Positions 1-64,000 of a DNA stretch of 64,000 nucleotides are shown piece by piece. A model generated the notes under the pieces. It worked only from the letters and a program-made list of their open reading frames with translations, had not been told where the DNA came from and made no database searches. Positions within the stretch are counted from its first letter, which is position 1; every line of letters begins with the position of its first letter. Origin of the DNA: Flavisolibacter ginsenosidimutans. Lineage in GTDB: Bacteria; Bacteroidota; Bacteroidia; Chitinophagales; Chitinophagaceae. The translations under genes were made by a program, and so were the position numbers. The stretch lies in the NCBI RefSeq assembly GCF_007970805.1, contig NZ_CP042433.1, positions 1,240,001 to 1,304,000 of the forward strand, written 5' to 3'.

Positions 1-841
1 TGACCACGCGGTCCTTTTTTCCTTTGGCTCTTTCCACAAAGAGTTGCATACGGTGCGGGTCAACGTGCGAGAGCTTTAGATGCACCACCTCTGAAACGCG
101 AAGACCGGCACTGTAAGCCGTAAAAAGGATGGCTTTGTGCTTCCGGTTGGTTAGAGCGTTAAAAAGCCTTCGTAGTTCTTCTTCCCCGAGTACCTTGGGC
201 AGCTTGAGCGGCTTTTTAGGCCGTGGCAGTTCAAAGAAAAGCGGCTCCCAGCCCAGAACCTTCTCGTAATAAAACTTCAGGGCGTTGATCCGGCTGTGAA
301 TGGTGGCCTCGGAGAGCTTTTCTGTTTCCATTAGATAAAGAAGATAGCGGCGCAATCGCTCCACCGTTAATTCGGCCACCCACTGTTTTCCCAAAATGCG
401 CAGCAGCGAAAGAAACTCGGTGCGGTAGGTACGGATCGTGCTGGGGCTGTAGCCCTTTAAAGTAAGCCTTTCTATAAAGAGACGGTAAGCTTGAAGGTTT
501 TCAGGACAAAGTTGTTTGTTTAACAGCAGCGACGCTTGCGTTTGGTTGACCGTGAACACGGTCGTTGTACCAGTGGCTCTTACCAGCAGTAGCGTCTTTC
601 GCTGTTCGAGGTAGCGCTTAAGAAGGCTTGTGTCAATTTCGACGTCCGCGCCTTTTAGTTTTTCAACCAGCGATCGGTAATGAAATTTGGTGAACGGCAC
701 GTACCAGGTGCGGTGTGTTCCGCTCCAGCGTGCCTGCGGTAGCGTACGAACAAGGCGCTCCAGTTCTCGTTCTTTAAATCTGAGGGCAATGCTTTCCTGA
801 CGGCGGTGATAAAGGGGTGCAAGACGAACGAGGAGCAACAT
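1..841 (-). CDS. Tyrosine recombinase/integrase, 3' end cut by window edge
   Basis: An open frame runs from an ATG at 841 leftward off the window (280 residues visible). It encodes a site-specific DNA recombinase of the phage-integrase/XerD family. The first ~80 residues form an extra N-terminal region (with a W-SGTHRTWYVPF stretch). A SAM-like core-binding domain follows (about residues 125-210, with YSPSTIRTYRTEF), and then the start of the catalytic domain with the box I motif GLRVSEV, whose Arg is the first catalytic residue. The visible part ends at AKGKKDRVV, the usual beta-hairpin before the catalytic Lys/HxxR/Tyr, so the remaining catalytic residues lie outside the window. It could be a mobile-element integrase or a domesticated XerD-like enzyme; the sequence does not decide between them. 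Confidence 0.9.
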   Translation of the reverse strand, partial: MLLLVRLAPLYHRRQESIALRFKERELERLVRTLPQARWSGTHRTWYVPFTKFHYRSLVEKLKGADVEIDTSLLKRYLEQRKTLLLVRATGTTTVFTVNQTQASLLLNKQLCPENLQAYRLFIERLTLKGYSPSTIRTYRTEFLSLLRILGKQWVAELTVERLRRYLLYLMETEKLSEATIHSRINALKFYYEKVLGWEPLFFELPRPKKPLKLPKVLGEEELRRLFNALTNRKHKAILFTAYSAGLRVSEVVHLKLSHVDPHRMQLFVERAKGKKDRVV

Positions 842-1339
842 AAGCAGCGGTTGTCACATAAAAATAATCCATTATTTCATTTGCACCTTGCCAATGGCAA
901 GCAATTAACTGTCCCAATTGTAAAGGAACCGTTAGCAGTCAAGCGCCTACTTTTCATGTAACCGCCTATGCAGGGCAAATCGCTCAATGGCTTCTACATC
1001 ATCCATTCGCAGGTTCGAATTCCCCCCGGTTGTTTCCACCAAACCCGGCGAGTCTATTCAAATTAACTCACATCTGAGATCATCTTATATTGATTAGATT
1101 AATTTACCTAAGTTATTCTCCTTCACTTTGCCCGGCGGCTGCCCCCACAACAAAGAACAGGAAACGCAGAAAGAAAACACAACCGGCTATGATGGTACTG
1201 TTAGTGCGGCACTTACACAGAAGCCATCCGGAATGCCAACAGCGGCCTTAAATATTCTTTCATACAGGAATAAAAAATGAGCATCCATGAAAGCAGAATC
1301 CAGGTAAGAATTTTTAGAATTAGTTTCAAAAATCAATTC
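842..1339. other. Intergenic region with a tRNA-like 3' fragment
   Basis: No convincing gene is seen here. At 1007-1041 there is a T-loop-like TTCGAAT followed by a C-rich run, GGTTGTTT and CCACCA, which resembles the 3' half of a tRNA. No matching acceptor, D or anticodon arms occur upstream, and the flanks of the T-loop do not form a good 5-bp stem. It lies next to the integrase, so a leftover attachment site is possible but not shown. Confidence 0.3.
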
Positions 1340-3025
1340 TTAAAATTCCAGCTTCCAAACCTTGTCGGAAGGAACTCCAGTTATTGTTTCTCCCGTTACA
1401 TAAATCGTGTTGTTCACCGAAATGACGGCGATGCCTCCTAAGGCAAACGGCAATACACCAATTGACCATGTGTTGCCCGTTATGTCGTAGATGTCAAATT
1501 TGTCAGTGCCGTTGCCAAAGAAAACAATCTTATTGCCTTTGAACACGGCCTTTGACCAACCTGTTGGGCGGAACAAGTACTGAGTGGTGCTGTTGCCGGT
1601 GTTGACATCTCGTATCTCTACCGAACAAGTGCCACCTCCACCCCAATAGATTTTGTTGCTTGCTACGATCCCAGCATGGTTGTATCTTCCTTCCTGCATT
1701 GTTGCTGTTGACCAGGTGTTGGTTGCGTTGTCGTAAATCTCAATTTCATTAAAAGGACCGTCATTAAGCCATGATGTCGATCCACCGGAAATGTAAACTT
1801 TGTTGTTCGCCGTAACAGCCACATGTCCTCTAACCTTGTATTGGCTGAGTGAGGCTGTTGACCAGGTATTGGTTGCAAGGTTATAGATATCCACTCTCCC
1901 CGCGCGGGCTTCACCACCCGAAAATCCACCATCGCCCCCGACAAAAAGAACGTTGTCGCCAACGGCTGCCGCAGCTATATCATCACCACCCAGGCTTAAA
2001 TGAGCCACCGTCCATGTATTGGTTGAAACATCATAAATATCTACTACGTCTGTCGGAACCGTCCCATCACTTATTTCACCACCGGCAAAAAATACTTTAT
2101 TGCCATTAGCAACAGCGGCAATCCTATGACGGGCAACACTTAATTCAGCCGTTGACCATTTATTGGTACTTATATCATAAATATCTACTCTTGAAGAGTG
2201 CGTGTAAACTACTCCTCCTGCAAATAGAATCTTGTTACCGGCTGAGGCAACAGCTATTGCCCCTCTTGCTTGCGAGAGTGTGCCAATGGGTATCAATTGT
2301 GCATTGACAAGAGGCCTGTTGCTATTGTCGCATGCAACCACAATTGCGGGATTGACGGTAATCTTTACCGTGTCTCTTGTAAACAAACTTTTTGAATCGG
2401 TTACTTTCAGTTCAAATTGGTACGTGCCTTCTGTAAGATTAGTGACCTGCGTCTGTATTGCAGCTGCGTTCGTGATGTTGAAAGATGAAGGACCTGTAAG
2501 CTTTGTCCATGAATAGCTCGTAATGTCATGATCAAGATCAGTAGAGCAACTTCCATCTAATGTCACTGCATTGGTGGGCAATGTAATGGTTCGGTCGGCA
2601 CCGGCACAGGCCACGGGCGGATGATTGCTTGTTGCAGTTGAATCTACCGTTATCATCACCGTATCTCTTGCAGATGCACCTTTATCATCGATTACCGTCA
2701 ATTCAAATTGATAGGCTCCCAGTTTCAGGTTCTTCACAATTGTAGTTGCAGCGGTGGCACTCGCGATTGTGAAAGAAGCAGGACCGGTTAACTTTGTCCA
2801 CTGCCATGCATTGATCTTCCCGTCCGGATCGCTGGACTTGCTGCCATCCAACAAGACACTATCCAATGGTAAAGTAATAGCCATGTCCGGCCCAGCTAAA
2901 GCTATAGGTTGGTTTTGGGCTATACAACTTTCACATGACATCTCTCTTTTGCAGGATAGACAAATACACGCAACGAAAAGGGAGGTGATAAACCCCTGTA
3001 CAAACTTCCATTGCATATGAATCAA
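1340..3025 (-). CDS. Secreted lipoprotein with two PKD-like domains and kelch repeats
   Basis: The 561-residue product starts with a hydrophobic signal ending in LSC-KRE, typical of a Bacteroidota lipoprotein; a second in-frame Met at residue 4 is an equally good start. Two homologous PKD/K319L-like immunoglobulin-fold domains follow (about residues 40-128 and 133-228, each with LDGS, WTKLTGP and GTYQFELxVxD motifs). The C-terminal ~330 residues hold about six kelch repeats (FAGG...VDIYD...TNTWSTA), which would fold as a beta-propeller. Kelch propellers in surface lipoproteins usually bind proteins or glycans; no catalytic motif is visible, so the role is inferred to be adhesion or binding. 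It stands alone with the same orientation as the genes downstream to 6.9 kb. Confidence 0.85.
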   Translation of the reverse strand: MIHMQWKFVQGFITSLFVACICLSCKREMSCESCIAQNQPIALAGPDMAITLPLDSVLLDGSKSSDPDGKINAWQWTKLTGPASFTIASATAATTIVKNLKLGAYQFELTVIDDKGASARDTVMITVDSTATSNHPPVACAGADRTITLPTNAVTLDGSCSTDLDHDITSYSWTKLTGPSSFNITNAAAIQTQVTNLTEGTYQFELKVTDSKSLFTRDTVKITVNPAIVVACDNSNRPLVNAQLIPIGTLSQARGAIAVASAGNKILFAGGVVYTHSSRVDIYDISTNKWSTAELSVARHRIAAVANGNKVFFAGGEISDGTVPTDVVDIYDVSTNTWTVAHLSLGGDDIAAAAVGDNVLFVGGDGGFSGGEARAGRVDIYNLATNTWSTASLSQYKVRGHVAVTANNKVYISGGSTSWLNDGPFNEIEIYDNATNTWSTATMQEGRYNHAGIVASNKIYWGGGGTCSVEIRDVNTGNSTTQYLFRPTGWSKAVFKGNKIVFFGNGTDKFDIYDITGNTWSIGVLPFALGGIAVISVNNTIYVTGETITGVPSDKVWKLEF

Positions 3026-3381
3026 ATTGAAGTTTGAATATGCTTTACCCGGGGAAAGGAAGCGGTCCTGTTAAAGCTACTGAACTTTCTTTTCATAATG
3101 ATGCTTTTGAATGTCTCTACGCTTTATCAGGCACTATCCTAACGTGCAACGTTGGTCTAACTGGACATTACGATGGCTGCAAGCATGCGACCTGTGGCTA
3201 TGGCAGCTGGTGAACAAGTGCTGACCAATAGAACAACATTGAATTGCCCAGCTACGATATCAGATCCGTTAATCACCGGGTGCCCCCTTTGTATGTTCTG
3301 CTCCACTTCCACGGGCAAAAGAAAAATGCCCTCACCATGTGGAGAGCATTTTTTGCAAGGCAGTTGCTGCTATGCGATGCC
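3026..3381. other. Intergenic region without a supported gene
   Basis: The stretch separates the PKD/kelch gene from the PepSY-like gene. Short open frames exist on the + strand but have no recognisable domain or start context. The only structured element is the terminator hairpin at 3325-3350. Confidence 0.5.
3325..3350 (-). terminator. Rho-independent terminator after the PepSY-like gene
   Basis: Read on the minus strand, a stem of AATGC/GCATT continuing into CTC/GAG (one mismatch) is followed by TTTTTCTTTT. It lies about 30 bases past the stop of the gene at 3382-3873. Confidence 0.6.
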
Positions 3382-3873
3382 TTAGCCTTTTAAATGATCT
3401 TCCACAATCTCTGTTTCCTGGTTTACCACATGCACAACTTTCCAGCTTTTTGCATCTTCAATGGTAATGAGATAGGCTGTTGTATTGTTAAACGTTACTT
3501 CCTTTGCCGACTTGATCGTATAATCGTAATACCTGCTTTTCACCAATCGCCGAACGTCACTGTTTAACTCTTTCTCGCTATAAAATTTGATTGAACCATC
3601 GTTATTTCCTTTGCTATCCAAGAAGACGGTGAAATCCATGACAGCATCCGCATAGCGTACCACGTATCCTGTCTTAGTTGAAGCCCATTTTGCATCTTTT
3701 ATCAATGGATTGCCGGCATAAAAACTCTTGATTGCTTTTGGCAAAGGAGCCGGTTTGCTTACTGATGTTTCCGTTGGCGTCGTTGTTTTGAATGAAACCT
3801 GCTGTGCATTCTGGGCATTTAAAAAAAATGTGCTGCCTACTGTTACTGCCAGAAGAAAAAATTGCTTTTTCAT
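3382..3873 (-). CDS. Secreted PepSY-like (BLIP-fold) protein
   Basis: A 163-residue protein with a clear signal peptide (KKQFFLLAVTVGSTFFLNAQ). After a Thr/Pro-rich linker it holds one repeat-like alpha/beta domain with AIKSFYAGNPLIKDAKW, GYVVRYADAVMDFTVFLDSKGN and YLITIEDAKSWKVVHV. This matches the pattern of the PepSY-like/DUF2874 proteins that are abundant in Bacteroidota and whose function is unknown. It is monocistronic, with its own terminator about 30 bases past the stop. No catalytic residues are seen; family assignment is from pattern only. Confidence 0.75.
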   Translation of the reverse strand: MKKQFFLLAVTVGSTFFLNAQNAQQVSFKTTTPTETSVSKPAPLPKAIKSFYAGNPLIKDAKWASTKTGYVVRYADAVMDFTVFLDSKGNNDGSIKFYSEKELNSDVRRLVKSRYYDYTIKSAKEVTFNNTTAYLITIEDAKSWKVVHVVNQETEIVEDHLKG

Positions 3874-4045
3874 ATAATTCGTTTTTGGGTGAATGTTTGT
3901 GTCGATTGCAGGTTAAAACTACCTTGATGAAAAACCCAAAACGAGGCATAGGGAGCAGTTTGCGGATTTAAGCAGTAGTTGGCAGGTATGAAAGAGTTTT
4001 TGAAGGCAAGGAAACGAGGGAAGATAAAAAAGGCCCGGAGCATGG

Positions 4046-4786
4046 TTAGAATAATTTCAATAGCGCTTCCTTTCTACTTCGTGATACATTTACCGTACTT
4101 CCATCTGTCATCACCAAATACCCACCCTCGCCGCGGACATACTTGGTCACCTCGTTTAAATTGACAACATAAGAATGATGGACACGGACAAATGACAGAA
4201 AGTCACGGAGTTGTTCTTCCATTTCCTTTAAGGTGCGGCAGGCCGTCACCTTTGTTTTGTTTTTTAAAAACAGATGCGTGTAATTGTCGTCAGCCTCGCA
4301 ACGAACAACATTGTCTGCGGCGATCATTTCAAAGCCTTCTACTGTTGGCACGGCAATCTTGTTAAAAGGATGATCATTGTTTTGGAGCCTCTTGAGCAGC
4401 ATTTGAAATTGTTCCGCTACCGGTAAAGGCCGTTGCTCTTCTACTTTTTTTACTGCGATGGCTAATTCGGTTGGGTCAATGGGCTTCAGCAAATAATCCA
4501 GTGCACTAAAGCGAATGGCCTTGATGGCGTATTGGTCATAACTGGTAGTAAAGATGATGGCGAATGAAATCTCAGTAAAATGTTCCAGCAGTTCAAACCC
4601 ATTCATGCCGGGCATTTCAATGTCCAAAAAAATTAGATCGGGCTTTTGCTTTTTGATGGCTTGGAGTCCTTCATTGGCCGAACGGCATTGCGCAATGATT
4701 TGAACACCTGGACAATATTCTTTCAGCAATATGCTAAGCGTATCGAGGCAATGGAGTTCATCGTCTATCAAGATAGCTTTAATCAT
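4046..4786 (-). CDS. LytTR-family response regulator
   Basis: 246 residues. The N-terminal receiver domain (about 1-120) has the acidic pair DD at 8-9, the phosphoacceptor Asp55 in LIFLDIEMPG, a Thr in TTSYD and the Lys in LLKPID. The C-terminal LytTR DNA-binding domain (about 145-246) has VVRCEADDNYTHLFL, RTLKEMEEQL and FVRVHHSYVVNL. It would act as a transcription factor when phosphorylated by the kinase encoded just upstream; its start codon overlaps the end of that gene by 8 bases, indicating translational coupling. Targets are not visible from sequence. Confidence 0.95.
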   Translation of the reverse strand: MIKAILIDDELHCLDTLSILLKEYCPGVQIIAQCRSANEGLQAIKKQKPDLIFLDIEMPGMNGFELLEHFTEISFAIIFTTSYDQYAIKAIRFSALDYLLKPIDPTELAIAVKKVEEQRPLPVAEQFQMLLKRLQNNDHPFNKIAVPTVEGFEMIAADNVVRCEADDNYTHLFLKNKTKVTACRTLKEMEEQLRDFLSFVRVHHSYVVNLNEVTKYVRGEGGYLVMTDGSTVNVSRSRKEALLKLF

Positions 4787-6899
4787 ACCGCAAAGGAATT
4801 TTGAGCACGACTTCCGTTCCTCCGGCCGAGCTGTCTGGAAGCGTTAGATCGTTTATGATTACTGCGTCTTTCGGCTCGCTGCCTCGGTTCAGCATTGAAA
4901 TACGTGCAACAGTAATGCGCAGCCCCATGGATTTGTACAGCGGAGCCGATTTGTTTTTTAGTGCCGCGGCTTTTTCACGGCCTACGCCGTCATCGGTAAT
5001 CCTGCAGAGCAAGGTGGTTGCCTCATCGGTAATCTCAATATTTAGGTGTCCTTTTTCGGGCTTGTGCATCAGCCCGTGCCAAATCGCATTTTCGACATAA
5101 GGCTGAATAAGCAGTGGCGGCACTTTGATGTTCGTTTGGTCAAGGTTTTCGTCAACCCAAACGTTGTAGATAAAATGATGGTCAAAGCGCAGCGCTTCCA
5201 GTTCCAAATACAATTTCAGCGCTTCTATTTCGCTTTCAAGCGGGATTAGCGGGGATTGTGAATTTTGAAGAATCATTCGCACGAGGCGCGAAAATTTGGT
5301 GAGGTAGGACGACGCCTCGCTTTTTTTGTTTTGCAGGATAAAGTGATTGATGGAGTTAAGGGAATTGAAAATAAAGTGGGGGTTCATCTGTGCACGCAAA
5401 GCCTGCATTTCGAGCTCCGATGCCTGCTGCTCCCATCCTAATTTTTGCAGCTGCTGTTCGTGTTGCAGCTTTTGTTTCTCGTGCTTGCGCCTGAGTGTCA
5501 CGTTGCGAATGATTACCCCCGACAACAGCGTTAACAAAAAAAGGCCGGTAAACAACGCTTTGCGAAACAGTGCCTCCTTTTGTAACGTCGCTTGCTGCAG
5601 TCTTTTTTCTTCGTTGATAGCGGCAATTTTTTGTTCGTAATTATAAGCGGCGAAACGACCCTTAGCCTGGTCGTTTAACACTTCATCCTTCATGATTATG
5701 TACTGCCGAAAATAAAAATTAGCGCTGTCTGCTTGATGCAACTTGTCAAAAACGGTCGAAAGAATTTGGTAACCGTCGCGGATAAATTGTTTGGCTTTTG
5801 TTTGAAGAGCGATGTTCAGGCCCTCGCGACCGTATCGCAAAGCTTCAGCATTGTTGCCCAAGCCCACATAAGCTTTACCGACATCAAGTAATGAACGCAT
5901 GATTTCGTTGCGGTCGTTCAGCCTGAGGTGTTCCGCAAGACCGAGTTTGAAATTTTGAAGTGCGTGCACATAGTCCTTTTGTTCAAGGTAACACTCGCCG
6001 CTGCTAATCCACCACACCCGCATGTTTTGCGGTTTGTCATTTTCCGGTTTAAACAAGTTGTAATAATGCCAGGCCGAATCGAATTGGTGCAAATGACTAA
6101 AGGCTTCGGTAAACTCCATTTTGAACCAAATGTCTTCATCGCCATCCAGCCTGTGTTTTTTCGTCTCTTCATCGTCTGTCTCCAATACGTTGCGGAAATA
6201 GCGTAAAGCCGCACGGTAATCTTCGATTAATTCATACAATTGGGCAAAACAATAAAGCGAAGTAGATATCCAAATTTTGTTTTTTGTTTTTAAAGCGAAG
6301 TCCCTTTCTTTCTGCGCGGCCTGAAAACCTTTTTCGTAGTTGCCGCTTTGGCGATAAACAGCATAAATGGACCCTATTGCGTCGGCCATGTCACTTTCGT
6401 TCCCGGTTTGTTTCGCCAGTGCCAGTTGCTTTTGTGAATACACCATGGCCTCGTCAAAGCGGCTCTGTGAAAAAACGGTGTACCATAAATAAACGTATAA
6501 TGTGTACAGCCCTTCTTTGTTCGGCGTCTTTTCAAACCAGCTGAGTGATTCCCTTCCCAACTCTTCCGATTTGACAAAGTCGTCGTCAAAATGTTTGGCA
6601 ATTTGCGATTGCCGCGAATACGCTACCGCAATACCGTGGACGTAATGATTGCTTTTTGCATTCTGCAAGGCCAGGCTTGCATACCAAACAGCGGAATCTT
6701 TTTTGTCGGCGAGAATGTATTGATAGCCGATGTTATTCAGGCAATCAATGCGAAGCGTATCGTGTAGCGTGAGCAAAACACTGGAAAGGCTGTCAATTTG
6801 CTTTGGCTGGCCAAAAAGAGAAAGTGGTACCAATAGGCAGCCAATAAGGTATCCTTTGCAGCGCTGTGGAAATTGCCTTTTATGAGGATGTAAACTCAT
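4779..6899 (-). CDS. LytS-type sensor histidine kinase with TPR sensor region
   Basis: 706 residues. A signal/anchor segment near residues 15-30 is followed by a long helical region (about 35-430) with tetratricopeptide-like repeats, a single membrane helix at about 445-462, a short coiled coil and a His_kinase (PF06580-type) domain. The phosphoacceptor His508 sits in MNPHFIFNSLNSI. The ATP-binding part follows with PPLLIQPYVENAIWHG (N box) and DDGVGR (G box). The topology puts the TPR region outside the cytoplasmic membrane and the kinase inside, a common Bacteroidota arrangement. It forms an operon with the LytTR regulator at 4046-4786. Confidence 0.95.
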   Translation of the reverse strand: MSLHPHKRQFPQRCKGYLIGCLLVPLSLFGQPKQIDSLSSVLLTLHDTLRIDCLNNIGYQYILADKKDSAVWYASLALQNAKSNHYVHGIAVAYSRQSQIAKHFDDDFVKSEELGRESLSWFEKTPNKEGLYTLYVYLWYTVFSQSRFDEAMVYSQKQLALAKQTGNESDMADAIGSIYAVYRQSGNYEKGFQAAQKERDFALKTKNKIWISTSLYCFAQLYELIEDYRAALRYFRNVLETDDEETKKHRLDGDEDIWFKMEFTEAFSHLHQFDSAWHYYNLFKPENDKPQNMRVWWISSGECYLEQKDYVHALQNFKLGLAEHLRLNDRNEIMRSLLDVGKAYVGLGNNAEALRYGREGLNIALQTKAKQFIRDGYQILSTVFDKLHQADSANFYFRQYIIMKDEVLNDQAKGRFAAYNYEQKIAAINEEKRLQQATLQKEALFRKALFTGLFLLTLLSGVIIRNVTLRRKHEKQKLQHEQQLQKLGWEQQASELEMQALRAQMNPHFIFNSLNSINHFILQNKKSEASSYLTKFSRLVRMILQNSQSPLIPLESEIEALKLYLELEALRFDHHFIYNVWVDENLDQTNIKVPPLLIQPYVENAIWHGLMHKPEKGHLNIEITDEATTLLCRITDDGVGREKAAALKNKSAPLYKSMGLRITVARISMLNRGSEPKDAVIINDLTLPDSSAGGTEVVLKIPLRYD

Positions 6900-7359
6900 A
6901 GCGGCACTTTATAATAGTAAGGTACATCATCTGTACAAGGATTCCATCTTTAAAGCTATTGACCCTCACACGCTTTGCTAAGCAATGCTGGGTAATTTGC
7001 GGATCCTCGAAGCAATTGGCGCTTTTCCTTGAGTCGTTGACAATTGCCCGAGAAGACGTGCAGCCTGTTCGAAGGCGGTGTAAGTATACTCAGAGCTATA
7101 TAAATGAAATTGCCGTAAATTTTTTAGTCGGGTGATTACTGGTTGTCGTAGCATTCTTGCAACTAGAAATAAAGCGCATTGACCAGTGATACAGCGAAGG
7201 TTTAAAATTAAGACGGCTTAGCTCTTGTCCAGCCACCCCTCGAATTCCACGGATTACCCTCCATTTTGGGTACTTTACTCATTTACCCTTCTTATTTGAT
7301 GTCTTGGAGAATAGCTTGGGGTTTTAATTCATTTATCCATAATTATAAAATAAAAGATT
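6900..7359. other. Divergent intergenic region between kinase and haloperoxidase genes
   Basis: This 460-base stretch should hold the promoters of the divergent kinase-regulator operon and the lipoprotein gene at 7360. An imperfect repeat of TACCC/GGGTA type lies near 7255-7290, but I cannot assign it to a regulator. No coding potential is recognised. Confidence 0.4.
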
Positions 7360-8721
7360 ATGAAAATTCAAATGAAAGCTGTTCTTATGCTTATGACTGC
7401 ATTCGCTGTTTTGAATAGCGGCTGCAAAAAGAACGGGATTACGAATTCGTCGTTCGATGAGCCGGTTACAGACGCGTTTAGTGCAGATGTTCAGAACGCT
7501 CCACTTATAAAGTTTGGAGCGGATGTCCCTGCAAAGTGGTATGCCCTTGCAATTAACCTTTCCCGCACGACACCTAACCAAAGCCCTGGCCCCATTAATT
7601 CACGAGCATTCGGTTATATGGGGCTTGCCCTATATGAATCAGTTATGCCAGGCATTCCCGGAGATAAATCTATGCAGAGCCAGCTCAATGAAATGCCTGC
7701 GCTGCCACAAGTAGTTCACGGAGAGAAATATTTTTATCCTTCTTGTGCCAATGCTGCTTTGGCGAACATGGTTCATCACATGTTTGGCAATACTTCTTCT
7801 GCACAAAATTTTACGATTGATTCCTTAGAAGCTTCACTCAACACCTTGTTTGCATCAATGGTTTCAAAGGACGTGTTAGACCGTTCGCTAAAGTTTGGCC
7901 GGGATATATCAAATGCTATTTATTCATGGTCTGTTTCCGATGGCGGAGATAAGGCTTACCTTAATCCATTTCCATCAACCTATGTTCCTCCGGTAGGTCC
8001 GGGATTATGGGTTCCCCAGCCAGGTCAACTCGCTCAACTTCCGTCTTGGGGCAATAACAGAACTTTTATAAAGAACAATGCTGCAAGTACGCAACCGCCC
8101 CCACCCCCCGCGTATTCTACCGAGTCTTCGTCAAAATTCTACCAGGAGGAATTAGCCGTGTATCATGAATCAATCAACCAGAATCCTGAGCATATTATTA
8201 TTGCTAAGTATTGGGCTGCTTTGCCTGGCCCAAGCGTGTCAATTTCCGTTTTAAGTTCTGTGCTTGCCAGCAAAAATTCGAATCTTGCAGTTGCGGCTGA
8301 AGCCTATTGCAAAGTGGGTATTGCAATTGCCGATGCTATCGTATCCTGTTATAAAACCAAATACCAGTATAACCAGGAAAGGCCAATAACTTTTATCAGG
8401 GCCAACTTTAATTCGACATGGGTTCCAACATTACCCACGCCACCGTTCCCCGACTACACCTCCGCGCATTCAGTGCAGGCGGGCGCTTCTGCAAGAGTGC
8501 TTGCAGATATTTTTGGTAACAATACTACTTTCACAGACAATACGATTAACAGTCTCGGATTTACTCCACGGATATTTACAAAATTTTCTGATTTTGCAAA
8601 TGAACTTGCGCTTTCGCGTTTTTATGCCGGAATACACGTGCTTACCTCTAATTTGGTTGGTTTAGACCAGGGAAATCTCGTTGGCATGCATGTGAGCGCA
8701 CTTAAGTTTAAAAATGATTAA
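7360..8721 (+). CDS. Vanadium-dependent haloperoxidase / PAP2-type lipoprotein
   Basis: 453 residues with a lipoprotein signal (lipidated Cys22 in LNSGC-KK). The C-terminal half carries the three-part PAP2/vanadate-binding signature: Lys and Arg in KTKYQYNQERP (R341, P342), SAHS at 368-371 in place of PSGH, and SRFYAGIH at 419-426. These residues bind phosphate or vanadate in vanadium haloperoxidases and class-C acid phosphatases. The long N-terminal all-helical part resembles the haloperoxidase subfamily more than small PAP2 phosphatases. Whether it halogenates or dephosphorylates cannot be read from sequence. The protein is expected at the periplasmic or outer face. Monocistronic and divergent from the LytS/LytR operon. 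Confidence 0.88.
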   Translation: MKIQMKAVLMLMTAFAVLNSGCKKNGITNSSFDEPVTDAFSADVQNAPLIKFGADVPAKWYALAINLSRTTPNQSPGPINSRAFGYMGLALYESVMPGIPGDKSMQSQLNEMPALPQVVHGEKYFYPSCANAALANMVHHMFGNTSSAQNFTIDSLEASLNTLFASMVSKDVLDRSLKFGRDISNAIYSWSVSDGGDKAYLNPFPSTYVPPVGPGLWVPQPGQLAQLPSWGNNRTFIKNNAASTQPPPPPAYSTESSSKFYQEELAVYHESINQNPEHIIIAKYWAALPGPSVSISVLSSVLASKNSNLAVAAEAYCKVGIAIADAIVSCYKTKYQYNQERPITFIRANFNSTWVPTLPTPPFPDYTSAHSVQAGASARVLADIFGNNTTFTDNTINSLGFTPRIFTKFSDFANELALSRFYAGIHVLTSNLVGLDQGNLVGMHVSALKFKND

Positions 8722-9139
8722 CCGGAAAAGATTCCTGAGTATGTTATTGACCCGAGCATAAAACTCAATTCCTTTTTCGTTCCTTCGGGAAGATTCTTGG
8801 CCAGGACAATGAAAACCGGAAATTTTTCACACCCAAATACTCCATTAAAATAACGACTTGAATATAACAGTGATAAAATTTATGGAGGTATTTGCATCCT
8901 TACTATGGAGGGTTTCATGGGTAGTAGCTTGGGTTTCTTCTTTCTTCTTTCTTCTTTCTCCTTTTTCTTGTGTTCTTCGCGAGAAAATAGAAGCAGGGGT
9001 GAAATAATAGCGAGGCAGATATTGTGAACCTTGTGCCGGAAGAGGAACCAAAAAAGACGTTCGTACAAGAAGAACGAGGGTGCTAAATGAAACAAGCCGG
9101 GAAATTACTCCCGGCTTTTAACTATATTTCTTAAGGTAA
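8722..9139. other. Intergenic region with a pyrimidine-rich microsatellite-like run
   Basis: After the haloperoxidase stop there is a TTCTTTC-type imperfect repeat around 8936-8967 and a terminator hairpin at 9095-9118. An in-frame continuation after the stop (about 40 codons to 8850) has no domain I recognise. Nothing else is supported. Confidence 0.4.
9095..9118 (-). terminator. Hairpin downstream of small lipoprotein gene
   Basis: A perfect 9-bp stem (AAGCCGGGA / TCCCGGCTT) with a 6-base loop lies 22 bases past the stop of the gene at 9140-9499. The T-run after it on the minus strand is short (GTTTCATTT), so it may be an imperfect intrinsic terminator. Confidence 0.55.
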
Positions 9140-9499
9140 CTACTTTAGGATTTGGAATTGTGAGCTACTCGTCCCGCCATTCTGGTCAGAGACATTCATG
9201 ATTATAGTTGTGTTTGCGGTTATACCTGTAATTGGATATGAAAAATCATATTCTTTCTTGTTCTTTGCGGTTGTTTGATCAACCAAAAACGGATTTGAAT
9301 CCCCTTGTTTGGTCAGTGTTACCTGTGCTAATGAGATTTGGGATGAAATGTGCCCGGTGAGAGTAAATTGCCCGCTTGATGCGGTGCCCTGGCTTGCGTT
9401 GTTTGTATAGGTAACCTGGGGTTTTGAAACATCCTTTTTACACGAGGTAAAAATTAAAAACGTAGTTACTAACAGGAGTAAAATTGATTTTGTTTTCAT
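9140..9499 (-). CDS. Small lipoprotein of unknown function
   Basis: 119 residues with a classic Bacteroidota lipoprotein signal (LIFTSCKKD). The rest is Ser/Thr/Asn-rich with alternating hydrophobics (FTLTGHISSQISLAQVTLTKQG and a final TTIIMNVSDQNGGTSSSQFQI), which suggests a single beta-sandwich domain. I do not recognise the family. It has its own terminator and no neighbours in its operon. Confidence 0.75.
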   Translation of the reverse strand: MKTKSILLLLVTTFLIFTSCKKDVSKPQVTYTNNASQGTASSGQFTLTGHISSQISLAQVTLTKQGDSNPFLVDQTTAKNKKEYDFSYPITGITANTTIIMNVSDQNGGTSSSQFQILK

Positions 9500-9872
9500 G
9501 CAGTATGGATTTTTTTGTAAACAAAGAACAAAAAGATCAGAATTGCAAACGCTTGTATGTTTTCTTGACTGAACCTATGTGATTTCAAACTGAGACACTA
9601 CCACAAATTCGTATAGCTCTTGCTTTTGCTGTTGTATTATTTCAGCATGGTCAACAGAGAGTTGTTCAGTTTTTATCTAAGTATTGTAGTCATTGAAAAA
9701 AGGTATTGTGAGCTTCTCCCAACTCCATCTTCAGTCGCGGAAATAAAAGAAGAAAAGCTGATTGCAACAAACAGCAATTTAGGTAGCCACTTGACCACCA
9801 GGTGCAAAAGCATAAAATCTTGTGTCGATGAAAGTCTGTCTGAATGGTAACTGCTAACGTATTTGGACAAGG
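9500..9872. other. Intergenic region without a supported gene
   Basis: Overlapping short open frames on both strands (around 9620-9870) show no consistent codon bias, start context or domain. I see no repeat or hairpin worth naming. Confidence 0.4.
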
Positions 9873-10034
9873 CTAATCGCGACCCGTGAGCACGACGATT
9901 TCAAGTATGATCATAACAACGCCGACCGGAATAGCCCAGCGCTGTGCTCTTGTCACCTTTATTTGAACCGACTGATTAAAGCAAAAGCCGCTTGCTAAAA
10001 ACAATAACACGGCGGCTGCGAAGCGAATAGTCAT
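9873..10034 (-). CDS. Possible 53-residue membrane miniprotein
   Basis: The frame starts at ATG 10034 and stops at TAG 9873-9875. It encodes two hydrophobic segments (FAAAVLLFLASGFCF near the start and AIPVGVVMIILEIVVL near the end) joined by a short basic linker (KVTRAQRW), as expected for a two-helix hairpin membrane protein with a cytoplasmic or periplasmic turn. There is no strong ribosome-binding site. I do not recognise a family; it could be a chance hydrophobic frame. Confidence 0.35.
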   Translation of the reverse strand: MTIRFAAAVLLFLASGFCFNQSVQIKVTRAQRWAIPVGVVMIILEIVVLTGRD

Positions 10035-10214
10035 AAATTTTTTTCTCTCTGCAATTTGAAACGTAGCTATTGACGAGGTAGAAAGGGAAAAGTTAAAAGC
10101 ACCCTGTTAAAACTTGCGAGCGTAACACATTATGAGAAAAATAATGCTCGAAGAGATTATGAGCAGTAAGATACAAATTCTCGCTGCAAGGATGTTCCTA
10201 GTAAGCTCTCGCAG

Positions 10215-11138
10215 TCAAACAATGTTTCGTGGTGTTTTGCCGCTGAACTGGGCCTCGATGTTTTCCAAAGCGTCCATTCCCATGCGTATGAGGGATTCGT
10301 CACTTGTCCCGGCTACGTGCGGCGAGGCCATGAAATTTTCCAATTGAAGCAGCGGATGATTTTCGTTTACCGGTTCCTCCAAAAAAACATCGGAGGCGGC
10401 TGCAAAAATTATTTTTTCTTTCAGGGCTGTATACAAATCGGCTTCGTTTACAATTCCACCTCTTGCGACATTGATCAATACTGCCTGCGGCTTCATTAGC
10501 CGAAGCTCTTGGATTCCAATCATCCCTTTTGTGGTAGGCGTAAGCGGAACGTGCAGGCTTACAACATCACTCATGCTGAGCAAGTCACTGAGGCCTGTTA
10601 TCCGTTGCACGTTGTGGTCATTAAATATTTTTTCGCTAGCGTAAGGGTCATAAGCACTTACAGAAGCGCCAAAGCCCTGACTAAACATTTTGGCTACACG
10701 CCTGCCTACCTCTCCCAAACCCACCAAACCAATCGTTTTGCCGTTTAATTCAAAAGCTGTGGGTTGCGCACGCCATTTTCCCGCTCGCAGATCGTTGGAA
10801 TAAATGCACAAGTTTCTGCAAAGTGCGAGGGTTAAGGCAACGACATACTCGGCCACCGTGATCGAGTTGGCGCCAGGTGTGTTGGTAACCAAAATCCCTT
10901 TTCGCCTGGCGGCTTCGTAGTCAATGTTGTCAACGCCCACACCGTGCTTGGCAATAATTTTCAGTTTTTTTGCGCTTTCTATATCTTCTCCATTCACAAC
11001 ATGGGTGCGAACAATAATTGCATCAGCCTCCAGTCGCCAATCACCGGTTCTCGACTCAGGGACCGTTACTACGTTGTATTTTTCTTTTGCCATATCAACA
11101 ACTTTTGGATGAACGGGATCAAGGATGTAAATAGTCAT
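10215..11138 (-). CDS. D-2-hydroxyacid dehydrogenase (phosphoglycerate dehydrogenase-like)
   Basis: 307 residues, the normal length for the short D-isomer 2-hydroxyacid dehydrogenases. It has an NAD-binding Rossmann motif (GLVGLGEVGRRVAKM), the substrate Arg in NVARGGIVNE, the Glu in DVFLEEPV and the catalytic His in SPHVAGTS. Such enzymes oxidise D-2-hydroxyacids or reduce 2-oxoacids with NAD(P)H. SerA-like sequences share these features, but the ACT-domain tail is absent and no serine-pathway gene is adjacent, so the substrate is open. Monocistronic. Confidence 0.92.
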   Translation of the reverse strand: MTIYILDPVHPKVVDMAKEKYNVVTVPESRTGDWRLEADAIIVRTHVVNGEDIESAKKLKIIAKHGVGVDNIDYEAARRKGILVTNTPGANSITVAEYVVALTLALCRNLCIYSNDLRAGKWRAQPTAFELNGKTIGLVGLGEVGRRVAKMFSQGFGASVSAYDPYASEKIFNDHNVQRITGLSDLLSMSDVVSLHVPLTPTTKGMIGIQELRLMKPQAVLINVARGGIVNEADLYTALKEKIIFAAASDVFLEEPVNENHPLLQLENFMASPHVAGTSDESLIRMGMDALENIEAQFSGKTPRNIV

Positions 11139-11338
11139 TAGAGGTTGTTGATTTCATTTACAATGGTATTTACGGCCGAATCACTCATTAGGCTTTTTGA
11201 CCCTCAGCTTTCGTTCGTCCTTCTTCATGTGAAGCGACCAAGATTACCCGCAAAAGTGGGCAAGGAATCAGCACCGGAAAAGAGCAAAACATAGTTAAAT
11301 ACGGCGGATCAAGTTTATTTTAGCCTATTAATGGACAC

Positions 11339-11947
11339 ATGAAAACAAATACCAAGAGTTTTATTGCTGGACTTTTAACGGCAACTGCGTCATCGCTTTG
11401 CTGCATTACACCCGTTTTAGCCTTCCTTGGCGGAGCGAGTGGACTCGTTTCTTCCTTTTACTGGATTGAACCGTTCAGGCCTTACCTGATTGGGATGACA
11501 GTTCTTGTATTTGCCTTTGCCTGGTATCAAAAGTTGAGGTTAAAAACTAAGCCGGAGTGTCACTGCGAATCCGACAACAAAAAGTCTTTTCTTCAGTCAA
11601 CGGCTTTTCTAAGCATTGTGACAGCCCTGGCAGCACTGTTGATTGCCTTTCCTTATTATGCAAGTGCATTTTACCCGGAAGCAGCGCAACCAAAAGTCGT
11701 CATCAACGACAAAAGCAATATTAAGCAGGCAACATTTACCATCAAAGGCATGACCTGCGAAGGCTGCACAGAACACGTTAACAGTGAAATTGCAAAAGTC
11801 AGAGGTGTGATCAATTATCAGACTTCTTTTGACAATGCGAACAGCGTTGTAACATTTGACAATAGTAAAACTTCCGCAGCCATTGTTGCGACTGCCATTA
11901 ACAGCACAGGGTACAAAGTGGTTTCGCAAACCGTAAACAATCACTAA
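11339..11947 (+). CDS. merTP: MerTP fusion: mercuric ion transporter with MerP-like HMA domain
   Basis: 202 residues. The N-terminal part is a MerT-like three-helix membrane protein with the vicinal pair Cys21-Cys22 in the first helix (SSLCCITP) and a second pair in the loop (C74, C76 in PECHCES). A third helix (about 86-110) leads to a periplasmic HMA metal-binding domain with GMTCEGC (C140, C143). In classical mer operons these are separate MerT and MerP; the fused form is known from Bacteroidota. The pathway would hand Hg(II) or a similar soft metal across the membrane. No mercuric reductase or MerR/ArsR regulator lies nearby. The stop overlaps the next start (TAATG). Confidence 0.9.
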   Translation: MKTNTKSFIAGLLTATASSLCCITPVLAFLGGASGLVSSFYWIEPFRPYLIGMTVLVFAFAWYQKLRLKTKPECHCESDNKKSFLQSTAFLSIVTALAALLIAFPYYASAFYPEAAQPKVVINDKSNIKQATFTIKGMTCEGCTEHVNSEIAKVRGVINYQTSFDNANSVVTFDNSKTSAAIVATAINSTGYKVVSQTVNNH

Positions 11948-12159
11948 TGGACAAAACAATCATCCTTCAATCAATTATAACCTGTCCTGTTTGCGGACAT
12001 AAACAAGAAGAAATCATGCCCACAAACGCCTGTCAATACTTTTATGAATGTAAAATGTGTAAGACAAGACTGAAACCTAAAGCTGGCGACTGTTGCGTTT
12101 TTTGCAGCTACGGCTCTGTAAAATGTCCACCTATGCAATTAGGGAATTCTTGCTGTTAG
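11947..12159 (+). CDS. Small Cys-rich GDCCVFCSYG-motif protein, mer-associated
   Basis: 70 residues with ten Cys in three groups: CPVCGH near residue 13, YECKMCKTRL near 35, and the distinctive GDCCVFCSYGSVKCPP, then a CC tail. This GDCxxFCSYG pattern is known from small proteins encoded beside merTP-like genes. A role as a cytoplasmic thiol metal carrier or sink is inferred. It is translationally coupled to merTP through a TAATG overlap and is followed by a perfect hairpin at 12217-12238. Confidence 0.85.
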   Translation: MDKTIILQSIITCPVCGHKQEEIMPTNACQYFYECKMCKTRLKPKAGDCCVFCSYGSVKCPPMQLGNSCC

Positions 12160-12216
12160 TAGAGAACGAACACAGTCAATACCACGGCTTCAAATTGGCA
12201 AAAGCCTGGCGTGGTA

Positions 12217-12238
12217 AAGGCCTGCAATGGCAGGCCTT
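12217..12238. terminator. Perfect hairpin between convergent mer and receptor genes
   Basis: Arms AAGGCCTGC and GCAGGCCTT pair over 9 bp with a 4-base loop. It sits between two convergent gene ends (12159 and 12262). Neither strand has a long T-run after it, so efficiency as an intrinsic terminator is uncertain. Confidence 0.5.
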
Positions 12239-12261
12239 GAAAAAATTTAAATAATAGAGCT

Positions 12262-14433
12262 TTAAAACTTTGCCGCAATTCCCAGATAAAAGCTTCTGCC
12301 AATTGACGGAATGATCCCAGGGCCAGGATATTCGTCCGTACGGCGTGTGAAATAGTTTTTGTCTGCGAGGTTATTGACACCTGCTTTTAGAGCATATCTA
12401 TTAATTCTATAGGTTGCGCTAAGGTCATACACTGTATAGGCAGGAATATAACCAGCAACAGGATCATTGCTACGTTTTTCATTTGTAGCATCGCCGTAAG
12501 CATCGCCCACGTTGTTCATTTGCAGTGTGCCGGAAAACTTTTTATCGGCATAGGTTAAGCCAATCCTGTTGACGTAATTGGCTGCTGCCTCCACACGGTT
12601 GCCTTTGAATTCACCGCTTGTATATTTTGCGTCAATAAGAGCAAGTGAGTTGAAAAGGCTTAGTCCTTTTGTTGAATTAGCGTTGAGGTATTTAAGCAGA
12701 TTAAATTCCAAATAGCTTTCCAGCCCCTTGTGGACGCTATTGGCCACGTTGGTTCGCAGTGTGTATTCGTTAACGGTTCCTGGATTGATTAAAACGGTGC
12801 CAATGCGCTTGTTATAGGCCAGGTAAAAGGCCCCAACATCAAAATTCAGAACGTTCTTTACGGTACCCCGGTAGCCAAGATCCGCATTAAAGCCTTTGGC
12901 GTCTTTCAAGTTGGGATCAATTTTCGACGTTAAACCAAAACCAGTAAGCTGCGAATAATCGATTGGTCGGTAAGCCTGGGTAATGTTTGCATAGACGTTC
13001 GTATTTGACGACGTTTTATATTGCGAACCGACGCCGAAAAGTGGAATGCTTCTTTTCCGGTTTTCGTTGGTGATAATTTTGTCCGGCCCTTCCTCTTTGT
13101 ATCCTTTCCCCGTGCTTCTGAGGTATTCAAACCGAAAGCCGGGAGTAAGCGATAAACGACTGCCGAACCGAAAAATGTTTTCAATAAAAGGAGCAACGTT
13201 GGTTGTGGTAAAATCAAGATCGTATTCATAAGGCCCCGCAACCGACAAATCGAAATCCGAACCTGTTGTTCCCTCGCCGCCACCTTGCCGTTTAAACCAG
13301 GCGTAGGCATAACGAACGCCACCGGCTACCGTATTTTGGTTGTTGCCCAGTATATAATTGTGCAGCAACCGGAGCTCAGTCGTTGTATTGCGCATGTCCT
13401 CGTTTTCCACTTCACGGTGAACGTATTCGCCGGTGGAAGGATCTATTTCATCCAAAGCTCCGGCACCGCCATCTTCATTGCGCCAAACCAAAGCGCGGTT
13501 GCTAAAGAGAAAGGAGGATTTAATGCTGAGCGTCGTTTTCGGTGAAATCGTGTAAATCGCAAAAGCTGCCAAGATGTTCCAAGGGCTTTTTAGCCAGTTG
13601 CGTGACCGGAATGATGAACGTGGGTTCGCAGCAAACATGCTGTCGGTAAGGCCACCCGGCATTTTAATCCGGTTGCGGAGCAAAGAGTATTCTACACCTG
13701 CTATGAACTTATTAGACGCATTGTATTGAAGCCTAGCAAAGGCAGAGAATTGTCGTTGTTGGCTGTTGGGCCGCCAACCGTCCAAGGTTCTGTATTGAGC
13801 GAAGCCATAATAACTAAATTTTTTAATCGTGCCGCCAATCGAGTTAAAAGAATTGAACAAACCAAAGCTGCCCCCCGTTTGCGAAGTATAGAGTTCAAAG
13901 GCTTTGTTCTTCGGCGCTTCGTTGACGACGTAGTTGACCATGCCGCCGAACTGCGAACCAAATTGCAGCGATGCAGCGCCGCGAACCATCTCGATGCGGC
14001 TAACGGCTTCCATGGGTGGGATGTAATACGCCTCGTTATACCCAAACACATCAGCACTAATGTTATAGCCGTTCTGACGGGTATTCATTTCAATACTTTG
14101 GGTTGGATTTAAACCTCGCGTTGCAATGCCATTTGCTGTAAAGCCGCCGGTTTCCGTTTCCACGATGTTTAATCCCGGGATTCGACCCAACACCTGCCTC
14201 GTGTTGTTGATGGCTTTGTTGGCGTCAAGGCTGTCTACAATAATTACCTCGTTCTTTTTACCGGCGTAAATCACTCCGTCTTTTGCTTCGGGCAGGTGAC
14301 CCGTGCCCCGCACGGTCTTTATACCGGTCACAGTAACTTCCTCTAAAACCGAAGATTTAATCGAGTCTTTTGGTTGCTGTGCAAATAAGGATAAAGGCAA
14401 AAGACTAAGGATTACAATATAATTTCGTTTCAC
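12262..14433 (-). CDS. TonB-dependent outer-membrane receptor, FecA-like
   Basis: I place the start at a GTG (14433), which gives 723 residues with a proper signal peptide (VKRNYIVILSLLPLSLFAQQ); upstream in-frame ATGs (up to 14577) would put 48 non-signal residues in front. The TonB box region is EEVTVTGIK, the plug domain spans about residues 45-160 (VLGRIPGLNIVETETGG, RGAASLQFGSQFGGMVNYV) and the rest is a 22-strand barrel ending in YLGIAAKF. Similarity in pattern is to iron(III) dicitrate/siderophore receptors. It lies between the mer genes and a CDF exporter, so it could import a metal chelate; the substrate is inferred only. Confidence 0.9.
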   Translation of the reverse strand: MKRNYIVILSLLPLSLFAQQPKDSIKSSVLEEVTVTGIKTVRGTGHLPEAKDGVIYAGKKNEVIIVDSLDANKAINNTRQVLGRIPGLNIVETETGGFTANGIATRGLNPTQSIEMNTRQNGYNISADVFGYNEAYYIPPMEAVSRIEMVRGAASLQFGSQFGGMVNYVVNEAPKNKAFELYTSQTGGSFGLFNSFNSIGGTIKKFSYYGFAQYRTLDGWRPNSQQRQFSAFARLQYNASNKFIAGVEYSLLRNRIKMPGGLTDSMFAANPRSSFRSRNWLKSPWNILAAFAIYTISPKTTLSIKSSFLFSNRALVWRNEDGGAGALDEIDPSTGEYVHREVENEDMRNTTTELRLLHNYILGNNQNTVAGGVRYAYAWFKRQGGGEGTTGSDFDLSVAGPYEYDLDFTTTNVAPFIENIFRFGSRLSLTPGFRFEYLRSTGKGYKEEGPDKIITNENRKRSIPLFGVGSQYKTSSNTNVYANITQAYRPIDYSQLTGFGLTSKIDPNLKDAKGFNADLGYRGTVKNVLNFDVGAFYLAYNKRIGTVLINPGTVNEYTLRTNVANSVHKGLESYLEFNLLKYLNANSTKGLSLFNSLALIDAKYTSGEFKGNRVEAAANYVNRIGLTYADKKFSGTLQMNNVGDAYGDATNEKRSNDPVAGYIPAYTVYDLSATYRINRYALKAGVNNLADKNYFTRRTDEYPGPGIIPSIGRSFYLGIAAKF

Positions 14434-14806
14434 TTTTCTTTTTAAAGCTGCAAAAGTCGGGGCAATCAAAATTTGACCACTTACGTAATGCGGAAAAATT
14501 GTTTCAAATACGGAAAAACAATTGTCATGTATCTTGTCAGTGCAGACGGGATAAACCATATCCTTATTTGATAACATTCCATTTCAGAATAATTTTATCC
14601 TTCGATTTCACATTCTTTAAGATAAGCATTCCTTACGCCTACACTTTTCGTACTGCATACATAAGCCCTACTGTAATTGCCTCCAACTATTCTACATTGC
14701 TTGTGAATAATCTACTTCGATTGTTTGCTTACAAATGATGACCTCTGCAAATCAAATTCCCGATCCAGGAAGAAGTTAGCTTTGCTCATTCAAACCAAGT
14801 GAAAAC

Positions 14807-15679
14807 ATGACACAGGAACAAACGGCCATTCGAACAACGTACTGGAGCATGGCCGCCAATGCGGGTCTTGCAACAATCAAAGGAGCCGCCGGTTTTTTTG
14901 GAAATTCGTATGCCTTGATTGCTGACGCAATTGAATCCACAGTAGATATATTTTCTTCGTTTCTCGTTTTGATAGGAATACGGTATGCCAACCGTCCTGC
15001 CGATAAAAATCATCCTTACGGACACGGACGTATTGAGCCGCTGGTTACGTTTTTGGTGACGGGTTTTCTGGTGATGTCTGCAACAGTCATTGCGTATGAG
15101 AGCATTCACAACATTCGCACACCTCACGAACTTCCGAAAGTGTGGACGCTTTTTATACTTGCAGGAATTATCGTCTGGAAGGAGATTTCTTTTCGCATGG
15201 TATTGAAACGCGCAAAGGAAATCAACAGTTCCTCTCTTAAAGCCGATGCATGGCACCATCGCAGCGACGCGATCACTTCTGTCTCCGCCTTCATTGGTAT
15301 TTCCATTGCCCTTCTGCTCGGGAAAGGCTACGAAACAGCCGATGACTGGGCGGCCCTGTTTGCTGCCGGATTTATCCTGTACAACAGCTACCTGATTTTT
15401 CGTCCCGCGTTGGGTGAAATCATGGACGAACATTATTACGATGATTTGGTGAGTGAAATCAGAACGGTAGCCTTAACGGTTGAAGGTGTGCGGGGCACGG
15501 AAAAATGCTTTGTCCGTAAGGCCGGCATGAAATACCACATTGACCTTCACGCCACCGTGAATGGAGAGATTACTGTACGCGAAGGGCATAACATAGCGCA
15601 CCATTTGAAAGATACGTTGCGAGAGAGGCTACCGCAACTTGGCCATGTGCTCATTCATGTTGAACCCGCAAGAGAATGA
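14807..15679 (+). CDS. Cation diffusion facilitator (CDF) metal exporter
   Basis: 290 residues with six membrane helices in the first ~210 residues and a cytoplasmic C-terminal domain. The metal-site pattern is visible as LIADAIESTVD in helix 2 and DAWHHRSDA in helix 5 (HxxxD), plus the HPYGHGR loop. The C-terminal domain (about 212-290) ends with LGHVLIHVEP, the usual histidine-containing strand. CDF proteins exchange Zn, Fe, Mn, Cd or Co for protons at the inner membrane; the metal cannot be fixed here. Divergent from the FecA-like receptor, with a ~370-base shared regulatory region. Confidence 0.92.
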   Translation: MTQEQTAIRTTYWSMAANAGLATIKGAAGFFGNSYALIADAIESTVDIFSSFLVLIGIRYANRPADKNHPYGHGRIEPLVTFLVTGFLVMSATVIAYESIHNIRTPHELPKVWTLFILAGIIVWKEISFRMVLKRAKEINSSSLKADAWHHRSDAITSVSAFIGISIALLLGKGYETADDWAALFAAGFILYNSYLIFRPALGEIMDEHYYDDLVSEIRTVALTVEGVRGTEKCFVRKAGMKYHIDLHATVNGEITVREGHNIAHHLKDTLRERLPQLGHVLIHVEPARE

Positions 15680-15758
15680 TCGCAGTAGGTTCAATTAACA
15701 AAACACCTAGTCCGAAATAATCAGCATCGCACTTCACAAGAACCACAACGGCAAACAA

Positions 15759-16361
15759 CTACATTGCTTTTACAATGGCCAGCGATTTTTTCACGTGCTC
15801 AACCGGTGATAGATGATCGGTATCAGAGGAGAACATCGCTACGATTTTGCGGTCTTTATTAATTACAAACGTTGTTCGCGGTATGAAGCCGTGTGTCACC
15901 TGCTCACCGCGTACGTCTTTCACACCCGGTTGTGGGGGTTTTAGTTTCAGGCCAAACGTCGCTGCAATCTGGCCTTCAGGATCTGAAGCCACAGGAAATT
16001 TCCCCGCACAAAACTCCGGGTCAGAGGAGAATGATTTGAGTCGTTCAATGTCGTCCGCTGATACACCGATGATGGTAGCGCCTGCCCTTGTAAAAGTGTC
16101 CTTGTACTCAGCGAAGGTATGGGCTTCCAAATCGCATCCGCCTGTATACGCAGATGGATAGAAATACACCACCACCGGTCCCTTTGCAAGGGCTTTTTTC
16201 AAGGAAAAATTGAACTGTTTACCCGACTGGCTTGCCTTGGCCGTGAATAGCGGCGCCACCGAACCATTTGAAGGTATCGTCGATTGGGCAAAACCAGATC
16301 GGGTAATGAAGAGGAAAAACCCAAAAAGGAAAAGGAAGAAAAGTGAGTTTTGTTTTCGCAT
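15759..16361 (-). CDS. Secreted peroxiredoxin (AhpC/TSA, BCP-like)
   Basis: 200 residues with an N-terminal signal peptide (about 1-25, ending GFAQ). The thioredoxin-fold domain carries the peroxidatic Cys76 in FYPSAYTGGCDLEAHTF, the T/S-x2-C pattern of BCP/PrxQ-type enzymes. A second Cys in DPEFCAGKF could act as the resolving residue. It would reduce H2O2 or organic peroxides in the periplasm, which fits the neighbouring extracytoplasmic redox genes. Monocistronic. Confidence 0.88.
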   Translation of the reverse strand: MRKQNSLFFLFLFGFFLFITRSGFAQSTIPSNGSVAPLFTAKASQSGKQFNFSLKKALAKGPVVVYFYPSAYTGGCDLEAHTFAEYKDTFTRAGATIIGVSADDIERLKSFSSDPEFCAGKFPVASDPEGQIAATFGLKLKPPQPGVKDVRGEQVTHGFIPRTTFVINKDRKIVAMFSSDTDHLSPVEHVKKSLAIVKAM

Positions 16362-16540
16362 AATTAACTGTTTTTAAAAGCGTATTTAAACATACCAAAT
16401 TGGGGTCAGGTTTACATATTGGCATGAATATCTCGCTAATCAAATTTTTGTAAGGAAATCCACGCATCTATATCTGTTCCTTTTTTCGGATCGAATTTGG
16501 GTGGTGTGTTCATATTTTATTAACGTCAGAGAAATTGCTT

Positions 16541-16576
16541 TAATAAGAAAGCCTCCATTAGGAGGCTTTCTTATTA
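16541..16576 (-). terminator. 16-bp perfect hairpin overlapping the stop codon
   Basis: Arms at 16541-16556 and 16561-16576 pair perfectly (AGAAAGCCTCC core) around a 4-base loop. The stop codon of the TIGR03118 gene (16574-16576) lies inside the first arm. There is no long T-run beyond it on the minus strand. Confidence 0.6.
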
Positions 16577-17770
16577 ATCGTCATCCTTTGCGATCAGGTA
16601 GCCAAAAAGGCCGTCGGTTTCTTCATCGGGTCCTGCTGTAAAATACAGGCGGCTTTGATCGATGGTAGACGTAGACGGGGGAAGCATGATAGCCCATAAT
16701 TTATCAATCACAATCGGATCTTTTTTGCCACGTAGCTGACCAACAAACTTCCCGTTCGTTCTGTAGGCATTGATGCGGCCGTTGCCAAAGTTTCCAATCA
16801 AGATATAATTTTGATTCTGGCCTTCATTATCGTCATTATCCATTTCATCCATTTCCTGGTGGAAAAAGGAACGCGGCACCATGGCTATACCCCAGGGAGC
16901 ATTCAGCGGTCCTCCCGTTGCAAAGCGTTGAACGAATGAACCATCGGGTCTATAAACGTCAACAATACCCAGACCTTCACCCGCTTGGCTTCTGTGCGTT
17001 ACCGGGTCAACCTTTGCATACATCACAAGCAGGTTGCCTCCAACCTTCCAGATATTAAAGGGCGAGTACCCTGCCGGCAAATTGGGATCTGTAAACGGCA
17101 TGGACACCATTGTCCACGTGCTGTTCCAGACATCAATGTGACCGGTGGCAAAATTGGCAGCGTATAAATTTTGTTTGCCGTTATTGGCGGCAAGAGCAAG
17201 GCCTGTATATGCGCCTTGTCCCGCCGTGATTCTCGCGGCTTGTTTTCCCAAACTGCCGTTCCAAGCAGAAATCACTCCATCGACGCCGTCGAAAATAAAC
17301 ACTGCACCGCCTTTACCGGGGATTATAAAGTCTGTAGAGACACTGTTAAACACGATGCCCGTAGGATTTCCACCCGTATTTGAGCCCGGTGAAGGAATGC
17401 TGACGGGATTAAGTGGCAGCCTGGGTACGCCTTCACTGTTGTAAACGTTGCTAACATGCCCAGCTTGTGAAGAAATCCAGGCCGTGCCGTTTGGATTAAA
17501 AACAAGCCCCCATGAATTCAGCAGCGTTGGATCAATGTTTGGTGCACCGTATTCGTTGTTGTTGGCCGTTAGGTTCACTTGTGCGAAGTGGCCAACTTTC
17601 TTGTTTTCATTGGGCTTTTGGGAATTGGCTTTGGCTTCTTGTAAAACCACCGGACTGTTTTGGTCAGATGAGGGCCGAATTGCTTTTTGGCAACTCATTA
17701 AGAACAACATGCAAGCCATCGTCCATGAAATGGCCGGAAGAACAGCGGTTTTGATGTTCATCTTTTTCAT
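16574..17770 (-). CDS. TIGR03118-family lipoprotein
   Basis: 398 residues. A lipoprotein signal (CMLFLMSCQKA) precedes a domain with the pattern of the TIGR03118 family: FAQVNLTANN, IDPTLLNSWGLVF, GTAWISSQAGHVSNVY, ATGHIDVWN, NAPWGIAMVP and NYILIGNFGNGRINAY. The repeated blades imply an NHL/YncE-like beta-propeller. The function is unknown; the family is often seen near oxidoreductases. An Asp/Asn-rich linker (EMDEMDNDDNEGQNQN) interrupts the propeller near residue 310. It follows the frameshifted PQQ-dehydrogenase gene in the same orientation, but a terminator (17827-17862) separates them. Confidence 0.85.
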   Translation of the reverse strand: MKKMNIKTAVLPAISWTMACMLFLMSCQKAIRPSSDQNSPVVLQEAKANSQKPNENKKVGHFAQVNLTANNNEYGAPNIDPTLLNSWGLVFNPNGTAWISSQAGHVSNVYNSEGVPRLPLNPVSIPSPGSNTGGNPTGIVFNSVSTDFIIPGKGGAVFIFDGVDGVISAWNGSLGKQAARITAGQGAYTGLALAANNGKQNLYAANFATGHIDVWNSTWTMVSMPFTDPNLPAGYSPFNIWKVGGNLLVMYAKVDPVTHRSQAGEGLGIVDVYRPDGSFVQRFATGGPLNAPWGIAMVPRSFFHQEMDEMDNDDNEGQNQNYILIGNFGNGRINAYRTNGKFVGQLRGKKDPIVIDKLWAIMLPPSTSTIDQSRLYFTAGPDEETDGLFGYLIAKDDD

Positions 17771-17826
17771 GTTCTTTTATTTTTGGTTTTAGAAATGGAA
17801 TCTTCTTTACCACTTGAAGAGAACAT

Positions 17827-17862
17827 AAATTAGGGAGCCAGTGATAGCTGCCTCCCTAATTT
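17827..17862 (-). terminator. Terminator after the PQQ-dehydrogenase gene
   Basis: Perfect 11-bp stem (AAATTAGGGAG / CTCCCTAATTT) with a 14-base loop, 13 bases past the stop at 17875. Confidence 0.6.
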
Positions 17863-17874
17863 GATTACATGGAT

Positions 17875-19396
17875 TTATTTATCCTTATCATCTAATGACT
17901 TGTCGTCGTTGTCTTTCTTGTCTTTGACCATAACCAGCTTTAGAATTTTTCCGGTATTGCCAGCGGGTCCGAGCCTGCTGGAAACAGCCAAATACATTTC
18001 GCCTTCCAGGTCTTGCCCAAATCCTTTTAGATAATAACCGATATCACCGGGGTGGCTTGCAAGTTCTATTTCCTGGTAGTCCCACAAGGAGGGGCCGTGT
18101 GGATTGGCGATAAAAAGTTCACCGTTTGGAGTTGTGGGCGTTTGCGAGAAGGTTCCAAAAATGTATTTCCCCTCAAGGCCGTGCAAATCGTTACCCCGGT
18201 AAACATTTCCGCCAATGATCGTGGTGGCTCTTCCTCCTCCTTCCGGATTCAACCAGTTTTTTACCTGAATGACCGGATCAATCAGCCTGTTGCCAAAAGC
18301 ATCTACATCGGGGCAATTTTGAACCTCAGCAAATTCATTGGCTGCGTTAAAACATTCAGTGCCTTCTTTTACGTTCCAACCGTAATTACCACCTTTTTCC
18401 ACCAGGTCTATTTCTTCATATCTCGATTGGCCAGCATCCATACCAAACAAGCGGTGCCCGTCTTTCATGTCAAATGAAAAGCGGAAGGGATTACGAAAAC
18501 CATAAGCCCATATTTCGTCCAGGCCTCTCTTCCCAACAAATGGATTATCCGGCGGAATGCCGTAAGCTTTACCCAAGCTCGTGGTGTTTACATCAATTTC
18601 GCAGAAAGTTTCCTAAAAGGTTTTGTTCAATGTCCTGCCCATTGCCGCCGGCGTTAAAGGCATACCAATCTTCTACGTGACCAGGCCCAATGTCGTTCTT
18701 GTTACCGCCGTCACCGATCGCTATATAGAGATAGCCATCAGGTCCAAAAGCAATCGTGCCGCCGTTGTGATTTGACTGCGGGTGAGGCTGCTGAAGAATT
18801 TTTCTTTCACTGCCCGCGTCGGCCATATTGGGATTAGACGAAACTCGGAATTCGGAAATCGTCGTCATATTGTTCCAAACCTTTGGAAGTCCCGTGTTTC
18901 CTGCATCGGAGGTGGGACCGCCGGGGGGCGGTGGAGCGGTGTAAAAAACATAAAATTTACCGTTGTAAGCATAGTTGGGATGGAAAGCAAGGCCCAAGAG
19001 TCCGCGCTCGTCGTAGCCCGGCGACAGCGGTGTAACCAGTTTGCTGCTGATGTCTAAAAAGGGCGTTGGTAATTTATTGCCGGCACCGTCAATGATCCAG
19101 ATTTTTCCAACCTGGTCAATTACAAACAAACGCTTGCTTTTGTCGGGCACAGCGACCAAACCAACAGGAGACACAAAGTTGTCGGCAACAAGCTTTACGT
19201 CCACAGCCTTGTTGCCTTCCACCTTCAGTGATTTTGATTGCAAGGCGTTTTCGGGTTCAGTCTTTGGTGGAGAAAGTTCTCGTTTACAACTTTGAAGCAA
19301 TAAAAACGCAACAAACAACGGAGATGCCCACGCGACTGCTACGGGCAGCCGCGCAAGACCTGCGATCTTCTTCAGTGTACTTTTTACTGAATGCAT
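17875..19396 (-). pseudogene. PQQ-dependent sugar dehydrogenase, split by a one-base frameshift
   Basis: Two adjacent frames (19396-18593, 267 residues; then 18576-17875, 233 residues) are halves of one soluble glucose/aldose dehydrogenase-like protein. The first has a lipoprotein signal (LLLQSCKRE) and the propeller motifs VIDQVGKIWIID, DERGLLGLAFHP and NHNGGTIAFGPDGYLYIAIGDGG. It ends NLLGNFLRN-stop. Removing one A from the AAA run (complement of 18597-18599) restores FLRIDVNTTSLGKAYGIPP and continues into DEIWAYGFRNPFRFSF, GGNYGWN and the end of the second half. The joined protein would be about 500 residues, normal for the family. It may be a real pseudogene, a sequencing error in a homopolymer, or a phase-variable site. 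The C-terminus is a charged Asp/Lys tail. Confidence 0.85.
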
Positions 19397-19782
19397 GGTA
19401 TTGGTTTTAGGGGTTAAAAAATCAACCGCGCATCTTGAGTGGAAGGTGCATTACAGAAATAACATGACGGTGCCGGAAAATATCGGATTGAACGAAGTAT
19501 TCGAAAGGTGCAGATCGAAAAACAGGGCTGGTGCCGACGGCAAGACGCATTTTGCATCAACACACCAATACCAGTATCATCGTTTGTAACCGCCGTGCAC
19601 AAAAAGTAACTTTTAGTGCCAAACAATTTTATCTCATCAGGTTCGGTGTGGTCGGTCTATGTAACCGCATTTGGTCTCCCGATTGTAAGGTAGACTCTCC
19701 ATTCCGTGGAGCGAATGTTCATGCTTATTTGCTTTGCAATACACGCGTGTAAAATCAAAGCCTATACTTGACAACCGCAATT
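19397..19782. other. Intergenic region without a supported gene
   Basis: The stretch upstream of the PQQ-dehydrogenase gene has short frames only and no recognised motif. TGTAACC occurs twice (near 19583 and 19656), but neither copy has the downstream ACTC(T/A)AT element seen at the sigma-type promoters to the right. Confidence 0.4.
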
Positions 19783-20205
19783 TTATTCGACCTGAATTTT
19801 GCCTTTCATGACGACATGAATGGCGCAGAAATAATCAGCGTTTTTGGTGAACACTTTTGTCCAGAATCTACCCGGTACGATTGTCGAAGATGTCCAGGCT
19901 TTGCCGGTATCGGTCACGCAATGATTGGTCAAATCATTGTTGATCCAAACGACAGTATCGCCCTTGTGAACGGTTAATTGATCGGGAACGAATTTCATCT
20001 TGTTGATCTCCACAATAAACCTGTGGTCGCCGGGTTGAGGCACAGCCGGAGCAGCAGATGAATCGATTGAGTTAGCCGCTTGCGGGTTCTCGTTTACATG
20101 CGGCAGGTTGTCGGGTTTTGGCTTATGGTCGTTGCAGCTTGCAATAAAAGCAAGGCAAGCAAGCAGCCAAACGCTGCCTGCCTTTAATGTTTTCATGAGG
20201 GTCAT
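19783..20205 (-). CDS. Cupredoxin (plastocyanin/azurin-like) lipoprotein
   Basis: 140 residues with a lipoprotein signal (FIASC, Cys24), a Pro/Asn-rich linker, and a single blue-copper domain. All four type-1 copper ligands can be seen: His95 (NNDLTNHCV), Cys127, His130 and Met133 (YFCAIHVVMKG). Such proteins carry electrons in the periplasm or at the outer face. It starts one base after the DUF4142 stop, so the two form an operon; the promoter at 20773-20803 matches that of the peroxidase and the ECF sigma factor. A role as electron donor to the di-haem peroxidase is an inference from this shared control. An alternative start is Met4. Confidence 0.9.
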   Translation of the reverse strand: MTLMKTLKAGSVWLLACLAFIASCNDHKPKPDNLPHVNENPQAANSIDSSAAPAVPQPGDHRFIVEINKMKFVPDQLTVHKGDTVVWINNDLTNHCVTDTGKAWTSSTIVPGRFWTKVFTKNADYFCAIHVVMKGKIQVE

Positions 20206-20206
20206 T

Positions 20207-20749
20207 TTACTTCAGGTTTTTTGCCACCATTTCTGCGTGTTCCAAATGGGTGTGGAGTACCGGCGATACGCTTTGAAGCAAACTTTTAAGTTCCGCGTTT
20301 TGCGCATCGGGAATCAGCGTTTTATCCACAGCGGCAATCACGGCCTTGTGATAGGTCACTTCGTTTTGTGCATAGGCTTTGTCAAAAGCTGGTCCTGACT
20401 TAGCTTCTAACCGTGCCATTGTTTTTTTGGCGTTGGCCTGCAGGTGTCTGGTAACTGCGTTGTCTTTTGGCGTGACGCCCAGCTTGGTGACGAGCGCCGA
20501 AGCTTTGTCAATAACTGATTGGTGGTCCGCAATCATGGTCTTGGCAAAATTGAGCACCTCGGCATTTTTTGATTTTTGTTGTGCTAGTTGGGCTGCCTGT
20601 ATGTCTATTTGGTTCGCAGCAACTGCTACCGAAGCAATTTCTGCATCGGAAAGCTTAGAAGCTTTTTTCTTTTGTGAGGTTGCCGGAAGGAACGCAACAA
20701 CCATGGCAATAATCAAGATGCAGGAGCGGAAAAGCATTTTCTTTTTCAT
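20207..20749 (-). CDS. DUF4142 secreted helical protein
   Basis: From the ATG at 20749 it encodes 180 residues: a signal peptide (MLFRSCILIIAMVVAFLPATSQ) and a four-helix, ferritin-like DUF4142 domain with the hallmark KTMIADHQSVIDKASAL and NEVTYHKAVIAAVDKTLIP, and an HTHLEHAE end. The longer frame upstream of 20749 covers the promoter, so I reject it. DUF4142 proteins are periplasmic and often follow ECF-sigma or envelope-stress genes; function unknown, though conserved His residues suggest metal binding. First gene of the DUF4142-cupredoxin operon. Confidence 0.9.
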   Translation of the reverse strand: MKKKMLFRSCILIIAMVVAFLPATSQKKKASKLSDAEIASVAVAANQIDIQAAQLAQQKSKNAEVLNFAKTMIADHQSVIDKASALVTKLGVTPKDNAVTRHLQANAKKTMARLEAKSGPAFDKAYAQNEVTYHKAVIAAVDKTLIPDAQNAELKSLLQSVSPVLHTHLEHAEMVAKNLK

Positions 20750-20772
20750 GTCAATTGTTTTGTAGCTACTCT

Positions 20773-20803
20773 TATTGAGTAAGCAAAGACAGAAAAGGTT
20801 ACA
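20773..20803 (-). promoter_or_regulatory. ECF-type promoter for DUF4142-cupredoxin operon
   Basis: On the minus strand: TGTAACC, 14 bases, TTACTCAATA. The -10-like part ends about 24 bases before the DUF4142 ATG. It matches the promoters at 23368-23398 and 23488-23518 in both boxes and in exact spacing. Confidence 0.7.
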
Positions 20804-21264
20804 GTCCTTCTGAAATGTTTTATCGGGCAATGCAGCATTAAACAGTGGGCTTGCAAATTGGCAAGAAGGACTGCTTACGTTCAAGGGTTTACCTATGAGG
20901 GTGCATAACCCAGACTGTCAATTGCATTGGTTTTGTAATTTGACTTCGTGTTTTGCTGCTTTAAGCAGCTTGGCGAAAAAAATAGAAAGGCTGGCATTTG
21001 AGATTTCGGAGATAATGATTGCTCCGTTTTCGTCTTTGCTTTCGTTGTCCAATTGCGTGATAGTAACTTCTTGTTGAGCGGTTCCAGATTTATCTATGTT
21101 ATGCGGTGTAGTTGATACCTGATGAAACGGTAAAAACCCCTGATTTTGTTTCTACATCAACACTTTGACGACACCTGTTTCCACAAATGTCCACAAAGGT
21201 TTACTTGTACTTAAGTAATTTTCGTTTTCCTGCTCGCTCATTCCACTCAGTTTGTTTACTGCGG
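20804..21264. other. Region with a possible gene remnant
   Basis: On the minus strand a frame with no ATG is open from 21151 to a TGA at 20918-20920 and reads like protein (EVTITQLDNESKDENGAI, SLSIFFAKLLKAAKHEV). I do not recognise it; it may be the decayed end of a gene. No other feature is seen. Confidence 0.25.
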
Positions 21265-21525
21265 TTATGTGTTGATCAATTTCTTTGATAGCCGGTGCTG
21301 CGCAGTATTTAATTCGAAACCAGGCCATAGATTTATACCGGTAGCCCTCTTTATGTAGGGATCTACCGGGGCTTCGTTAAAATATTTTGCCCATTCACTG
21401 GTATTAATAAAAGTGGAACTGTCAACGGCTTCGTAGAGAAACTCGTCAATTTTTAATTCTACGGGAACGTTAGTAGATTCTGTTGGTGCAGAAATGGGCT
21501 GGTTATTTGTTTTATCCTTGTTCAT
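21265..21525 (-). CDS. Hypothetical small protein
   Basis: 86 residues from the ATG at 21525. It is polar and Asn/Thr-rich at the start, then has KIDEFLYEAVDSSTFINTSEWAKYF and a C-terminus with RATGINLWPGFELNTAQHRLSKKL. No signal peptide or known domain is seen. It lies among decayed genes (21645-21906 and 20918-21151), so it may itself be a remnant. Confidence 0.35.
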   Translation of the reverse strand: MNKDKTNNQPISAPTESTNVPVELKIDEFLYEAVDSSTFINTSEWAKYFNEAPVDPYIKRATGINLWPGFELNTAQHRLSKKLINT

Positions 21526-21644
21526 CTCTTTCTGTTGTTTTGGTTTACGTTCGTTATTTGGCAGTACTCCGCCGTCAGTATAACAATGCGACTCCGAATC
21601 TAGAAAGCTTTGTCGAAGTCCCGGAAATAACAAGCCCGAGAAAT

Positions 21645-21906
21645 TTATTTTTCAAAAACGACCGCGTCTGGTTTTGCACTAAGCAAATCAAGAGTTCATT
21701 GATGTCACTGATCATTTTATCCGGACCACAGATATAAAAGTGCCGGGTAAAGTCATCAACCCGGTTCTTTAAAAACGTTTCGTCAATCTTGCCCAAATCA
21801 TAGTGATCTGACTTTTCTTGCGTTGTTGTAAAGATGGCGTTGTCGCCCAGCATTGTCTAGTTCATCTTTCAAAATAACGTCTGCAGGCGTTTCCTTACGA
21901 AATAAT
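21645..21906 (-). pseudogene. Flavodoxin/ferredoxin reductase C-terminal remnant
   Basis: Translating in three successive frames gives the tail of a plant-type FAD/NAD(P) reductase: RKETPADVILKDELD, then MLGDNAIFTTTQEKSDHYD with FLKNRVDDFTRHFYICGPDKMISDINELL (the CGPD motif binds NAD(P)), then SAKPDAVVFEK and a TAA stop at 21645-21647. Each junction needs one inserted base, near 21851-21858 and near 21678-21682. The FAD-binding half is missing; the fragment begins next to the stop of the cytochrome c peroxidase gene. It is a decayed and truncated gene. Confidence 0.75.
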
Positions 21907-21916
21907 AGTTAAAACA

Positions 21917-23254
21917 CTACAATGATTTCAGGTACTCGACCAAATCTTTTTTCTCTGTCGTGGTCAGGTTTAAATGTTGAAACGCGTTGTAATGATTGAC
22001 AACGTCGTCATACGTTGCAAACCGGCCATCGTGATAAAAGCCGCCTTTTGCCCGTGCAAACAGGCCTCCCAACGGTGTCGTGCGGTATTTGCCGGTTGGC
22101 GATCGTTTGGCTTCAAAGTCATCAATGCCAAGTTCCGCTGCGCTGTGCAGGATATTGTCGGCCAGCAAAGGTTCTTTGTGGCAAGTAGCGCATTTTGCCT
22201 TGGTCAGAAAAACGGCTTTGCCACGTCCTGCCGCGCCGTGGTCAAAGCTTCCCGATGGTGGTTTCGGCGCATCAATAGAATGCTGGTATTCTCTTAACGC
22301 AGGCAATTTCGCAGTGATTAAATCCGGCGTGTGCGTTACGTTCCAAAAGCCGTTTTCCACTGCAATCGGGTATTTGATTGGATCATTCAGCCGGTCGTCG
22401 TGAAAATTTCCTTTCCCGTGCATTTCCAAATTGGCAACAAAGGAATTCCAATACGAAATGTCGCCCCATCCCGTATACGTTGTAAGGTCAATGTTTTTCA
22501 ATCCGAATGCGGCCGGTATCAGGTTGGCGGCTACTTTCCCGTCCGGACGCACAGCCTTGCCGTCCATAAATAATACAGCGGCAAATTTTCCGGGGCCCCA
22601 AGCGCCGAGTACCGACCGAAGCGTCGGCTCGTCTACATGCAGCAGGTTGGCTATCGGCGGTGCGTTATCGGTTAACGAGATGATTGCACCCACATTTAGA
22701 TCCCTGTTTGGCCAGCCGTCCAATCCTTTCCCGATTCCCGGTGCGAAAGAGTTGTCCACCGTTGAATGACAAGACGCACAGGTAATGCCGATTGATTTTA
22801 GTCCGCCTTCATTGTTGAAATTACCTTTTACGCCAACCACTGCGTTGAGCTTCAGCAAGGCGATGGTCGTGGCCGGATCATCGAGGTTTATCGTGCCTTC
22901 TTTGAGACCTTTGACAACTTCGGCGGGCAACGCATCGGCATCAACTTTTAGTCCAACCGACAGTGCTGTTTTAGGACTGACACCAGCCCCAAAGCCTCCA
23001 TTGTTGACGCCCGCAATTGCTTTGTCTATATGCAGAAGTCCGCTCCAAAAATCTCCATCACCAAAAGCATCGTAGCGAAAGATTTCCCGTCCTTCAGTAA
23101 CCAGTGATTTGTTTTTTTCTTTGTTGGCGGCCATTCCGCTTGCGGGCAAGCCAGCACTTGATACCTCGTCTTTTTTAATGTCACGTGAGCATTGCAGAAA
23201 AAAAACAACGACGGCCATGGAAGAGACTACAAGGATTGGTTTCTTGTATTTCAT
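21917..23254 (-). CDS. Di-haem cytochrome c peroxidase-family lipoprotein
   Basis: From the ATG at 23254 it encodes 445 residues with a lipoprotein signal (VVVFFLQC, Cys22). Two haem c motifs are seen: CASCH at 159-163 and CATCH at 355-359, as in the CcpA/MauG group. GGLFARAKGGFYHDGRFATYDDVV near the end is the typical region after the second haem. It would reduce H2O2 using electrons from a small donor at the cell surface or periplasm. Frames upstream of 23254 (to 23326) would cover the leader and are rejected. The promoter at 23368-23398 matches that of the divergent ECF sigma gene and the cupredoxin operon. Confidence 0.9.
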   Translation of the reverse strand: MKYKKPILVVSSMAVVVFFLQCSRDIKKDEVSSAGLPASGMAANKEKNKSLVTEGREIFRYDAFGDGDFWSGLLHIDKAIAGVNNGGFGAGVSPKTALSVGLKVDADALPAEVVKGLKEGTINLDDPATTIALLKLNAVVGVKGNFNNEGGLKSIGITCASCHSTVDNSFAPGIGKGLDGWPNRDLNVGAIISLTDNAPPIANLLHVDEPTLRSVLGAWGPGKFAAVLFMDGKAVRPDGKVAANLIPAAFGLKNIDLTTYTGWGDISYWNSFVANLEMHGKGNFHDDRLNDPIKYPIAVENGFWNVTHTPDLITAKLPALREYQHSIDAPKPPSGSFDHGAAGRGKAVFLTKAKCATCHKEPLLADNILHSAAELGIDDFEAKRSPTGKYRTTPLGGLFARAKGGFYHDGRFATYDDVVNHYNAFQHLNLTTTEKKDLVEYLKSL

Positions 23255-23367
23255 AAAATGTTTTTTGCATGTGAACCAATGTTGAATACGGCAAACGGGC
23301 AATGCTAAGTCGTTCAAAAAAGACAAAGAAGGTTTAACAACGCATATTTTGTTTTACCCTTTTTAGA

Positions 23368-23398
23368 TATAGAGTAAGCGAGTTCAAAAAAGGTTACA
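23368..23398 (-). promoter_or_regulatory. ECF-type promoter for the cytochrome c peroxidase gene
   Basis: On the minus strand: TGTAACC, 14 bases, TTACTCTATA, about 115 bases before the ATG at 23254. Identical in spacing to the two other copies. Confidence 0.7.
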
Positions 23399-23499
23399 AA
23401 AAATTTTTAGCAAAAAGGTGTGAATGGTGGAGGCGGCGGGACTTACAGGAATATTGAGAAAAGAAACTAATAAAAAATCGTAATTTTTGTAACCTTTTT
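23387..23499. repeat. 16-bp perfect inverted repeat formed by two divergent promoters
   Basis: AAAAAGGTTACAAAAA (23387-23402) and its exact complement (23484-23499) face each other 81 bases apart. The arms are the -35-like boxes, with A/T flanks, of the divergent promoters for the peroxidase and sigma genes. Confidence 0.8.
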
Positions 23500-23518
23500 A
23501 CCGCTTTCAAACTCTATG
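23488..23518 (+). promoter_or_regulatory. ECF-type promoter for the sigma factor gene
   Basis: TGTAACC, 14 bases, AAACTCTATG; the -10-like part lies about 60 bases before the ATG at 23576. Autoregulation is inferred because ECF genes usually transcribe themselves. Confidence 0.7.
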
Positions 23519-23575
23519 ACCTAAAACAAGCCCACGCATGGATAGATTGGCCTAAAGTACAAACGACATTTACGC

Positions 23576-24238
23576 ATGAGAAAAACGGAATTATACGCTG
23601 CGCTTTCCGAGACAACAATTATCAATAGAATAATTTCTGGCGATACAGCCCTGTTTGAAATTTTGATAAGGCGATACAATGGTGTGTTGTATAAAATTGC
23701 GCGGAGCTATGGGTTCAATCACCAGGACGCAGAAGACTTGATGCAAGAGACGCACATTGCCGCCTATTTAAAATTGAACCAGTTTGAAGGCAGGGCCGCC
23801 TATAAAACCTGGCTTTCAAAAATTATGTCGAACAAGTGCCTATATAAACTAAGCCACGGTGTTGTAAGGAACGAACAACCTGATGAAAATATAGGTGAAA
23901 CCGCAAATCCTTTGTTCTCAAACACAGACGCGCAAGCCGTTGAAACGATCGTCATGAAAAGAGAGTTTTCAAATTTTTTGGAAGCCAGTCTAAACAACCT
24001 TGCGCCTATCTACCGCACGGTGTTTGTGTTGCGGGAAATAGAAGGTTTTTCCGTTGCCGAAACGGCAGAACTATTGAACATTTCGGAAGTCAACGTTAAG
24101 GTCCGATTAAACCGGGCAAAGACCATGCTGCAAGAGCAATTGCAACACTTGTACAGCTCAATGGAGATATACGAATTTAACCGGGTGTATTGTGACCGTG
24201 TAGTAAACAACGTTTTTAAAAAAATCCTTGCGAACTAA
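23576..24238 (+). CDS. ECF (sigma-70 family) RNA polymerase sigma factor
   Basis: 220 residues. Region 2 is clear (FEILIRRYNGVLYKIARSYGFNHQDAEDLMQETHIAAYL, TWLSKIMSNKCL) and region 4 follows a polar linker (LNNLAPIYRTVFVLREIEGFSVAETAELLNISEVNVKVRLNRAKTMLQEQL), with a helix-turn-helix near residues 155-185. About 35 extra residues follow region 4. No anti-sigma gene is adjacent; the next gene is a 54-residue protein. Its own promoter, that of the divergent peroxidase and that of the DUF4142-cupredoxin operon share one motif, so this factor probably controls all three. Confidence 0.93.
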   Translation: MRKTELYAALSETTIINRIISGDTALFEILIRRYNGVLYKIARSYGFNHQDAEDLMQETHIAAYLKLNQFEGRAAYKTWLSKIMSNKCLYKLSHGVVRNEQPDENIGETANPLFSNTDAQAVETIVMKREFSNFLEASLNNLAPIYRTVFVLREIEGFSVAETAELLNISEVNVKVRLNRAKTMLQEQLQHLYSSMEIYEFNRVYCDRVVNNVFKKILAN

Positions 24239-24253
24239 AACTTGTAACGTTAC

Positions 24254-24418
24254 ATGGAAGTAAAAATGTTTGTGGCTGACCGGCCCGAGATCGCAGAAGC
24301 AAACATCAACGATTGGCTAAAAGGAAGTCGTGCAAAAGTCCTTTACATCGGTCAATCACAGAGTGAGCGCAACGGAAAATTTGTCTTCGTGATTTCTGTT
24401 TTCTACTCAAACAATTAA
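24254..24418 (+). CDS. 54-residue Cse60-like small protein
   Basis: The frame runs from ATG 24254 to TAA 24416-24418, 15 bases after the sigma factor stop. The layout (VKMFVADR, INDWLKGS, KVLYIGQSQSERNG, FVFVISVFY) matches the beta-alpha-beta-beta pattern of the short Cse60/DUF2758-like family: a strand, a helix with an N-x-W-L end, a q-S turn and a final strand ending in Y. Members are known from sporulating Firmicutes and occur in other phyla; function unknown. Position suggests co-transcription with the sigma gene. Confidence 0.6.
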   Translation: MEVKMFVADRPEIAEANINDWLKGSRAKVLYIGQSQSERNGKFVFVISVFYSNN

Positions 24419-24574
24419 ATCTTTCTAACGGAATTTTGAGCGGCCTTCTTTTTTGTTGAAAAAGCAATGGCTTTGCCACAAGCAAATTGCGATGCTTCCA
24501 TTTCGTTGAAGCAAACCTTTATCCTATTTTAAATTTACATTGTTGCTTATTGATCACTATGAATACAGCTTCTT

Positions 24575-25762
24575 ATGAAAACCTACGCACACGAAACCTG
24601 TCTCATTGAAAAACTTGTTTGTTCTCGCTGTAATAAAACGTATTCTCCCCTCCTCATCAATACATTTTCGCCCTGCTGCAACAAGCCTCTTTTGGTACGG
24701 TATAATCTACGCCTTCCGTTAAGCAGAAACAGGATTGATCAAAAGGAAAACTCCATGTGGCGCTACGCAGAATTGCTTCCTGTGTTCGACAAGAAGAATA
24801 TTGTTTCGCTCGGTGAAGGCATGACACCCATCCTTGCTTTGCACAAGCTTGCTTCCAAGACACCGCTACAATCTATTTTGCTAAAAGACGAAGCGCACAA
24901 TCCCACCGGCTCTTTCAAAGCAAGAGGGCTAAGTATGGCTGTGTCTAAGGCAAAAGAATTAGGCATTGACCGTTTAATCATTCCAACTGCTGGCAATGCC
25001 GGCGGCGCATTGGCTGCTTACTGCGCAAAGGCGGGAATGCAATGCACCGTGGTTATGCCGGAACATACACCTGCATTATTCAAAACCGAATGCAGGTTGT
25101 TTGGAGCGGAGGTGATTTTGGTAAGAGGTTTGATTAATGATTGCGCCAAAAAAGTGGATGAGATTAAAAAGCAAGAAAACTGGTTTGACGTATCGACGCT
25201 GAAAGAGCCTTACCGGCTCGAAGGCAAAAAAACAATGGGCTATGAAATAGCAGAACAATTAGACTGGCAGCTTCCCGATGTTGTTGTTTATCCCGCCGGA
25301 GGCGGCACGGGCTTAATTGGCATCTGGAAAGCGTTCCAGGAGATGCTGCAACTTGGATGGATTCAGGAACCTCTACCGAAAATGATTGCCGTGCAATCAG
25401 CAAACTGTGCATCGCTTGTTGCTGCCATCATAGACCCTGTTTCTTGGAAAGAAACGTTTTCACCCCGGCCTTCTATCGCAAACGGCCTTGCAGTACCTTT
25501 TCCTTTTGGAATGGAGTTGATGCTTGAAATTATTCATGAATCAAAAGGCGAAGCGGTAACGGTTAGTGAAAACGAAATAATAAATGGGATCAAAGAAGTC
25601 GCTGAAACCGAAGGAATACTGTTATCTCCCGAAGGAAGCGCTGCGTGGCAGGGCGTAAAAAAGTTGTTGCAGGAGCGAAAGCTTTCTGAAAGCGATAAGG
25701 TTTTGTTTTTAAACACCGGCAGCGGTTATAAATATCTGGAGAGCTTGATCGGCCAGTTATGA
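24575..25762 (+). CDS. thrC: Threonine synthase-like PLP enzyme
   Basis: 395 residues. An N-terminal zinc-ribbon-like segment (C16, C19, C34, C35) precedes a fold-type II PLP domain. The Schiff-base Lys115 is in NPTGSFKARG, with the phosphate-binding loop PAGGGTGLIG and the Asn/Gly region TAGNAGGALAAY. Threonine synthase converts O-phosphohomoserine to threonine and phosphate in the cytosol. Related enzymes (threonine dehydratase-like, cysteate synthase) share this layout, so the exact substrate is likely but not proven. Monocistronic. Confidence 0.85.
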   Translation: MKTYAHETCLIEKLVCSRCNKTYSPLLINTFSPCCNKPLLVRYNLRLPLSRNRIDQKENSMWRYAELLPVFDKKNIVSLGEGMTPILALHKLASKTPLQSILLKDEAHNPTGSFKARGLSMAVSKAKELGIDRLIIPTAGNAGGALAAYCAKAGMQCTVVMPEHTPALFKTECRLFGAEVILVRGLINDCAKKVDEIKKQENWFDVSTLKEPYRLEGKKTMGYEIAEQLDWQLPDVVVYPAGGGTGLIGIWKAFQEMLQLGWIQEPLPKMIAVQSANCASLVAAIIDPVSWKETFSPRPSIANGLAVPFPFGMELMLEIIHESKGEAVTVSENEIINGIKEVAETEGILLSPEGSAAWQGVKKLLQERKLSESDKVLFLNTGSGYKYLESLIGQL

Positions 25763-25767
25763 TATTT

Positions 25768-25958
25768 TCATGTTCCTCTTTTTACATGATGGTGCACAGG
25801 CGGCAATGATTTCAGGTAAGCATAAATAGTGGTTATTTGTTTATTCGTCAGGCTTTTTAATCCATCGGCGGGCTTACTCTCCCTCCCGATGGCGCAATGC
25901 CTTCAGAAACCACTCTTGCAAAATCTTCTTCACTAAAGTTTTAATGCCGGTTTGCCGA
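25768..25958 (-). pseudogene. Cytochrome c C-terminal remnant
   Basis: In three successive frames the minus strand reads RQTGIK, FSEEDFARVVSEGIAPSGGRVSPPM, and LKSLTNKQITTIYAYLKSLPPV with a TGA stop at 25768-25770. This is the end of a class I cytochrome c (the M of PPM is the usual axial ligand and IYAYLKSLPPV the final helix). One missing base near 25939-25942 and another near 25855-25862 break the frame, and the CxxCH half is absent. It is a decayed fragment between thrC and arsC. Confidence 0.7.
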
Positions 25959-25982
25959 GGCGCTACGAAAGGCAGTTGCTCC

Positions 25983-26396
25983 TTACAATTGCTCAGCAAC
26001 AAAATCCCAACTGTATTGCTTTATCATGTCCCGCACTTCTCTAAACTTCTGCATAATTTCTTCTTCCGTTCCGGTCGCCTTTCCAGGATCAGGAAAATTG
26101 TGGTGAAACTTCTTCGCACTGGAAGGAAAGTATGGGCATCTTTCTTTTGCGTTGTCGCACACGGTAATGACAAAATCAAAATTTAGATTTCTGTATTCCG
26201 CCACATTGTTTGACGTGTGGTGCGAAATATCAATGCCGTCTTCTTTCATGATCTGAACAGCTCTTGGGTTGACACCGTGTGTTTCTACGCCTGCACTGTA
26301 CACTTCTGCCTTGTCTCCGGCGAAGTGCCGCAAGTAGCCTTCCGCCATTTGACTTCTACAACTGTTCCCGGTACAAAGCACTAAAATCTTTTTCAT
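25983..26396 (-). CDS. arsC: Thioredoxin-type arsenate reductase
   Basis: 137 residues of the low-molecular-weight phosphatase fold. The P-loop CTGNSCRS begins with nucleophilic Cys8; Cys80 and Cys87 (TVCDNAKERCPYF) complete the redox relay as in the Staphylococcus pI258 type (C10, C82, C89). It reduces arsenate to arsenite with thioredoxin. No arsenite pump or ArsR regulator lies adjacent. It is on the same strand as the restriction operon but separated by 95 bases from it. Confidence 0.92.
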   Translation of the reverse strand: MKKILVLCTGNSCRSQMAEGYLRHFAGDKAEVYSAGVETHGVNPRAVQIMKEDGIDISHHTSNNVAEYRNLNFDFVITVCDNAKERCPYFPSSAKKFHHNFPDPGKATGTEEEIMQKFREVRDMIKQYSWDFVAEQL

Positions 26397-26491
26397 TCGT
26401 CTATCTTACCGATACTGATAAGCTTCCAAAGAAGATTGATAACGGTAAAGCGGCATCAAACTCATTACCGGTGAAAATTCAACTGCTCCTT

Positions 26492-26824
26492 TCACTTTTC
26501 TCTTTCCACTTGTTTGCCGGAAAGCTTCTTTAGCCGCAACTCCAATTTTTCATAATCGCCCAAATACGCTGCCATCAAGCTTTTCCAAAGCTTGCCGTGA
26601 TTGGGTACATTGAAATGCAGCAGCTCGTGAACAATCACGTATTCACCAAGGTCTTTGTCCATGTCAAGAAGTTCTTTATTAAAATTGAGGTTGCCGTCGG
26701 TTGAACATGAAGCCCACTTGTTGGTCATCGGCCGCAGCGCAAGCGAGTTTACTTTGACGTTCATTTTTTCCGCTACCCGATAAACCTGCTCTTTAAATTC
26801 TTTCTTGTCCTTCCACTTTGCCAT
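26492..26824 (-). CDS. YgjP-type (DUF45) zinc metallopeptidase
   Basis: 110 residues with the zinc motif HELLH (His66, Glu67, His70) and the downstream His76 in NHGKLWKSLM, and the NKWASCSTDGNLNFN stretch typical of YgjP/SprT-like peptidases. It lacks the usual N-terminal half of the ~230-residue YgjP proteins, so it is the short form. It starts 3 bases after hsdR and so is the last gene of the hsdM-hsdS-hsdR operon. Its role there is unknown; processing or turnover of the restriction complex would be inference. Confidence 0.88.
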   Translation of the reverse strand: MAKWKDKKEFKEQVYRVAEKMNVKVNSLALRPMTNKWASCSTDGNLNFNKELLDMDKDLGEYVIVHELLHFNVPNHGKLWKSLMAAYLGDYEKLELRLKKLSGKQVEREK

Positions 26825-26827
26825 GCA

Positions 26828-29764
26828 CTACAATTTAAACGCAATGAATAAATGGTTGAACAAATCATCCACCAGCTTTGCCACCTTGTCCAAATCATCT
26901 TCTTCGGCAAAGACAGCATAGTAAATTGCTTTGCGCAGTTCCCTTAATTCTTTTTCGCTGCTGCGCCAATTCGGGTGATTGATGAACTCACCTTTTATTT
27001 GCCCCGTTACTTCCTCCGGATTTTTAAGCCCTCTTTCCAGCAAGGTTTTGTAAACAAAAAAAGTCAAATCATCGTAGCCTTTTTCCGCTTGTTCTTTGCG
27101 CCGCTTTAGGTCTTCTTCCAATAACTTTTTTATTTCGTCTAGCGCCTCTTGTGTGCTTTGCTGCCTGCTTTCATAATTCTCTTCTACGGCTTCGGCTCTT
27201 TCCCTTATGCCGACCAAAAACGGGTCGTCTGAATTTTCTTCCGCTATTTTTTCGATGCTCTTAATCAGGTTGATGACTCTTGTGTTGTCGTTCCCGCTGG
27301 CATCCTTTATTTTCTCAATAGTTTGTTCGTTGATTTCGAAAAACTCGTTGTTGAAATCGGGAACCGAACCCGCCACCTTGCTTTGCACCAACTCGTTTGT
27401 CTTGCGCTGAAATTCCCTGTCCACCTGCACCCGTTTTGCATAGGCATTTCTCACCACACCGTAAATGGCCGAAACGGTTGCGTACGTGTCAATATAGGGC
27501 CGAAGGAACTTGTCCGGTGAAATGATCTCGTAAAGCATTTCAATTTCCTTGTAGAGTTTAAAGAACTCTTTGCGCCGGGATTTATCACGGAAATAATCAA
27601 TCAGGTTGTCCGTGTCTTTGTCGTTGAAGTTGTGTTTAATCAGTTCCAAATACGGCGGCACATTCTTGTCCATCTTTGACTGAAACAGGTATTTCAACAA
27701 TTGAATGTCCTTTACAATGGCATTGATTTCATCGCTGTCAAAGGCCAGCGCTTTTTCGAGGTTTTCAAAGATGCCCACAAAGTCAAGCACAAAGCCGTGC
27801 GGCTTTACCATCTCCTTTTCTTCGTTCTCATAAGGACGGTTTACCCTTGCAATGGCTTGCAGCAGCGTATGGTCACGCATGGGTTTGTCCAGGTACATGG
27901 CGTACAAAATGGGTGCATCAAAACCCGTCAATAGTTTTTCGGTAACGATTAAGATTTTCGGGTATTCGTCCAGCTTTGTAAACTTCTTGCGGATTTCTTT
28001 TTCCCGTTTAGCGTCGTTGTGATAAGCTTTTAATTCTTCGGTGTCGTTGTTGTTGCCGGTGTACACCACTTCGGAATATTCGGGCGGCAGGTATTTGTCC
28101 AATGCTTTTTTATAAAGGGCACAAGCCGGACGATCAACGCCAACCAGAAAGGCTTTGTAACCCAAAGGCTCTACGTTTTCCTTGTAATGTTTGGCCACGT
28201 AAGCCGCCACTTTATCCACTCTTTCCGTTCCTTTTAAAAAGTTTTTGGTGTTCACGGCACGTTCCAAAATCTTGTTCAGTTCTTCAATGTCATTCACACC
28301 GTACGCATCGGCTAAATTCAAAAACTCCTGTTCCAAAATTTCTTTCGGCACCAGCAAATCGTTTGGCGCCATGCCGTAGAAAAGCGGCAGTGTGGTTCCG
28401 TCTACTATGCTGTCGGCAATGGAATATTTGTGCAGGTAGCCCTGGTCGTCGTCAATGCCAAAGGTTTTAAACGTGCCTTTGCCGTAAACCGTTTTGTCAA
28501 CGGGTGTTCCGGTAAAACCAATGAAGGTGGCATTGGGCACGGCGGCCATTAAAAAGTTGCCAAGGTCGCCGCCGGTGGTGCGGTGCGCTTCGTCAATGAG
28601 CACATAAATATTCTTTCGCAAACTCACGTTGGCCGGCATGTCCCTGAACTTGTGCACCATGCTTACAACGATGCCCCGGTAGTCTTGCTTCAACAGTTTT
28701 TGCAAGTCCTGAATGCTGTCCGCAGGCTCTACGTTGTTCACGCCAATGGACGCCAGGTTTTTGAGCATCTGGTCTTCCAGTTCGTTGCGGTCTATCATCA
28801 GCAGAACGGTTGGCTTCTCCGCTTGCGGCGCCTTAAACAACAACTCCGCTGTTTTAATCATGGTGTAGGTCTTGCCGCTGCCTTGCGTGTGCCACACCAG
28901 GCCACGTTGCTTTGTTGGGTCCAAAGCTCTTTCCACCACTTTGTCAACGGCGGCTTTTTGGTGCTGGCGCAAAATGAACTTGGCCAGTTCTTCGTTCTGC
29001 TCCGCAAACAGGATAAACTTTTTCAGCAGGTCGAGAACGTGCTGAATGTTGCAGAAGGATTTTAGCTTGGCTTCGAGGTTGCCGATCTCTTCATCCTTCC
29101 AGTTAAAGATGTTGCGGCGAACGGTGTTCCAGGTAACGCCGTAGGAAAAGCCGATGCTTTCCGTAGCGGTAAACAATTGCTGCGGCACCATCAGTTCGGG
29201 TGTCTCGCGGTGGTAACGGCGCAACTGGTCAATGCCGATGGCGATGGCTTCGTCTTTGGTGGCGTTCTTGCATTCAATCACCACCACCGGAATGCCGTTG
29301 ATGAAGAAAACCACATCGGCACGGTTGGCGTACTGACCGTTGTACAAATAATATTCTTCGCTTACTTCATACACGTTGTTCGCCGGGTTGTCATAATCAA
29401 TGAGGATAAGATTAAACTCTCGCCCTTCGGCTTTGCTGAAAAATGTTTTGACCCCTTGCAGGTAGTGCAGAAAATCGCGGTTGCCGTGAATGGTGGGCAG
29501 GGGTAAATTCAACAGGCGAAGAAGGTCATCTTTTGCGGTGGGGCTGCCTGCATCGAACTGCGGGTTAAACTGCGCCACTTTTTGAAACAAGGTATCGGCA
29601 AAAAAGCGGCTGGCCGCTTTTGCTTTTTCTTTTGGCGAAGCCGCCGACGCATTAAAACCACGGCGGCGTTCCGCTTCGCTTTGCGAAACAACGTTCCAGC
29701 CAATTTCGCAGGCGTATTTTAAGATGCGGGCCTGGACGCTTTTGTGTTCGGTGGGTTTGGGCAT
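26828..29764 (-). CDS. hsdR: Type I restriction enzyme, R (nuclease/translocase) subunit
   Basis: 978 residues, full length for the family. The N-terminal PD-(D/E)xK nuclease shows Asp150 and Glu164-x-Lys166 (ANRADVVFFING...VVVIECKN). The SF2 motor follows with Walker A HTQGSGKT (295-299), DEAH at 391-394 and the motif III GFTGTPV, then motif VI QAIARVNRPY. A helical C-terminal region (about 690-978) should bind the methylase core. It cuts unmodified DNA after translocation with HsdM and HsdS. It begins 9 bases after the hsdS stop. Confidence 0.97.
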   Translation of the reverse strand: MPKPTEHKSVQARILKYACEIGWNVVSQSEAERRRGFNASAASPKEKAKAASRFFADTLFQKVAQFNPQFDAGSPTAKDDLLRLLNLPLPTIHGNRDFLHYLQGVKTFFSKAEGREFNLILIDYDNPANNVYEVSEEYYLYNGQYANRADVVFFINGIPVVVIECKNATKDEAIAIGIDQLRRYHRETPELMVPQQLFTATESIGFSYGVTWNTVRRNIFNWKDEEIGNLEAKLKSFCNIQHVLDLLKKFILFAEQNEELAKFILRQHQKAAVDKVVERALDPTKQRGLVWHTQGSGKTYTMIKTAELLFKAPQAEKPTVLLMIDRNELEDQMLKNLASIGVNNVEPADSIQDLQKLLKQDYRGIVVSMVHKFRDMPANVSLRKNIYVLIDEAHRTTGGDLGNFLMAAVPNATFIGFTGTPVDKTVYGKGTFKTFGIDDDQGYLHKYSIADSIVDGTTLPLFYGMAPNDLLVPKEILEQEFLNLADAYGVNDIEELNKILERAVNTKNFLKGTERVDKVAAYVAKHYKENVEPLGYKAFLVGVDRPACALYKKALDKYLPPEYSEVVYTGNNNDTEELKAYHNDAKREKEIRKKFTKLDEYPKILIVTEKLLTGFDAPILYAMYLDKPMRDHTLLQAIARVNRPYENEEKEMVKPHGFVLDFVGIFENLEKALAFDSDEINAIVKDIQLLKYLFQSKMDKNVPPYLELIKHNFNDKDTDNLIDYFRDKSRRKEFFKLYKEIEMLYEIISPDKFLRPYIDTYATVSAIYGVVRNAYAKRVQVDREFQRKTNELVQSKVAGSVPDFNNEFFEINEQTIEKIKDASGNDNTRVINLIKSIEKIAEENSDDPFLVGIRERAEAVEENYESRQQSTQEALDEIKKLLEEDLKRRKEQAEKGYDDLTFFVYKTLLERGLKNPEEVTGQIKGEFINHPNWRSSEKELRELRKAIYYAVFAEEDDLDKVAKLVDDLFNHLFIAFKL

Positions 29765-29773
29765 TGCTTTCTT

Positions 29774-31087
29774 TTATGCTTCGGCGGCCATCGTTAACGG
29801 TTCGTCGCTTAGCGTGTATTCTTTTGCAAGGTTTTCAAATTCCAGGTCGTGCACACGTCTTTGTCCGGTCATTAATTCGTGCAAAAGGGTTTTGAACAAA
29901 TCGGTGAGAGTTTGCTTTTTCTTTTTATGTATTGAGATTCTTTCATCGAAACATTTAAGAGTAGAAACGATGAACTCTTGGTCAGCGATGGTTTTGGAGT
30001 AAGCGATTTCAATTCCTTTAATCAATGTTCCACTTAAATTTTTTTGATTAGCTCCATGACCAAGGCTTCTGATGAAGTCATAATGAAATTCAAAAAAGTA
30101 ATAGAGGTATTCGCTTAAAATTTCTTGTTCATTTCTTGGAATGATAGCAGCACATGCTTGGTTGATAGTTGCATCTATACCAAGCAAAGCCACTTTCCCT
30201 CTCGTAATTCCTTGCCCGTACATTGCCATCAATAACGTTCCTTTTGGGTAGAGTTTAGCGGATGAATTTTTTAAACCCAATTCAGTAATGTGCTCTTCGG
30301 CTTCATTTATGACACAATAATCTACTTCTCCAGTTTTCACCCACGGGATTGTTCCGCCATTCCAGTATTTGCTTTCAGTTCTACTTGGAGTTCCGCCTGA
30401 AGTCACATCAGCTAACTTACCCAATTTCACCACCTCCCAACTCTCCGGCACGGGCCCAATCTCTGTTTGTTTTTGGCGTTCGCCTTTGGTGCCTTCGGTA
30501 AAGAGTTTTTGCATCAGGGCTTTTTTGAGTTCGGTAGTGGTGCGAATGAGTTTGTCCTGCTGCTCTATTGCTTTTTGTACCGTGCTTAATACATAGGCTA
30601 TTTTGCGTTGTTCGGGAAGCGGCGGAAGAAGTAATTGAAATGATTTTATGTTGGACAACGATAATTTCGGTTGCGCATTTTTCGACATTCTCGACAACAA
30701 ATCTTCTTTATTGTGACTTGCCGATAAAAAGAAAACAAGGAAATCTCTATCAAGTAAATTCTTGTCTTTGACAATTAACCGAGCTGCATTCTCTGTAAGA
30801 TTTGCACCATCCAAAACATCAGGTATTTTTCCTACAAATCCAATTGTTCCGGCTATTGAAATAAAAACATCTTCCTTTTTGATGATGTAGTTCTTTATCT
30901 TTTCTTGAATTCTTGGTGACAAGTATTTAATGTCAGAAGTGTTAACTGTATAATTTTCAAAATCGGTAACTCTTATATAAGGAAATGGTGTGGGGTTATC
31001 AAGCAATCGTTCTCCTTTTGGTAATCTTTTGCCACCTTTAACGTCTACGATTTTTTCTAAAATTTCTACTTCCCAGCCTTTCATCAT
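29774..31087 (-). CDS. hsdS: Type I restriction enzyme, S (specificity) subunit
   Basis: 437 residues with two target-recognition domains, each followed by a conserved helix. The first half ends with LPPLPEQRKIAYVLSTVQKAIEQQDKLI and the second begins with IGPVPESWEVVKLGKLADVTSGGTPSR; the last helix is STLKCFDERISIHKKKKQTLTDLFKTLLHEL. Each recognition domain reads one half of a split DNA target; the target cannot be predicted here. Its start overlaps the hsdM stop by 4 bases (ATGA), showing translational coupling. Confidence 0.95.
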   Translation of the reverse strand: MMKGWEVEILEKIVDVKGGKRLPKGERLLDNPTPFPYIRVTDFENYTVNTSDIKYLSPRIQEKIKNYIIKKEDVFISIAGTIGFVGKIPDVLDGANLTENAARLIVKDKNLLDRDFLVFFLSASHNKEDLLSRMSKNAQPKLSLSNIKSFQLLLPPLPEQRKIAYVLSTVQKAIEQQDKLIRTTTELKKALMQKLFTEGTKGERQKQTEIGPVPESWEVVKLGKLADVTSGGTPSRTESKYWNGGTIPWVKTGEVDYCVINEAEEHITELGLKNSSAKLYPKGTLLMAMYGQGITRGKVALLGIDATINQACAAIIPRNEQEILSEYLYYFFEFHYDFIRSLGHGANQKNLSGTLIKGIEIAYSKTIADQEFIVSTLKCFDERISIHKKKKQTLTDLFKTLLHELMTGQRRVHDLEFENLAKEYTLSDEPLTMAAEA

Positions 31088-32655
31088 ATCCCCAACTTTT
31101 CAAAAATGTTTTTCAATTCCGCATTGTACACAGCAGCTTCTTCTTCCAACGCAGCCAGTTCGTCCACTATTTCGGCAATAGGCCGGTAGGTTTCCGCATC
31201 GGTAATTTGTATGTAGCGGCTGGGGCTAATGTTGTAGTCGTTCTTTACCACTTCTTCCCGGCTTACCAGGCGGGCAAATTTTTCTTCTTCGGCAAACGTT
31301 GTGTAAGCCGCCGCAATGCGCTCGATACCGGCTTCTGTAATGTAGTTTTTCGGGTCGCCTTTTACAAACTCTTTGCCGGCGTGCAGGAGGTAAAGCTTGT
31401 CCCCATGTTGCTTGGCCTTGTTCAAAAAGATAACAATGCCCGGCGCCGAGGTATTGTAAAACAGATTTTCGGGCAGGTAAATCACGCCTTCAATCAAGTC
31501 CTCGTCCACAAACCATTTGCGCACATCTTTCTCTTTGTTGGTGCCCTGGTTGCCGCTGCCACGGCTGGCGGCGCCGGTGTCTAAAATCACGGCGGCCCTT
31601 CCGCCCTCATTCAGGCTGCTGTAAATGTGCTGCATCCAGCCCCAGTCAATTTTGCCGCCGCAACTGCCGGCGGGAAAGCGGCTCATTTCGTCGTTGATAA
31701 AAAAATCGTCGCTGATGTAGGAAAGGCTGTCACGGCCCTGGTTCCACATAGGGTTGGCCACAATGCGGTCGAAGGTTTTTAGCTTGCCGCCTTTTCTAAA
31801 TTTGGGGTTCTTCAGCGTGTCGCCAATTTCAATGTCGCCTTCCATGTCGTGTATCACCATGTTCATTTTGCTCATGGCCCAGGTGGCCGGTGTAAACTCT
31901 TGCCCGTATAATTTTAGCGGTGCGTACTTGGTTTTGCTTTTCAACGTCATCTTTTCTTCCATCACCAGCTCGCACTTTACCAGCAAGCCGCCGCTGCCGC
32001 AACAAGGGTCGTATATTTCCATGCCCGGTTCGGCATCCATAATTTTTGCCATGATGAAGCCCACTTCGGCAGGCGTGTAAAACTCGCCGGCGCTTTGCCC
32101 GCTGCCTTCGGCAAACTTGCGAATGAGGTATTCGTAGCTGCGGCCAATGATGTCGGGTTCCACGTCGTTTAAGCCCAATCGTTTTTCGGCAATCTTTTCA
32201 ATGAGCTTGCTCAGGCGGTCGTCGTCTATATCGCGTTGGCCGTGGGTGGTGGCGTTGAAATCAATGCGGTCAATGATGCCTTGCAGCGAGGTGTTTTCTT
32301 TTGCCACCGAACGCAGGATGCCCGTGAGCTGTTCGCCTATCTTATCGCTCAGGGTCCTGATTACGTCCCAGGTGGTTTCTGATTCAGGGTCTTTTGGGCG
32401 AAGGGGCATGTAAAACCGCACGAGGGATTTGTCCCGCTCTACCAATTGCAAGGCTTTGGTTCTGGTTTTTACTTTTTCAGCAATGCGGTCTATCTCATCG
32501 TCAAATACGTCGCACAATCTTTTTACGAAGATGAGCGGTAGAATATAGTCTTTGTATTTGGCGGCATCGGCTGCGCCTCTAATGCTGCAGGCTGCGTCCC
32601 AGATCCACGCTTCCATGGATTTTACTTTCTCTACGCTTCCGTTTTGTTTGGCCAT
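31084..32655 (-). CDS. hsdM: Type I restriction-modification DNA methyltransferase (M) subunit
   Basis: 523 residues from ATG 32655 (a Met three codons upstream, 32664, is also possible). An N-terminal helical HsdM_N region (about 10-165) precedes the N6-adenine methyltransferase domain: the SAM-binding motif DPCCGSGG (near 216-223) and the catalytic NPMW (near 301-304) in place of the more common NPPF. SAGEFYTPAEV marks the family. It methylates adenine in the site chosen by HsdS. First gene of the hsdM-hsdS-hsdR-peptidase operon. Confidence 0.96.
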   Translation of the reverse strand: MAKQNGSVEKVKSMEAWIWDAACSIRGAADAAKYKDYILPLIFVKRLCDVFDDEIDRIAEKVKTRTKALQLVERDKSLVRFYMPLRPKDPESETTWDVIRTLSDKIGEQLTGILRSVAKENTSLQGIIDRIDFNATTHGQRDIDDDRLSKLIEKIAEKRLGLNDVEPDIIGRSYEYLIRKFAEGSGQSAGEFYTPAEVGFIMAKIMDAEPGMEIYDPCCGSGGLLVKCELVMEEKMTLKSKTKYAPLKLYGQEFTPATWAMSKMNMVIHDMEGDIEIGDTLKNPKFRKGGKLKTFDRIVANPMWNQGRDSLSYISDDFFINDEMSRFPAGSCGGKIDWGWMQHIYSSLNEGGRAAVILDTGAASRGSGNQGTNKEKDVRKWFVDEDLIEGVIYLPENLFYNTSAPGIVIFLNKAKQHGDKLYLLHAGKEFVKGDPKNYITEAGIERIAAAYTTFAEEEKFARLVSREEVVKNDYNISPSRYIQITDAETYRPIAEIVDELAALEEEAAVYNAELKNIFEKLGI

Positions 32656-32825
32656 CGTTAGCAACTGGTTGTTTAAAAAGCAGGTAAATTCCGGACAATG
32701 TTTACTGCGCCAAGATACATTTTGTAACGTAGGTGTTGAGTGCTGGGGAAAGTATTTTTTATAAGAACGCGGTCAGCGTCGGATTTGCGTTTTTGCGGTA
32801 TTTGCCTGAAGGAATGATGCTGGGG

Positions 32826-33263
32826 TTATAAAGAATAAAAGTACCCTCGTTCGCCTTTTCTTTTTTCACGCCTTACTCGTCCGTGCTTAACGGGCATTGC
32901 CAGAAGTGCCGAGAAAAATTTTTGCTTGTCGTGATGATGACGCAGCAGCGGTTCACGCTGTTCCAGCAGTTCAATCATCTCTTTTGATTGCAGGGGTCTT
33001 TCAGCTCTTTGAAGAATGAATACAATCTTTCCAACCCAAGTGGCATCTTTTCTGTAGCCATCGGCAGGGCTTTCGTATTGAGTTAGCTTTTCTTTCAGTG
33101 TTTTTATTTCTGCTTGCAGCTTTTGAACTTCCAGGTAGGCATCCTTAAGCAAGGAGTAAGCCGATTGCAGACGCAAATCTTTTTTGTTTTGCAGTTCTTC
33201 GGCTTCTTGCGGTGTATCGGCTTTTGTTTTTGCCGCTCGTAAACGTGTATAGGTATCTCTCAT
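32826..33263 (-). CDS. Coiled-coil protein with a winged-helix-like C-terminal domain
   Basis: 145 residues. Residues about 15-70 are a heptad-rich coiled coil (AYSLLKDAYLEVQKLQAEIKTLKEKL). Residues about 75-145 (WVGKIVFILQRAERPLQSKEMIELLEQ, KFFSALLAMPVKHGRVRREKR, GYFYSL) have the pattern of a winged-helix domain with a basic wing. It looks like a DNA-binding dimer. It lies 160 bases upstream of hsdM in the same orientation and could regulate it; that is inference. No known family recognised. Confidence 0.7.
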   Translation of the reverse strand: MRDTYTRLRAAKTKADTPQEAEELQNKKDLRLQSAYSLLKDAYLEVQKLQAEIKTLKEKLTQYESPADGYRKDATWVGKIVFILQRAERPLQSKEMIELLEQREPLLRHHHDKQKFFSALLAMPVKHGRVRREKRKGERGYFYSL

Positions 33264-33551
33264 AGGTATTGATGCAATGGTTTTGATAGGCTCTCAGCAA
33301 TGTATTCTAACGCTACTCTAACGCAACCCGTTATCTGTTCTAATTCCATTCAAACGGTATTCTAATAAAACCGGTAGGGGCTGTCATTAATTTCCGATCG
33401 CTTTGCTAAAGTAATCACTACTACTAATTTACTTAGCAAAATATTTAGTTATCCACATTGCTCCAAAACCAGTCCCAAACGTGCCCAAACCGGACAGGGT
33501 ATTTTTCGGCCGCTCTATATTGCGCCGCTATTTACTAAAACAATTAGTCTT

Positions 33552-33896
33552 ATGAAAACCCAAAAGAAATGCGCTGTTTGTGAAAATGCCTTGACCATTG
33601 CACCCACTGTTCGCCCCAGCTATGAAGACGTTGAATTAATCAACCCAAAGAAAGTACCCCTAACACCAGCTATTCTTCGAAGCTTCGATGGCTTTGAAAA
33701 AGTAACCGATGAAGAAGCAGAAAACATCTGCAAAACCTCTGCTGCCTTTGCCATGCTGCTGCTTCAGCTCTTGGCCCGTAAAAATGCACCAACTATTGAA
33801 AATCAAGAAGTTGTATATTTGAGCGAGCAAGAACAAGCACCAATAAGAAACATAAACGAACACCTATCTAAACCCTCTAAAAACAAAGCCGCATGA
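33552..33896 (+). CDS. Small CxxC protein coupled to the serine recombinase
   Basis: 114 residues. An N-terminal CxxC (C7, C10 in KKCAVCENAL) is followed by PSYEDVELINPKKVPLTPAILRSFDGFEKVTDEEAENICKTSAAFAMLL, a helical segment, then a polar tail. No known domain is recognised. Its stop overlaps the recombinase start by 4 bases (ATGA), so the two are translated together. Small proteins in this position can be recombination directionality factors; this is a suggestion only. Confidence 0.75.
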   Translation: MKTQKKCAVCENALTIAPTVRPSYEDVELINPKKVPLTPAILRSFDGFEKVTDEEAENICKTSAAFAMLLLQLLARKNAPTIENQEVVYLSEQEQAPIRNINEHLSKPSKNKAA

Positions 33897-35497
33897 GTTT
33901 GGAAGCCTTTCAACAATTTGGACACGCCTCATCCCTGAAGATGGTCGTTAACAACATAAAGAACGCCATTGTTTATACCCGCGTATCGTCTAAAGAACAA
34001 GCCGACAACAACCTTTCACTCCATTTTCAGAAGAAGGTGATTGAAGAATACGCAGCAAAACAAGGGTTGTCTATTCTTAATTACTTCGGGGGCACGTATG
34101 AATCGGCGAAAACCGATGGACGGAAAGAGTTCTTGCGAATGCTGGAGTTCATCAAGAAGCATAAAGGCAAAGTGTCACACATCTTAGTTTATACCCTCGA
34201 CCGTTTTTCAAGAACAGGTGGAGGCGCCATTAAACTCGCCCAAGACCTGCGGGAAAAGTATGGCGTCAGTGTTTTTGCGGTTACGCAACCCACAGACACG
34301 TCCAATCCAAGCGGTGTGTTGCACCAAAACATACAGCTTTTGTTTTCAGAATTTGATAATCAACTCAGAAAACAACGGGCAGTAGCGGGTATGAAAGAGA
34401 AATTTCAAAAAGGTGAATGGGTAACCCGTGTACCGCAAGGTTATGACATTGTAAAAGTCAACGGTGTTCGGAAGATTGTGGTGAATGAAGAAGGAAAGAA
34501 ATTAAGAAAAGCCTTCTTGTGGAGAGCGGACGGCATGAAGAACGAAGAAATCATCCAGCGGTTAAACAGAATGGGTGTCAAGATGTACAAGCAACAACTC
34601 ACCAAACTTTTCAAAAAGCCCTTTTATTGTGGCATTATCAATCACGGTATGTTGGATGGGCAGGTCCTAGAAGGCAATCATGAAAAGCTTATCTCCAAAG
34701 AAATCTTTCTCCAGGTAAATGGCCTTCACAAGGCAGCGGCAAATTACGGCGTTCCGCACAAGAAAGAAAGGGATGAAGTACCGCTTAAAGTCTTCATCAA
34801 ATGCGAAGACTGCAAAGAACCCTTCACTGGCTACATCGTGAAAGCAAAAGGTCTGTGGTATTACAAGTGCAGAACAAAAGGTTGCAAGTGCAACAAAAGC
34901 GCAAAGACATTGCACAAACAGTTTGAAGAACTTTTGTCTTCTTTCAGCATCGATCCAAAGATGTTGAAACCCCTTGTTTATCAGATTGAGCACTTTTTTG
35001 AGGAGTTGAATAAAGAGGGAATAGAACAGGAAAAGGAATTAAAGCAAAAATTGATCGAGGTGACAAAGAAGCTAGACACGATTGAAGAAAAACACTATGT
35101 GCTGGAGGAAATGAACAAGGAATCCTTTGAAAAATTTCATGTAAAATACCGCAAGGAAAGAGACGAGATCAGAGACGTAATGGGAAAGTTGACACCGCAG
35201 ATTTCGAACCTGAAAAAGAGTATTGAAGAAGCGCTTCTCTTTTCTACCAAACTCAGTGCGGTATGGGCTTCTAGCCCCGTGAGCGAAAAAGAAAAGCTGC
35301 AAAAACTCGTCTTTCCCGAAGGCATCCTCTATTCGAAGAAAATCGAGGGATTTCGAACCGAAAAAGTCAATTCGATTTTTTCCCTGATTGCAGAAGCAGC
35401 AAGGATTCTCGAAGAAAAGAAAAATGGGGGCAAACAAGCTTTAGCTAGTTTGTCCCCATCAGCGGAGAGAGAGGGATTCGAACCCCCGGACCTGTGA
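33893..35497 (+). CDS. Large serine recombinase
   Basis: 534 residues. The resolvase domain begins at IVYTRVSSKEQAD with the catalytic Ser32, and has LVYTLDRFSRTGGGA and FSEFDNQLRKQR. The Recombinase domain follows (GEWVTRVPQGYDI to FYCGIINHGML), then a zinc ribbon (CEDC near 303-306, C..CKC near 323-330), a coiled coil (about 365-445) and a C-terminal region. It integrates or excises DNA between short att sites. An in-frame Met17 is an alternative start. The last ~20 codons run through the terminator and 3' part of the tRNA-Ser gene on the opposite strand, ending AEREGFEPPDL, so the native stop may have been lost on integration. Confidence 0.93.
   Translation: MSLEAFQQFGHASSLKMVVNNIKNAIVYTRVSSKEQADNNLSLHFQKKVIEEYAAKQGLSILNYFGGTYESAKTDGRKEFLRMLEFIKKHKGKVSHILVYTLDRFSRTGGGAIKLAQDLREKYGVSVFAVTQPTDTSNPSGVLHQNIQLLFSEFDNQLRKQRAVAGMKEKFQKGEWVTRVPQGYDIVKVNGVRKIVVNEEGKKLRKAFLWRADGMKNEEIIQRLNRMGVKMYKQQLTKLFKKPFYCGIINHGMLDGQVLEGNHEKLISKEIFLQVNGLHKAAANYGVPHKKERDEVPLKVFIKCEDCKEPFTGYIVKAKGLWYYKCRTKGCKCNKSAKTLHKQFEELLSSFSIDPKMLKPLVYQIEHFFEELNKEGIEQEKELKQKLIEVTKKLDTIEEKHYVLEEMNKESFEKFHVKYRKERDEIRDVMGKLTPQISNLKKSIEEALLFSTKLSAVWASSPVSEKEKLQKLVFPEGILYSKKIEGFRTEKVNSIFSLIAEAARILEEKKNGGKQALASLSPSAEREGFEPPDL
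35424..35459 (-). terminator. Terminator of the tRNA-Ser gene, inside the recombinase frame
   Basis: On the minus strand a ~17-bp stem (ATGGGGACAAAC against GTTTGCCCCCAT, with inner AGCT pairs and two imperfect pairs) is followed by TTTTTCTTTTC. It starts 3 bases past the tRNA 3' end. Confidence 0.75.
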
Positions 35498-35547
35498 CAG
35501 TCAACGGTTTTCAAGACCGCCGCATTCGACCGCTCTGCCATCTCTCC
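35463..35547 (-). tRNA. tRNA-Ser (anticodon TGA)
   Basis: 85 bases with the long variable arm of a serine tRNA. Acceptor GGAGAGA pairs with TCTCTCC, discriminator G at 35463. The anticodon loop CTTGAAA on a GCGGT/ACCGT stem gives TGA, reading UCA-type serine codons. The T arm is GGGGG-TTCGAAT-CCCTC with one wobble pair. The CCA end is not encoded. A strong terminator follows at once. Confidence 0.97.
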
Positions 35548-35654
35548 GGCGCAAATATAGAGTCGCACATCAAACCAGCAAAAATTTCTTCACGCAAAAA
35601 AATTCATTGAATGCCGCAACAGAAAACGTAAATTGGAAATTGAATTACTTGCGT

Positions 35655-36089
35655 ATGAAAAAGGTAGCCGACATTCTGAAACGAAAAGGAAAAGAAATCA
35701 TTTCCGTAACACCGCAAACAACCGTGCTTGATGCGTTGCGCCTGATGGCTGACCGCAACATCGGCTCTGTATTGGTGACCGAAAACAACGAATACAAAGG
35801 CCTGATGAGTGAACGGGATTATTCGCGCAAGATTGTACTGAAAGGCAAATCATCCACTGATACCCTAGTTGCCGACATCATGACGAGTGACCTCCCGACC
35901 GTTCATCCGAACGACTCCATTGAGCAGTGCATGCAGCTGCTTTCCGATAAGCATATTCGGTATTTGCCGGTATTTGAAGACGGTAAACTTACAGGCATTA
36001 TTTCCATCAACGACGTGGTAAAAGAAATCATGCTTTCGCAAGAAGAAATCATTAGCAACCTAAAAGATTATTTGCACGCTAACGCATAG
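35655..36089 (+). CDS. CBS-pair domain protein
   Basis: 144 residues from ATG 35655 (the longer frame from 35607 adds a poorly coding leader). Two CBS motifs: VTPQTTVLDALRLMADRNIGSVLVTENNEYKGLMSERDYSRKI and VHPNDSIEQCMQLLSDKHIRYLPVFEDGKLTGIISINDVVKEI. CBS pairs bind adenine nucleotides and usually act as energy or regulatory sensors. The protein has no other domain, so the partner is unknown. It is convergent with mutS2. Confidence 0.92.
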   Translation: MKKVADILKRKGKEIISVTPQTTVLDALRLMADRNIGSVLVTENNEYKGLMSERDYSRKIVLKGKSSTDTLVADIMTSDLPTVHPNDSIEQCMQLLSDKHIRYLPVFEDGKLTGIISINDVVKEIMLSQEEIISNLKDYLHANA

Positions 36090-36146
36090 GACTGATAGTA
36101 GGCTATTTTATTGGTGCACAATATCCCAACATCTTACTGTCGGTTT

Positions 36147-38246
36147 TCATTCAACCTTTTCTTTAATCTTCACCAAGTCGGTCAAATCAATTTGCATGGG
36201 CAGCAAGCCAATTTTCACTACAGCCTTTTTGCCGCGCAATTCTATCACCTCTCCAACCTGAAGATTGCGTTTCATTTTTACTTTGTCGCCGACCGCAATT
36301 TCGCCGACAGTTTCTTCGTATTTGCTGTCAAGCTGCTTTTGTTTTTTACTCACAACTTTCTGCTCGTTCTTTTTAAACAGCAGACCGGCCATTTCTCTAA
36401 TTACTTTGTTTTTATCCTCGCTTTTCTTCCATTCAATCACCATTGTGCGCAGCTTGCGTTCCATGTCTTTTAAATAAGCTAAGCGCTCCTCCGTGATCTT
36501 ATTTTGCTGCTTTAAAAGTTCAACTTGTTGGCGATGCTTTTCTTTGTCCAGCACTAATTCCATTTCTTTTTTCAGGCGTTCATTTTCTTTTAGCAAATGG
36601 TGCAGGTCTTTTTCTTTTTCCTGCACCTTCTGCATGTCTTGTTCGGTTTTGTTGAGAAGCCGGTCCAGGCGGAAATGCTCTTCGTCCACCAATCCTCTTG
36701 CCTTTGTTATTAAGCGTTTGTCAAGCCCGATGCGTTCTGCAATGGCAAATGTGTAAGAACTTCCGGGCTTGCCAACCGTAAGTTTATAAAGCGGCAACAA
36801 TTTCTTTTCGTCGAAAGCCATAGCACCGTTGATGATACCCGCCGTTTTATTGGCCATCACTTTTAAATTCAGGTAGTGCGTGGTTACAATGCCAATGGCG
36901 TGCTTGCGGGCCAGTTCTTCCATGATCACTTCTGCAAAAGCGCCGCCCAAATTCGGATCACTGCCGCTGCCCAATTCGTCTATGAAGAAGAGCGTCTTTC
37001 CGTTGGCGTTCTCCATAAAATATTTCATACTGAGCAAGTGGCTGCTATATGTGCTTAACTCAAATTCCAAACTTTGCGTGTCGCCAATATGAATCATCAA
37101 TTGTTTGAAAATACCGAACTGCGAAGACGGATTCACCGGCACCAGCAACCCGCTCTGCACCATCATTTGCAGAAGGCCAACGGTTTTCATGGTTACTGTT
37201 TTACCGCCGGCATTAGGGCCACTGATGACGAGAATCCTTGCTTTTTCTTCTAACGTTAAATCAACTGGAATGGTGGCCTTGCCCGAACGTTGATTGTACA
37301 AATACAACAGCGGATGATAAGCTTTAACCAGGTGAACGTGGGCCTTGTCAATTACTACCGGGTATTCGCCTTTTATATCCAGCGCAAAGGCAGCTTTTGC
37401 CCGTATGAAATCGCATTCACCAACAATTGCGTGATATACATTTAGCAGCGATGCGTATTGTCCCAGCTGCTTGGTGAGCTTGCGCAAAATACGATAGACT
37501 TCTTTTCGTTCAGAAATTTCCAGTTCGTGTACGGCATTGTTTAGTTCAATCGTGTCTTCTGGCTCGATGAAAGACGTTCGGCGACTGTCGCTTTCGCCGT
37601 GCAAAATACCTTTTACCGTTCGCTTGTGTTCGGCAAAAACGGCCAGTACGCGTCTGCCATTCATAAAGCTTTCTTCAATCTCTGCCAAATAACCTTGCTT
37701 GTTCAGTTTTTGCACAATGCGGTCAAAGGCCCTACGCAATTCCGAACGCTTGCGGTAAAGGCTCGTGCGGATGTTGTACAAATCATCCGAAGCATTGTCT
37801 TTCACGGCGCCGCTTTCGTCAATCACTTCATCAATCAGTTCCTTTATTTTCTTTTCGTAATGCGTGCCCTTGATTACTTCGGCCAGTGCTTGGTAGGCTT
37901 CTTTTCGCTCGGCATCAAACCAGCGAAAAATCTTTTCAATGCTTTCCGCCAGCTTGCGAATGTCCACCAATTCTTCGCCGTTTAGCAGAGAGCCTTCGAT
38001 GCTCAGCAACCGAAGCTCTCTGGCTAAATTCAGCACATAATCATTGGGAAAATGAATGGCGTTTTGCAAAAGCTGTTTGTATTCGTGCGACTGTTTCAGT
38101 TCTCTTTCAATAAAATCCTTACGGGTATGAATGCGCAGTTCAATCGCTTTTGTTTTGGCGTATTCGGTGCGGCATTTTTCGTGAAGCAGGTCTTTCACTT
38201 TGTCAAACTCCAATTGCACAACCGCTGATTCGGGATAGATTTTCAT
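36147..38246 (-). CDS. mutS2: MutS2-family ATPase lacking the Smr domain
   Basis: 699 residues. A helical N-terminal core (MutS III/lever region) leads to the ATPase domain with Walker A GPNAGGKT (343-350), ELGSGSDPNLGG Walker B region and TTHYLNLK switch. A long coiled coil (about 505-630) follows and the end is a KOW-like beta region (VGDKVKMKRNLQVGEVIELRGKKAVVKIGLLPMQI). The usual C-terminal Smr nuclease domain (about 80 residues) is missing. MutS2 proteins bind branched DNA or collided ribosomes; without Smr the nicking activity is probably absent. Confidence 0.93.
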   Translation of the reverse strand: MKIYPESAVVQLEFDKVKDLLHEKCRTEYAKTKAIELRIHTRKDFIERELKQSHEYKQLLQNAIHFPNDYVLNLARELRLLSIEGSLLNGEELVDIRKLAESIEKIFRWFDAERKEAYQALAEVIKGTHYEKKIKELIDEVIDESGAVKDNASDDLYNIRTSLYRKRSELRRAFDRIVQKLNKQGYLAEIEESFMNGRRVLAVFAEHKRTVKGILHGESDSRRTSFIEPEDTIELNNAVHELEISERKEVYRILRKLTKQLGQYASLLNVYHAIVGECDFIRAKAAFALDIKGEYPVVIDKAHVHLVKAYHPLLYLYNQRSGKATIPVDLTLEEKARILVISGPNAGGKTVTMKTVGLLQMMVQSGLLVPVNPSSQFGIFKQLMIHIGDTQSLEFELSTYSSHLLSMKYFMENANGKTLFFIDELGSGSDPNLGGAFAEVIMEELARKHAIGIVTTHYLNLKVMANKTAGIINGAMAFDEKKLLPLYKLTVGKPGSSYTFAIAERIGLDKRLITKARGLVDEEHFRLDRLLNKTEQDMQKVQEKEKDLHHLLKENERLKKEMELVLDKEKHRQQVELLKQQNKITEERLAYLKDMERKLRTMVIEWKKSEDKNKVIREMAGLLFKKNEQKVVSKKQKQLDSKYEETVGEIAVGDKVKMKRNLQVGEVIELRGKKAVVKIGLLPMQIDLTDLVKIKEKVE

Positions 38247-38393
38247 TCAGTGCTTTGTTCCAATTTTTTAAAAGGATAAAGGTAAGATGACGGAAGATGA
38301 GGAATGCGTTGTTTCAAAAGGCTGTGTTAAAAAGTTTTTGTTGGCTTTTCGTTTCGTAGATTGAGAACCAAATTTGTCATCCAACCGCACAAG

Positions 38394-39041
38394 ATGCTCA
38401 CGAAACTAGTCATATCACTTCTTAGCTTCACGACGATTGTTGCCTGCAACTCTGAAAAAAATTATCAAGTCATGAGTTCATCTTTAAACAACAGCATGGA
38501 CAAAACCGATACCGCCACCTTTGGCACTGGTTGCTTTTGGTGTACCGAGGCCATTTTTGAACAATTGGACGGTGTGCTAAAAGTTACGTCGGGTTACATG
38601 GGCGGCACCAAGGCCAACCCGACTTACGAAGAGGTTTGCAGCGGCGCTACCGGTTATGCCGAATGCGTGCAGGTCGTTTACGAGCCGTCGAAAATTTCTT
38701 ATGATGAATTGCTGGAGGTTTTCTTCAAAGTTCATGACCCGACAAGCCTGAACCGACAGGGAGCTGATGTGGGCACGCAATACCGCAGCGCTATTTTTTA
38801 TCACTCGCCGGCACAAAAAGAAAAAGCCGAATACTATAAAAAAGAAGTGGACAAGAGCGGCGCTTACGACAAGCCGATTGTGACCGAAATTACCGCGGCC
38901 TCTGCTTTTTATTCTGCTGAAGATTATCATCAGGAATACTACCGCAACAATAAAAACACCAATCCGTATTGTTCCATTGTTATTCGTCCGAAGCTGGACA
39001 AATTTCAAAAGGTGTTCGCCAAAAAATTAAAACCGAGTTAA
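38394..39041 (+). CDS. msrA: Peptide-methionine (S)-S-oxide reductase, lipoprotein form
   Basis: 215 residues from ATG 38394 with a lipoprotein signal (LSFTTIVACNSEK, Cys18). The catalytic GCFWC motif (Cys47, with C50) is in FGTGCFWCTEAIFEQLDGV; GYMGGTKANPTYEEVCSGATGYAE and YHQEYYRNN complete the MsrA domain. It reduces S-form methionine sulfoxide in damaged periplasmic or surface proteins. A perfect terminator follows at 39069-39097. Confidence 0.96.
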   Translation: MLTKLVISLLSFTTIVACNSEKNYQVMSSSLNNSMDKTDTATFGTGCFWCTEAIFEQLDGVLKVTSGYMGGTKANPTYEEVCSGATGYAECVQVVYEPSKISYDELLEVFFKVHDPTSLNRQGADVGTQYRSAIFYHSPAQKEKAEYYKKEVDKSGAYDKPIVTEITAASAFYSAEDYHQEYYRNNKNTNPYCSIVIRPKLDKFQKVFAKKLKPS

Positions 39042-39068
39042 GGCTCATTTGGAACGAGCAACGCATTT

Positions 39069-39097
39069 AAAACCCAATCATTTTTTGATTGGGTTTT
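39069..39097 (+). terminator. Terminator after msrA
   Basis: Perfect 12-bp stem AAAACCCAATCA / TGATTGGGTTTT with a short T loop, followed by TCTTTT, 28 bases after the stop. Confidence 0.8.
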
Positions 39098-39134
39098 TCT
39101 TTTGAACCAAGCTACATTGCTACTGTTTAGCATC

Positions 39135-39306
39135 GTTGCGTCGCACTCTTGTACGAATTGTTCGCTGCGCGGCAAGATTGACCATAAATAACACAAAGAA
39201 AAAGCAGCACAGAGATGCGCAGAGTTTTCTTCGTGGCACTCCGTGTAACTTCCGTGGTTGAAAACAAGTTGAGCAACGTTCTCAACATACGATAATACGA
39301 CGCAAC
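39135..39306. repeat. Candidate small mobile or repeat element
   Basis: Ends are inverted copies of GTTGCGTCG. The left end continues CACTCTTGTACG; a near-identical GTTGCGTCGCACACTTGTACG is at 61085-61105. The right end read inward starts GCTTTTGTTGCGTCG, a 15-base match to 61078-61092. Interior has a GTTGAG/CTCAAC hairpin. Confidence 0.45.
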
Positions 39307-39504
39307 AAAAGCCCCTTTGGAAAAAGGGGCCGACATGCACATGAGAAAAATAGAAAAATTTTTATGAAATCTATAAGTCTTGCAAAGGTTTTGATTGTGG
39401 TGTTTGCAAACGGACAAATTATGATAAAGGGTGAATAAGGCTTGACCAAAGTACCGGCGGCAAAAACTCATGATATAGAACAACGGTGCAAATGTTTTTA
39501 ACGA

Positions 39505-39533
39505 AAAAGAGCTTCTTTTTCAGAAGCTCTTTT
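39505..39533 (-). terminator. Terminator after the outer-membrane barrel gene
   Basis: Perfect 12-bp stem AAAAGAGCTTCT / AGAAGCTCTTTT with a 5-base loop, then TTTCG, 6 bases past the stop at 39540. Confidence 0.8.
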
Positions 39534-39539
39534 CAAATT

Positions 39540-41984
39540 TTAATTTCCGCCGCCTACCCTGCTTTGTTCATCGTTCGCACTGCTGCTTCTTCTCTTTACA
39601 CCGCCTACTTTTCCTTTGCTGAACCGGTAGCTGAAACCAAGCGTAACAACCCTTGAATCGTTGCGCTCCTGGAAAGCCGCGTCCACGTTTCCGTATTGCG
39701 ATTGGCCTTTGAAACCTTGCGTGTAAAAGACATCCCGAACATTCAGTCGAATGGTCCCTTTGTCTTTCCAGATTTGCTGGCTAAAGCCAGCGTTCAACGC
39801 TCCCATCGGGCTTGCTTTGATCACGCCTTCGATACCGGCCGTTCTGTACCATCCGCTTACTTCTGCGGTAAAGGTTTTGCTTAACTTAAATTGTTGCGAG
39901 CCGTTCAGCATAAGCGTCGTCGCATCAATGGTTACGTTTGTGTTGTTCACAAGGCCTTCAAAGCGGTTGTTGAACAGATTCACGTAAATACTGTTCGTCC
40001 ACCATTTTGTTACGGATTTATTTGCGCTCACGGAAAGCCCCCACTGTCTTTGCTTCGCAATGTTTGCCTGCTTTACATAGGTTTCGTTGGTTGCTTCGTT
40101 TTGTTCAATCACCTGCTGAATGATGTCGTTGGTTTGCGTATAGTTAAGAGTGGTTGTCAGAAAGCCTTTGTAGGTATGGCTCAATTCAACGTTGTGGCTG
40201 AACTGCGGCTTCAAATTCGGATTCCCTTGTTGAGACGTATAGCGGTCAAGGTATTCAATGAAAGGATTCAGACTCTCGTAATTGGGCCGGCGAATTCGTC
40301 TGCCGTAATTGAGTCCCCATGTGTTTTTCTCATTGGCTGTGTATTGCAGAAAAGCCGTCGGAAAAAGCTGCGTGTAATGCCGGTCAAAGTTTTCGTTCGT
40401 TGTTAACTGATTTCCTTTTGCATTTGTGTTTTCAACCCGCAAGCCAAGTTGTGCGCTTATTTTTTTGCTCAGAGAACCACTGAGATTTACGTAAGCTGCG
40501 TTGATGTTTTCTTCGTAAACAAAATGGTTACTCCGGTTCAGGTCGCGTATTGCTGTTCCGTTATGCAAGGTGTCGTAGGCGGCGTCGTTGTCAGTTCTTA
40601 CCCAGCTTGTTTTCAAACCGGCTTCAAAACGGGCGCCTTTTTTCAAGGGCATGGTATAATCAATTCGTCCGCTGTAGATGTCAATGTTCTGGGGTAAGCG
40701 GCCGTAAAGCGTATCGCCTTTTTTTGTTTCAATGCCCGTAGCTGAATAATAGTAATTGCTCAATGATTGATTGTTATACGCATCGTAGGTTACGTAATCC
40801 AAATCGGCAGTGAGTTCTTTACCTGCAGTATCCAAAACCTGGCGGAAATTGAGGTTGGTGCTAAAATTCTTCCACGATTCGTCTTGCTTTGACAGTGCTT
40901 TGGTATTGCTCGTCAGTATGCCGTTTTTATCTGAGATGTCGATGGTGTTATGGTTAACAAAAGAATTGGGTGCAGAAAAACCGTTCAGCACAATGCCAAG
41001 CGTTGTGTTCTTGCCGGCAAAAAAATCGGCGCCCAGTTTTGCGTTGTATGAACTGCCGCTGTTCTTCATGCTTGCCACCTGGTCAAAATGGGAAACCAGG
41101 GCCTTTGTTGTTTCATTTGTGAAATTCCGTTGAATGGTTAGTCTGTTGTCGCGTTCGCGGTAACCATGACTAAGGTTGGTAAACAAATTCCACTTGCCTT
41201 CGCGGTAATTAAAGTTGAATCCCTCGTTGAACTTGGGCAGATGGCCTTGTCCGTAACTGGCATTCAACGAACCGTTATAGCCGACCATCTTGTTCTTTTT
41301 TGTTTTGATATTGATGATGCCTGCGTTACCGGCGGCATCGAATTTTGCCGGTGGATTGGTCATGATCTCCACTTGATCAAGCTGATTGGCGTTCATACTG
41401 CGCAAAAGATTGGCAAGATCAGAGCTACCCAGTTGCGTGGGGCGGCCATCAATCAAAACCATTACGCCAGCTTTTCCTTTCAGACTGATGTTGCCGTCTT
41501 TGTCAACCGAAATGCCGGGTGATTTTTCCAGCACTTCCATGGCCGTGCTGCCAACGTTGGTTACCGAGGCTTCAACGTTTACAACGGTGCGGTCAATTCT
41601 TTGTTCAATAAGCGGCTTGCGTGCCGTAACCATTACGGCGGTCATTGATTTTGACACAGGGACCAGTTCAATGGGTTTCAGTTGGATGGTTGCATTTGCC
41701 GCTGAAAGTTCAAAGGCAGGCGAATAACCTTTTTGATGGCCAACCGCCGACACGGTTACGAGGTATTTGCCATAGCCGATTCCGTCAAAAACAAATGCTC
41801 CTTCTTTGCCCGCAACGGAATACTTGACCACCGAAGAGTCTTTTGCTTTTATCAAACTGATGGTCGCTGATTCAATTGTCTTTTGCGAACCGTCTATAAC
41901 GGAGCCGCTTACTTTTCCGCCCTGCGCTTGGCTGCGAAAACTAAAGAGGCCAACGAGAAAAAGAAGGAAGGAAAACTGTTTCAT
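39540..41984 (-). CDS. TonB-dependent outer-membrane beta-barrel protein with CarboxypepD-like domain
   Basis: 814 residues. Signal peptide (FLLFLVGLFSFRSQAQG), then a CarboxypepD_reg-like beta domain (about 23-105: GKVSGSVIDGSQKTIESATISLIKAKDSSVV, YGKYLVTVSAVG), a plug region (about 115-215: VVNVEASVTNVGSTAMEVLEKSPGISVDKDGNISLKGK) and an OMP_b-brl_3-type barrel ending LGFSYRFSKGKVGGVKRRSS. It resembles the regulatory-free TonB-dependent proteins of Bacteroidota; the cargo is unknown. A perfect 8-bp palindrome lies about 50 bases upstream. Confidence 0.9.
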   Translation of the reverse strand: MKQFSFLLFLVGLFSFRSQAQGGKVSGSVIDGSQKTIESATISLIKAKDSSVVKYSVAGKEGAFVFDGIGYGKYLVTVSAVGHQKGYSPAFELSAANATIQLKPIELVPVSKSMTAVMVTARKPLIEQRIDRTVVNVEASVTNVGSTAMEVLEKSPGISVDKDGNISLKGKAGVMVLIDGRPTQLGSSDLANLLRSMNANQLDQVEIMTNPPAKFDAAGNAGIINIKTKKNKMVGYNGSLNASYGQGHLPKFNEGFNFNYREGKWNLFTNLSHGYRERDNRLTIQRNFTNETTKALVSHFDQVASMKNSGSSYNAKLGADFFAGKNTTLGIVLNGFSAPNSFVNHNTIDISDKNGILTSNTKALSKQDESWKNFSTNLNFRQVLDTAGKELTADLDYVTYDAYNNQSLSNYYYSATGIETKKGDTLYGRLPQNIDIYSGRIDYTMPLKKGARFEAGLKTSWVRTDNDAAYDTLHNGTAIRDLNRSNHFVYEENINAAYVNLSGSLSKKISAQLGLRVENTNAKGNQLTTNENFDRHYTQLFPTAFLQYTANEKNTWGLNYGRRIRRPNYESLNPFIEYLDRYTSQQGNPNLKPQFSHNVELSHTYKGFLTTTLNYTQTNDIIQQVIEQNEATNETYVKQANIAKQRQWGLSVSANKSVTKWWTNSIYVNLFNNRFEGLVNNTNVTIDATTLMLNGSQQFKLSKTFTAEVSGWYRTAGIEGVIKASPMGALNAGFSQQIWKDKGTIRLNVRDVFYTQGFKGQSQYGNVDAAFQERNDSRVVTLGFSYRFSKGKVGGVKRRSSSANDEQSRVGGGN

Positions 41985-42377
41985 TGTATTTTGGTTTAGT
42001 ACTTGTTCTTAATTATTTCATTGTGAAAGTAGGTACTATGCAAAACATAGTACATTGTTTTATGACGAACGCTCTAATTTCAGGGATAAATGGTAAAGAG
42101 CGAACGACAATAGGACGCAGCGCCTCTCTTGCGGTTACAAATCGGACGGCTTTCGTGACAGTCGGAAGGAAAGCCGCGATAAACGGTAAATTCTGCTTTG
42201 TCATTTCGAGCACGAACCTATTTCGGTCGTCAGGGAGAAAAAAGTCTATCGTGACGGAGGGCCTTTTATTTCAGATGAATGCCGATTTCAAAGGAATAGC
42301 TCGTTTTGTTTCTTTCTTTAATGAATACAAAGCATCGGCGTCAAAGCCCTTGAAGATTTATCTTGCGGAAAAAAGAA
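41985..42377. other. Intergenic region between divergent barrel and aldolase genes
   Basis: Holds the palindrome at 42033-42053. The plus-strand open frame through it reads without domain structure, and a CATTTCGAGCAC...GGGAGAAAAAAGTCTATC stretch resembles intergenic repeat sequence common in these genomes. No gene is supported. Confidence 0.4.
42033..42053. promoter_or_regulatory. GTACTATG-N5-CATAGTAC palindrome, operator candidate
   Basis: A perfect 8-bp inverted repeat with a 5-base spacer, 49 bases upstream of the barrel gene start. The form (GTAC-type half-sites) suits PadR-like or similar dimeric regulators. No regulator gene is adjacent, so the binder is unknown. Confidence 0.5.
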
Positions 42378-43391
42378 ATGATTGATTATCGCTCCGATAC
42401 CGTAACCAAACCGTCCAAGGCCATGCTGGAAGCCATGTTTAGCGCACCCGTTGGCGACGACGTTTTTGGCGAAGACCCTTCGATTAACGAATTGGAAAAC
42501 CTGGCGGCAACAATGTTTGGAATGGAAGCCGCCCTTTTTTGTCCCTCGGGCACCATGACCAACCAAATTGCCATTAAGTGCCACACGCAGCCCGGCGACG
42601 AAGTCATTTGCGACGTCACCTCACATATTTATCAATACGAAGGCGGCGGCATTGCGGCCAATTCCGGTTCGCAGGTAAAACTCATTCAAGGTGACCGGGG
42701 AAGAATCACGGCAGAGCAGGTTCGCGAATCCATCAATGCAGATGACGTGCACAAAGCCCGAACAACGTTGGTGTCTTTGGAAAACACGTCCAATCGCGGC
42801 GGTGGCAGTTGCTATGATTTAGCCGAAATAAAAAAGATAAGAAGTGTTTGCGATGAACACGGCCTTGCCCTTCATCTTGACGGCGCACGATTGTTCAATG
42901 CGCTTGTAGCAAAAGGCGAATCAGCTGAAGATTACGGCAAAACCTTTCACAGCATTTCTATTTGCCTAAGCAAAAGTTTGGGTTGTCCGGTGGGCAGTTT
43001 GGTCATGGGAACAAAAGATTTTATCCGCAAAGCGCGGCGGGCAAGAAAAGCTTTCGGCGGTGGCATGAGGCAAGCCGGTTATTTGGCGGCAGCGGGCATT
43101 TATGCGTTAAAGAATAATATTGAAAGATTAACCGAAGACCACCAGCACGCAAAGCTTTTGGCCGAAGCGTTGAGTAAAAAAAATTTTGTGGAAACGGTTT
43201 TGCCGGTGGAAACCAACATCGTTATTTTTTCGGTGAGAGGACAATTTACACCGCAAAGCCTCGTGGCAAAACTGAAAGAACAAAACATATATTGGTACGC
43301 CATCTCTCCTACCCAGGTTCGCATTGTTACGCATTTGGACGTTACGCAAAATATGATTGAAAAAACAATCGACGCGATAAACGACCTTTAA
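42378..43391 (+). CDS. ltaE: Low-specificity L-threonine aldolase
   Basis: 337 residues from ATG 42378 (a TTG five codons upstream is less likely). Beta-eliminating lyase-type fold I PLP enzyme: MIDYRSDTVTKPS, NELENLAATMFGMEAALFCPSGTMTNQ, LHLDGARLFNA (Asp binding the PLP ring nitrogen) and the Schiff-base Lys199 in CLSKSLGCPVGS. It cleaves threonine or allo-threonine to glycine and acetaldehyde. It is followed by pgi after 15 bases, likely co-transcribed. Confidence 0.93.
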   Translation: MIDYRSDTVTKPSKAMLEAMFSAPVGDDVFGEDPSINELENLAATMFGMEAALFCPSGTMTNQIAIKCHTQPGDEVICDVTSHIYQYEGGGIAANSGSQVKLIQGDRGRITAEQVRESINADDVHKARTTLVSLENTSNRGGGSCYDLAEIKKIRSVCDEHGLALHLDGARLFNALVAKGESAEDYGKTFHSISICLSKSLGCPVGSLVMGTKDFIRKARRARKAFGGGMRQAGYLAAAGIYALKNNIERLTEDHQHAKLLAEALSKKNFVETVLPVETNIVIFSVRGQFTPQSLVAKLKEQNIYWYAISPTQVRIVTHLDVTQNMIEKTIDAINDL

Positions 43392-43406
43392 CCACAAACC
43401 TTATTT

Positions 43407-45056
43407 ATGTTCCCGAAAATCAACCCCACAACCACGCAGGCCTGGAAGAATTTGGAAGACCACGCAGCGCAAATGAAAGAGGTGCAAATGAAATCTTTGT
43501 TTGCAGAAGATGCTGAACGCTTTCAAAAATACTCGCACCGCTTTCAGGATATTTTGATTGACTTTTCGAAGAACATTATTTCTGAAGAAACGCTTAAGCT
43601 TTTGCTTGCACTGGCAAATGAGTGCAAATTGAAAGAAGCCATTGCGGCCATGTTTGACGGCGAGTTGATTAACGAAACTGAACACCGCTCGGTCTTGCAC
43701 ACAGCGTTGCGTAATTTCTCCAGCAAAGCCGTTTACAGCGAGGGGAAAGACATCATGCCTGATGTAAAATCCGTGCAGGCGCAAATGAAAGCCTTTTGCG
43801 AAAAAATACACAGTGGGCAATGGAAAGGTTATACCGGCAAGAAAATAAAATACATCGTCAACATCGGCATTGGCGGCAGCGACCTCGGTCCTTTTATGGT
43901 TACTGAAGCCTTGAAGCCTTATTGGGTGGCAGGCATCCAGGCTTATTTTGTTTCCAACGTGGACGGCACACACATTGCCGAAACGCTGAAGAAAGTAACG
44001 CCGGATGAAACGCTTTTTCTTATTGCTTCAAAAACCTTCACCACGCAGGAAACCATGACCAATGCGCACACGGCGAGAGAATGGTTTTTGGCTTCAGCGA
44101 AAGATGAAACGCAAATTGCCAAACATTTTGCAGCGCTTTCCACCAACGAAAAAGAAGTGGTGAAGTTTGGTATTGACAAGGCCAACATGTTCCAGTTTTG
44201 GGATTGGGTGGGCGGCCGTTATTCGTTGTGGAGCGCCATTGGATTATCAATTGCACTAACCATCGGTTACGACAGTTTTGAAGAGTTGTTGAGAGGCGCT
44301 TATTCAGTTGACGAACATTTTCGCTCAACAACTTTTGAAAAAAACATTCCGGTATTAATGGCGCTTATTTCGCTTTGGTACATTAACTTTTTTGGCGTAC
44401 AAACAGAGGCCATTCTTCCGTACGATCAATACCTGCATCGTTTTGCGGCTTACTTTCAACAAGGTAACATGGAGAGCAACGGCAAAAGCGTTGATCGCAA
44501 CGGTGAAGAAGTGGAGTATGCCACAGGGCCAATCATTTGGGGCGAACCGGGTACAAACGGCCAGCACGCTTTTTACCAATTGATCCACCAGGGCACTGTG
44601 TTAATTCCCTGCGATTTCATTGCGCCAGCGCAAACACACAATCCGCTCGGCGATCATCATGCAAAACTTCTTTCCAACTTTTTTGCGCAAACCGAAGCCC
44701 TAATGAACGGCAAAACCGAAGAAGAAGTGGAAGAAGAATTACGCAAATCGGGAAAGAACCCAACTGAAATTGCAAGACTATCTCCCTTCAAAATATTCAA
44801 CGGCAACCGGCCTACCAATTCCATCTTGGTGAAGAAGATAACGCCGACCACATTAGGCCAGTTGATTGCTTTTTATGAACACAAAATTTTTGTGCAGGGC
44901 GTTGTCTGGAACATTTTTTCTTTTGATCAATGGGGCGTTGAATTGGGAAAACAACTGGCCAATACGATTTTGCCGGAGTTAGAAAACGAAGCGAAAATTT
45001 CTTCGCATGATTCATCAACGAACGGATTGATCAATGCCTTTAAACAAATGCGCTGA
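43407..45056 (+). CDS. pgi: Glucose-6-phosphate isomerase
   Basis: 549 residues, the normal length of the long bacterial form. Signatures: [14 protein letters not shown] and [10 protein letters not shown] in the sugar-phosphate domain, [34 protein letters not shown] with catalytic Glu and His, and the Lys near the end in [14 protein letters not shown]. It interconverts glucose-6-P and fructose-6-P. Convergent with the next gene, with only 2 bases between their stops. Confidence 0.97.
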
Positions 45057-45058
45057 CG

Positions 45059-45550
45059 TTATTGGTATTCCGGCGATGCAAGTTCAGTGAGTGATTTTAT
45101 AACAATGTAAAAAGGTTTGTTGCCGCTTCTCCCTTTTAGCAGGATGCCTTGTTGAGCTGCCTGCGGTAATTTTTCTTTTTTCTGATCATCAGCTAATTCA
45201 AGCCTCCACAGTGTATTACTGTTACCAGGCGCTATCACAATTTTTCCGTTGTCTTTTTTCGCTGTCCCTACAATTTCCTCTTTATTTATTTGAGAAGGTA
45301 TCAATGCAAAAGACCGTCCGTTTTTCCAGGCCCGCTCCCATTTTACTGTTTTACTTTTTGTTTCAACGTAAAGGGTAAAAACCGTATCACGACTGGCGTT
45401 CAGTGGATTGCCGCTGTCATCCACAGCTATTGTTCCAGGCGTCGGTATCATAAAATAGCCGCGGGCTTTTACCACCTCTTTGTTCGTTTGGCCGCATGCC
45501 TGCAAAAAGGAAAAAGCAAAAGAAAAAATGAAGGGAAAAGCTTTGTTCAT
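45059..45550 (-). CDS. Hypothetical lipoprotein
   Basis: 163 residues with a signal ending FLQACGQTNK. The rest has alternating beta strands (YFMIPTPGTIAVDD, DTVFTLYVETKSKTVKWERAW, KIVIAPGNSNTLWRLEL, GILLKGRSGNKPFYIVIKS), which suggests a small beta-barrel or sandwich. No known family recognised. Monocistronic, in the same orientation as the large gene upstream. Confidence 0.75.
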   Translation of the reverse strand: MNKAFPFIFSFAFSFLQACGQTNKEVVKARGYFMIPTPGTIAVDDSGNPLNASRDTVFTLYVETKSKTVKWERAWKNGRSFALIPSQINKEEIVGTAKKDNGKIVIAPGNSNTLWRLELADDQKKEKLPQAAQQGILLKGRSGNKPFYIVIKSLTELASPEYQ

Positions 45551-45575
45551 GTTTGCAATTTATCAATAAAAACAA

Positions 45576-45600
45576 AAGGCTGGCCAAACAGGCCAGCCTT
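45576..45600 (-). terminator. Terminator after the giant secreted protein gene
   Basis: Perfect 10-bp stem AAGGCTGGCC / GGCCAGCCTT, loop 5, followed by TTGTTTTTATTG on the minus strand, 20 bases past the stop at 45620. Confidence 0.85.
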
Positions 45601-45619
45601 AAAAGGGAGAGAGCAGTTC

Positions 45620-48600
45620 TTATTGCTTTATTAACTTATTGACAAAGATTTCTCCATCAATCACCGTGCGCAATACGTAAGTGCCGTTGCTTAAGTTAAC
45701 CGACAGCGGCCAGCGAATTTGTCCTGAAGGGTTGGCGATTTGCTTTTCAGCCAATACCGCACCGTTCAAACCAACCAATTGTAGTTTGGCGCCTGCGCCT
45801 TGTTTGGCAAAGCGAACGTCGAGATAACTGCTGAAGGGATTATTCACGACCGTTACATTTTGAACCGCCGAGGAGTAATTGATCAAAACAACGTTGCTGT
45901 ATTTGTAGCGGCCGTCGTTGTCGTTCAAACGCAGACGGTAATAGTTCAAGGGACTCAAATTCTGATCGCGGAAAGAATAATCCTTCTTCGTGTTGCTTGT
46001 TCCTGCAGCGTTCACCGAACCAATCTTGTAATAGTTCGTGCCGTCCGTTGATTTTTCCACATCAAAGTTGCGGGAATTTTGCTCCGACGATGTGCTCCAG
46101 CTTAAGGAAGCCGCGTTGTTATTTAATCGTCCTTCAAACGTCAGCAAGGTGATTGGTAGTGGATTTACACCTGGAATGCCCGCAGCAAAGCCAGAAAATC
46201 CACTCGCGAACGTTGCCGTTAACGTATAATCAGAGCCAAAAGTTCCGAATGTCGGCGTTACAACTTCTACTGCGTTCGCACCATCCGGGGCCGGCGTTCC
46301 GGGTGTATAATTCTTGATTTGGCTTTTTACTTTGACGAGTTGGATATTGTTCCAGCTTTGACCGGTCGCAGCTTCCCAACCTGCCTTTTCTGCCGCTGTA
46401 TAGTACAGCGTAATTTGATATTGACCTGAGGGGTTGTTGGTAGTGGGCACAACCTGCAATGTTTTCGACGTAAGGTAATTCGATGGGTTGTTGTTCCAAA
46501 AAGCAACGGCACTACTACCAGCTCTATCTATACTCACTTGCGTGCAACCATAATCACCTCCCCCTGTGTTTTGAATGCGGGCAATGATTTTAGAACCATT
46601 ATAAAAATACACATCGGCGTTTCCGGGCAGGGTAGCCGTTTTGGTTGCACTCGCAGACGTTTCTACGGTATTGGCAACAACATCGGCCGTGAATGTAACC
46701 ACTGGCTTAATACCGCTTGCATAATAACCAACGGAAGTATAATTAGTACCGCAGTTAATGTTATTTTGCCAAATCATGTTTCCCTGTGAAGCACCACCGC
46801 CGTCAGCATAACCCTGTAATATATCCGCTGCATTGGTAGCGGTCGAGCCGTTGTCGTAGCACACTTCAACTACTACGTTGCTGGTGCCGTCCCATATAAA
46901 AGGCGCATCCAGTACAAAAGCGTTCAATCCGTTTACTGTCGAGTAAGAACTAAGCGTTTTGTAGGTTGTGGTGGATACCGCGTTTACGCCGCCATCAACA
47001 AGATAAGGAATTGATGTCGATCCCATTTTTATATTGAGGTTACTAAAGGCGCGGGTACTATTTTTTGTGAGATAAAGTCCGACCGATGTGATGCTACCAG
47101 CCGTCAAACCCACTGCATTTAGCTCAGAAGCCTTATACAAAAATTGCGCTTTGTTACTTTGAAGAGACGCATTGAATGGATTAGCAGATGCGGCCGAACC
47201 AAGATTGTATTGATATGTTCCTAACGTTCCAGATAATGACACTGTCGGTGTTGGCGCAAAGTCGTTATCCTTAATTGTGATAGTATAGGTGCTGTAAGAA
47301 CCTGCGAACGCATCCGTTGAACCCGAAACAGCAAACGATATTGTAAACGTTTCATCTGGCTCAACTGCGGCATCGTCATATACGCGAACGGTAATGTTTT
47401 GCGACGCTTTTGATCCAGAAGGAAATGTGTGTTGTTTTGCACTATTTGCGAAACTACCGTTTGCTGTATAATCGAAATCAACACCTTCAGTAGCGGTATT
47501 TCCTGGCTTTAAAGAATAAGTAACAGTTGCGTCACCTGAAGGGGCGGTAACAGGCGTAACGGGAATAACATAATCAGTGTATCCACGACAATCAGTAGTG
47601 CCGGTCGTGCTTTCCGAATATGTAATATTAGACGCATTAAATCGAAGTTCCGGCAATGCAGGAATTACGGCTGTAAACAAGCCGCGTCCATGTGTAGCGG
47701 CAACAACGGTATTATCGCTCAGGCGCATTTTGAGCACGTCGGTACGAACCGTAGGAAAGTTGATGTCCGCATTCCACACCGTGCTGGAACCGTTGACCGC
47801 ATCGGTGCTGTAAACACCGGCTTCAGTAGCCAGGAAAATGCGGCTGTTGTTTTGCGGATCAAACAAGGCCCAACGCACGGGCATGTCGGGCAGGTTGCCG
47901 TCAATCTTCGTCCACGACGTACCGCCGTCGGTGCTGTAAAAAACATGGCTCACCCCGTAGTTGGAAAAAGTGGCAACGAGATAATTATCCGAAGAACCGG
48001 TGTTGACGCAGCTAAGGTTTGCCGCAGGGAAGGACGTACCGGTTATGTTGGTGATGTTGGTGGAAGCAGTTGCCGAGGTAACGGTTTTGGCGTTATCAAG
48101 CCGGATTAATTTACCCGTGTTACTTCCGATAAAAACACGGTCTTTAGTAAACGGTGATACTTTAAATACAGACGGCGTTCCTGTTAACCCTGCAAGCGAT
48201 ACAAGGGTGGCGCCGGTGCTGGTATTGGCATCGGCCCAACGCAGCATTTGTCCCGAAGCCCAAGTAGCGTACAATACGTTTTGCCCGTCATCGTAATCAT
48301 ACGGATTAACGAACATGCCGTTGTTGTTGCCAAACGTTACACTCGACCAACTGTTGCCGCCATCGGTACTGCGCCGGTAGGTATTGTAAACATAGCTACC
48401 AAACTGAATTTGCGGATTTTGCTGGTTGATGTGCACCATACAGCCATCGCCTCCGTAAACTTCGGTTGAAAAACTTAGACCCGGGTTGGAAAAAGCGTGT
48501 ACACCGTTGTCCTGTGCCCCTGCAATCAGGTAGGGCGAACCCGCCGTTGGGTGAATGCCCGCGTCATAAAATTGTTTAATGGCGAGATTGCGGTTCTTGT

Positions 48601-50074
48601 CAATGAAGGTAGCGCCGCCGTCATTCGAAAGAAATACGCCGCCGTCACATCCAATAACGATCCGGCTTTGTGCGCCAACCATCCACCATTGTATAAAATG
48701 ATGGTCAGCATGTACATAGGGGTTACCATTTGCCCAATATGTTTGACGTGTAACCGTAGAGCCACTGTTAGTTGATTTATAAGCGTCAACACCGCCCACT
48801 AAAAATTCATTGGAATTGGACGGGTTAATGGCTAAAGTTAAATCGTACCAGCCTTGTGTATTGGTAAGGCTGGTTGTATAAGCGGTCGTGTTTTGCTTCG
48901 TCCAGGTAGCGCCGCCGTCAACCGATTTATAACAACTGTCAACGTTATTGTTATTTGTCGTTGAAATGCTGTTGGTAGTAACTGCGTATAACACATTTCC
49001 CTGCACAGCCAATTCCAGTCTGTTGGCTATCACGGATGAATTGATTCGAATGCCCGTGCTGGCATTCCAGCCAGAGGCGGGTGTTACGTTAGCAGGATCG
49101 TCTGTGTATTGGTGTTGCACCGTCGAGGCAGAATAGCCAAAACTCGCATGTAAGCGTCCCGTGCTGCTGATTTCAATGTCGGTGCAAATGCCATTTCCAC
49201 TTGTCCGTACCGTTGGCGTAATCTCCTGCCATGAAGCACCGCCGTCCTTGGAACGGTACAGGCCAGAGGCGGACGAGACGGGTGGACTTGTATTTCTGTT
49301 GGCTAGATAGACATTGCCGGTAGCGTCGCAAACAATTTTAAAAACACGTAGGAATACGGTTGGCGAAGGCGCTATTGTAGAAGCAAGCCTCGTCCAGGTA
49401 GTTCCACCATCCGTTGACTTCCAAACGCCGCCGCCGTAGACAGCATCGGCGTTGCCTGTAGCTTCGCCTGTAGAGAAATACATAACGGAAGAATTTGCAG
49501 GGTTTTGGCAGATGGAAGAAATGGCAAGGTTGTCAAAACGGTCGTCAATGGCTTGCCAATTGGGAATGGAGGAAAGGAAATTTGTACACTTCCACAAACC
49601 ACCGGCAATGCCGCCGCAAAAAACGGTGTTACCGGACGGGTCATTTAGTGTATCAACCAAAATTGCTGCTGTACGGCCGGCTGTGTAGTTGGTGCCGGTG
49701 CCGCGGTTGTTGCCGTTGGGCCCTACCAAATCATAAACAGGACCTCTTTCCGTCCACGAAAGATTGGCCAACGTATTGGCTGCGCGGTTTAACCGCCCCT
49801 GTTGTTTTGATCGTTGCGAAACATCAATGGCAGTCGTCATGCGCTCCATCGGAACATAACCTAGTGATGGATCTTTGATCCTTTCAAATTCAAACTGTTC
49901 GCGTGCCGCGGCACCATCGTAGCCATCCTTTTCTTCATCCTCGCCCCCGCCTATTTTCCCTTGAATGATTTGATCTCGCTGTAGATTTTGGTTTCTTTCA
50001 ATTGGCTTTCTTAAGAAAAACCAACACGCGGCAATTGTGGCGAGCGTCGCGCCAAAAAGTAAATATTTTCTCAT
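45620..50074 (-). CDS. Giant secreted BNR/sortilin-propeller protein with Calx-beta and T9SS-like tail
   Basis: 1,484 residues. After a signal anchor (KYLLFGATLATIAACWFF) and a charged linker, residues about 120-800 hold Asp-box/BNR-type repeats (YKSTDGGTTWTRL, YRSKDGGASWQEI, YKSVDGGATWTKQ, YRRSTDGGNSWSSV, FYSTDGGTSWTKI), the pattern of Vps10/sortilin or sialidase-like propellers. A Calx-beta domain follows (about 820-945: GTTDCRGYTDYVIPV, DDAAVEPDETFTISF). Then beta-rich domains and a C-terminal TLLTFEGRLNNNAASLSW / NFDVEKSTDGTNYYKIGS fibronectin-like module, ending in a type IX sorting-like domain (VVNNPFSSYLDVRF to NGTYVLRTVIDGEIFVNKLIKQ). It should be exported through the T9SS to the cell surface or medium. 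Function unknown; binding or glycan roles are inference. Confidence 0.9.
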   Translation of the reverse strand: MRKYLLFGATLATIAACWFFLRKPIERNQNLQRDQIIQGKIGGGEDEEKDGYDGAAAREQFEFERIKDPSLGYVPMERMTTAIDVSQRSKQQGRLNRAANTLANLSWTERGPVYDLVGPNGNNRGTGTNYTAGRTAAILVDTLNDPSGNTVFCGGIAGGLWKCTNFLSSIPNWQAIDDRFDNLAISSICQNPANSSVMYFSTGEATGNADAVYGGGVWKSTDGGTTWTRLASTIAPSPTVFLRVFKIVCDATGNVYLANRNTSPPVSSASGLYRSKDGGASWQEITPTVRTSGNGICTDIEISSTGRLHASFGYSASTVQHQYTDDPANVTPASGWNASTGIRINSSVIANRLELAVQGNVLYAVTTNSISTTNNNNVDSCYKSVDGGATWTKQNTTAYTTSLTNTQGWYDLTLAINPSNSNEFLVGGVDAYKSTNSGSTVTRQTYWANGNPYVHADHHFIQWWMVGAQSRIVIGCDGGVFLSNDGGATFIDKNRNLAIKQFYDAGIHPTAGSPYLIAGAQDNGVHAFSNPGLSFSTEVYGGDGCMVHINQQNPQIQFGSYVYNTYRRSTDGGNSWSSVTFGNNNGMFVNPYDYDDGQNVLYATWASGQMLRWADANTSTGATLVSLAGLTGTPSVFKVSPFTKDRVFIGSNTGKLIRLDNAKTVTSATASTNITNITGTSFPAANLSCVNTGSSDNYLVATFSNYGVSHVFYSTDGGTSWTKIDGNLPDMPVRWALFDPQNNSRIFLATEAGVYSTDAVNGSSTVWNADINFPTVRTDVLKMRLSDNTVVAATHGRGLFTAVIPALPELRFNASNITYSESTTGTTDCRGYTDYVIPVTPVTAPSGDATVTYSLKPGNTATEGVDFDYTANGSFANSAKQHTFPSGSKASQNITVRVYDDAAVEPDETFTISFAVSGSTDAFAGSYSTYTITIKDNDFAPTPTVSLSGTLGTYQYNLGSAASANPFNASLQSNKAQFLYKASELNAVGLTAGSITSVGLYLTKNSTRAFSNLNIKMGSTSIPYLVDGGVNAVSTTTYKTLSSYSTVNGLNAFVLDAPFIWDGTSNVVVEVCYDNGSTATNAADILQGYADGGGASQGNMIWQNNINCGTNYTSVGYYASGIKPVVTFTADVVANTVETSASATKTATLPGNADVYFYNGSKIIARIQNTGGGDYGCTQVSIDRAGSSAVAFWNNNPSNYLTSKTLQVVPTTNNPSGQYQITLYYTAAEKAGWEAATGQSWNNIQLVKVKSQIKNYTPGTPAPDGANAVEVVTPTFGTFGSDYTLTATFASGFSGFAAGIPGVNPLPITLLTFEGRLNNNAASLSWSTSSEQNSRNFDVEKSTDGTNYYKIGSVNAAGTSNTKKDYSFRDQNLSPLNYYRLRLNDNDGRYKYSNVVLINYSSAVQNVTVVNNPFSSYLDVRFAKQGAGAKLQLVGLNGAVLAEKQIANPSGQIRWPLSVNLSNGTYVLRTVIDGEIFVNKLIKQ

Positions 50075-50113
50075 ATCCAGTAATTTTCAGCAATATATTG
50101 TTTTGTATAAAAT

Positions 50114-50140
50114 AAAACCCCAACGAATCGTTGGGGTTTT
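50114..50140 (-). terminator. Terminator after the PUR protein gene
   Basis: Perfect 13-bp stem AAAACCCCAACGA / TCGTTGGGGTTTT with a minimal loop, then ATTTTATAC on the minus strand, 22 bases past the stop. Confidence 0.85.
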
Positions 50141-50162
50141 AAAAATATTCTGTGAACGCGTT

Positions 50163-50576
50163 TTACCATTTATCCACCTCGTCCGACGATGGCGCAGCCA
50201 CCGGAGAACTAACCGAAATTTCTGCTGAATGAACAGGCGTACTAAGCTCCACATTCACATCATCGCTATGATCTTCGCCTTCTACCTCGTCGTGGTTGTA
50301 TGCATCAAAATCAAAATCGGGCATCAACTGCGTTTTCACGTGGTCAACGGCTTCGGTTAATGCTTTGAGGAATTTGTTGAAATCTTCTTTGTAAAGAAAA
50401 ATCTTGTGGCGGTCGTAGCCGTTGTCGTTAAAACGCTTTCGGCTTTCGGTGATGGTGAGATAATAATCATTGCCCCGCGTTGCCCGTACATCAAAGAAAT
50501 AAGTGCGGCGTTTGCCGGCGCGGATTCTTTTGCTGTAGATGCTTTCCATTTTCTTTTCGTTGTTGTCGTACGCCAC
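50163..50576 (-). CDS. PUR-alpha-like nucleic-acid-binding protein (DUF3276)
   Basis: 137 residues. The conserved part (about 10-85: SIYSKRIRAGKRRTYFFDVRATRGNDYYLTITESRKRFND, YDRHKIFLYKEDFNKFLKAL) matches the DUF3276/PUR family, which binds single-stranded DNA or RNA through a beta-beta-beta-beta-alpha fold. A long acidic, disordered tail (about 95-137) follows. Present in nearly all Bacteroidota; exact role unknown. Monocistronic. Confidence 0.92.
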   Translation of the reverse strand: MAYDNNEKKMESIYSKRIRAGKRRTYFFDVRATRGNDYYLTITESRKRFNDNGYDRHKIFLYKEDFNKFLKALTEAVDHVKTQLMPDFDFDAYNHDEVEGEDHSDDVNVELSTPVHSAEISVSSPVAAPSSDEVDKW

Positions 50577-50660
50577 AGTTATAATTTTTACGAATGATGA
50601 ATTGTTTTGGTGCAGTCGTTCACAAATATAAAAACGTTTTTTAAACGGCCAAATATGCGC

Positions 50661-52493
50661 TTAGTTTTCTTGCGGATCTTCTTCCTGCAACTGGCGCTGG
50701 TACATGGCAAAGTACAAGCCTCGCTTTTGCAACAATTCCTCGTGCGTGCCCTGTTCCTTTAATTCGCCTTCTTCCAGTACAATAATTCTGTCAAAGCCAA
50801 ACAACTGGAAAACGCGGTGTGTGATGAACAAGGAGGTTCTTCCTTTTAAATGTGAAACAAGGTTGGTCATAATTTCTTTTTCGGTGCGGGCATCTACCGC
50901 GCTGAGGCAATCGTCAAAAATCATGATGGGCGATGCTTTCAGCAAACCTCTTGCAATGGAAATGCGTTGCTTTTGCCCGCCGCTCAGCGTTACGCCGCGT
51001 TCGCCAATTTCCGTATCGTATCCTTTGGAGAAGCTTTCAATATCACGATGCACAACAGCCAGTTTGGCCGCTTCTTGTACTTGCTCTTTGTCCATCCATT
51101 TGGTGCCGAAAGCAATGTTGGCGGCAACGCTATCGCTAAACAAAAATCCATCTTGCGGAACATAGCTCATTTGCTCCCGTAAACGGCCAAGATTGATTTT
51201 ATCAATGGGCACATCGTCCAGTAAAATTCGTCCTTCGGTAACGTCGTACAACCGAAGAATTAACTGGATGAGCGTTGTCTTTCCGCTGCCTGTGCGGCCC
51301 ACCACGGCCACACGTTCGCCGGCGCGAATGTGCAGGTTTAATTTTTTGACGGCTTCGATGCCGGTATGCGCATACGTAAACGAAACGTTTTCAAGTTTAA
51401 TGTCGCCGGTTAAGGCGATGTCTTTTGCCTCCGCCGGCGAAGCAATGGACGGTTCTGTTTGCAAAAATTCGTTCAACCTTTTTTGCGAAGCCGATGCCCG
51501 CTGAATCATGCTGGCCGTCCAGCCGATGGCGCTAACGGGAAAGGTGAGCATGTTGATGTAAATGACGAATTCAACGATGGTATCAATGCCCATTTCGCGA
51601 TGACCGTTGATGTAATAAATGCCCCCGATCATGATGGTGAGCAAGGTGCTTAAGCCGATGAGCAAAGTCATTGAAGGAAAATACATTGATTCCACCTTGG
51701 CAAGGCTTGTTGCGCCGCTGCGGTACTTTTCGCTCGACGCTTCAAAGGCTTTGAACATTGCATCTTCCTGCACAAACGACTTGATAACGCGAATACCTGA
51801 ATAAGCCTGTTGCGCCGTGGACGTTAAAGCGCCAAGCGCCGCCTGCACCGCTTCGCTTTTTTTGTGAATGATGGTGTTGACGATGTATATCGTAACCGCA
51901 AGAATGGGCAGCGGCGAAAGCACGTAGAGCGTTAGTTCGGCGTCGCGTTTCCACATAAAAAAAACGCTCATGCCAATGAGGGTAACCAGGTTGGTAAAGT
52001 ACATGATGGCCGGACCGGTGAACTGCCGCACACGGCTTACGTCTTCGGCCATGCGGCTCATCAAATCGCCGGTGCTGTGGGTTTTGTAAAAACTCGCGTC
52101 GAGTTTTTGGTAATGATCAAAGACCTCGTTCTTCTGGTCGTACTCAATGTGGCGGCTCATTACAATGAGCGTTTGCCGCATGAGAAACATAAAGAAGCCG
52201 CGCAGCAAAGCCAGGGCTAAAATGAGTACGCCGCTAAACAAAACAATTTTGATTGGTTGAAGGTGAATGCCTTCAATCCAACGAATAAATGCTTTTACCG
52301 AAACGTCGTACGAAGGCTTTTTGGCTTTGGCGACATAGCCTGGCAAATTGCGCTGAACAAAATCAATGATGTAACCCGTTATTTGCGGCGCCAGCACGCC
52401 AAAATAATTGGAAACCACCACAAAAAAAACGCCGATGATTAATCGAACGCGGTACTTCCAAAAGTATTTGTTTAAGGCGCTGAGATGCTTCAA
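50661..52493 (-). CDS. ABC exporter, MsbA/MdlB-type half transporter
   Basis: 610 residues from a TTG at 52493 (KHLSALNKYFWKYR); the longer frame to 52583 would run into the divergent galM promoter. Six membrane helices span about 20-330; the ATPase domain has Walker A VGRTGSGKTT, signature LSGGQKQRISIARG, Walker B IMIFDDCLSA and the H-loop THR. Homodimers of this type export lipids, peptides or drugs at the inner membrane; substrate unknown. Divergent from the aldose epimerase gene. Confidence 0.93.
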   Translation of the reverse strand: MKHLSALNKYFWKYRVRLIIGVFFVVVSNYFGVLAPQITGYIIDFVQRNLPGYVAKAKKPSYDVSVKAFIRWIEGIHLQPIKIVLFSGVLILALALLRGFFMFLMRQTLIVMSRHIEYDQKNEVFDHYQKLDASFYKTHSTGDLMSRMAEDVSRVRQFTGPAIMYFTNLVTLIGMSVFFMWKRDAELTLYVLSPLPILAVTIYIVNTIIHKKSEAVQAALGALTSTAQQAYSGIRVIKSFVQEDAMFKAFEASSEKYRSGATSLAKVESMYFPSMTLLIGLSTLLTIMIGGIYYINGHREMGIDTIVEFVIYINMLTFPVSAIGWTASMIQRASASQKRLNEFLQTEPSIASPAEAKDIALTGDIKLENVSFTYAHTGIEAVKKLNLHIRAGERVAVVGRTGSGKTTLIQLILRLYDVTEGRILLDDVPIDKINLGRLREQMSYVPQDGFLFSDSVAANIAFGTKWMDKEQVQEAAKLAVVHRDIESFSKGYDTEIGERGVTLSGGQKQRISIARGLLKASPIMIFDDCLSAVDARTEKEIMTNLVSHLKGRTSLFITHRVFQLFGFDRIIVLEEGELKEQGTHEELLQKRGLYFAMYQRQLQEEDPQEN

Positions 52494-52596
52494 GAAAAAA
52501 ATTTGAATGACAAATGTAGCACCGGTTAACGCCTCTTGCCGCACTAAAATCAGCCAAACTTCGTTGTACTTTTCCGGCCGCAATTATTTTGACAAG

Positions 52597-53619
52597 ATGC
52601 TAACACCTGACGCAAAAAATTTTGAACGACTCATCAACGGTAAACAAACGTCTTTGACTTTTATTCGCAACGGCAAAGGCCTAGAAGCAAGCATCAGCAA
52701 TTACGGCGCAAGAATTATTACGCTCCTGTTTGACGGCATCAACGTAACGCCGGCCTATGATTCGCTTGAGCCTTATACTTCTACAACGCTTGCACCTTAT
52801 CACGGCGCCACCGTTGGCCGTTATGCCAACCGCATTGCAAAAGGAAAATTTGTGTTGAACGGAATGGAATATTTGCTGCCGGTCAACAATGCGCCCAATC
52901 ATTTGCACGGCGGAACAAAGGGTTTTCACCAACAGGTTTGGGACGTTGCAGAGATAAAAACCTACGAAGTCACCTTCGTTTATTTTTCCCAAGACGGCGA
53001 AGAAGGTTATCCCGGAAACGTGAACGTTATTGTTACGTATCATTTGTCGGAAGAAAACGAATTGATCATTTCTTATTCTGCAGAAACAAATGCGCCGACA
53101 CCGTTCAACATCACCAATCATTGTTTCTTTAATTTAAACGGCGAAGGCAGTATTTTGAATCATCGCCTGCAACTGAACGCTGATCGTTTTACGCCGGTTG
53201 ACAGGACATTGATTCCAACCGGCGAAGCCAAAAATGTAGAGGGAACTGCCTTTGATTTTCGCGAAACAAAAAGACTTGGAAAAGACATTGACAGGAACGA
53301 AGAACAAATTAAGATTGGCGGCGGCTACGATCACAATTTTGTATTAAACAAGGGCGAGTCAGAATTGTCCTTTGCCGCAAAAGCCACTGGCGATAAAAGC
53401 GGAATTGTGATGGATGTTTTTACAACTGAGCCGGGCCTTCAGCTTTTCTCTGGCAACTTTGAAGCGGTGAAAGGCGACCCTTCTACTTTCAGAAATACCT
53501 TTTGTTTGGAAACACAACATTTTCCCGATTCGCCCAATCAACCTTCTTTCCCGAACACAATTCTAAAACCCGGAGAAAAGTTTACGTCAAAAACGGTGTA
53601 CCGGTTTTCAAAACAATGA
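52597..53619 (+). CDS. galM: Aldose 1-epimerase (mutarotase)
   Basis: 340 residues from ATG 52597. Family signatures: NGKGLEASISNYGARI, YHGATVGRYANRIAKGKF, NHLHGGTKGF (catalytic His), FNITNHCFFNLNGEG and the Glu-containing LETQHFPDSPNQP near the end. It interconverts alpha and beta anomers of hexoses. Not in an obvious sugar operon. Ends 26 bases before the convergent glycosyltransferase. Confidence 0.94.
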   Translation: MLTPDAKNFERLINGKQTSLTFIRNGKGLEASISNYGARIITLLFDGINVTPAYDSLEPYTSTTLAPYHGATVGRYANRIAKGKFVLNGMEYLLPVNNAPNHLHGGTKGFHQQVWDVAEIKTYEVTFVYFSQDGEEGYPGNVNVIVTYHLSEENELIISYSAETNAPTPFNITNHCFFNLNGEGSILNHRLQLNADRFTPVDRTLIPTGEAKNVEGTAFDFRETKRLGKDIDRNEEQIKIGGGYDHNFVLNKGESELSFAAKATGDKSGIVMDVFTTEPGLQLFSGNFEAVKGDPSTFRNTFCLETQHFPDSPNQPSFPNTILKPGEKFTSKTVYRFSKQ

Positions 53620-53644
53620 AGTATCGAAATAAAGCTGAAGGAAA

Positions 53645-54412
53645 TCAGACCGTTTTTCCCACCGGCTTTGCTTTGCTTTTTACGCGGCGGCGGTAGTTGG
53701 TAAAGAAGCTATACCAACGAAGTTTCAGTACGCCAAGAATGCCTTCTTTAATGATGCCGTGATTCATTTTTGATTCGCCGTATTGCCGGTCGGTAAATTG
53801 AATGGGCACTTCTTTTAGTTTGAAACCCAGTTTCCACGCGGCAAATTTCATTTCAATTTGGAAGGCATAACCGACGAAATGAATTTCGTCGAGATTGATG
53901 GTTTCAAGAACTTCTTTTTTATAGCAAACAAAACCGGCCGTTTGGTCGCGAACCGGCGTCCATAAAATCATGCGTGTGTAGAGCGAACCTCCTTTCGATA
54001 AAGCAATGCGGTTCTTCGGCCAGTTGTACACGCCACCGCCACTCACGTACCGCGAACCGATGGCAACGTCAGCGCCTTCGGCTTTACAGGCATTGTACAA
54101 ACGCGGTAAATCTTTGGGGTTGTGCGAGAAATCGGCATCCATTTCAAAAATAAAACGGTAGCCCCTCTTCGTTGCCCATTTAAAGCCAAAAATATAAGCC
54201 GTGCCAAGCCCTTGCTTGCCGGTGCGTTCTTCTAAAAAAACGGTGTTGTTGAAACGCGGCTGAAGACCGCGCACAATTTCTGCCGTGCCGTCCGGCGAAC
54301 CGTCGTCAATCACCAGCACGTGGAAGTTTTGTTGCAAATCATAAACCGCTTGCAGGATGGCCTCAACGTTTTCTTTTTCGTTGTAAGTAGGTATGATAAC
54401 GAGCTTTTCCAA
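53645..54412 (-). CDS. Polyprenol-phosphate mannosyltransferase-like GT2 enzyme
   Basis: 255 residues, the soluble Dpm1-like form. GT2 signatures: IPTYNEKENVEAIL, DDGSPDGTAEIV, FEMDADFSHNP (DxD metal site), QFTDRQYGESKM. It transfers a hexose from a nucleotide sugar to polyprenol phosphate for glycan or lipoprotein glycosylation. The stop-start gap to the exonuclease gene upstream is 4 bases, so the two are co-transcribed. Sugar specificity is not readable. Confidence 0.92.
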   Translation of the reverse strand: MEKLVIIPTYNEKENVEAILQAVYDLQQNFHVLVIDDGSPDGTAEIVRGLQPRFNNTVFLEERTGKQGLGTAYIFGFKWATKRGYRFIFEMDADFSHNPKDLPRLYNACKAEGADVAIGSRYVSGGGVYNWPKNRIALSKGGSLYTRMILWTPVRDQTAGFVCYKKEVLETINLDEIHFVGYAFQIEMKFAAWKLGFKLKEVPIQFTDRQYGESKMNHGIIKEGILGVLKLRWYSFFTNYRRRVKSKAKPVGKTV

Positions 54413-54416
54413 CGGT

Positions 54417-55193
54417 TTAGCTTAGGCGTTTTTTAAGCATGATGCGGGTGTAAATCTCGGTCAGCTTTTGCTTTGTGTTCATCGGGAACTCGCCTTTCAT
54501 CATCCAGTCGTAATACTGCGGTTCGGTCTTTAAAACATCGGCAATGGGACGGCCTTTGTGCTTGCCGAAGTTGAAAACCTCGACGCCTTTTTCATCGTAA
54601 GCCAAGCGGCGGGCAAAGTCAATCACGTTGTCCTCTCCGACGGCTTTAATAATGCTCTCAACACTGGTTCCTAATTGAGGATAACGTTCAACCTGCGCAA
54701 AAAGTATTTCGGCCGTGGCGGCTGCATCGGCTTCGGCGCTGTGTGCATCTTCCAGCGGTTTGTTGCAGTAAAATTTATAGGCCGCCGACAGTGTACGCTG
54801 TTCCATGGTGTGAAAGATTTTTTGCACGTCAACAAGCTTGCGGCTTTTGAAATCAAAGTCCACTTCGGCGCGGATGAATTCTTCCATCAGTAGCGGAACG
54901 TCTAGGCGGTAAGCATTATAGCAGGCAATGTCGCAACCGTCCAAAAACTGCTTTATTTCATGCGCGGCCTGCTTAAACGTGGGCGCATCTTTTACCATTT
55001 CGTCGGTGATGCCGTGAATGTCTACAATGGATGGCGGAATGGGCATTTGCGGATTGATGATCTTGCGCTTTACCGTGCGTGTGCCATCGGGCAGGTATTT
55101 TACCATTGCGATTTCTACAATGCGATCGGTGGTTGCATTTGAGCCGGTTGCTTCAATGTCAATTACAGCAAGTGGTTTTTTCAGTTGTAACAT
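54417..55193 (-). CDS. DnaQ-like DEDDh exonuclease
   Basis: 258 residues. Exo motifs: Asp/Glu in LAVIDIEATGS, Asp in YNAYRLDVPLL, and His/Asp in EDAHSAEADAAAT. The C-terminal part (about 185-258: GVEVFNFGKHKGRPIADVLKTEPQYYDWMMKG) is the small domain often fused to bacterial DnaQ-like proteins (exodeoxyribonuclease X type). It is a 3'-5' exonuclease; whether it proofreads the replicase or acts in repair is open. Confidence 0.93.
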   Translation of the reverse strand: MLQLKKPLAVIDIEATGSNATTDRIVEIAMVKYLPDGTRTVKRKIINPQMPIPPSIVDIHGITDEMVKDAPTFKQAAHEIKQFLDGCDIACYNAYRLDVPLLMEEFIRAEVDFDFKSRKLVDVQKIFHTMEQRTLSAAYKFYCNKPLEDAHSAEADAAATAEILFAQVERYPQLGTSVESIIKAVGEDNVIDFARRLAYDEKGVEVFNFGKHKGRPIADVLKTEPQYYDWMMKGEFPMNTKQKLTEIYTRIMLKKRLS

Positions 55194-55249
55194 TCGGGGC
55201 TTCTTAAAGGGCGGTAAAGGTAAAAGTTTTGGGTACTCACCGGGTTAAA

Positions 55250-56617
55250 TTATTCGGCTGCAGTGGTAATCTTTTCGCTGAAAGCTGCGGCGTCAAACCC
55301 GTCGTAAGCTCCTGAGCTCATAAACAGCACAACTGCATTTTCGAAATCTCTTTTGTTCAACCAGTCTTCCAAATCTTTCCGCTCGTTTATCACGTTAAGG
55401 TTCTCTTTTGCAAAACCCTGTTTCACCGCTTCTTTTTTTAGTTCGGGCATGCGCTTTAATTCCAAGGCGTGTTTGCTGTAAAAAACCGCTGCTTCGTCGG
55501 CAGCGTCCAATGCGCCTTCGTACTCGTTCATAAACGCTTCGTTCAAACTACTGAACGTGTGCAACTCTAAAATGCCAATAAGTTTTTTTTCGGGAAACTG
55601 CGCTTTGGCGGCTTCAATAGTGGCTTTTACTTTAGAAGGTGCGTGGGCAAAGTCGCGATAGAAAACGGTTGAATCATTTTTCGCCATTAATTCCAGCCGC
55701 TTGGCTGCACCAGCAAATGTGCTAATCGCGTTTGCGAAGGTTTGCGCTTCTAATCCCAATTGCTTTGTTACCAGCCATGCCGCGTGAAGATTGAGCAAGT
55801 TGTGTGCGCCAAAAACTTTCAGGCTTGTTTCTACGCCTTCGATGGTCACCGTTGTAACGCCGTTTTTGATGCTGTGCTGCGGTACTGAATAAGGATGGTA
55901 ATGAATGTCTTCTCTCCTGTTCTTCTCCACCAATTCTTTCAGCGTTGCATCCGTTTCGTTGTAAATAAGATGTCCGCCTGTTTCAATTTTGTTGATAAAG
56001 ATGACAAACTGTTCGAGGTAAAAGTCAAAAGTGGGAAACACGTTGATGTGGTCCCAGGCAATGCCGGTAAGAACAGCGATGTTCGGATAGAGAAAATGAA
56101 ATTTGGGACGCTTTTCTATTGCGCTTGCGGGATATTCATCGCCTTCGCAAACGATTACCGGCGCATCGGTAATGTTCACCGATTGATCAAAGCCTTGCAA
56201 CCGTGCGCCAACGAGGTAATCAAAATCTTTTCCGGCTTGCCGCAGCACGTGCATAATCATGGCCGTTGTTGTAGTTTTTCCGTGACTGCCGCCTACGACA
56301 ACTCTCGTTTTATTCTTGCTTTCTTTAAAAATGTATTCGGGAAAAGAATAGATAGGCAGGTTCAGTTCTTTTGCTTTAAGGAGTTCGGGGTTGTCGGCCT
56401 TTGCGTGCATCCCAAGAATCACGGCATCAAGACCGGGCTGAATATTTTTTTCGTCCCAGCCAACTTCTTTTGGCAAGATCCCTTCTTCTTCAAGGGCTGT
56501 TTTTGCGGGTTCAAAAATCTCGTCGTCGCTGCCGGTAATTTGATAGCCTTTGCGTTTTAAAGCAATGGCCAGTTGGTGCATCACGCTGCCCCCGATGGAT
56601 ATAAAGTGGATTTTCAT
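55250..56617 (-). CDS. mpl: UDP-MurNAc tripeptide ligase (Mpl-type)
   Basis: 455 residues from ATG 56617 (longer frames to 56692 add a non-conserved leader). Mur-ligase layout: Rossmann-like N-terminus (HFISIGGSVMHQLAIALKRKGYQITGSDDE), P-loop GGSHGKTTTTAMI, central domain, and C-terminal domain with FAHAPSKVKATIEAAK. The FISIGGSxMxxLA start and the spacing favour Mpl over MurC. It recycles cell-wall tripeptide by joining it to UDP-MurNAc. Divergent from a small lipoprotein gene. Confidence 0.9.
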   Translation of the reverse strand: MKIHFISIGGSVMHQLAIALKRKGYQITGSDDEIFEPAKTALEEEGILPKEVGWDEKNIQPGLDAVILGMHAKADNPELLKAKELNLPIYSFPEYIFKESKNKTRVVVGGSHGKTTTTAMIMHVLRQAGKDFDYLVGARLQGFDQSVNITDAPVIVCEGDEYPASAIEKRPKFHFLYPNIAVLTGIAWDHINVFPTFDFYLEQFVIFINKIETGGHLIYNETDATLKELVEKNRREDIHYHPYSVPQHSIKNGVTTVTIEGVETSLKVFGAHNLLNLHAAWLVTKQLGLEAQTFANAISTFAGAAKRLELMAKNDSTVFYRDFAHAPSKVKATIEAAKAQFPEKKLIGILELHTFSSLNEAFMNEYEGALDAADEAAVFYSKHALELKRMPELKKEAVKQGFAKENLNVINERKDLEDWLNKRDFENAVVLFMSSGAYDGFDAAAFSEKITTAAE

Positions 56618-56681
56618 TGTTACATTTGTGAATACTAACGGGCAAAATAAATCGTTTCTGCCTAAACGACTTTTAAATAGT

Positions 56682-56843
56682 ATGAAAAACAAACTCTTTT
56701 ACGCTGCTGCCGTTCTTTTCGCCATCGTTTTATTCACGTCTTGCTCCACGTCGCGTGGCTACAGTTCGCACAAAAAAGGTTACGGTTGCCCCAATTCTTC
56801 TGGCATAATAATCGAATCAAAAAACAAGAGCGCTAACGCTTAA
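56682..56843 (+). CDS. Small lipoprotein
   Basis: 53 residues from ATG 56682: signal LFYAAAVLFAIVLFTSCSTS, then a short Gly/Ser/Lys-rich mature part (RGYSSHKKGYGCPNSSG). No known function. Upstream extension of the frame overlaps the mpl start and is rejected. Followed after 19 bases by ytxJ, probably in the same transcript. Confidence 0.75.
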   Translation: MKNKLFYAAAVLFAIVLFTSCSTSRGYSSHKKGYGCPNSSGIIIESKNKSANA

Positions 56844-56862
56844 GCTTTTTAACGTTTCGTGT

Positions 56863-57192
56863 ATGAACTGGAATTATCTGACCGACGAAGGGCAGTTACA
56901 AGAGATTATTTCGCAGTCGCAAACCAAACCACAGGTTATTTTCAAGCACAGCACTCGCTGTTCCATCAGCGCTGTTGCTTTGCAACGCATGCAAAAGGCC
57001 AAGCAGCCCGACGGCCTTGATTTTTATTTTCTCGACCTGCTGGCCCACAGGCCGCTGTCCAATAAAGTAGCCGAAGTTTTTGGCGTTCACCACGAGTCTC
57101 CGCAAGTGCTGCTCATCAAAGACGGTAAATGTATTTTCGACGAAAGCCATTTGGGTATTTCCATGAACGATTTGGTGGCCGAGGCGATGTAA
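56863..57192 (+). CDS. ytxJ: YtxJ-like monothiol bacilliredoxin (DUF2847)
   Basis: 109 residues of thioredoxin fold. The active site is a single Cys33 in FKHSTRCSISAVAL, the TRCxIS form of YtxJ, with the cis-Pro-like ESPQVLLIKDGKC region downstream. YtxJ proteins are linked to bacillithiol redox chemistry, which some Bacteroidota use. Cytosolic. Probably co-transcribed with the small lipoprotein gene. Confidence 0.92.
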   Translation: MNWNYLTDEGQLQEIISQSQTKPQVIFKHSTRCSISAVALQRMQKAKQPDGLDFYFLDLLAHRPLSNKVAEVFGVHHESPQVLLIKDGKCIFDESHLGISMNDLVAEAM

Positions 57193-57245
57193 ACTTTACT
57201 TTCTACATCATTAAATTTTACCAGCATCACGCTAAAGCGGTTGGG

Positions 57246-57899
57246 TCACTCTCCCGTTTCGTAATCCGGTGCGTCCACGGGTTTTGATTGCGGCGAGCCT
57301 TTCTGCCGCAGAAAAATACTTAAAATGACGATGGCAAAAACAGAGAGAAATTCGCTTTGCCAGTTTTGAAAAGACTCGAACCAAAACTTCGAATTGCCGA
57401 TGTATTCTCCCGCTGCCTCGGCAGACAGGCCTTTCAACAGTTGATGTTGGTTATAGTTTTTTAAGCTTCCGTAAAAATGGGCGAAGAAACTTAGAAGGAA
57501 AAGAACAAACAACGCAATAGAAAGCGAGTGCTTGTAAAACGCCAGGATAAATCCTCCTTTTTTTACCGGCCAGGATGCGCCCTTCTTTTTGGGATTGGGC
57601 TCTTTGTCCACTTCTTCTTTTTTCTCCGGGTCTTTTGATTCGGACGAACCTTTTTGATAAAGGAACATGGTGAGCACGACAAATAAAGCCATTTGCAAAA
57701 ACTCACTTTCCCAGTTCTCAAACGTGGCTTCGATAAAATGACCCGATGAAAAATATTTCCCCATCGTTGCCTGCGGGCCACCTCTCTCCTTCATTTCCTC
57801 GTTGTATTGTTTGAGGCCGGTAATGCTTTGCCCAACCATTGAAAAAAGAAACAACATCAGAAAAACAAGTGAAAGGCTATTGTTCCGCAACCACTTCAT
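57246..57899 (-). CDS. DUF6766-like membrane protein with internal duplication
   Basis: 217 residues with four membrane helices in two copies of one unit: the first (about 8-85) and the second (about 128-205) share NWESEFLQMALFVVLTMFL/NWQSEFLSVFAIVILSIFL and QKGS-x-SK. The two units are joined by a charged linker (KDPEKKEEVDKEPNPKKKG). It resembles the DUF6766 family; function unknown. Monocistronic. Confidence 0.85.
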   Translation of the reverse strand: MKWLRNNSLSLVFLMLFLFSMVGQSITGLKQYNEEMKERGGPQATMGKYFSSGHFIEATFENWESEFLQMALFVVLTMFLYQKGSSESKDPEKKEEVDKEPNPKKKGASWPVKKGGFILAFYKHSLSIALFVLFLLSFFAHFYGSLKNYNQHQLLKGLSAEAAGEYIGNSKFWFESFQNWQSEFLSVFAIVILSIFLRQKGSPQSKPVDAPDYETGE

Positions 57900-57983
57900 G
57901 TTTTTGTTTTACGGAAGCGGATTAAAAAACTGTTCCAAGTTAAACAAAGCCGGAAGCAGATCCATTGGCGAAGAGCTAAAAAC

Positions 57984-58013
57984 AAACAAGCAGCCGTTAA
58001 CGACTGCTTGTTT
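57984..58013 (-). terminator. Terminator after rimO
   Basis: 10-bp stem AAACAAGCAG / CTGCTTGTTT with an inner CGTTAACG palindrome, followed by GTTTTTAGC on the minus strand. Confidence 0.75.
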
Positions 58014-58034
58014 GAAATAATCTATACAAAGCGT

Positions 58035-59342
58035 TTACACAACTTCGCCCTCTAAATCGTAGTCGTAAGCCCTGATGATTTTTACGTTGACAAATTCACC
58101 CGTCTTCAGTTTCTTATCGGTTTGAATGATGACCTCATTGTCCACCTCCACGCTGTCAAATTCGGTACGTCCCAGGTAGCGGCCTGCTTCTTTTTTGTCC
58201 ACAAGAACTTTGAATGTCTGCCCAATTTTTTCCTGGTTTTTTTCGTAGCTGATTTCCTGTTGCACAGCCATGATGTCTTCGGCGCGGCGCTGCTTTTCAT
58301 TTGCAGGAACATCGTCAACGAGGGAGTAAGCAGAGGTATTTTCTTCGTGCGAATAGGTAAAGATGCCCACACGGTCGAAGCGTTGTCTTTCCAAAAAGGT
58401 TTTCAATTCTTCTACATCATCCAGCGTTTCGCCAGGAAAGCCGGTGATCAACGTGGTGCGCAAACAAATACCCGGCACCGTTTCGCGAATGCCGGTAATG
58501 AGGTCTTCCATTTCTGCCCTTGTGATATTGCGCCGCATGGCTTTAAGCATGTTGTCGGCTGCGTGCTGCAAAGGCATGTCAAGGTAATTGCAAATGTTCT
58601 TGCGTTCTTTCATCACCTCCAAGATCTCCATCGGAAATTTATGCGGATAAGCATAATGCAAGCGTATCCATTCAATGCCCGGCACATCGCTCAGGCGTTT
58701 GAGCAAATCGGGCAAAGCTCTTTTTTTGTACAGGTCCAAACCGTAATAGGTAAGCTCCTGCGCAATGAGCATGATTTCTTTTACACCACGACGGGCAAGC
58801 GTTTCCGCTTCTTTTACAATGTCGTCAACAGAGCGGCTCAGATGGTTGCCACGCATGAGCGGAATGGCGCAAAAGGCACAGGTGCGGTTGCAACCTTCCG
58901 AAATTTTTACGTAAGCATAATGCTGCGGCGTAGCCAGCAGGCGTTCGCCGATCAGTTCGGCTTTGTAGTCAACGTCAAATTTTTTCAGCATCAGTGGCAG
59001 TTCCATTGTGCCAAACCAGGCGTCCACTTCGGGAATGCTTTGCTCTAGGTCATCGCGGTAGCGCTGGCTTAAGCAACCGGTTACGTAAACTTTATCCAAC
59101 TTGCCTTTTTGCTTCAGGTTCACCTGTTCCAAAATGGTGTTTACGCTTTCTTCTTTCGCCTTGTCAATAAAGCCGCAGGTATTTACGATAACAATGTTGT
59201 GATCGCGTTTGGCATTTTCATGCACAACGTCAATTTCGGCGGCACGCAACTGGCCGCTCAGCACTTCGCTGTCAACCATATTTTTGCTGCAACCCAGGGT
59301 AATGATGTTGACCTTGTCTTTTTTAAGCGTTCTTGCCTTCAT
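58035..59342 (-). CDS. rimO: Ribosomal protein S12 methylthiotransferase
   Basis: 435 residues from ATG 59342 (KARTLKKDKVNIITLGCSKN). Methylthiotransferase domain (UPF0004) with three Cys (ITLGCSKN, NTCGFID, VTGCLSQRYRD) for one Fe-S cluster, the radical-SAM CxxxCxxC in GCNRTCAFCAIP, and a TRAM domain at the end. The SAM and substrate regions match RimO rather than MiaB. It methylthiolates an Asp of S12. Followed by its terminator. Confidence 0.95.
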   Translation of the reverse strand: MKARTLKKDKVNIITLGCSKNMVDSEVLSGQLRAAEIDVVHENAKRDHNIVIVNTCGFIDKAKEESVNTILEQVNLKQKGKLDKVYVTGCLSQRYRDDLEQSIPEVDAWFGTMELPLMLKKFDVDYKAELIGERLLATPQHYAYVKISEGCNRTCAFCAIPLMRGNHLSRSVDDIVKEAETLARRGVKEIMLIAQELTYYGLDLYKKRALPDLLKRLSDVPGIEWIRLHYAYPHKFPMEILEVMKERKNICNYLDMPLQHAADNMLKAMRRNITRAEMEDLITGIRETVPGICLRTTLITGFPGETLDDVEELKTFLERQRFDRVGIFTYSHEENTSAYSLVDDVPANEKQRRAEDIMAVQQEISYEKNQEKIGQTFKVLVDKKEAGRYLGRTEFDSVEVDNEVIIQTDKKLKTGEFVNVKIIRAYDYDLEGEVV

Positions 59343-59445
59343 GCCTTTGCCGGTAAATTTGAGCCGCAAAAGTAGCCAATTGAGGCCGGAGTGATTGTTT
59401 AGGAAACGATAAGAGTGGCGTTAAGGGTTCGATAGCTTTTGCAGA

Positions 59446-59464
59446 GACACGTTCGTGGCGTGTC
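59446..59464. repeat. Small palindrome between rimO and nhaA
   Basis: GACACG and CGTGTC pair across a 7-base loop in a GAGACACG...CGTGTCCCG context. Similar palindromes recur in intergenic DNA of related genomes (recollection, not checked). Function unknown. Confidence 0.35.
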
Positions 59465-59510
59465 CCGATTATACCGTACAACCCAATTGAAAACAGCATA
59501 AAACAGCAAG

Positions 59511-60695
59511 ATGGAATGGACAAAGCTTTTTAAAGAGTTTTTTGACAGCGAAAAAATTGGCGGCGTATTGCTGGCTCTTTGCACGGCTTTGTCCTTACTG
59601 CTTGCCAACAGCGGCTGGGGTGAGACCTACGTTCATTTTTGGCACACGAAAATTGATCTTTCTTTTGCCGGTTTAGATCTCAACTATTCTGTTGAACAGT
59701 GGATCAACGACGGCCTGATGACCGTTTTCTTTCTGCTGGTTGGCTTAGAGATTGAACGCGAACTGTACGCAGGCGAATTGTCTTCTTTCAGTAATGCCAT
59801 TCTTCCCGTTGTGGCGGCTATTGGCGGAATGGTTGTTCCTGCGTGCATTCATCTTTTGTTTAATGCCGGAACGGCCACACAAAGCGGCTTTGGCATTCCC
59901 ATGGCTACCGACATTGCGTTTAGTTTAGGTGTGTTGGCGTTTGCAGGCAATCGGGTACCCTATTCCTTAAAAATATTTTTAACGGCACTTGCCATCATTG
60001 ACGATATCGGCGCTATCCTTGTTATTGCCTTGTTTTACAACGCCGGAGTGCACTGGACGTATTTACTCATTGCCGCCGGAATTTTGGTCTTCCTTTTTTT
60101 GTTGAGCCGGTTGCGCATCAATTATCTTGCTTTTTATCTGCTGCCGGGACTTGTGCTTTGGTATTGCATGATGAAATCGGGCATCCATCCAACCATCGCC
60201 GGCGTGTTGCTGGCTTTTGTGATTCCTTTTTCGGGCAACAACGAATCAACGCCTTCCTACAAATTGCAAAAGGCTTTACACGTACCGATAGGATATTTTA
60301 TCGTTCCATTGTTTGCCCTGGCCAATACGGGCATTGTTTTAAATGAGGGCTGGCTTTCGCAAATCGTGCGTCCAAACGGCCTGGGAATTATTACGGGACT
60401 TGTGCTCGGCAAGCCTTTGGGTATCTTGCTTTTTAGCGGGGCAATGATAAAACTTACGAAGGTTGCATTGCCTTCAAACGTTGGCTGGAAGAATTTATTG
60501 GGAGCGGCGGTGCTTGCAGGTATCGGCTTTACAATGTCAATTTTCATCTCTAACCTTGCCTTTACCGATGACGAGACAACGAGCTACGCAAAGGTTGCCG
60601 TGCTGCTGGCTTCGCTTGTAGCCGCCGCGGTGGGTCTGCTTATTTTATTCAACACAAAGACGCAGAAAACGGGTAAAGGAAAACAGCGAACCTGA
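59511..60695 (+). CDS. nhaA: Na+/H+ antiporter NhaA
   Basis: 394 residues, the length of E. coli NhaA (388). Twelve membrane segments. FGIPMATDIAFSLGVLAFAGNRVP holds the helix IV TD-type motif and ALAIIDDIGAILVIALFY the paired ion-binding Asp residues of helix V (DD). KxxGI(L)xF-like LGKPLGILLFSG is present. It expels Na+ or Li+ in exchange for protons at the inner membrane. Monocistronic, convergent with csbD. Confidence 0.95.
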   Translation: MEWTKLFKEFFDSEKIGGVLLALCTALSLLLANSGWGETYVHFWHTKIDLSFAGLDLNYSVEQWINDGLMTVFFLLVGLEIERELYAGELSSFSNAILPVVAAIGGMVVPACIHLLFNAGTATQSGFGIPMATDIAFSLGVLAFAGNRVPYSLKIFLTALAIIDDIGAILVIALFYNAGVHWTYLLIAAGILVFLFLLSRLRINYLAFYLLPGLVLWYCMMKSGIHPTIAGVLLAFVIPFSGNNESTPSYKLQKALHVPIGYFIVPLFALANTGIVLNEGWLSQIVRPNGLGIITGLVLGKPLGILLFSGAMIKLTKVALPSNVGWKNLLGAAVLAGIGFTMSIFISNLAFTDDETTSYAKVAVLLASLVAAAVGLLILFNTKTQKTGKGKQRT

Positions 60696-60721
60696 AAGCG
60701 GAAAGGTCCAGGGTTCGCTGT
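60683..60721. terminator. Bidirectional terminator-like hairpin between nhaA and csbD
   Basis: Arms ACAGCGAACC and GGTTCGCTGT pair over about 10 bp. The first arm overlaps the nhaA stop region and the second lies 17 bases before the csbD stop (60738). Confidence 0.5.
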
Positions 60722-60737
60722 TCTGTGTCTTTCTTCG

Positions 60738-60923
60738 TTACAACGATTTTAGCCAATGCACAAACTCATCGCGGGTTTTGCCCAACTTGGTTTGCATACG
60801 GCCATAAAACTCATCGTCTTTCCCGTCCTCCCATTTTAAATCATCGTCGGTTAAATCGCCGTGGGCCTGCTTTACTTTACCTTTCAGTTCATTCCAGCGG
60901 CCTTTTACTTCTAAGTTATCCAT
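60738..60923 (-). CDS. CsbD-family stress protein
   Basis: 61 residues from ATG 60923 ([44 protein letters not shown]...). This is the CsbD signature: WxxxKGKxKxxxGxLTDDD. CsbD proteins are small stress-induced cytosolic proteins of unknown mechanism. Monocistronic. Confidence 0.94.
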
Positions 60924-61077
60924 AGTTGTTTTTATTAAGACCATTAAAAAAGATGTGCCACAGCCTCAACCCACCGGAGAAAGAGCGCCACTACAAAGAC
61001 CCTTGGTTTTGTAGGATGCTGAAAAAACGCAAGCAAGGTTTGTGTTTGAGTTTTTCCTTTTATGTCTTCAGCAGATG

Positions 61078-61105
61078 AATTTCTGTTCAGCTTTTGTTGC
61101 GTCGC
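61078..61105 (+). repeat. Second copy of the GTTGCGTCG dispersed repeat
   Basis: GCTTTTGTTGCGTCG followed by CACACTTGTACG. The same blocks flank the 39135-39306 segment, in the opposite arms. It sits in the csbD-lipid kinase gap. Confidence 0.45.
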
Positions 61106-61159
61106 ACACTTGTACGTTCAGAACAGTGCTGAGCAAGAAAAGCATCTTCTTAAGCGGGG

Positions 61160-62071
61160 CTATGCACCGGCCGCTTCTTCCTTGGGCGATGAAGGAGCCG
61201 GTAACATAACGTTTACAATGCCCGGTAAAATGCGTGCTTCAATCTTGGCTATTTTTCCGCGGTACTCACCGTCCACCTGAAACGGCACTTTTTGCTGAAA
61301 GGTGAGCACTACTTTTTTGGTGCGGAAAAGTTCAATGTTTTTCGGGTTAAAATTTCTGTGTGCGGTTACCGCTCGCATTATTTCAAGCAGTTTTATTTTT
61401 CGCACCACCACAATTTCAAATTCACCATCTGCCACATTGCCGCCGGGATTGATGACCGCACCCGTACCGTATTTCTCCGCATTGGCAAGCGCCACCATAA
61501 AGGCCTTGCGCTTTACTTTATCGGTATCGGTTTCGACGGTCACACGCATGATTCTCCGGTTCCAAAACATTTTGAAAAGCGAACGGCCGTAGCCCCACAT
61601 GCCGCGTCCTTTGTAGGTTCCAAAATACTTCACCAACAAAGCATTTAAGCCGGCGTCGCTCAGGTGAAAACACAGTTCTTCTTCGTTGATGCGAATGGCG
61701 TCGAGCTTGCCTTCTTTTCCGCTTAGGATAATGTTGAGTGCTTCGTTTAAATCTGCAGGTATATCTAGTTCTCGTGCGAGGCCGTTGGCCGATCCGGCAG
61801 GAACTATGCCCAAAATCACCAGCGATTCTTTTACAATTTCCGCCACCATTTTTACCGTGCCGTCGCCACCCACCGCCACCACTTTTGTAGGCTTTGTTTC
61901 TTCGATGCGTTGCTGAATGGCTTGCTTGTCGTTGCTTCCGGTTTGCACATAAAAATCAACATTGATTGACGGCTCTTTTACGGCTTCACGAATCAGCTTT
62001 TCCCAGTTCTTTTTTTCATGGCCGCCAGAAACAGGATTAATGACGAACAATAGGGTTTGGTTGTTGTGCAT
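61160..62071 (-). CDS. Diacylglycerol kinase-family lipid kinase
   Basis: 303 residues. DAGK catalytic domain with FVINPVSGGHEKKNW, the nucleotide site VAVGGDGTVKMVAE, PAGSANGLARELDIP, and a C-terminal beta domain (GGNVADGEFEIVVVRKIKLLEIMRAV, FQVDGEYRGKIAKIEARILP). Such YegS/DgkB-type enzymes phosphorylate diacylglycerol or related lipids. It is divergent from an App1-type phosphatase gene, with about 22 bases between starts. Confidence 0.93.
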   Translation of the reverse strand: MHNNQTLLFVINPVSGGHEKKNWEKLIREAVKEPSINVDFYVQTGSNDKQAIQQRIEETKPTKVVAVGGDGTVKMVAEIVKESLVILGIVPAGSANGLARELDIPADLNEALNIILSGKEGKLDAIRINEEELCFHLSDAGLNALLVKYFGTYKGRGMWGYGRSLFKMFWNRRIMRVTVETDTDKVKRKAFMVALANAEKYGTGAVINPGGNVADGEFEIVVVRKIKLLEIMRAVTAHRNFNPKNIELFRTKKVVLTFQQKVPFQVDGEYRGKIAKIEARILPGIVNVMLPAPSSPKEEAAGA

Positions 62072-62093
62072 GTTTATTGCTTGGATTTTGTTT

Positions 62094-63203
62094 ATGCAAA
62101 CGACCGGCCATACGGAAGAGACTGATAAACGCAGTTGGAAAGAGTTCTTGCTGAACCTTTTCCGATTGACGGCAAAGCCAACGGTAAAAGTTTATCACGG
62201 CTATGGCCACGATAACTGCCTGACGGTGTTCGGGCATGTTTTCAAGCTAAGTCCTTATCCGAGAAAAAAATACCGGCAACATTTTTTGCGAAACACACTT
62301 GCCTTGCTGCGTTTGTTTTTAATAAAACCTTTTGCGGGTGCAGACGTTCAATTGGAGTGGAAAGGGAAACAGCACAACGCAAAGACCGATGCCGATGGCT
62401 TTTTCAAATTCGAATGGAATGATGAAGAGCCTTTTGAATGCGGCTGGTTTCCGGTGAACGTAATTGCTTCAGTAAATAAGAAACAAATCGCTTCTTCAAC
62501 CGGCCGCGTTTACATTCCCCACACAACGCAATACGTTTTTATTTCGGACATTGACGACACATTTTTGATTTCGCATTCCTCCAATTTGCGCAAGCGTCTT
62601 TGGGTACTGTTTACAGAGAATGCAAGAAGCCGCAGACCTTTTGAAGGCGTGGTGCGGCATTATCAATTGCTTGCGCAAAGCAACACCACGGAAGATGCAC
62701 CAAATCCTTTTTTTTACGTGAGCAGCAGCGAATGGAATTTGTACGAATACATTCTGGAATTCACGGCAGTGAATGAACTGCCACGGGGCATTTTTTTGCT
62801 AAGTCAACTCAAGCAGTTCTCGCAGCTTTTAAAGACCGGACAAAACAATCATGGGACAAAATTTACCCGCATTGTACGCATCCTCCAAGCCTTCCCGCAT
62901 CAGCGTGTGATTTTGCTTGGCGACAGTTCGCAACAAGACCCTTACATCTACGAGTCCATCGTGCAACATTATCCAAAGCAAGTTCATGCGGTTTACATCC
63001 GCGATGTGTTTCAGCGCAATTATGAAAAAGTTCGGGAAGTTTTAAACAGAATTGAAGCAAGCGGCGTTGCCTGCCTTCTTTTTAAACACAGTGACGAGGC
63101 CATTTTGCACTCGGTGAAAATCGGCCTCATTGCCCCGTCCGATGCCGAAAAAAAGCTTTCAGCGGCTCAAAACGAAATCCCGAAAATGGCACAAAGTTTT
63201 TAG
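62094..63203 (+). CDS. App1-type phosphatidate phosphatase (DUF2183)
   Basis: 369 residues from ATG 62094. After a beta-rich N-terminal domain (about 25-155) comes the HAD-like phosphatase core with FISDIDDTFLIS (DxDxT), then FFYVSSSEWNLYEYI and a C-terminal ILLGDSSQQDPYIYESIV region. App1 proteins dephosphorylate phosphatidate to diacylglycerol. It is the reverse of the lipid kinase encoded next door. Followed 24 bases later by the PNPOx-like gene. Confidence 0.88.
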   Translation: MQTTGHTEETDKRSWKEFLLNLFRLTAKPTVKVYHGYGHDNCLTVFGHVFKLSPYPRKKYRQHFLRNTLALLRLFLIKPFAGADVQLEWKGKQHNAKTDADGFFKFEWNDEEPFECGWFPVNVIASVNKKQIASSTGRVYIPHTTQYVFISDIDDTFLISHSSNLRKRLWVLFTENARSRRPFEGVVRHYQLLAQSNTTEDAPNPFFYVSSSEWNLYEYILEFTAVNELPRGIFLLSQLKQFSQLLKTGQNNHGTKFTRIVRILQAFPHQRVILLGDSSQQDPYIYESIVQHYPKQVHAVYIRDVFQRNYEKVREVLNRIEASGVACLLFKHSDEAILHSVKIGLIAPSDAEKKLSAAQNEIPKMAQSF

Positions 63204-63227
63204 CCTCCCTGTTACAAAAGAATTTTT

Positions 63228-63728
63228 ATGGAAAAGCATCTTCAAGACAAAGAAGCACTCAATAAATTTAAAAAGCTCGTGGAAGACATTCGCGTTTGCA
63301 TGTTTATTACCGCTACCAATAGCGACGAGCACACACGGCCCATGAGTACAATTAAAGTGGAAGACGATGGCACGCTTTGGTTTTTTACCGATGTCCGTTC
63401 GATTAAAGTGGATGAAGTAACAAGAGAACGTGACGTGCATCTTACCTACGCACATCCTGGCAAAGAAAGCTACCTTGATGTTTGGGGCAAGGCAAGCGTT
63501 GTTACTGACAGGCAACAAATAAAAGAAAAGTGGAGTCCGGTGGTAAAGGCTTGGTTCCCAAAAGGCGACGAAGACCCAAATCTTGCACTGCTAAAAATTA
63601 AGCCAGCCGATGTTTATTATTGGGACGCGGAAAGCGGTAAAATGGTTCAATTCTTTAAAATGGCGGTGGCTGCGGTAACGGGAAATCCAGCGGTGGCGGA
63701 CGGTAAAGAAGGGAAGTTAGCCATGTAA
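63228..63728 (+). CDS. Pyridoxamine 5'-phosphate oxidase-like (general stress) protein
   Basis: 166 residues with a split-barrel flavin fold: KKLVEDIRVCMFITATNSDEHTRPMSTIKVEDDGTLWFFTDVRSIK is typical of the stress-protein/PNPOx-like_2 group. The exact flavin and substrate are unknown. 24 bases after the App1 gene, perhaps co-transcribed. Confidence 0.9.
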   Translation: MEKHLQDKEALNKFKKLVEDIRVCMFITATNSDEHTRPMSTIKVEDDGTLWFFTDVRSIKVDEVTRERDVHLTYAHPGKESYLDVWGKASVVTDRQQIKEKWSPVVKAWFPKGDEDPNLALLKIKPADVYYWDAESGKMVQFFKMAVAAVTGNPAVADGKEGKLAM

Positions 63729-63851
63729 CAATTGCGGAGACTTGAATATGTTTTGCTGATTAAAGTCTGAAAGCTTTACAACATTCGTTGTTCATTTATT
63801 TTCCGTCTTCGCGTAAAACAGATCGGCCTCGCGGATAAATTTGCAATCCAA

Positions 63852-64000
63852 ATGGATGCAACAATTTTAACCACAAGGCTTTTGCTTGGAGAGATTGCGG
63901 AGAATGACCACGCTTTTATTCTTGAACTTCTGAATACAAAAGGCTGGCTGCAATTTATTGGCGACAGAAAGGTGCGCACAAAAGAAGAGGCCGTTCAATA
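63852..64000 (+). CDS. GNAT acetyltransferase, cut by window edge
   Basis: 49 codons are visible: ATILTTRLLLGEIAENDHAFILELLNTKGWLQFIGDRKVRTKEEAVQ. TTRLLLGEIAENDHAFILELL is the usual start of the RimJ/RimL-type GNAT family. No acetyl-CoA motif is in view. Confidence 0.7.
   Translation, partial: MDATILTTRLLLGEIAENDHAFILELLNTKGWLQFIGDRKVRTKEEAVQ

Follow-up and report, generated by a model that had tools for sequence, protein, structure and literature searches.

The two-box motif TGTAACC-N14-WWACTCWAT is very probably the −35/−10 promoter of one conserved ECF sigma factor lineage of Bacteroidota, predicted from sequence comparison to be autoregulated and to control a small redox regulon. This reading, which a preliminary description had put forward, is strongly supported by the conservation of the motif and its co-occurrence with the sigma gene, and the motif most likely marks a real regulon.

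Within the window, the whole 64,000-nucleotide stretch of Flavisolibacter ginsenosidimutans DNA that was analysed, the motif was found with both boxes and the spacing intact (0 mismatches) at three promoters. The preliminary description had placed these sites correctly, but its spans were one base too long. The genes that it had named were all present, namely, an ECF sigma gene, a DUF4142 gene followed by a cupredoxin gene, and a gene whose product has two CxxCH motifs. The features of the region are as follows.

19783..20205, minus strand: cupredoxin, 140 aa (PF00127, 31.8 bits, cut-off 21.2; lipoprotein-like start, by eye)
20207..20749, minus strand: DUF4142 protein, 180 aa (PF13628, 132.5 bits, cut-off 27; signal-peptide-like start, by eye)
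20774..20803, minus strand: predicted ECF promoter of the DUF4142-cupredoxin operon, TGTAACCTTTTCTGTCTTTGCTTACTCAAT (exact match; locus L103 has a motif-bearing DUF4142-cupredoxin pair)
21648..21908, minus strand: broken FAD/NAD oxidoreductase remnant (three tblastn pieces, 45-61% identity)
21917..23254, minus strand: di-haem c-type cytochrome, CCP/MauG-like, 445 aa (PF00034, 24.0 bits, cut-off 21.3; lipoprotein-like start, by eye)
23369..23398, minus strand: predicted ECF promoter of the di-haem cytochrome gene, TGTAACCTTTTTTGAACTCGCTTACTCTAT (exact match; motif 5' of homologues elsewhere)
23488..23517, plus strand: predicted autoregulatory ECF promoter, TGTAACCTTTTTACCGCTTTCAAACTCTAT (exact match; motif 5' of sigma relatives)
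23576..24238, plus strand: ECF sigma factor, 220 aa (PF04542 and PF08281; predicted C-terminal helix at 195-219 with Cys206)
24254..24418, plus strand: 54-aa ORF, candidate small partner of the sigma factor (starts 15 bases past the sigma stop)

The −35 box is TGTAACC at all three sites, with ACTCAA or ACTCTA at the −10 position, and the end of the −10 box lies 24 bases from the start codon of the DUF4142 gene, 114 from that of the cytochrome gene and 58 from that of the sigma gene. When up to 2 mismatches were allowed, the window held these three sites and no more, compared with 0.21 expected, and none of 100 shuffles gave three. The preliminary description had also called for a whole-genome search. 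Exact matches in the 5,079,621-base genome numbered three, all of them the window sites; a further 16 sites had 2 mismatches and none had 1, giving 19 at up to 2 mismatches against 14 for a reversed control pattern, so that the looser matches are near chance. The sigma factor itself presumably reads the motif and, once active, would transcribe the DUF4142-cupredoxin operon as well as its own gene and the di-haem cytochrome gene divergent from it.

Named sigma loci to the number of 80 (the best 80 of 543) were compared. At 55 of these loci the 1.6 kb preceding the sigma gene holds a strict motif in the orientation of that gene, and the reversed pattern gave none at any of the 80, although some of these 55 sites serve a gene lying between the site and the sigma gene; the other 25 loci had no strict site within that distance. 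Altogether, 68 strict sites were found in 58 of the 80 loci compared with a single control site, whereas the looser form of the pattern was run at these loci without a control. Among 146 genomes of the family, motif and sigma gene occurred together in 24, the sigma gene alone in 14, the motif alone in 2 and neither in 106. Thus, 24 of the 26 genomes with a strict motif carried the sigma gene (Fisher p ~1e-15; p 0.65 for the reversed pattern), and 14 of the 38 sigma-bearing genomes (E up to 1e-30) had no strict match. Scans that used the pattern alone gave 15 matches against 2 for the control in the 146 genomes, 27 against 4 in a second scan of the same genomes, and 17 against 1 in 18 genomes of the genus, where the sigma gene was present in 13 of the 18 genomes and in all 9 of those with the motif. 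At locus L126 the divergent sigma/cytochrome layout is repeated, with a strict site 5' of the sigma gene and a site looser by one base 5' of the cytochrome gene. Taxonomic orders were looked up for four species, and the regulon was seen in at least four orders of Bacteroidota.

The collected sites share more than the search demanded. Bases that the search patterns left free showed strong preferences, and 111 of 115 sites were 29 or 30 bases long, though lengths of 27 to 31 were permitted. ACTCTA predominates in the 86 sites of 30 bases (TCTA itself belonged to the search pattern), and the refined consensus is TGTAACCTTT, a spacer of 12-13 bases and ACTCTA(A/T). A downstream ORF in matching orientation was present for 111 sites; its start lay a median of 31 bases away, and in 73 cases 15-60 bases away.

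The genes behind the motif in relatives extend the set seen in the window. Searching with the pattern alone gave 55 sites. A gene for a sigma factor, a DUF4142 protein or a di-haem cytochrome follows 31 of them; 49 precede some regulon gene, with the families beyond these three having been picked after the downstream genes were known, and 6 have none downstream. Genes for a DoxX-like membrane protein, GTP cyclohydrolase I and a 220-aa exported protein are also preceded by the motif. In the tally of downstream families, sites in identical contexts were counted once and loci chosen by sigma gene were mixed with loci chosen by motif, so the tally is not evidence of enrichment. By eye and from Pfam matches, most of the products seem to be exported or to sit in the membrane, and haem, copper or flavin is carried by several; for this reason the regulon most likely responds to a disturbance of the envelope that is oxidative or affects electron flow.

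Two of the window products would fit such a role. The cupredoxin gene comes directly after the DUF4142 gene on the minus strand, and its product combines a PF00127 match above the cut-off with a C-x2-H-x2-M motif, CAIHVVM, at residue 127, placing it among the cupredoxins (plastocyanin/azurin), in which C-x-x-H-x(n)-M is the ligand pattern. The di-haem cytochrome has haem sites CASCH at 159 and CATCH at 355, the two sites characteristic of CCP/MauG proteins, and both were conserved in all six aligned sequences; a homologue at locus L080 is 76% identical. The name "peroxidase" given to this protein earlier appears only partly secured. The two CxxCH motifs agree with it, but the NCBIfam MauG and CytoC_perox scores were far under their cut-offs, PF03150 (CCP_MauG) was not reported in the Pfam scan of the window protein, and two relatives scored 23.8 and 21.2 bits against its cut-off of 25.6. 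A sequence search gave no relative of solved structure, and the structure model (mean pLDDT 41.9 from 6 sequences) was too poor for fold comparison. Cupredoxin and cytochrome may function together, and electron flow from cupredoxin to a peroxidase would be compatible with the gene content and with the nearest studied regulons. The FAD/NAD oxidoreductase to which the remnant corresponds belongs to the operon of a paralogous sigma gene.

The 220-aa sigma protein combines sigma2 and sigma4 domains and lacks sigma1.1 and sigma3, the composition of ECF (group 4) factors. Its structure model (mean pLDDT 81.3), built from an alignment of the window protein with 50 of the 80 relatives, matches region 2 of Escherichia coli sigmaE (4lup; Z 14.7, rmsd 1.5, 91 aligned) and the −35 domain of SigL (3hug; Z 11.1, rmsd 1.3, 72 aligned), matches that scarcely cover the C-terminal helix. 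The best NCBIfam match, NF008888 (PRK11922 RNA polymerase sigma factor), reached 186.7 bits against a curated cut-off of 204 and spans residues 7-217, taking in the C-terminal tail. This tail of about 28 residues holds one conserved cysteine, Cys206, which is invariant in the 81 aligned sigma sequences; no residue aligned to it in the 10 other ECF factors of the genome that were compared, part of 17 further sigma matches. Cys88 is present in 80 of the 81 sequences but lends little support to a Cys88-Cys206 thiol switch, or to a redox reading of the tail, because it is also found in 3 of those 10 factors.

Among the 25 commonest of the 51 Pfam families found in same-strand neighbours of the sigma genes (118 of 122 neighbours scanned), there was no anti-sigma family and no DUF1109. 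One of the 4 neighbours omitted, a DoxX-like protein at locus L118, was scanned separately, and 1 of the 80 loci (L060) was lost from the neighbour table as its sigma ORF was unmatched. The DoxX-like protein is unlikely to be an obligatory anti-sigma factor because motif and sigma gene persist in genomes without a match to it; with a single query, the window genome had no match and 7 of the 18 genus genomes had one. Of 98 relatives, 7 had a homologue of the 54-aa ORF; all 7 belong to the genus, and in 5 the homologue adjoins the sigma gene. A Pfam scan of the ORF gave no family above cut-off. A speculative scheme, to which we give a low probability, would dispense with a classical anti-sigma factor: the tail helix with Cys206 would sense the intracellular redox state or a metal and free the sigma factor, which would then build an envelope electron-transfer set of cupredoxin, DUF4142 protein, di-haem cytochrome and DoxX-like protein.

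A sigma promoter could also be read by another factor. The genome encodes a paralogous ECF sigma factor (C1:210294-210911, minus strand) that is 58% identical to the window sigma, has the same C-terminal tail and is preceded by a 2-mismatch site at C1:211064-211093 (minus strand). Both paralogues could use the same sites, but it is improbable that the paralogue, or the two together, chiefly uses the three in the window, as the window sigma gene adjoins two of them and lies no more than 2.8 kb from the third, while the site 5' of the paralogous gene differs from the consensus at the final A of the −10 box. It is far less probable that the motif is an operator for an unrelated transcription factor that also governs the sigma gene. 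Conservation alone does not distinguish promoter from operator, and any regulator of the same genes would likewise co-occur with the sigma gene; against this, the motif has two boxes and no symmetry, its length and its distance to the downstream start are confined as described above, and its −35 box equals one reported for ECF16 in excerpts of the literature. Chance likeness of three AT-rich upstream regions can practically be dismissed: the sites in this single genome are few, but the shuffles, control patterns and cross-species counts make it very unlikely.

GTP cyclohydrolase I is linked to light regulons, and the regulon might be real yet answer to light, sulfur or a metal instead of oxidative or envelope stress, a reading that otherwise overlaps with ours and that we consider a minority prospect. 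Excerpts of two papers offer precedents: RpoE1 and RpoE4 (ECF26) of Sinorhizobium meliloti are sulfite-responsive and activate cytochrome c and pseudoazurin genes (PMC3511301), and SigF (ECF16) answers chromium and cadmium and counts a DoxX gene as one target (PMC3511200). On the other side, no sulfite oxidase, metal export or photolyase family was found among the scanned representatives of the downstream genes.

To our knowledge, the ECF regulons of Bacteroidota have been little mapped. No account of this regulon was recognised in the open-licence papers searched, and it appears undescribed as far as that literature reaches. The sharp consensus predicts the same small gene set across many Bacteroidota genera, making the regulon directly testable, and DUF4142 and the DoxX-like protein gain a functional context. 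A sigma lineage without an obvious anti-sigma neighbour is also a place to seek another mode of control.

The following comparisons draw on excerpts of the cited papers. The closest known system is ECF16, represented by Caulobacter crescentus SigF and Bradyrhizobium japonicum EcfF, which shares the −35 box tGTAACc and has the autoregulation and small regulon that are here predicted from sequence; the EcfF regulon is induced by hydrogen peroxide (PMC3511200, PMC3420878). SigF targets include a DoxX gene (PMC3511200), and a DoxX-like gene follows the motif in relatives here. The −10 boxes differ, being CGAA (after 16 bases) or (c,t)CG(t,a) in ECF16 and ACTCTA here. The ECF16 sigma operon holds a DUF1109 anti-sigma gene (NrsF/OsrA), a family not seen here among the neighbour families listed, and the ORF that follows the window sigma gene is 54 aa long; methionine sulfoxide reductases, targets of EcfF, are absent from the downstream genes scanned here. 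The ECF26 factors of S. meliloti are autoregulated and have cytochrome c and a blue copper protein as targets, much as is predicted for the window system, but a main target is the sulfite oxidase gene sorT and COG5662-type anti-sigma genes follow the sigma genes (PMC3511301). In Flavobacterium psychrophilum SM6, Bacteroidota ECF promoters were derived from mapped transcription starts; these have CGT in the −10 region, several type IX secretion components are targets, and no mention of a TGTAACC regulon was found in the excerpts (PMC9723704). Haemophilus influenzae RpoE2 has an oxidant-responsive envelope regulon with a DoxX-like operon, as the system here may have, but differs in its 67-aa cytoplasmic anti-sigma factor HrsE, its MsrAB target and its very limited autoregulation (PMC7907618). 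In some members of ECF57 and in CorE/ECF238, control of the sigma factor has been proposed or demonstrated to run through conserved cysteines or a C-terminal extension, with no anti-sigma factor involved; those extensions are of the WD40 type or cysteine-rich, in contrast to the short tail with its one conserved cysteine in the window sigma (PMC8999054).

The preliminary description had reported one motif at three promoters, and the pattern TGTAACC-N14-WWACTCWAT indeed matches exactly at all three, with no further site in the window when up to two mismatches are allowed. The chance expectation is 0.21 sites in the window, and three sites were reached in 0 of 100 shuffles. The sites and genes concerned are as follows.

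Features of the motif-associated region
19783-20205, minus: cupredoxin gene (C-x2-H-x2-M motif), directly after the DUF4142 gene
20207-20749, minus: DUF4142 gene, upstream member of the pair with cupredoxin
20774-20803, minus: motif, pattern match with 0 mismatches
21648-21908, minus: broken FAD/NAD oxidoreductase remnant, between the cytochrome and DUF4142-cupredoxin operons
21917-23254, minus: gene for a protein with two CxxCH sites (motifs in the translated sequence)
23369-23398, minus: motif, pattern match with 0 mismatches
23488-23517, plus: motif, pattern match with 0 mismatches
23576-24238, plus: ECF sigma factor gene, best NCBIfam model NF008888
24254-24418, plus: 54-aa open reading frame (ORF), 15 bases past the sigma stop

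The whole-genome search proposed earlier singled out the same three sites as the only exact matches in the host genome (one contig, 5.08 Mb), where none was listed with one mismatch, but it came close to chance once two mismatches were allowed. Sixteen sites have two mismatches, and since the total at up to two is 19 versus 14 for the reversed control pattern, these are mostly chance matches. One of them, at position 211064 of the contig, lies upstream of a second sigma gene of the same lineage (C1:210294-210911 in the host genome, G000; 7253-7945 of the fetched locus L130), whose product shares 58% identity with the window sigma factor. Downstream of it are genes for GTP cyclohydrolase I, an FAD/NAD oxidoreductase, and a 205-aa protein with no Pfam match. 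An open-frame relative of the remnant at 21648-21908 is a member of the paralogous sigma operon. A glucose/sorbosone dehydrogenase-like gene at 17875-19396 (minus) lies in two open frames (17875-18576 and 18593-19396), the frame being interrupted either in the gene itself or by a sequencing error.

Loci of the best 80 of 543 sigma relatives were fetched from named genomes (1.15 Mb, both strands), and the strict motif was found at 68 sites in 58 of them, versus one site for the backward pattern. In 55 of the 80 loci, a strict site precedes the sigma start by no more than 1.6 kb in the same orientation (backward pattern, 0/80), some of these sites serving a gene that intervenes between site and sigma; the 1.6-kb stretches downstream of sigma held a single site. 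A looser pattern, run without a control, gave a site in 15 of the remaining 25 loci, that of locus L095 being unlike the consensus. Niastella (Chitinophagales), Pontibacter (Cytophagales), Pedobacter (Sphingobacteriales), and Flavobacterium (Flavobacteriales) are among the genera whose loci hold strict sites, so the link between motif and sigma factor is an old one in Bacteroidota. Locus L126 has the arrangement of the window, with divergent sigma and cytochrome genes and one motif copy each, the copy before the cytochrome matching once a single base of the strict pattern is relaxed. In three Pontibacter loci (L060, L070, and L089), a gene of the peptidase S51 family, assigned by Pfam for the L060 protein and by similarity for the others, adjoins the sigma gene and has the motif before it.

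Among 115 sites, the motif was 30 bases long in 86 and 29 in 25, though 27 to 31 were allowed. Where the collection pattern was free, positions 9 and 10 favoured T, and the two bases immediately before TCTA favoured A and C in that order, with part of the loci fetched by a pattern already fixing TT or the C. The DUF4142 site of the window, ending in CTCAAT, is a variant of this consensus.

Whole-genome scans blind to the sigma factor gave 15 motif matches versus 2 for the control in 146 Chitinophagaceae genomes at one spacing, 27 versus 4 at the next spacing, and 17 versus 1 in 18 Flavisolibacter genomes. With sigma presence called at E values up to 1e-30, 24 of the 146 genomes had both motif and sigma, 14 sigma only, 2 motif only, and 106 neither (Fisher p = 1.3e-15, nominal because related genomes are not independent); the control gave 2, 36, 4 (control only), and 104, respectively (p = 0.65). 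Within the genus, sigma was present in 9/9 motif genomes and in 13/18 overall. The three scans yielded 55 distinct sites, two being the window's own. A regulon-family gene follows on the same strand, its alignment starting within 240 bases, at 49 of the 55: sigma (12), DUF4142 (11), DoxX-like (11), di-haem cytochrome (8), a 218- to 221-aa exported protein (3), GTP cyclohydrolase I (2), and a 112-aa membrane protein (2). The other six had none downstream, one lying 144 bases from a contig end. Because families besides sigma, DUF4142, and cytochrome were defined post hoc from inspection of the downstream genes, we use the stricter count of 31/55 (29/53 minus the window's own). A cupredoxin homologue follows the DUF4142 homologue in 12 of 13 cases in the named loci; judged by gene order, the pair is conserved.

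The proposal of a sigma factor with its own promoter and a small redox regulon emerges as the best-supported account, drawn from the motif at sigma loci and the co-occurrence: motif and genes would constitute an ECF regulon that has a defined promoter, is autoregulated, and makes envelope redox proteins. The earlier label of di-haem cytochrome c peroxidase for the 21917-23254 product holds in part. The two CxxCH sites and the cytochrome c domains reported by Pfam agree with it, but the NCBIfam models MauG (31.5 bits; cut-off, 443.85) and CytoC_perox (25.0 bits; cut-off, 150) scored under cut-off, as did CCP_MauG in two relatives. Sequence search found no related solved structure, and the predicted structure was too poor for use. 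A cytochrome c peroxidase is a plausible assignment.

The window sigma factor scores 186.7 bits against NF008888, under the cut-off of 204. Of 51 Pfam families in 118 of 122 same-strand neighbours, none of the 25 most frequent is an anti-sigma domain; GTP cyclohydrolase I ranks first (27). A DoxX-like gene immediately precedes sigma on the same strand in 34/79 loci, GTP cyclohydrolase immediately follows in 26/79, and an FAD/NAD oxidoreductase is second after in 15/79. One query found no DoxX-like protein in the window genome; 7/18 genus genomes have one. The sigma factor has a predicted C-terminal helix (residues 195-219). Cys206 is kept in 81/81 sigma sequences and Cys88 in 80/81; among 10 other ECF factors of the host genome, three have Cys88 and none a residue aligned to Cys206. 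The 54-aa ORF, with no Pfam family over cut-off, may encode a small protein partner for sigma: ORFs of 51 to 54 aa follow sigma in part of the genus, and homologues, found in 7/98 relatives (all in the genus), adjoin sigma by coordinates in 5/7. Between the sigma stop and this ORF lies a palindrome, TGTAACGTTACA (24243-24254), which has TGTAAC in common with the promoter -35 box.

In Flavobacterium psychrophilum, promoter mapping reported an ECF motif other than that of the window; its -10 region has CGT and its targets include secretion genes (PMC9723704). By -35 box and DoxX target, the nearest studied case is ECF16, whose inducing signals are hydrogen peroxide, or chromium and cadmium (PMC3511200, PMC3420878). 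The -10 box of the window regulon differs from that of ECF16, which speaks against assignment to that group. ECF26 members are described as driving cytochrome c and pseudoazurin in response to sulfite (PMC3511301). Given the signals and targets of ECF16 and ECF26, the regulon likely responds to envelope stress of an oxidative or electron-flow kind.
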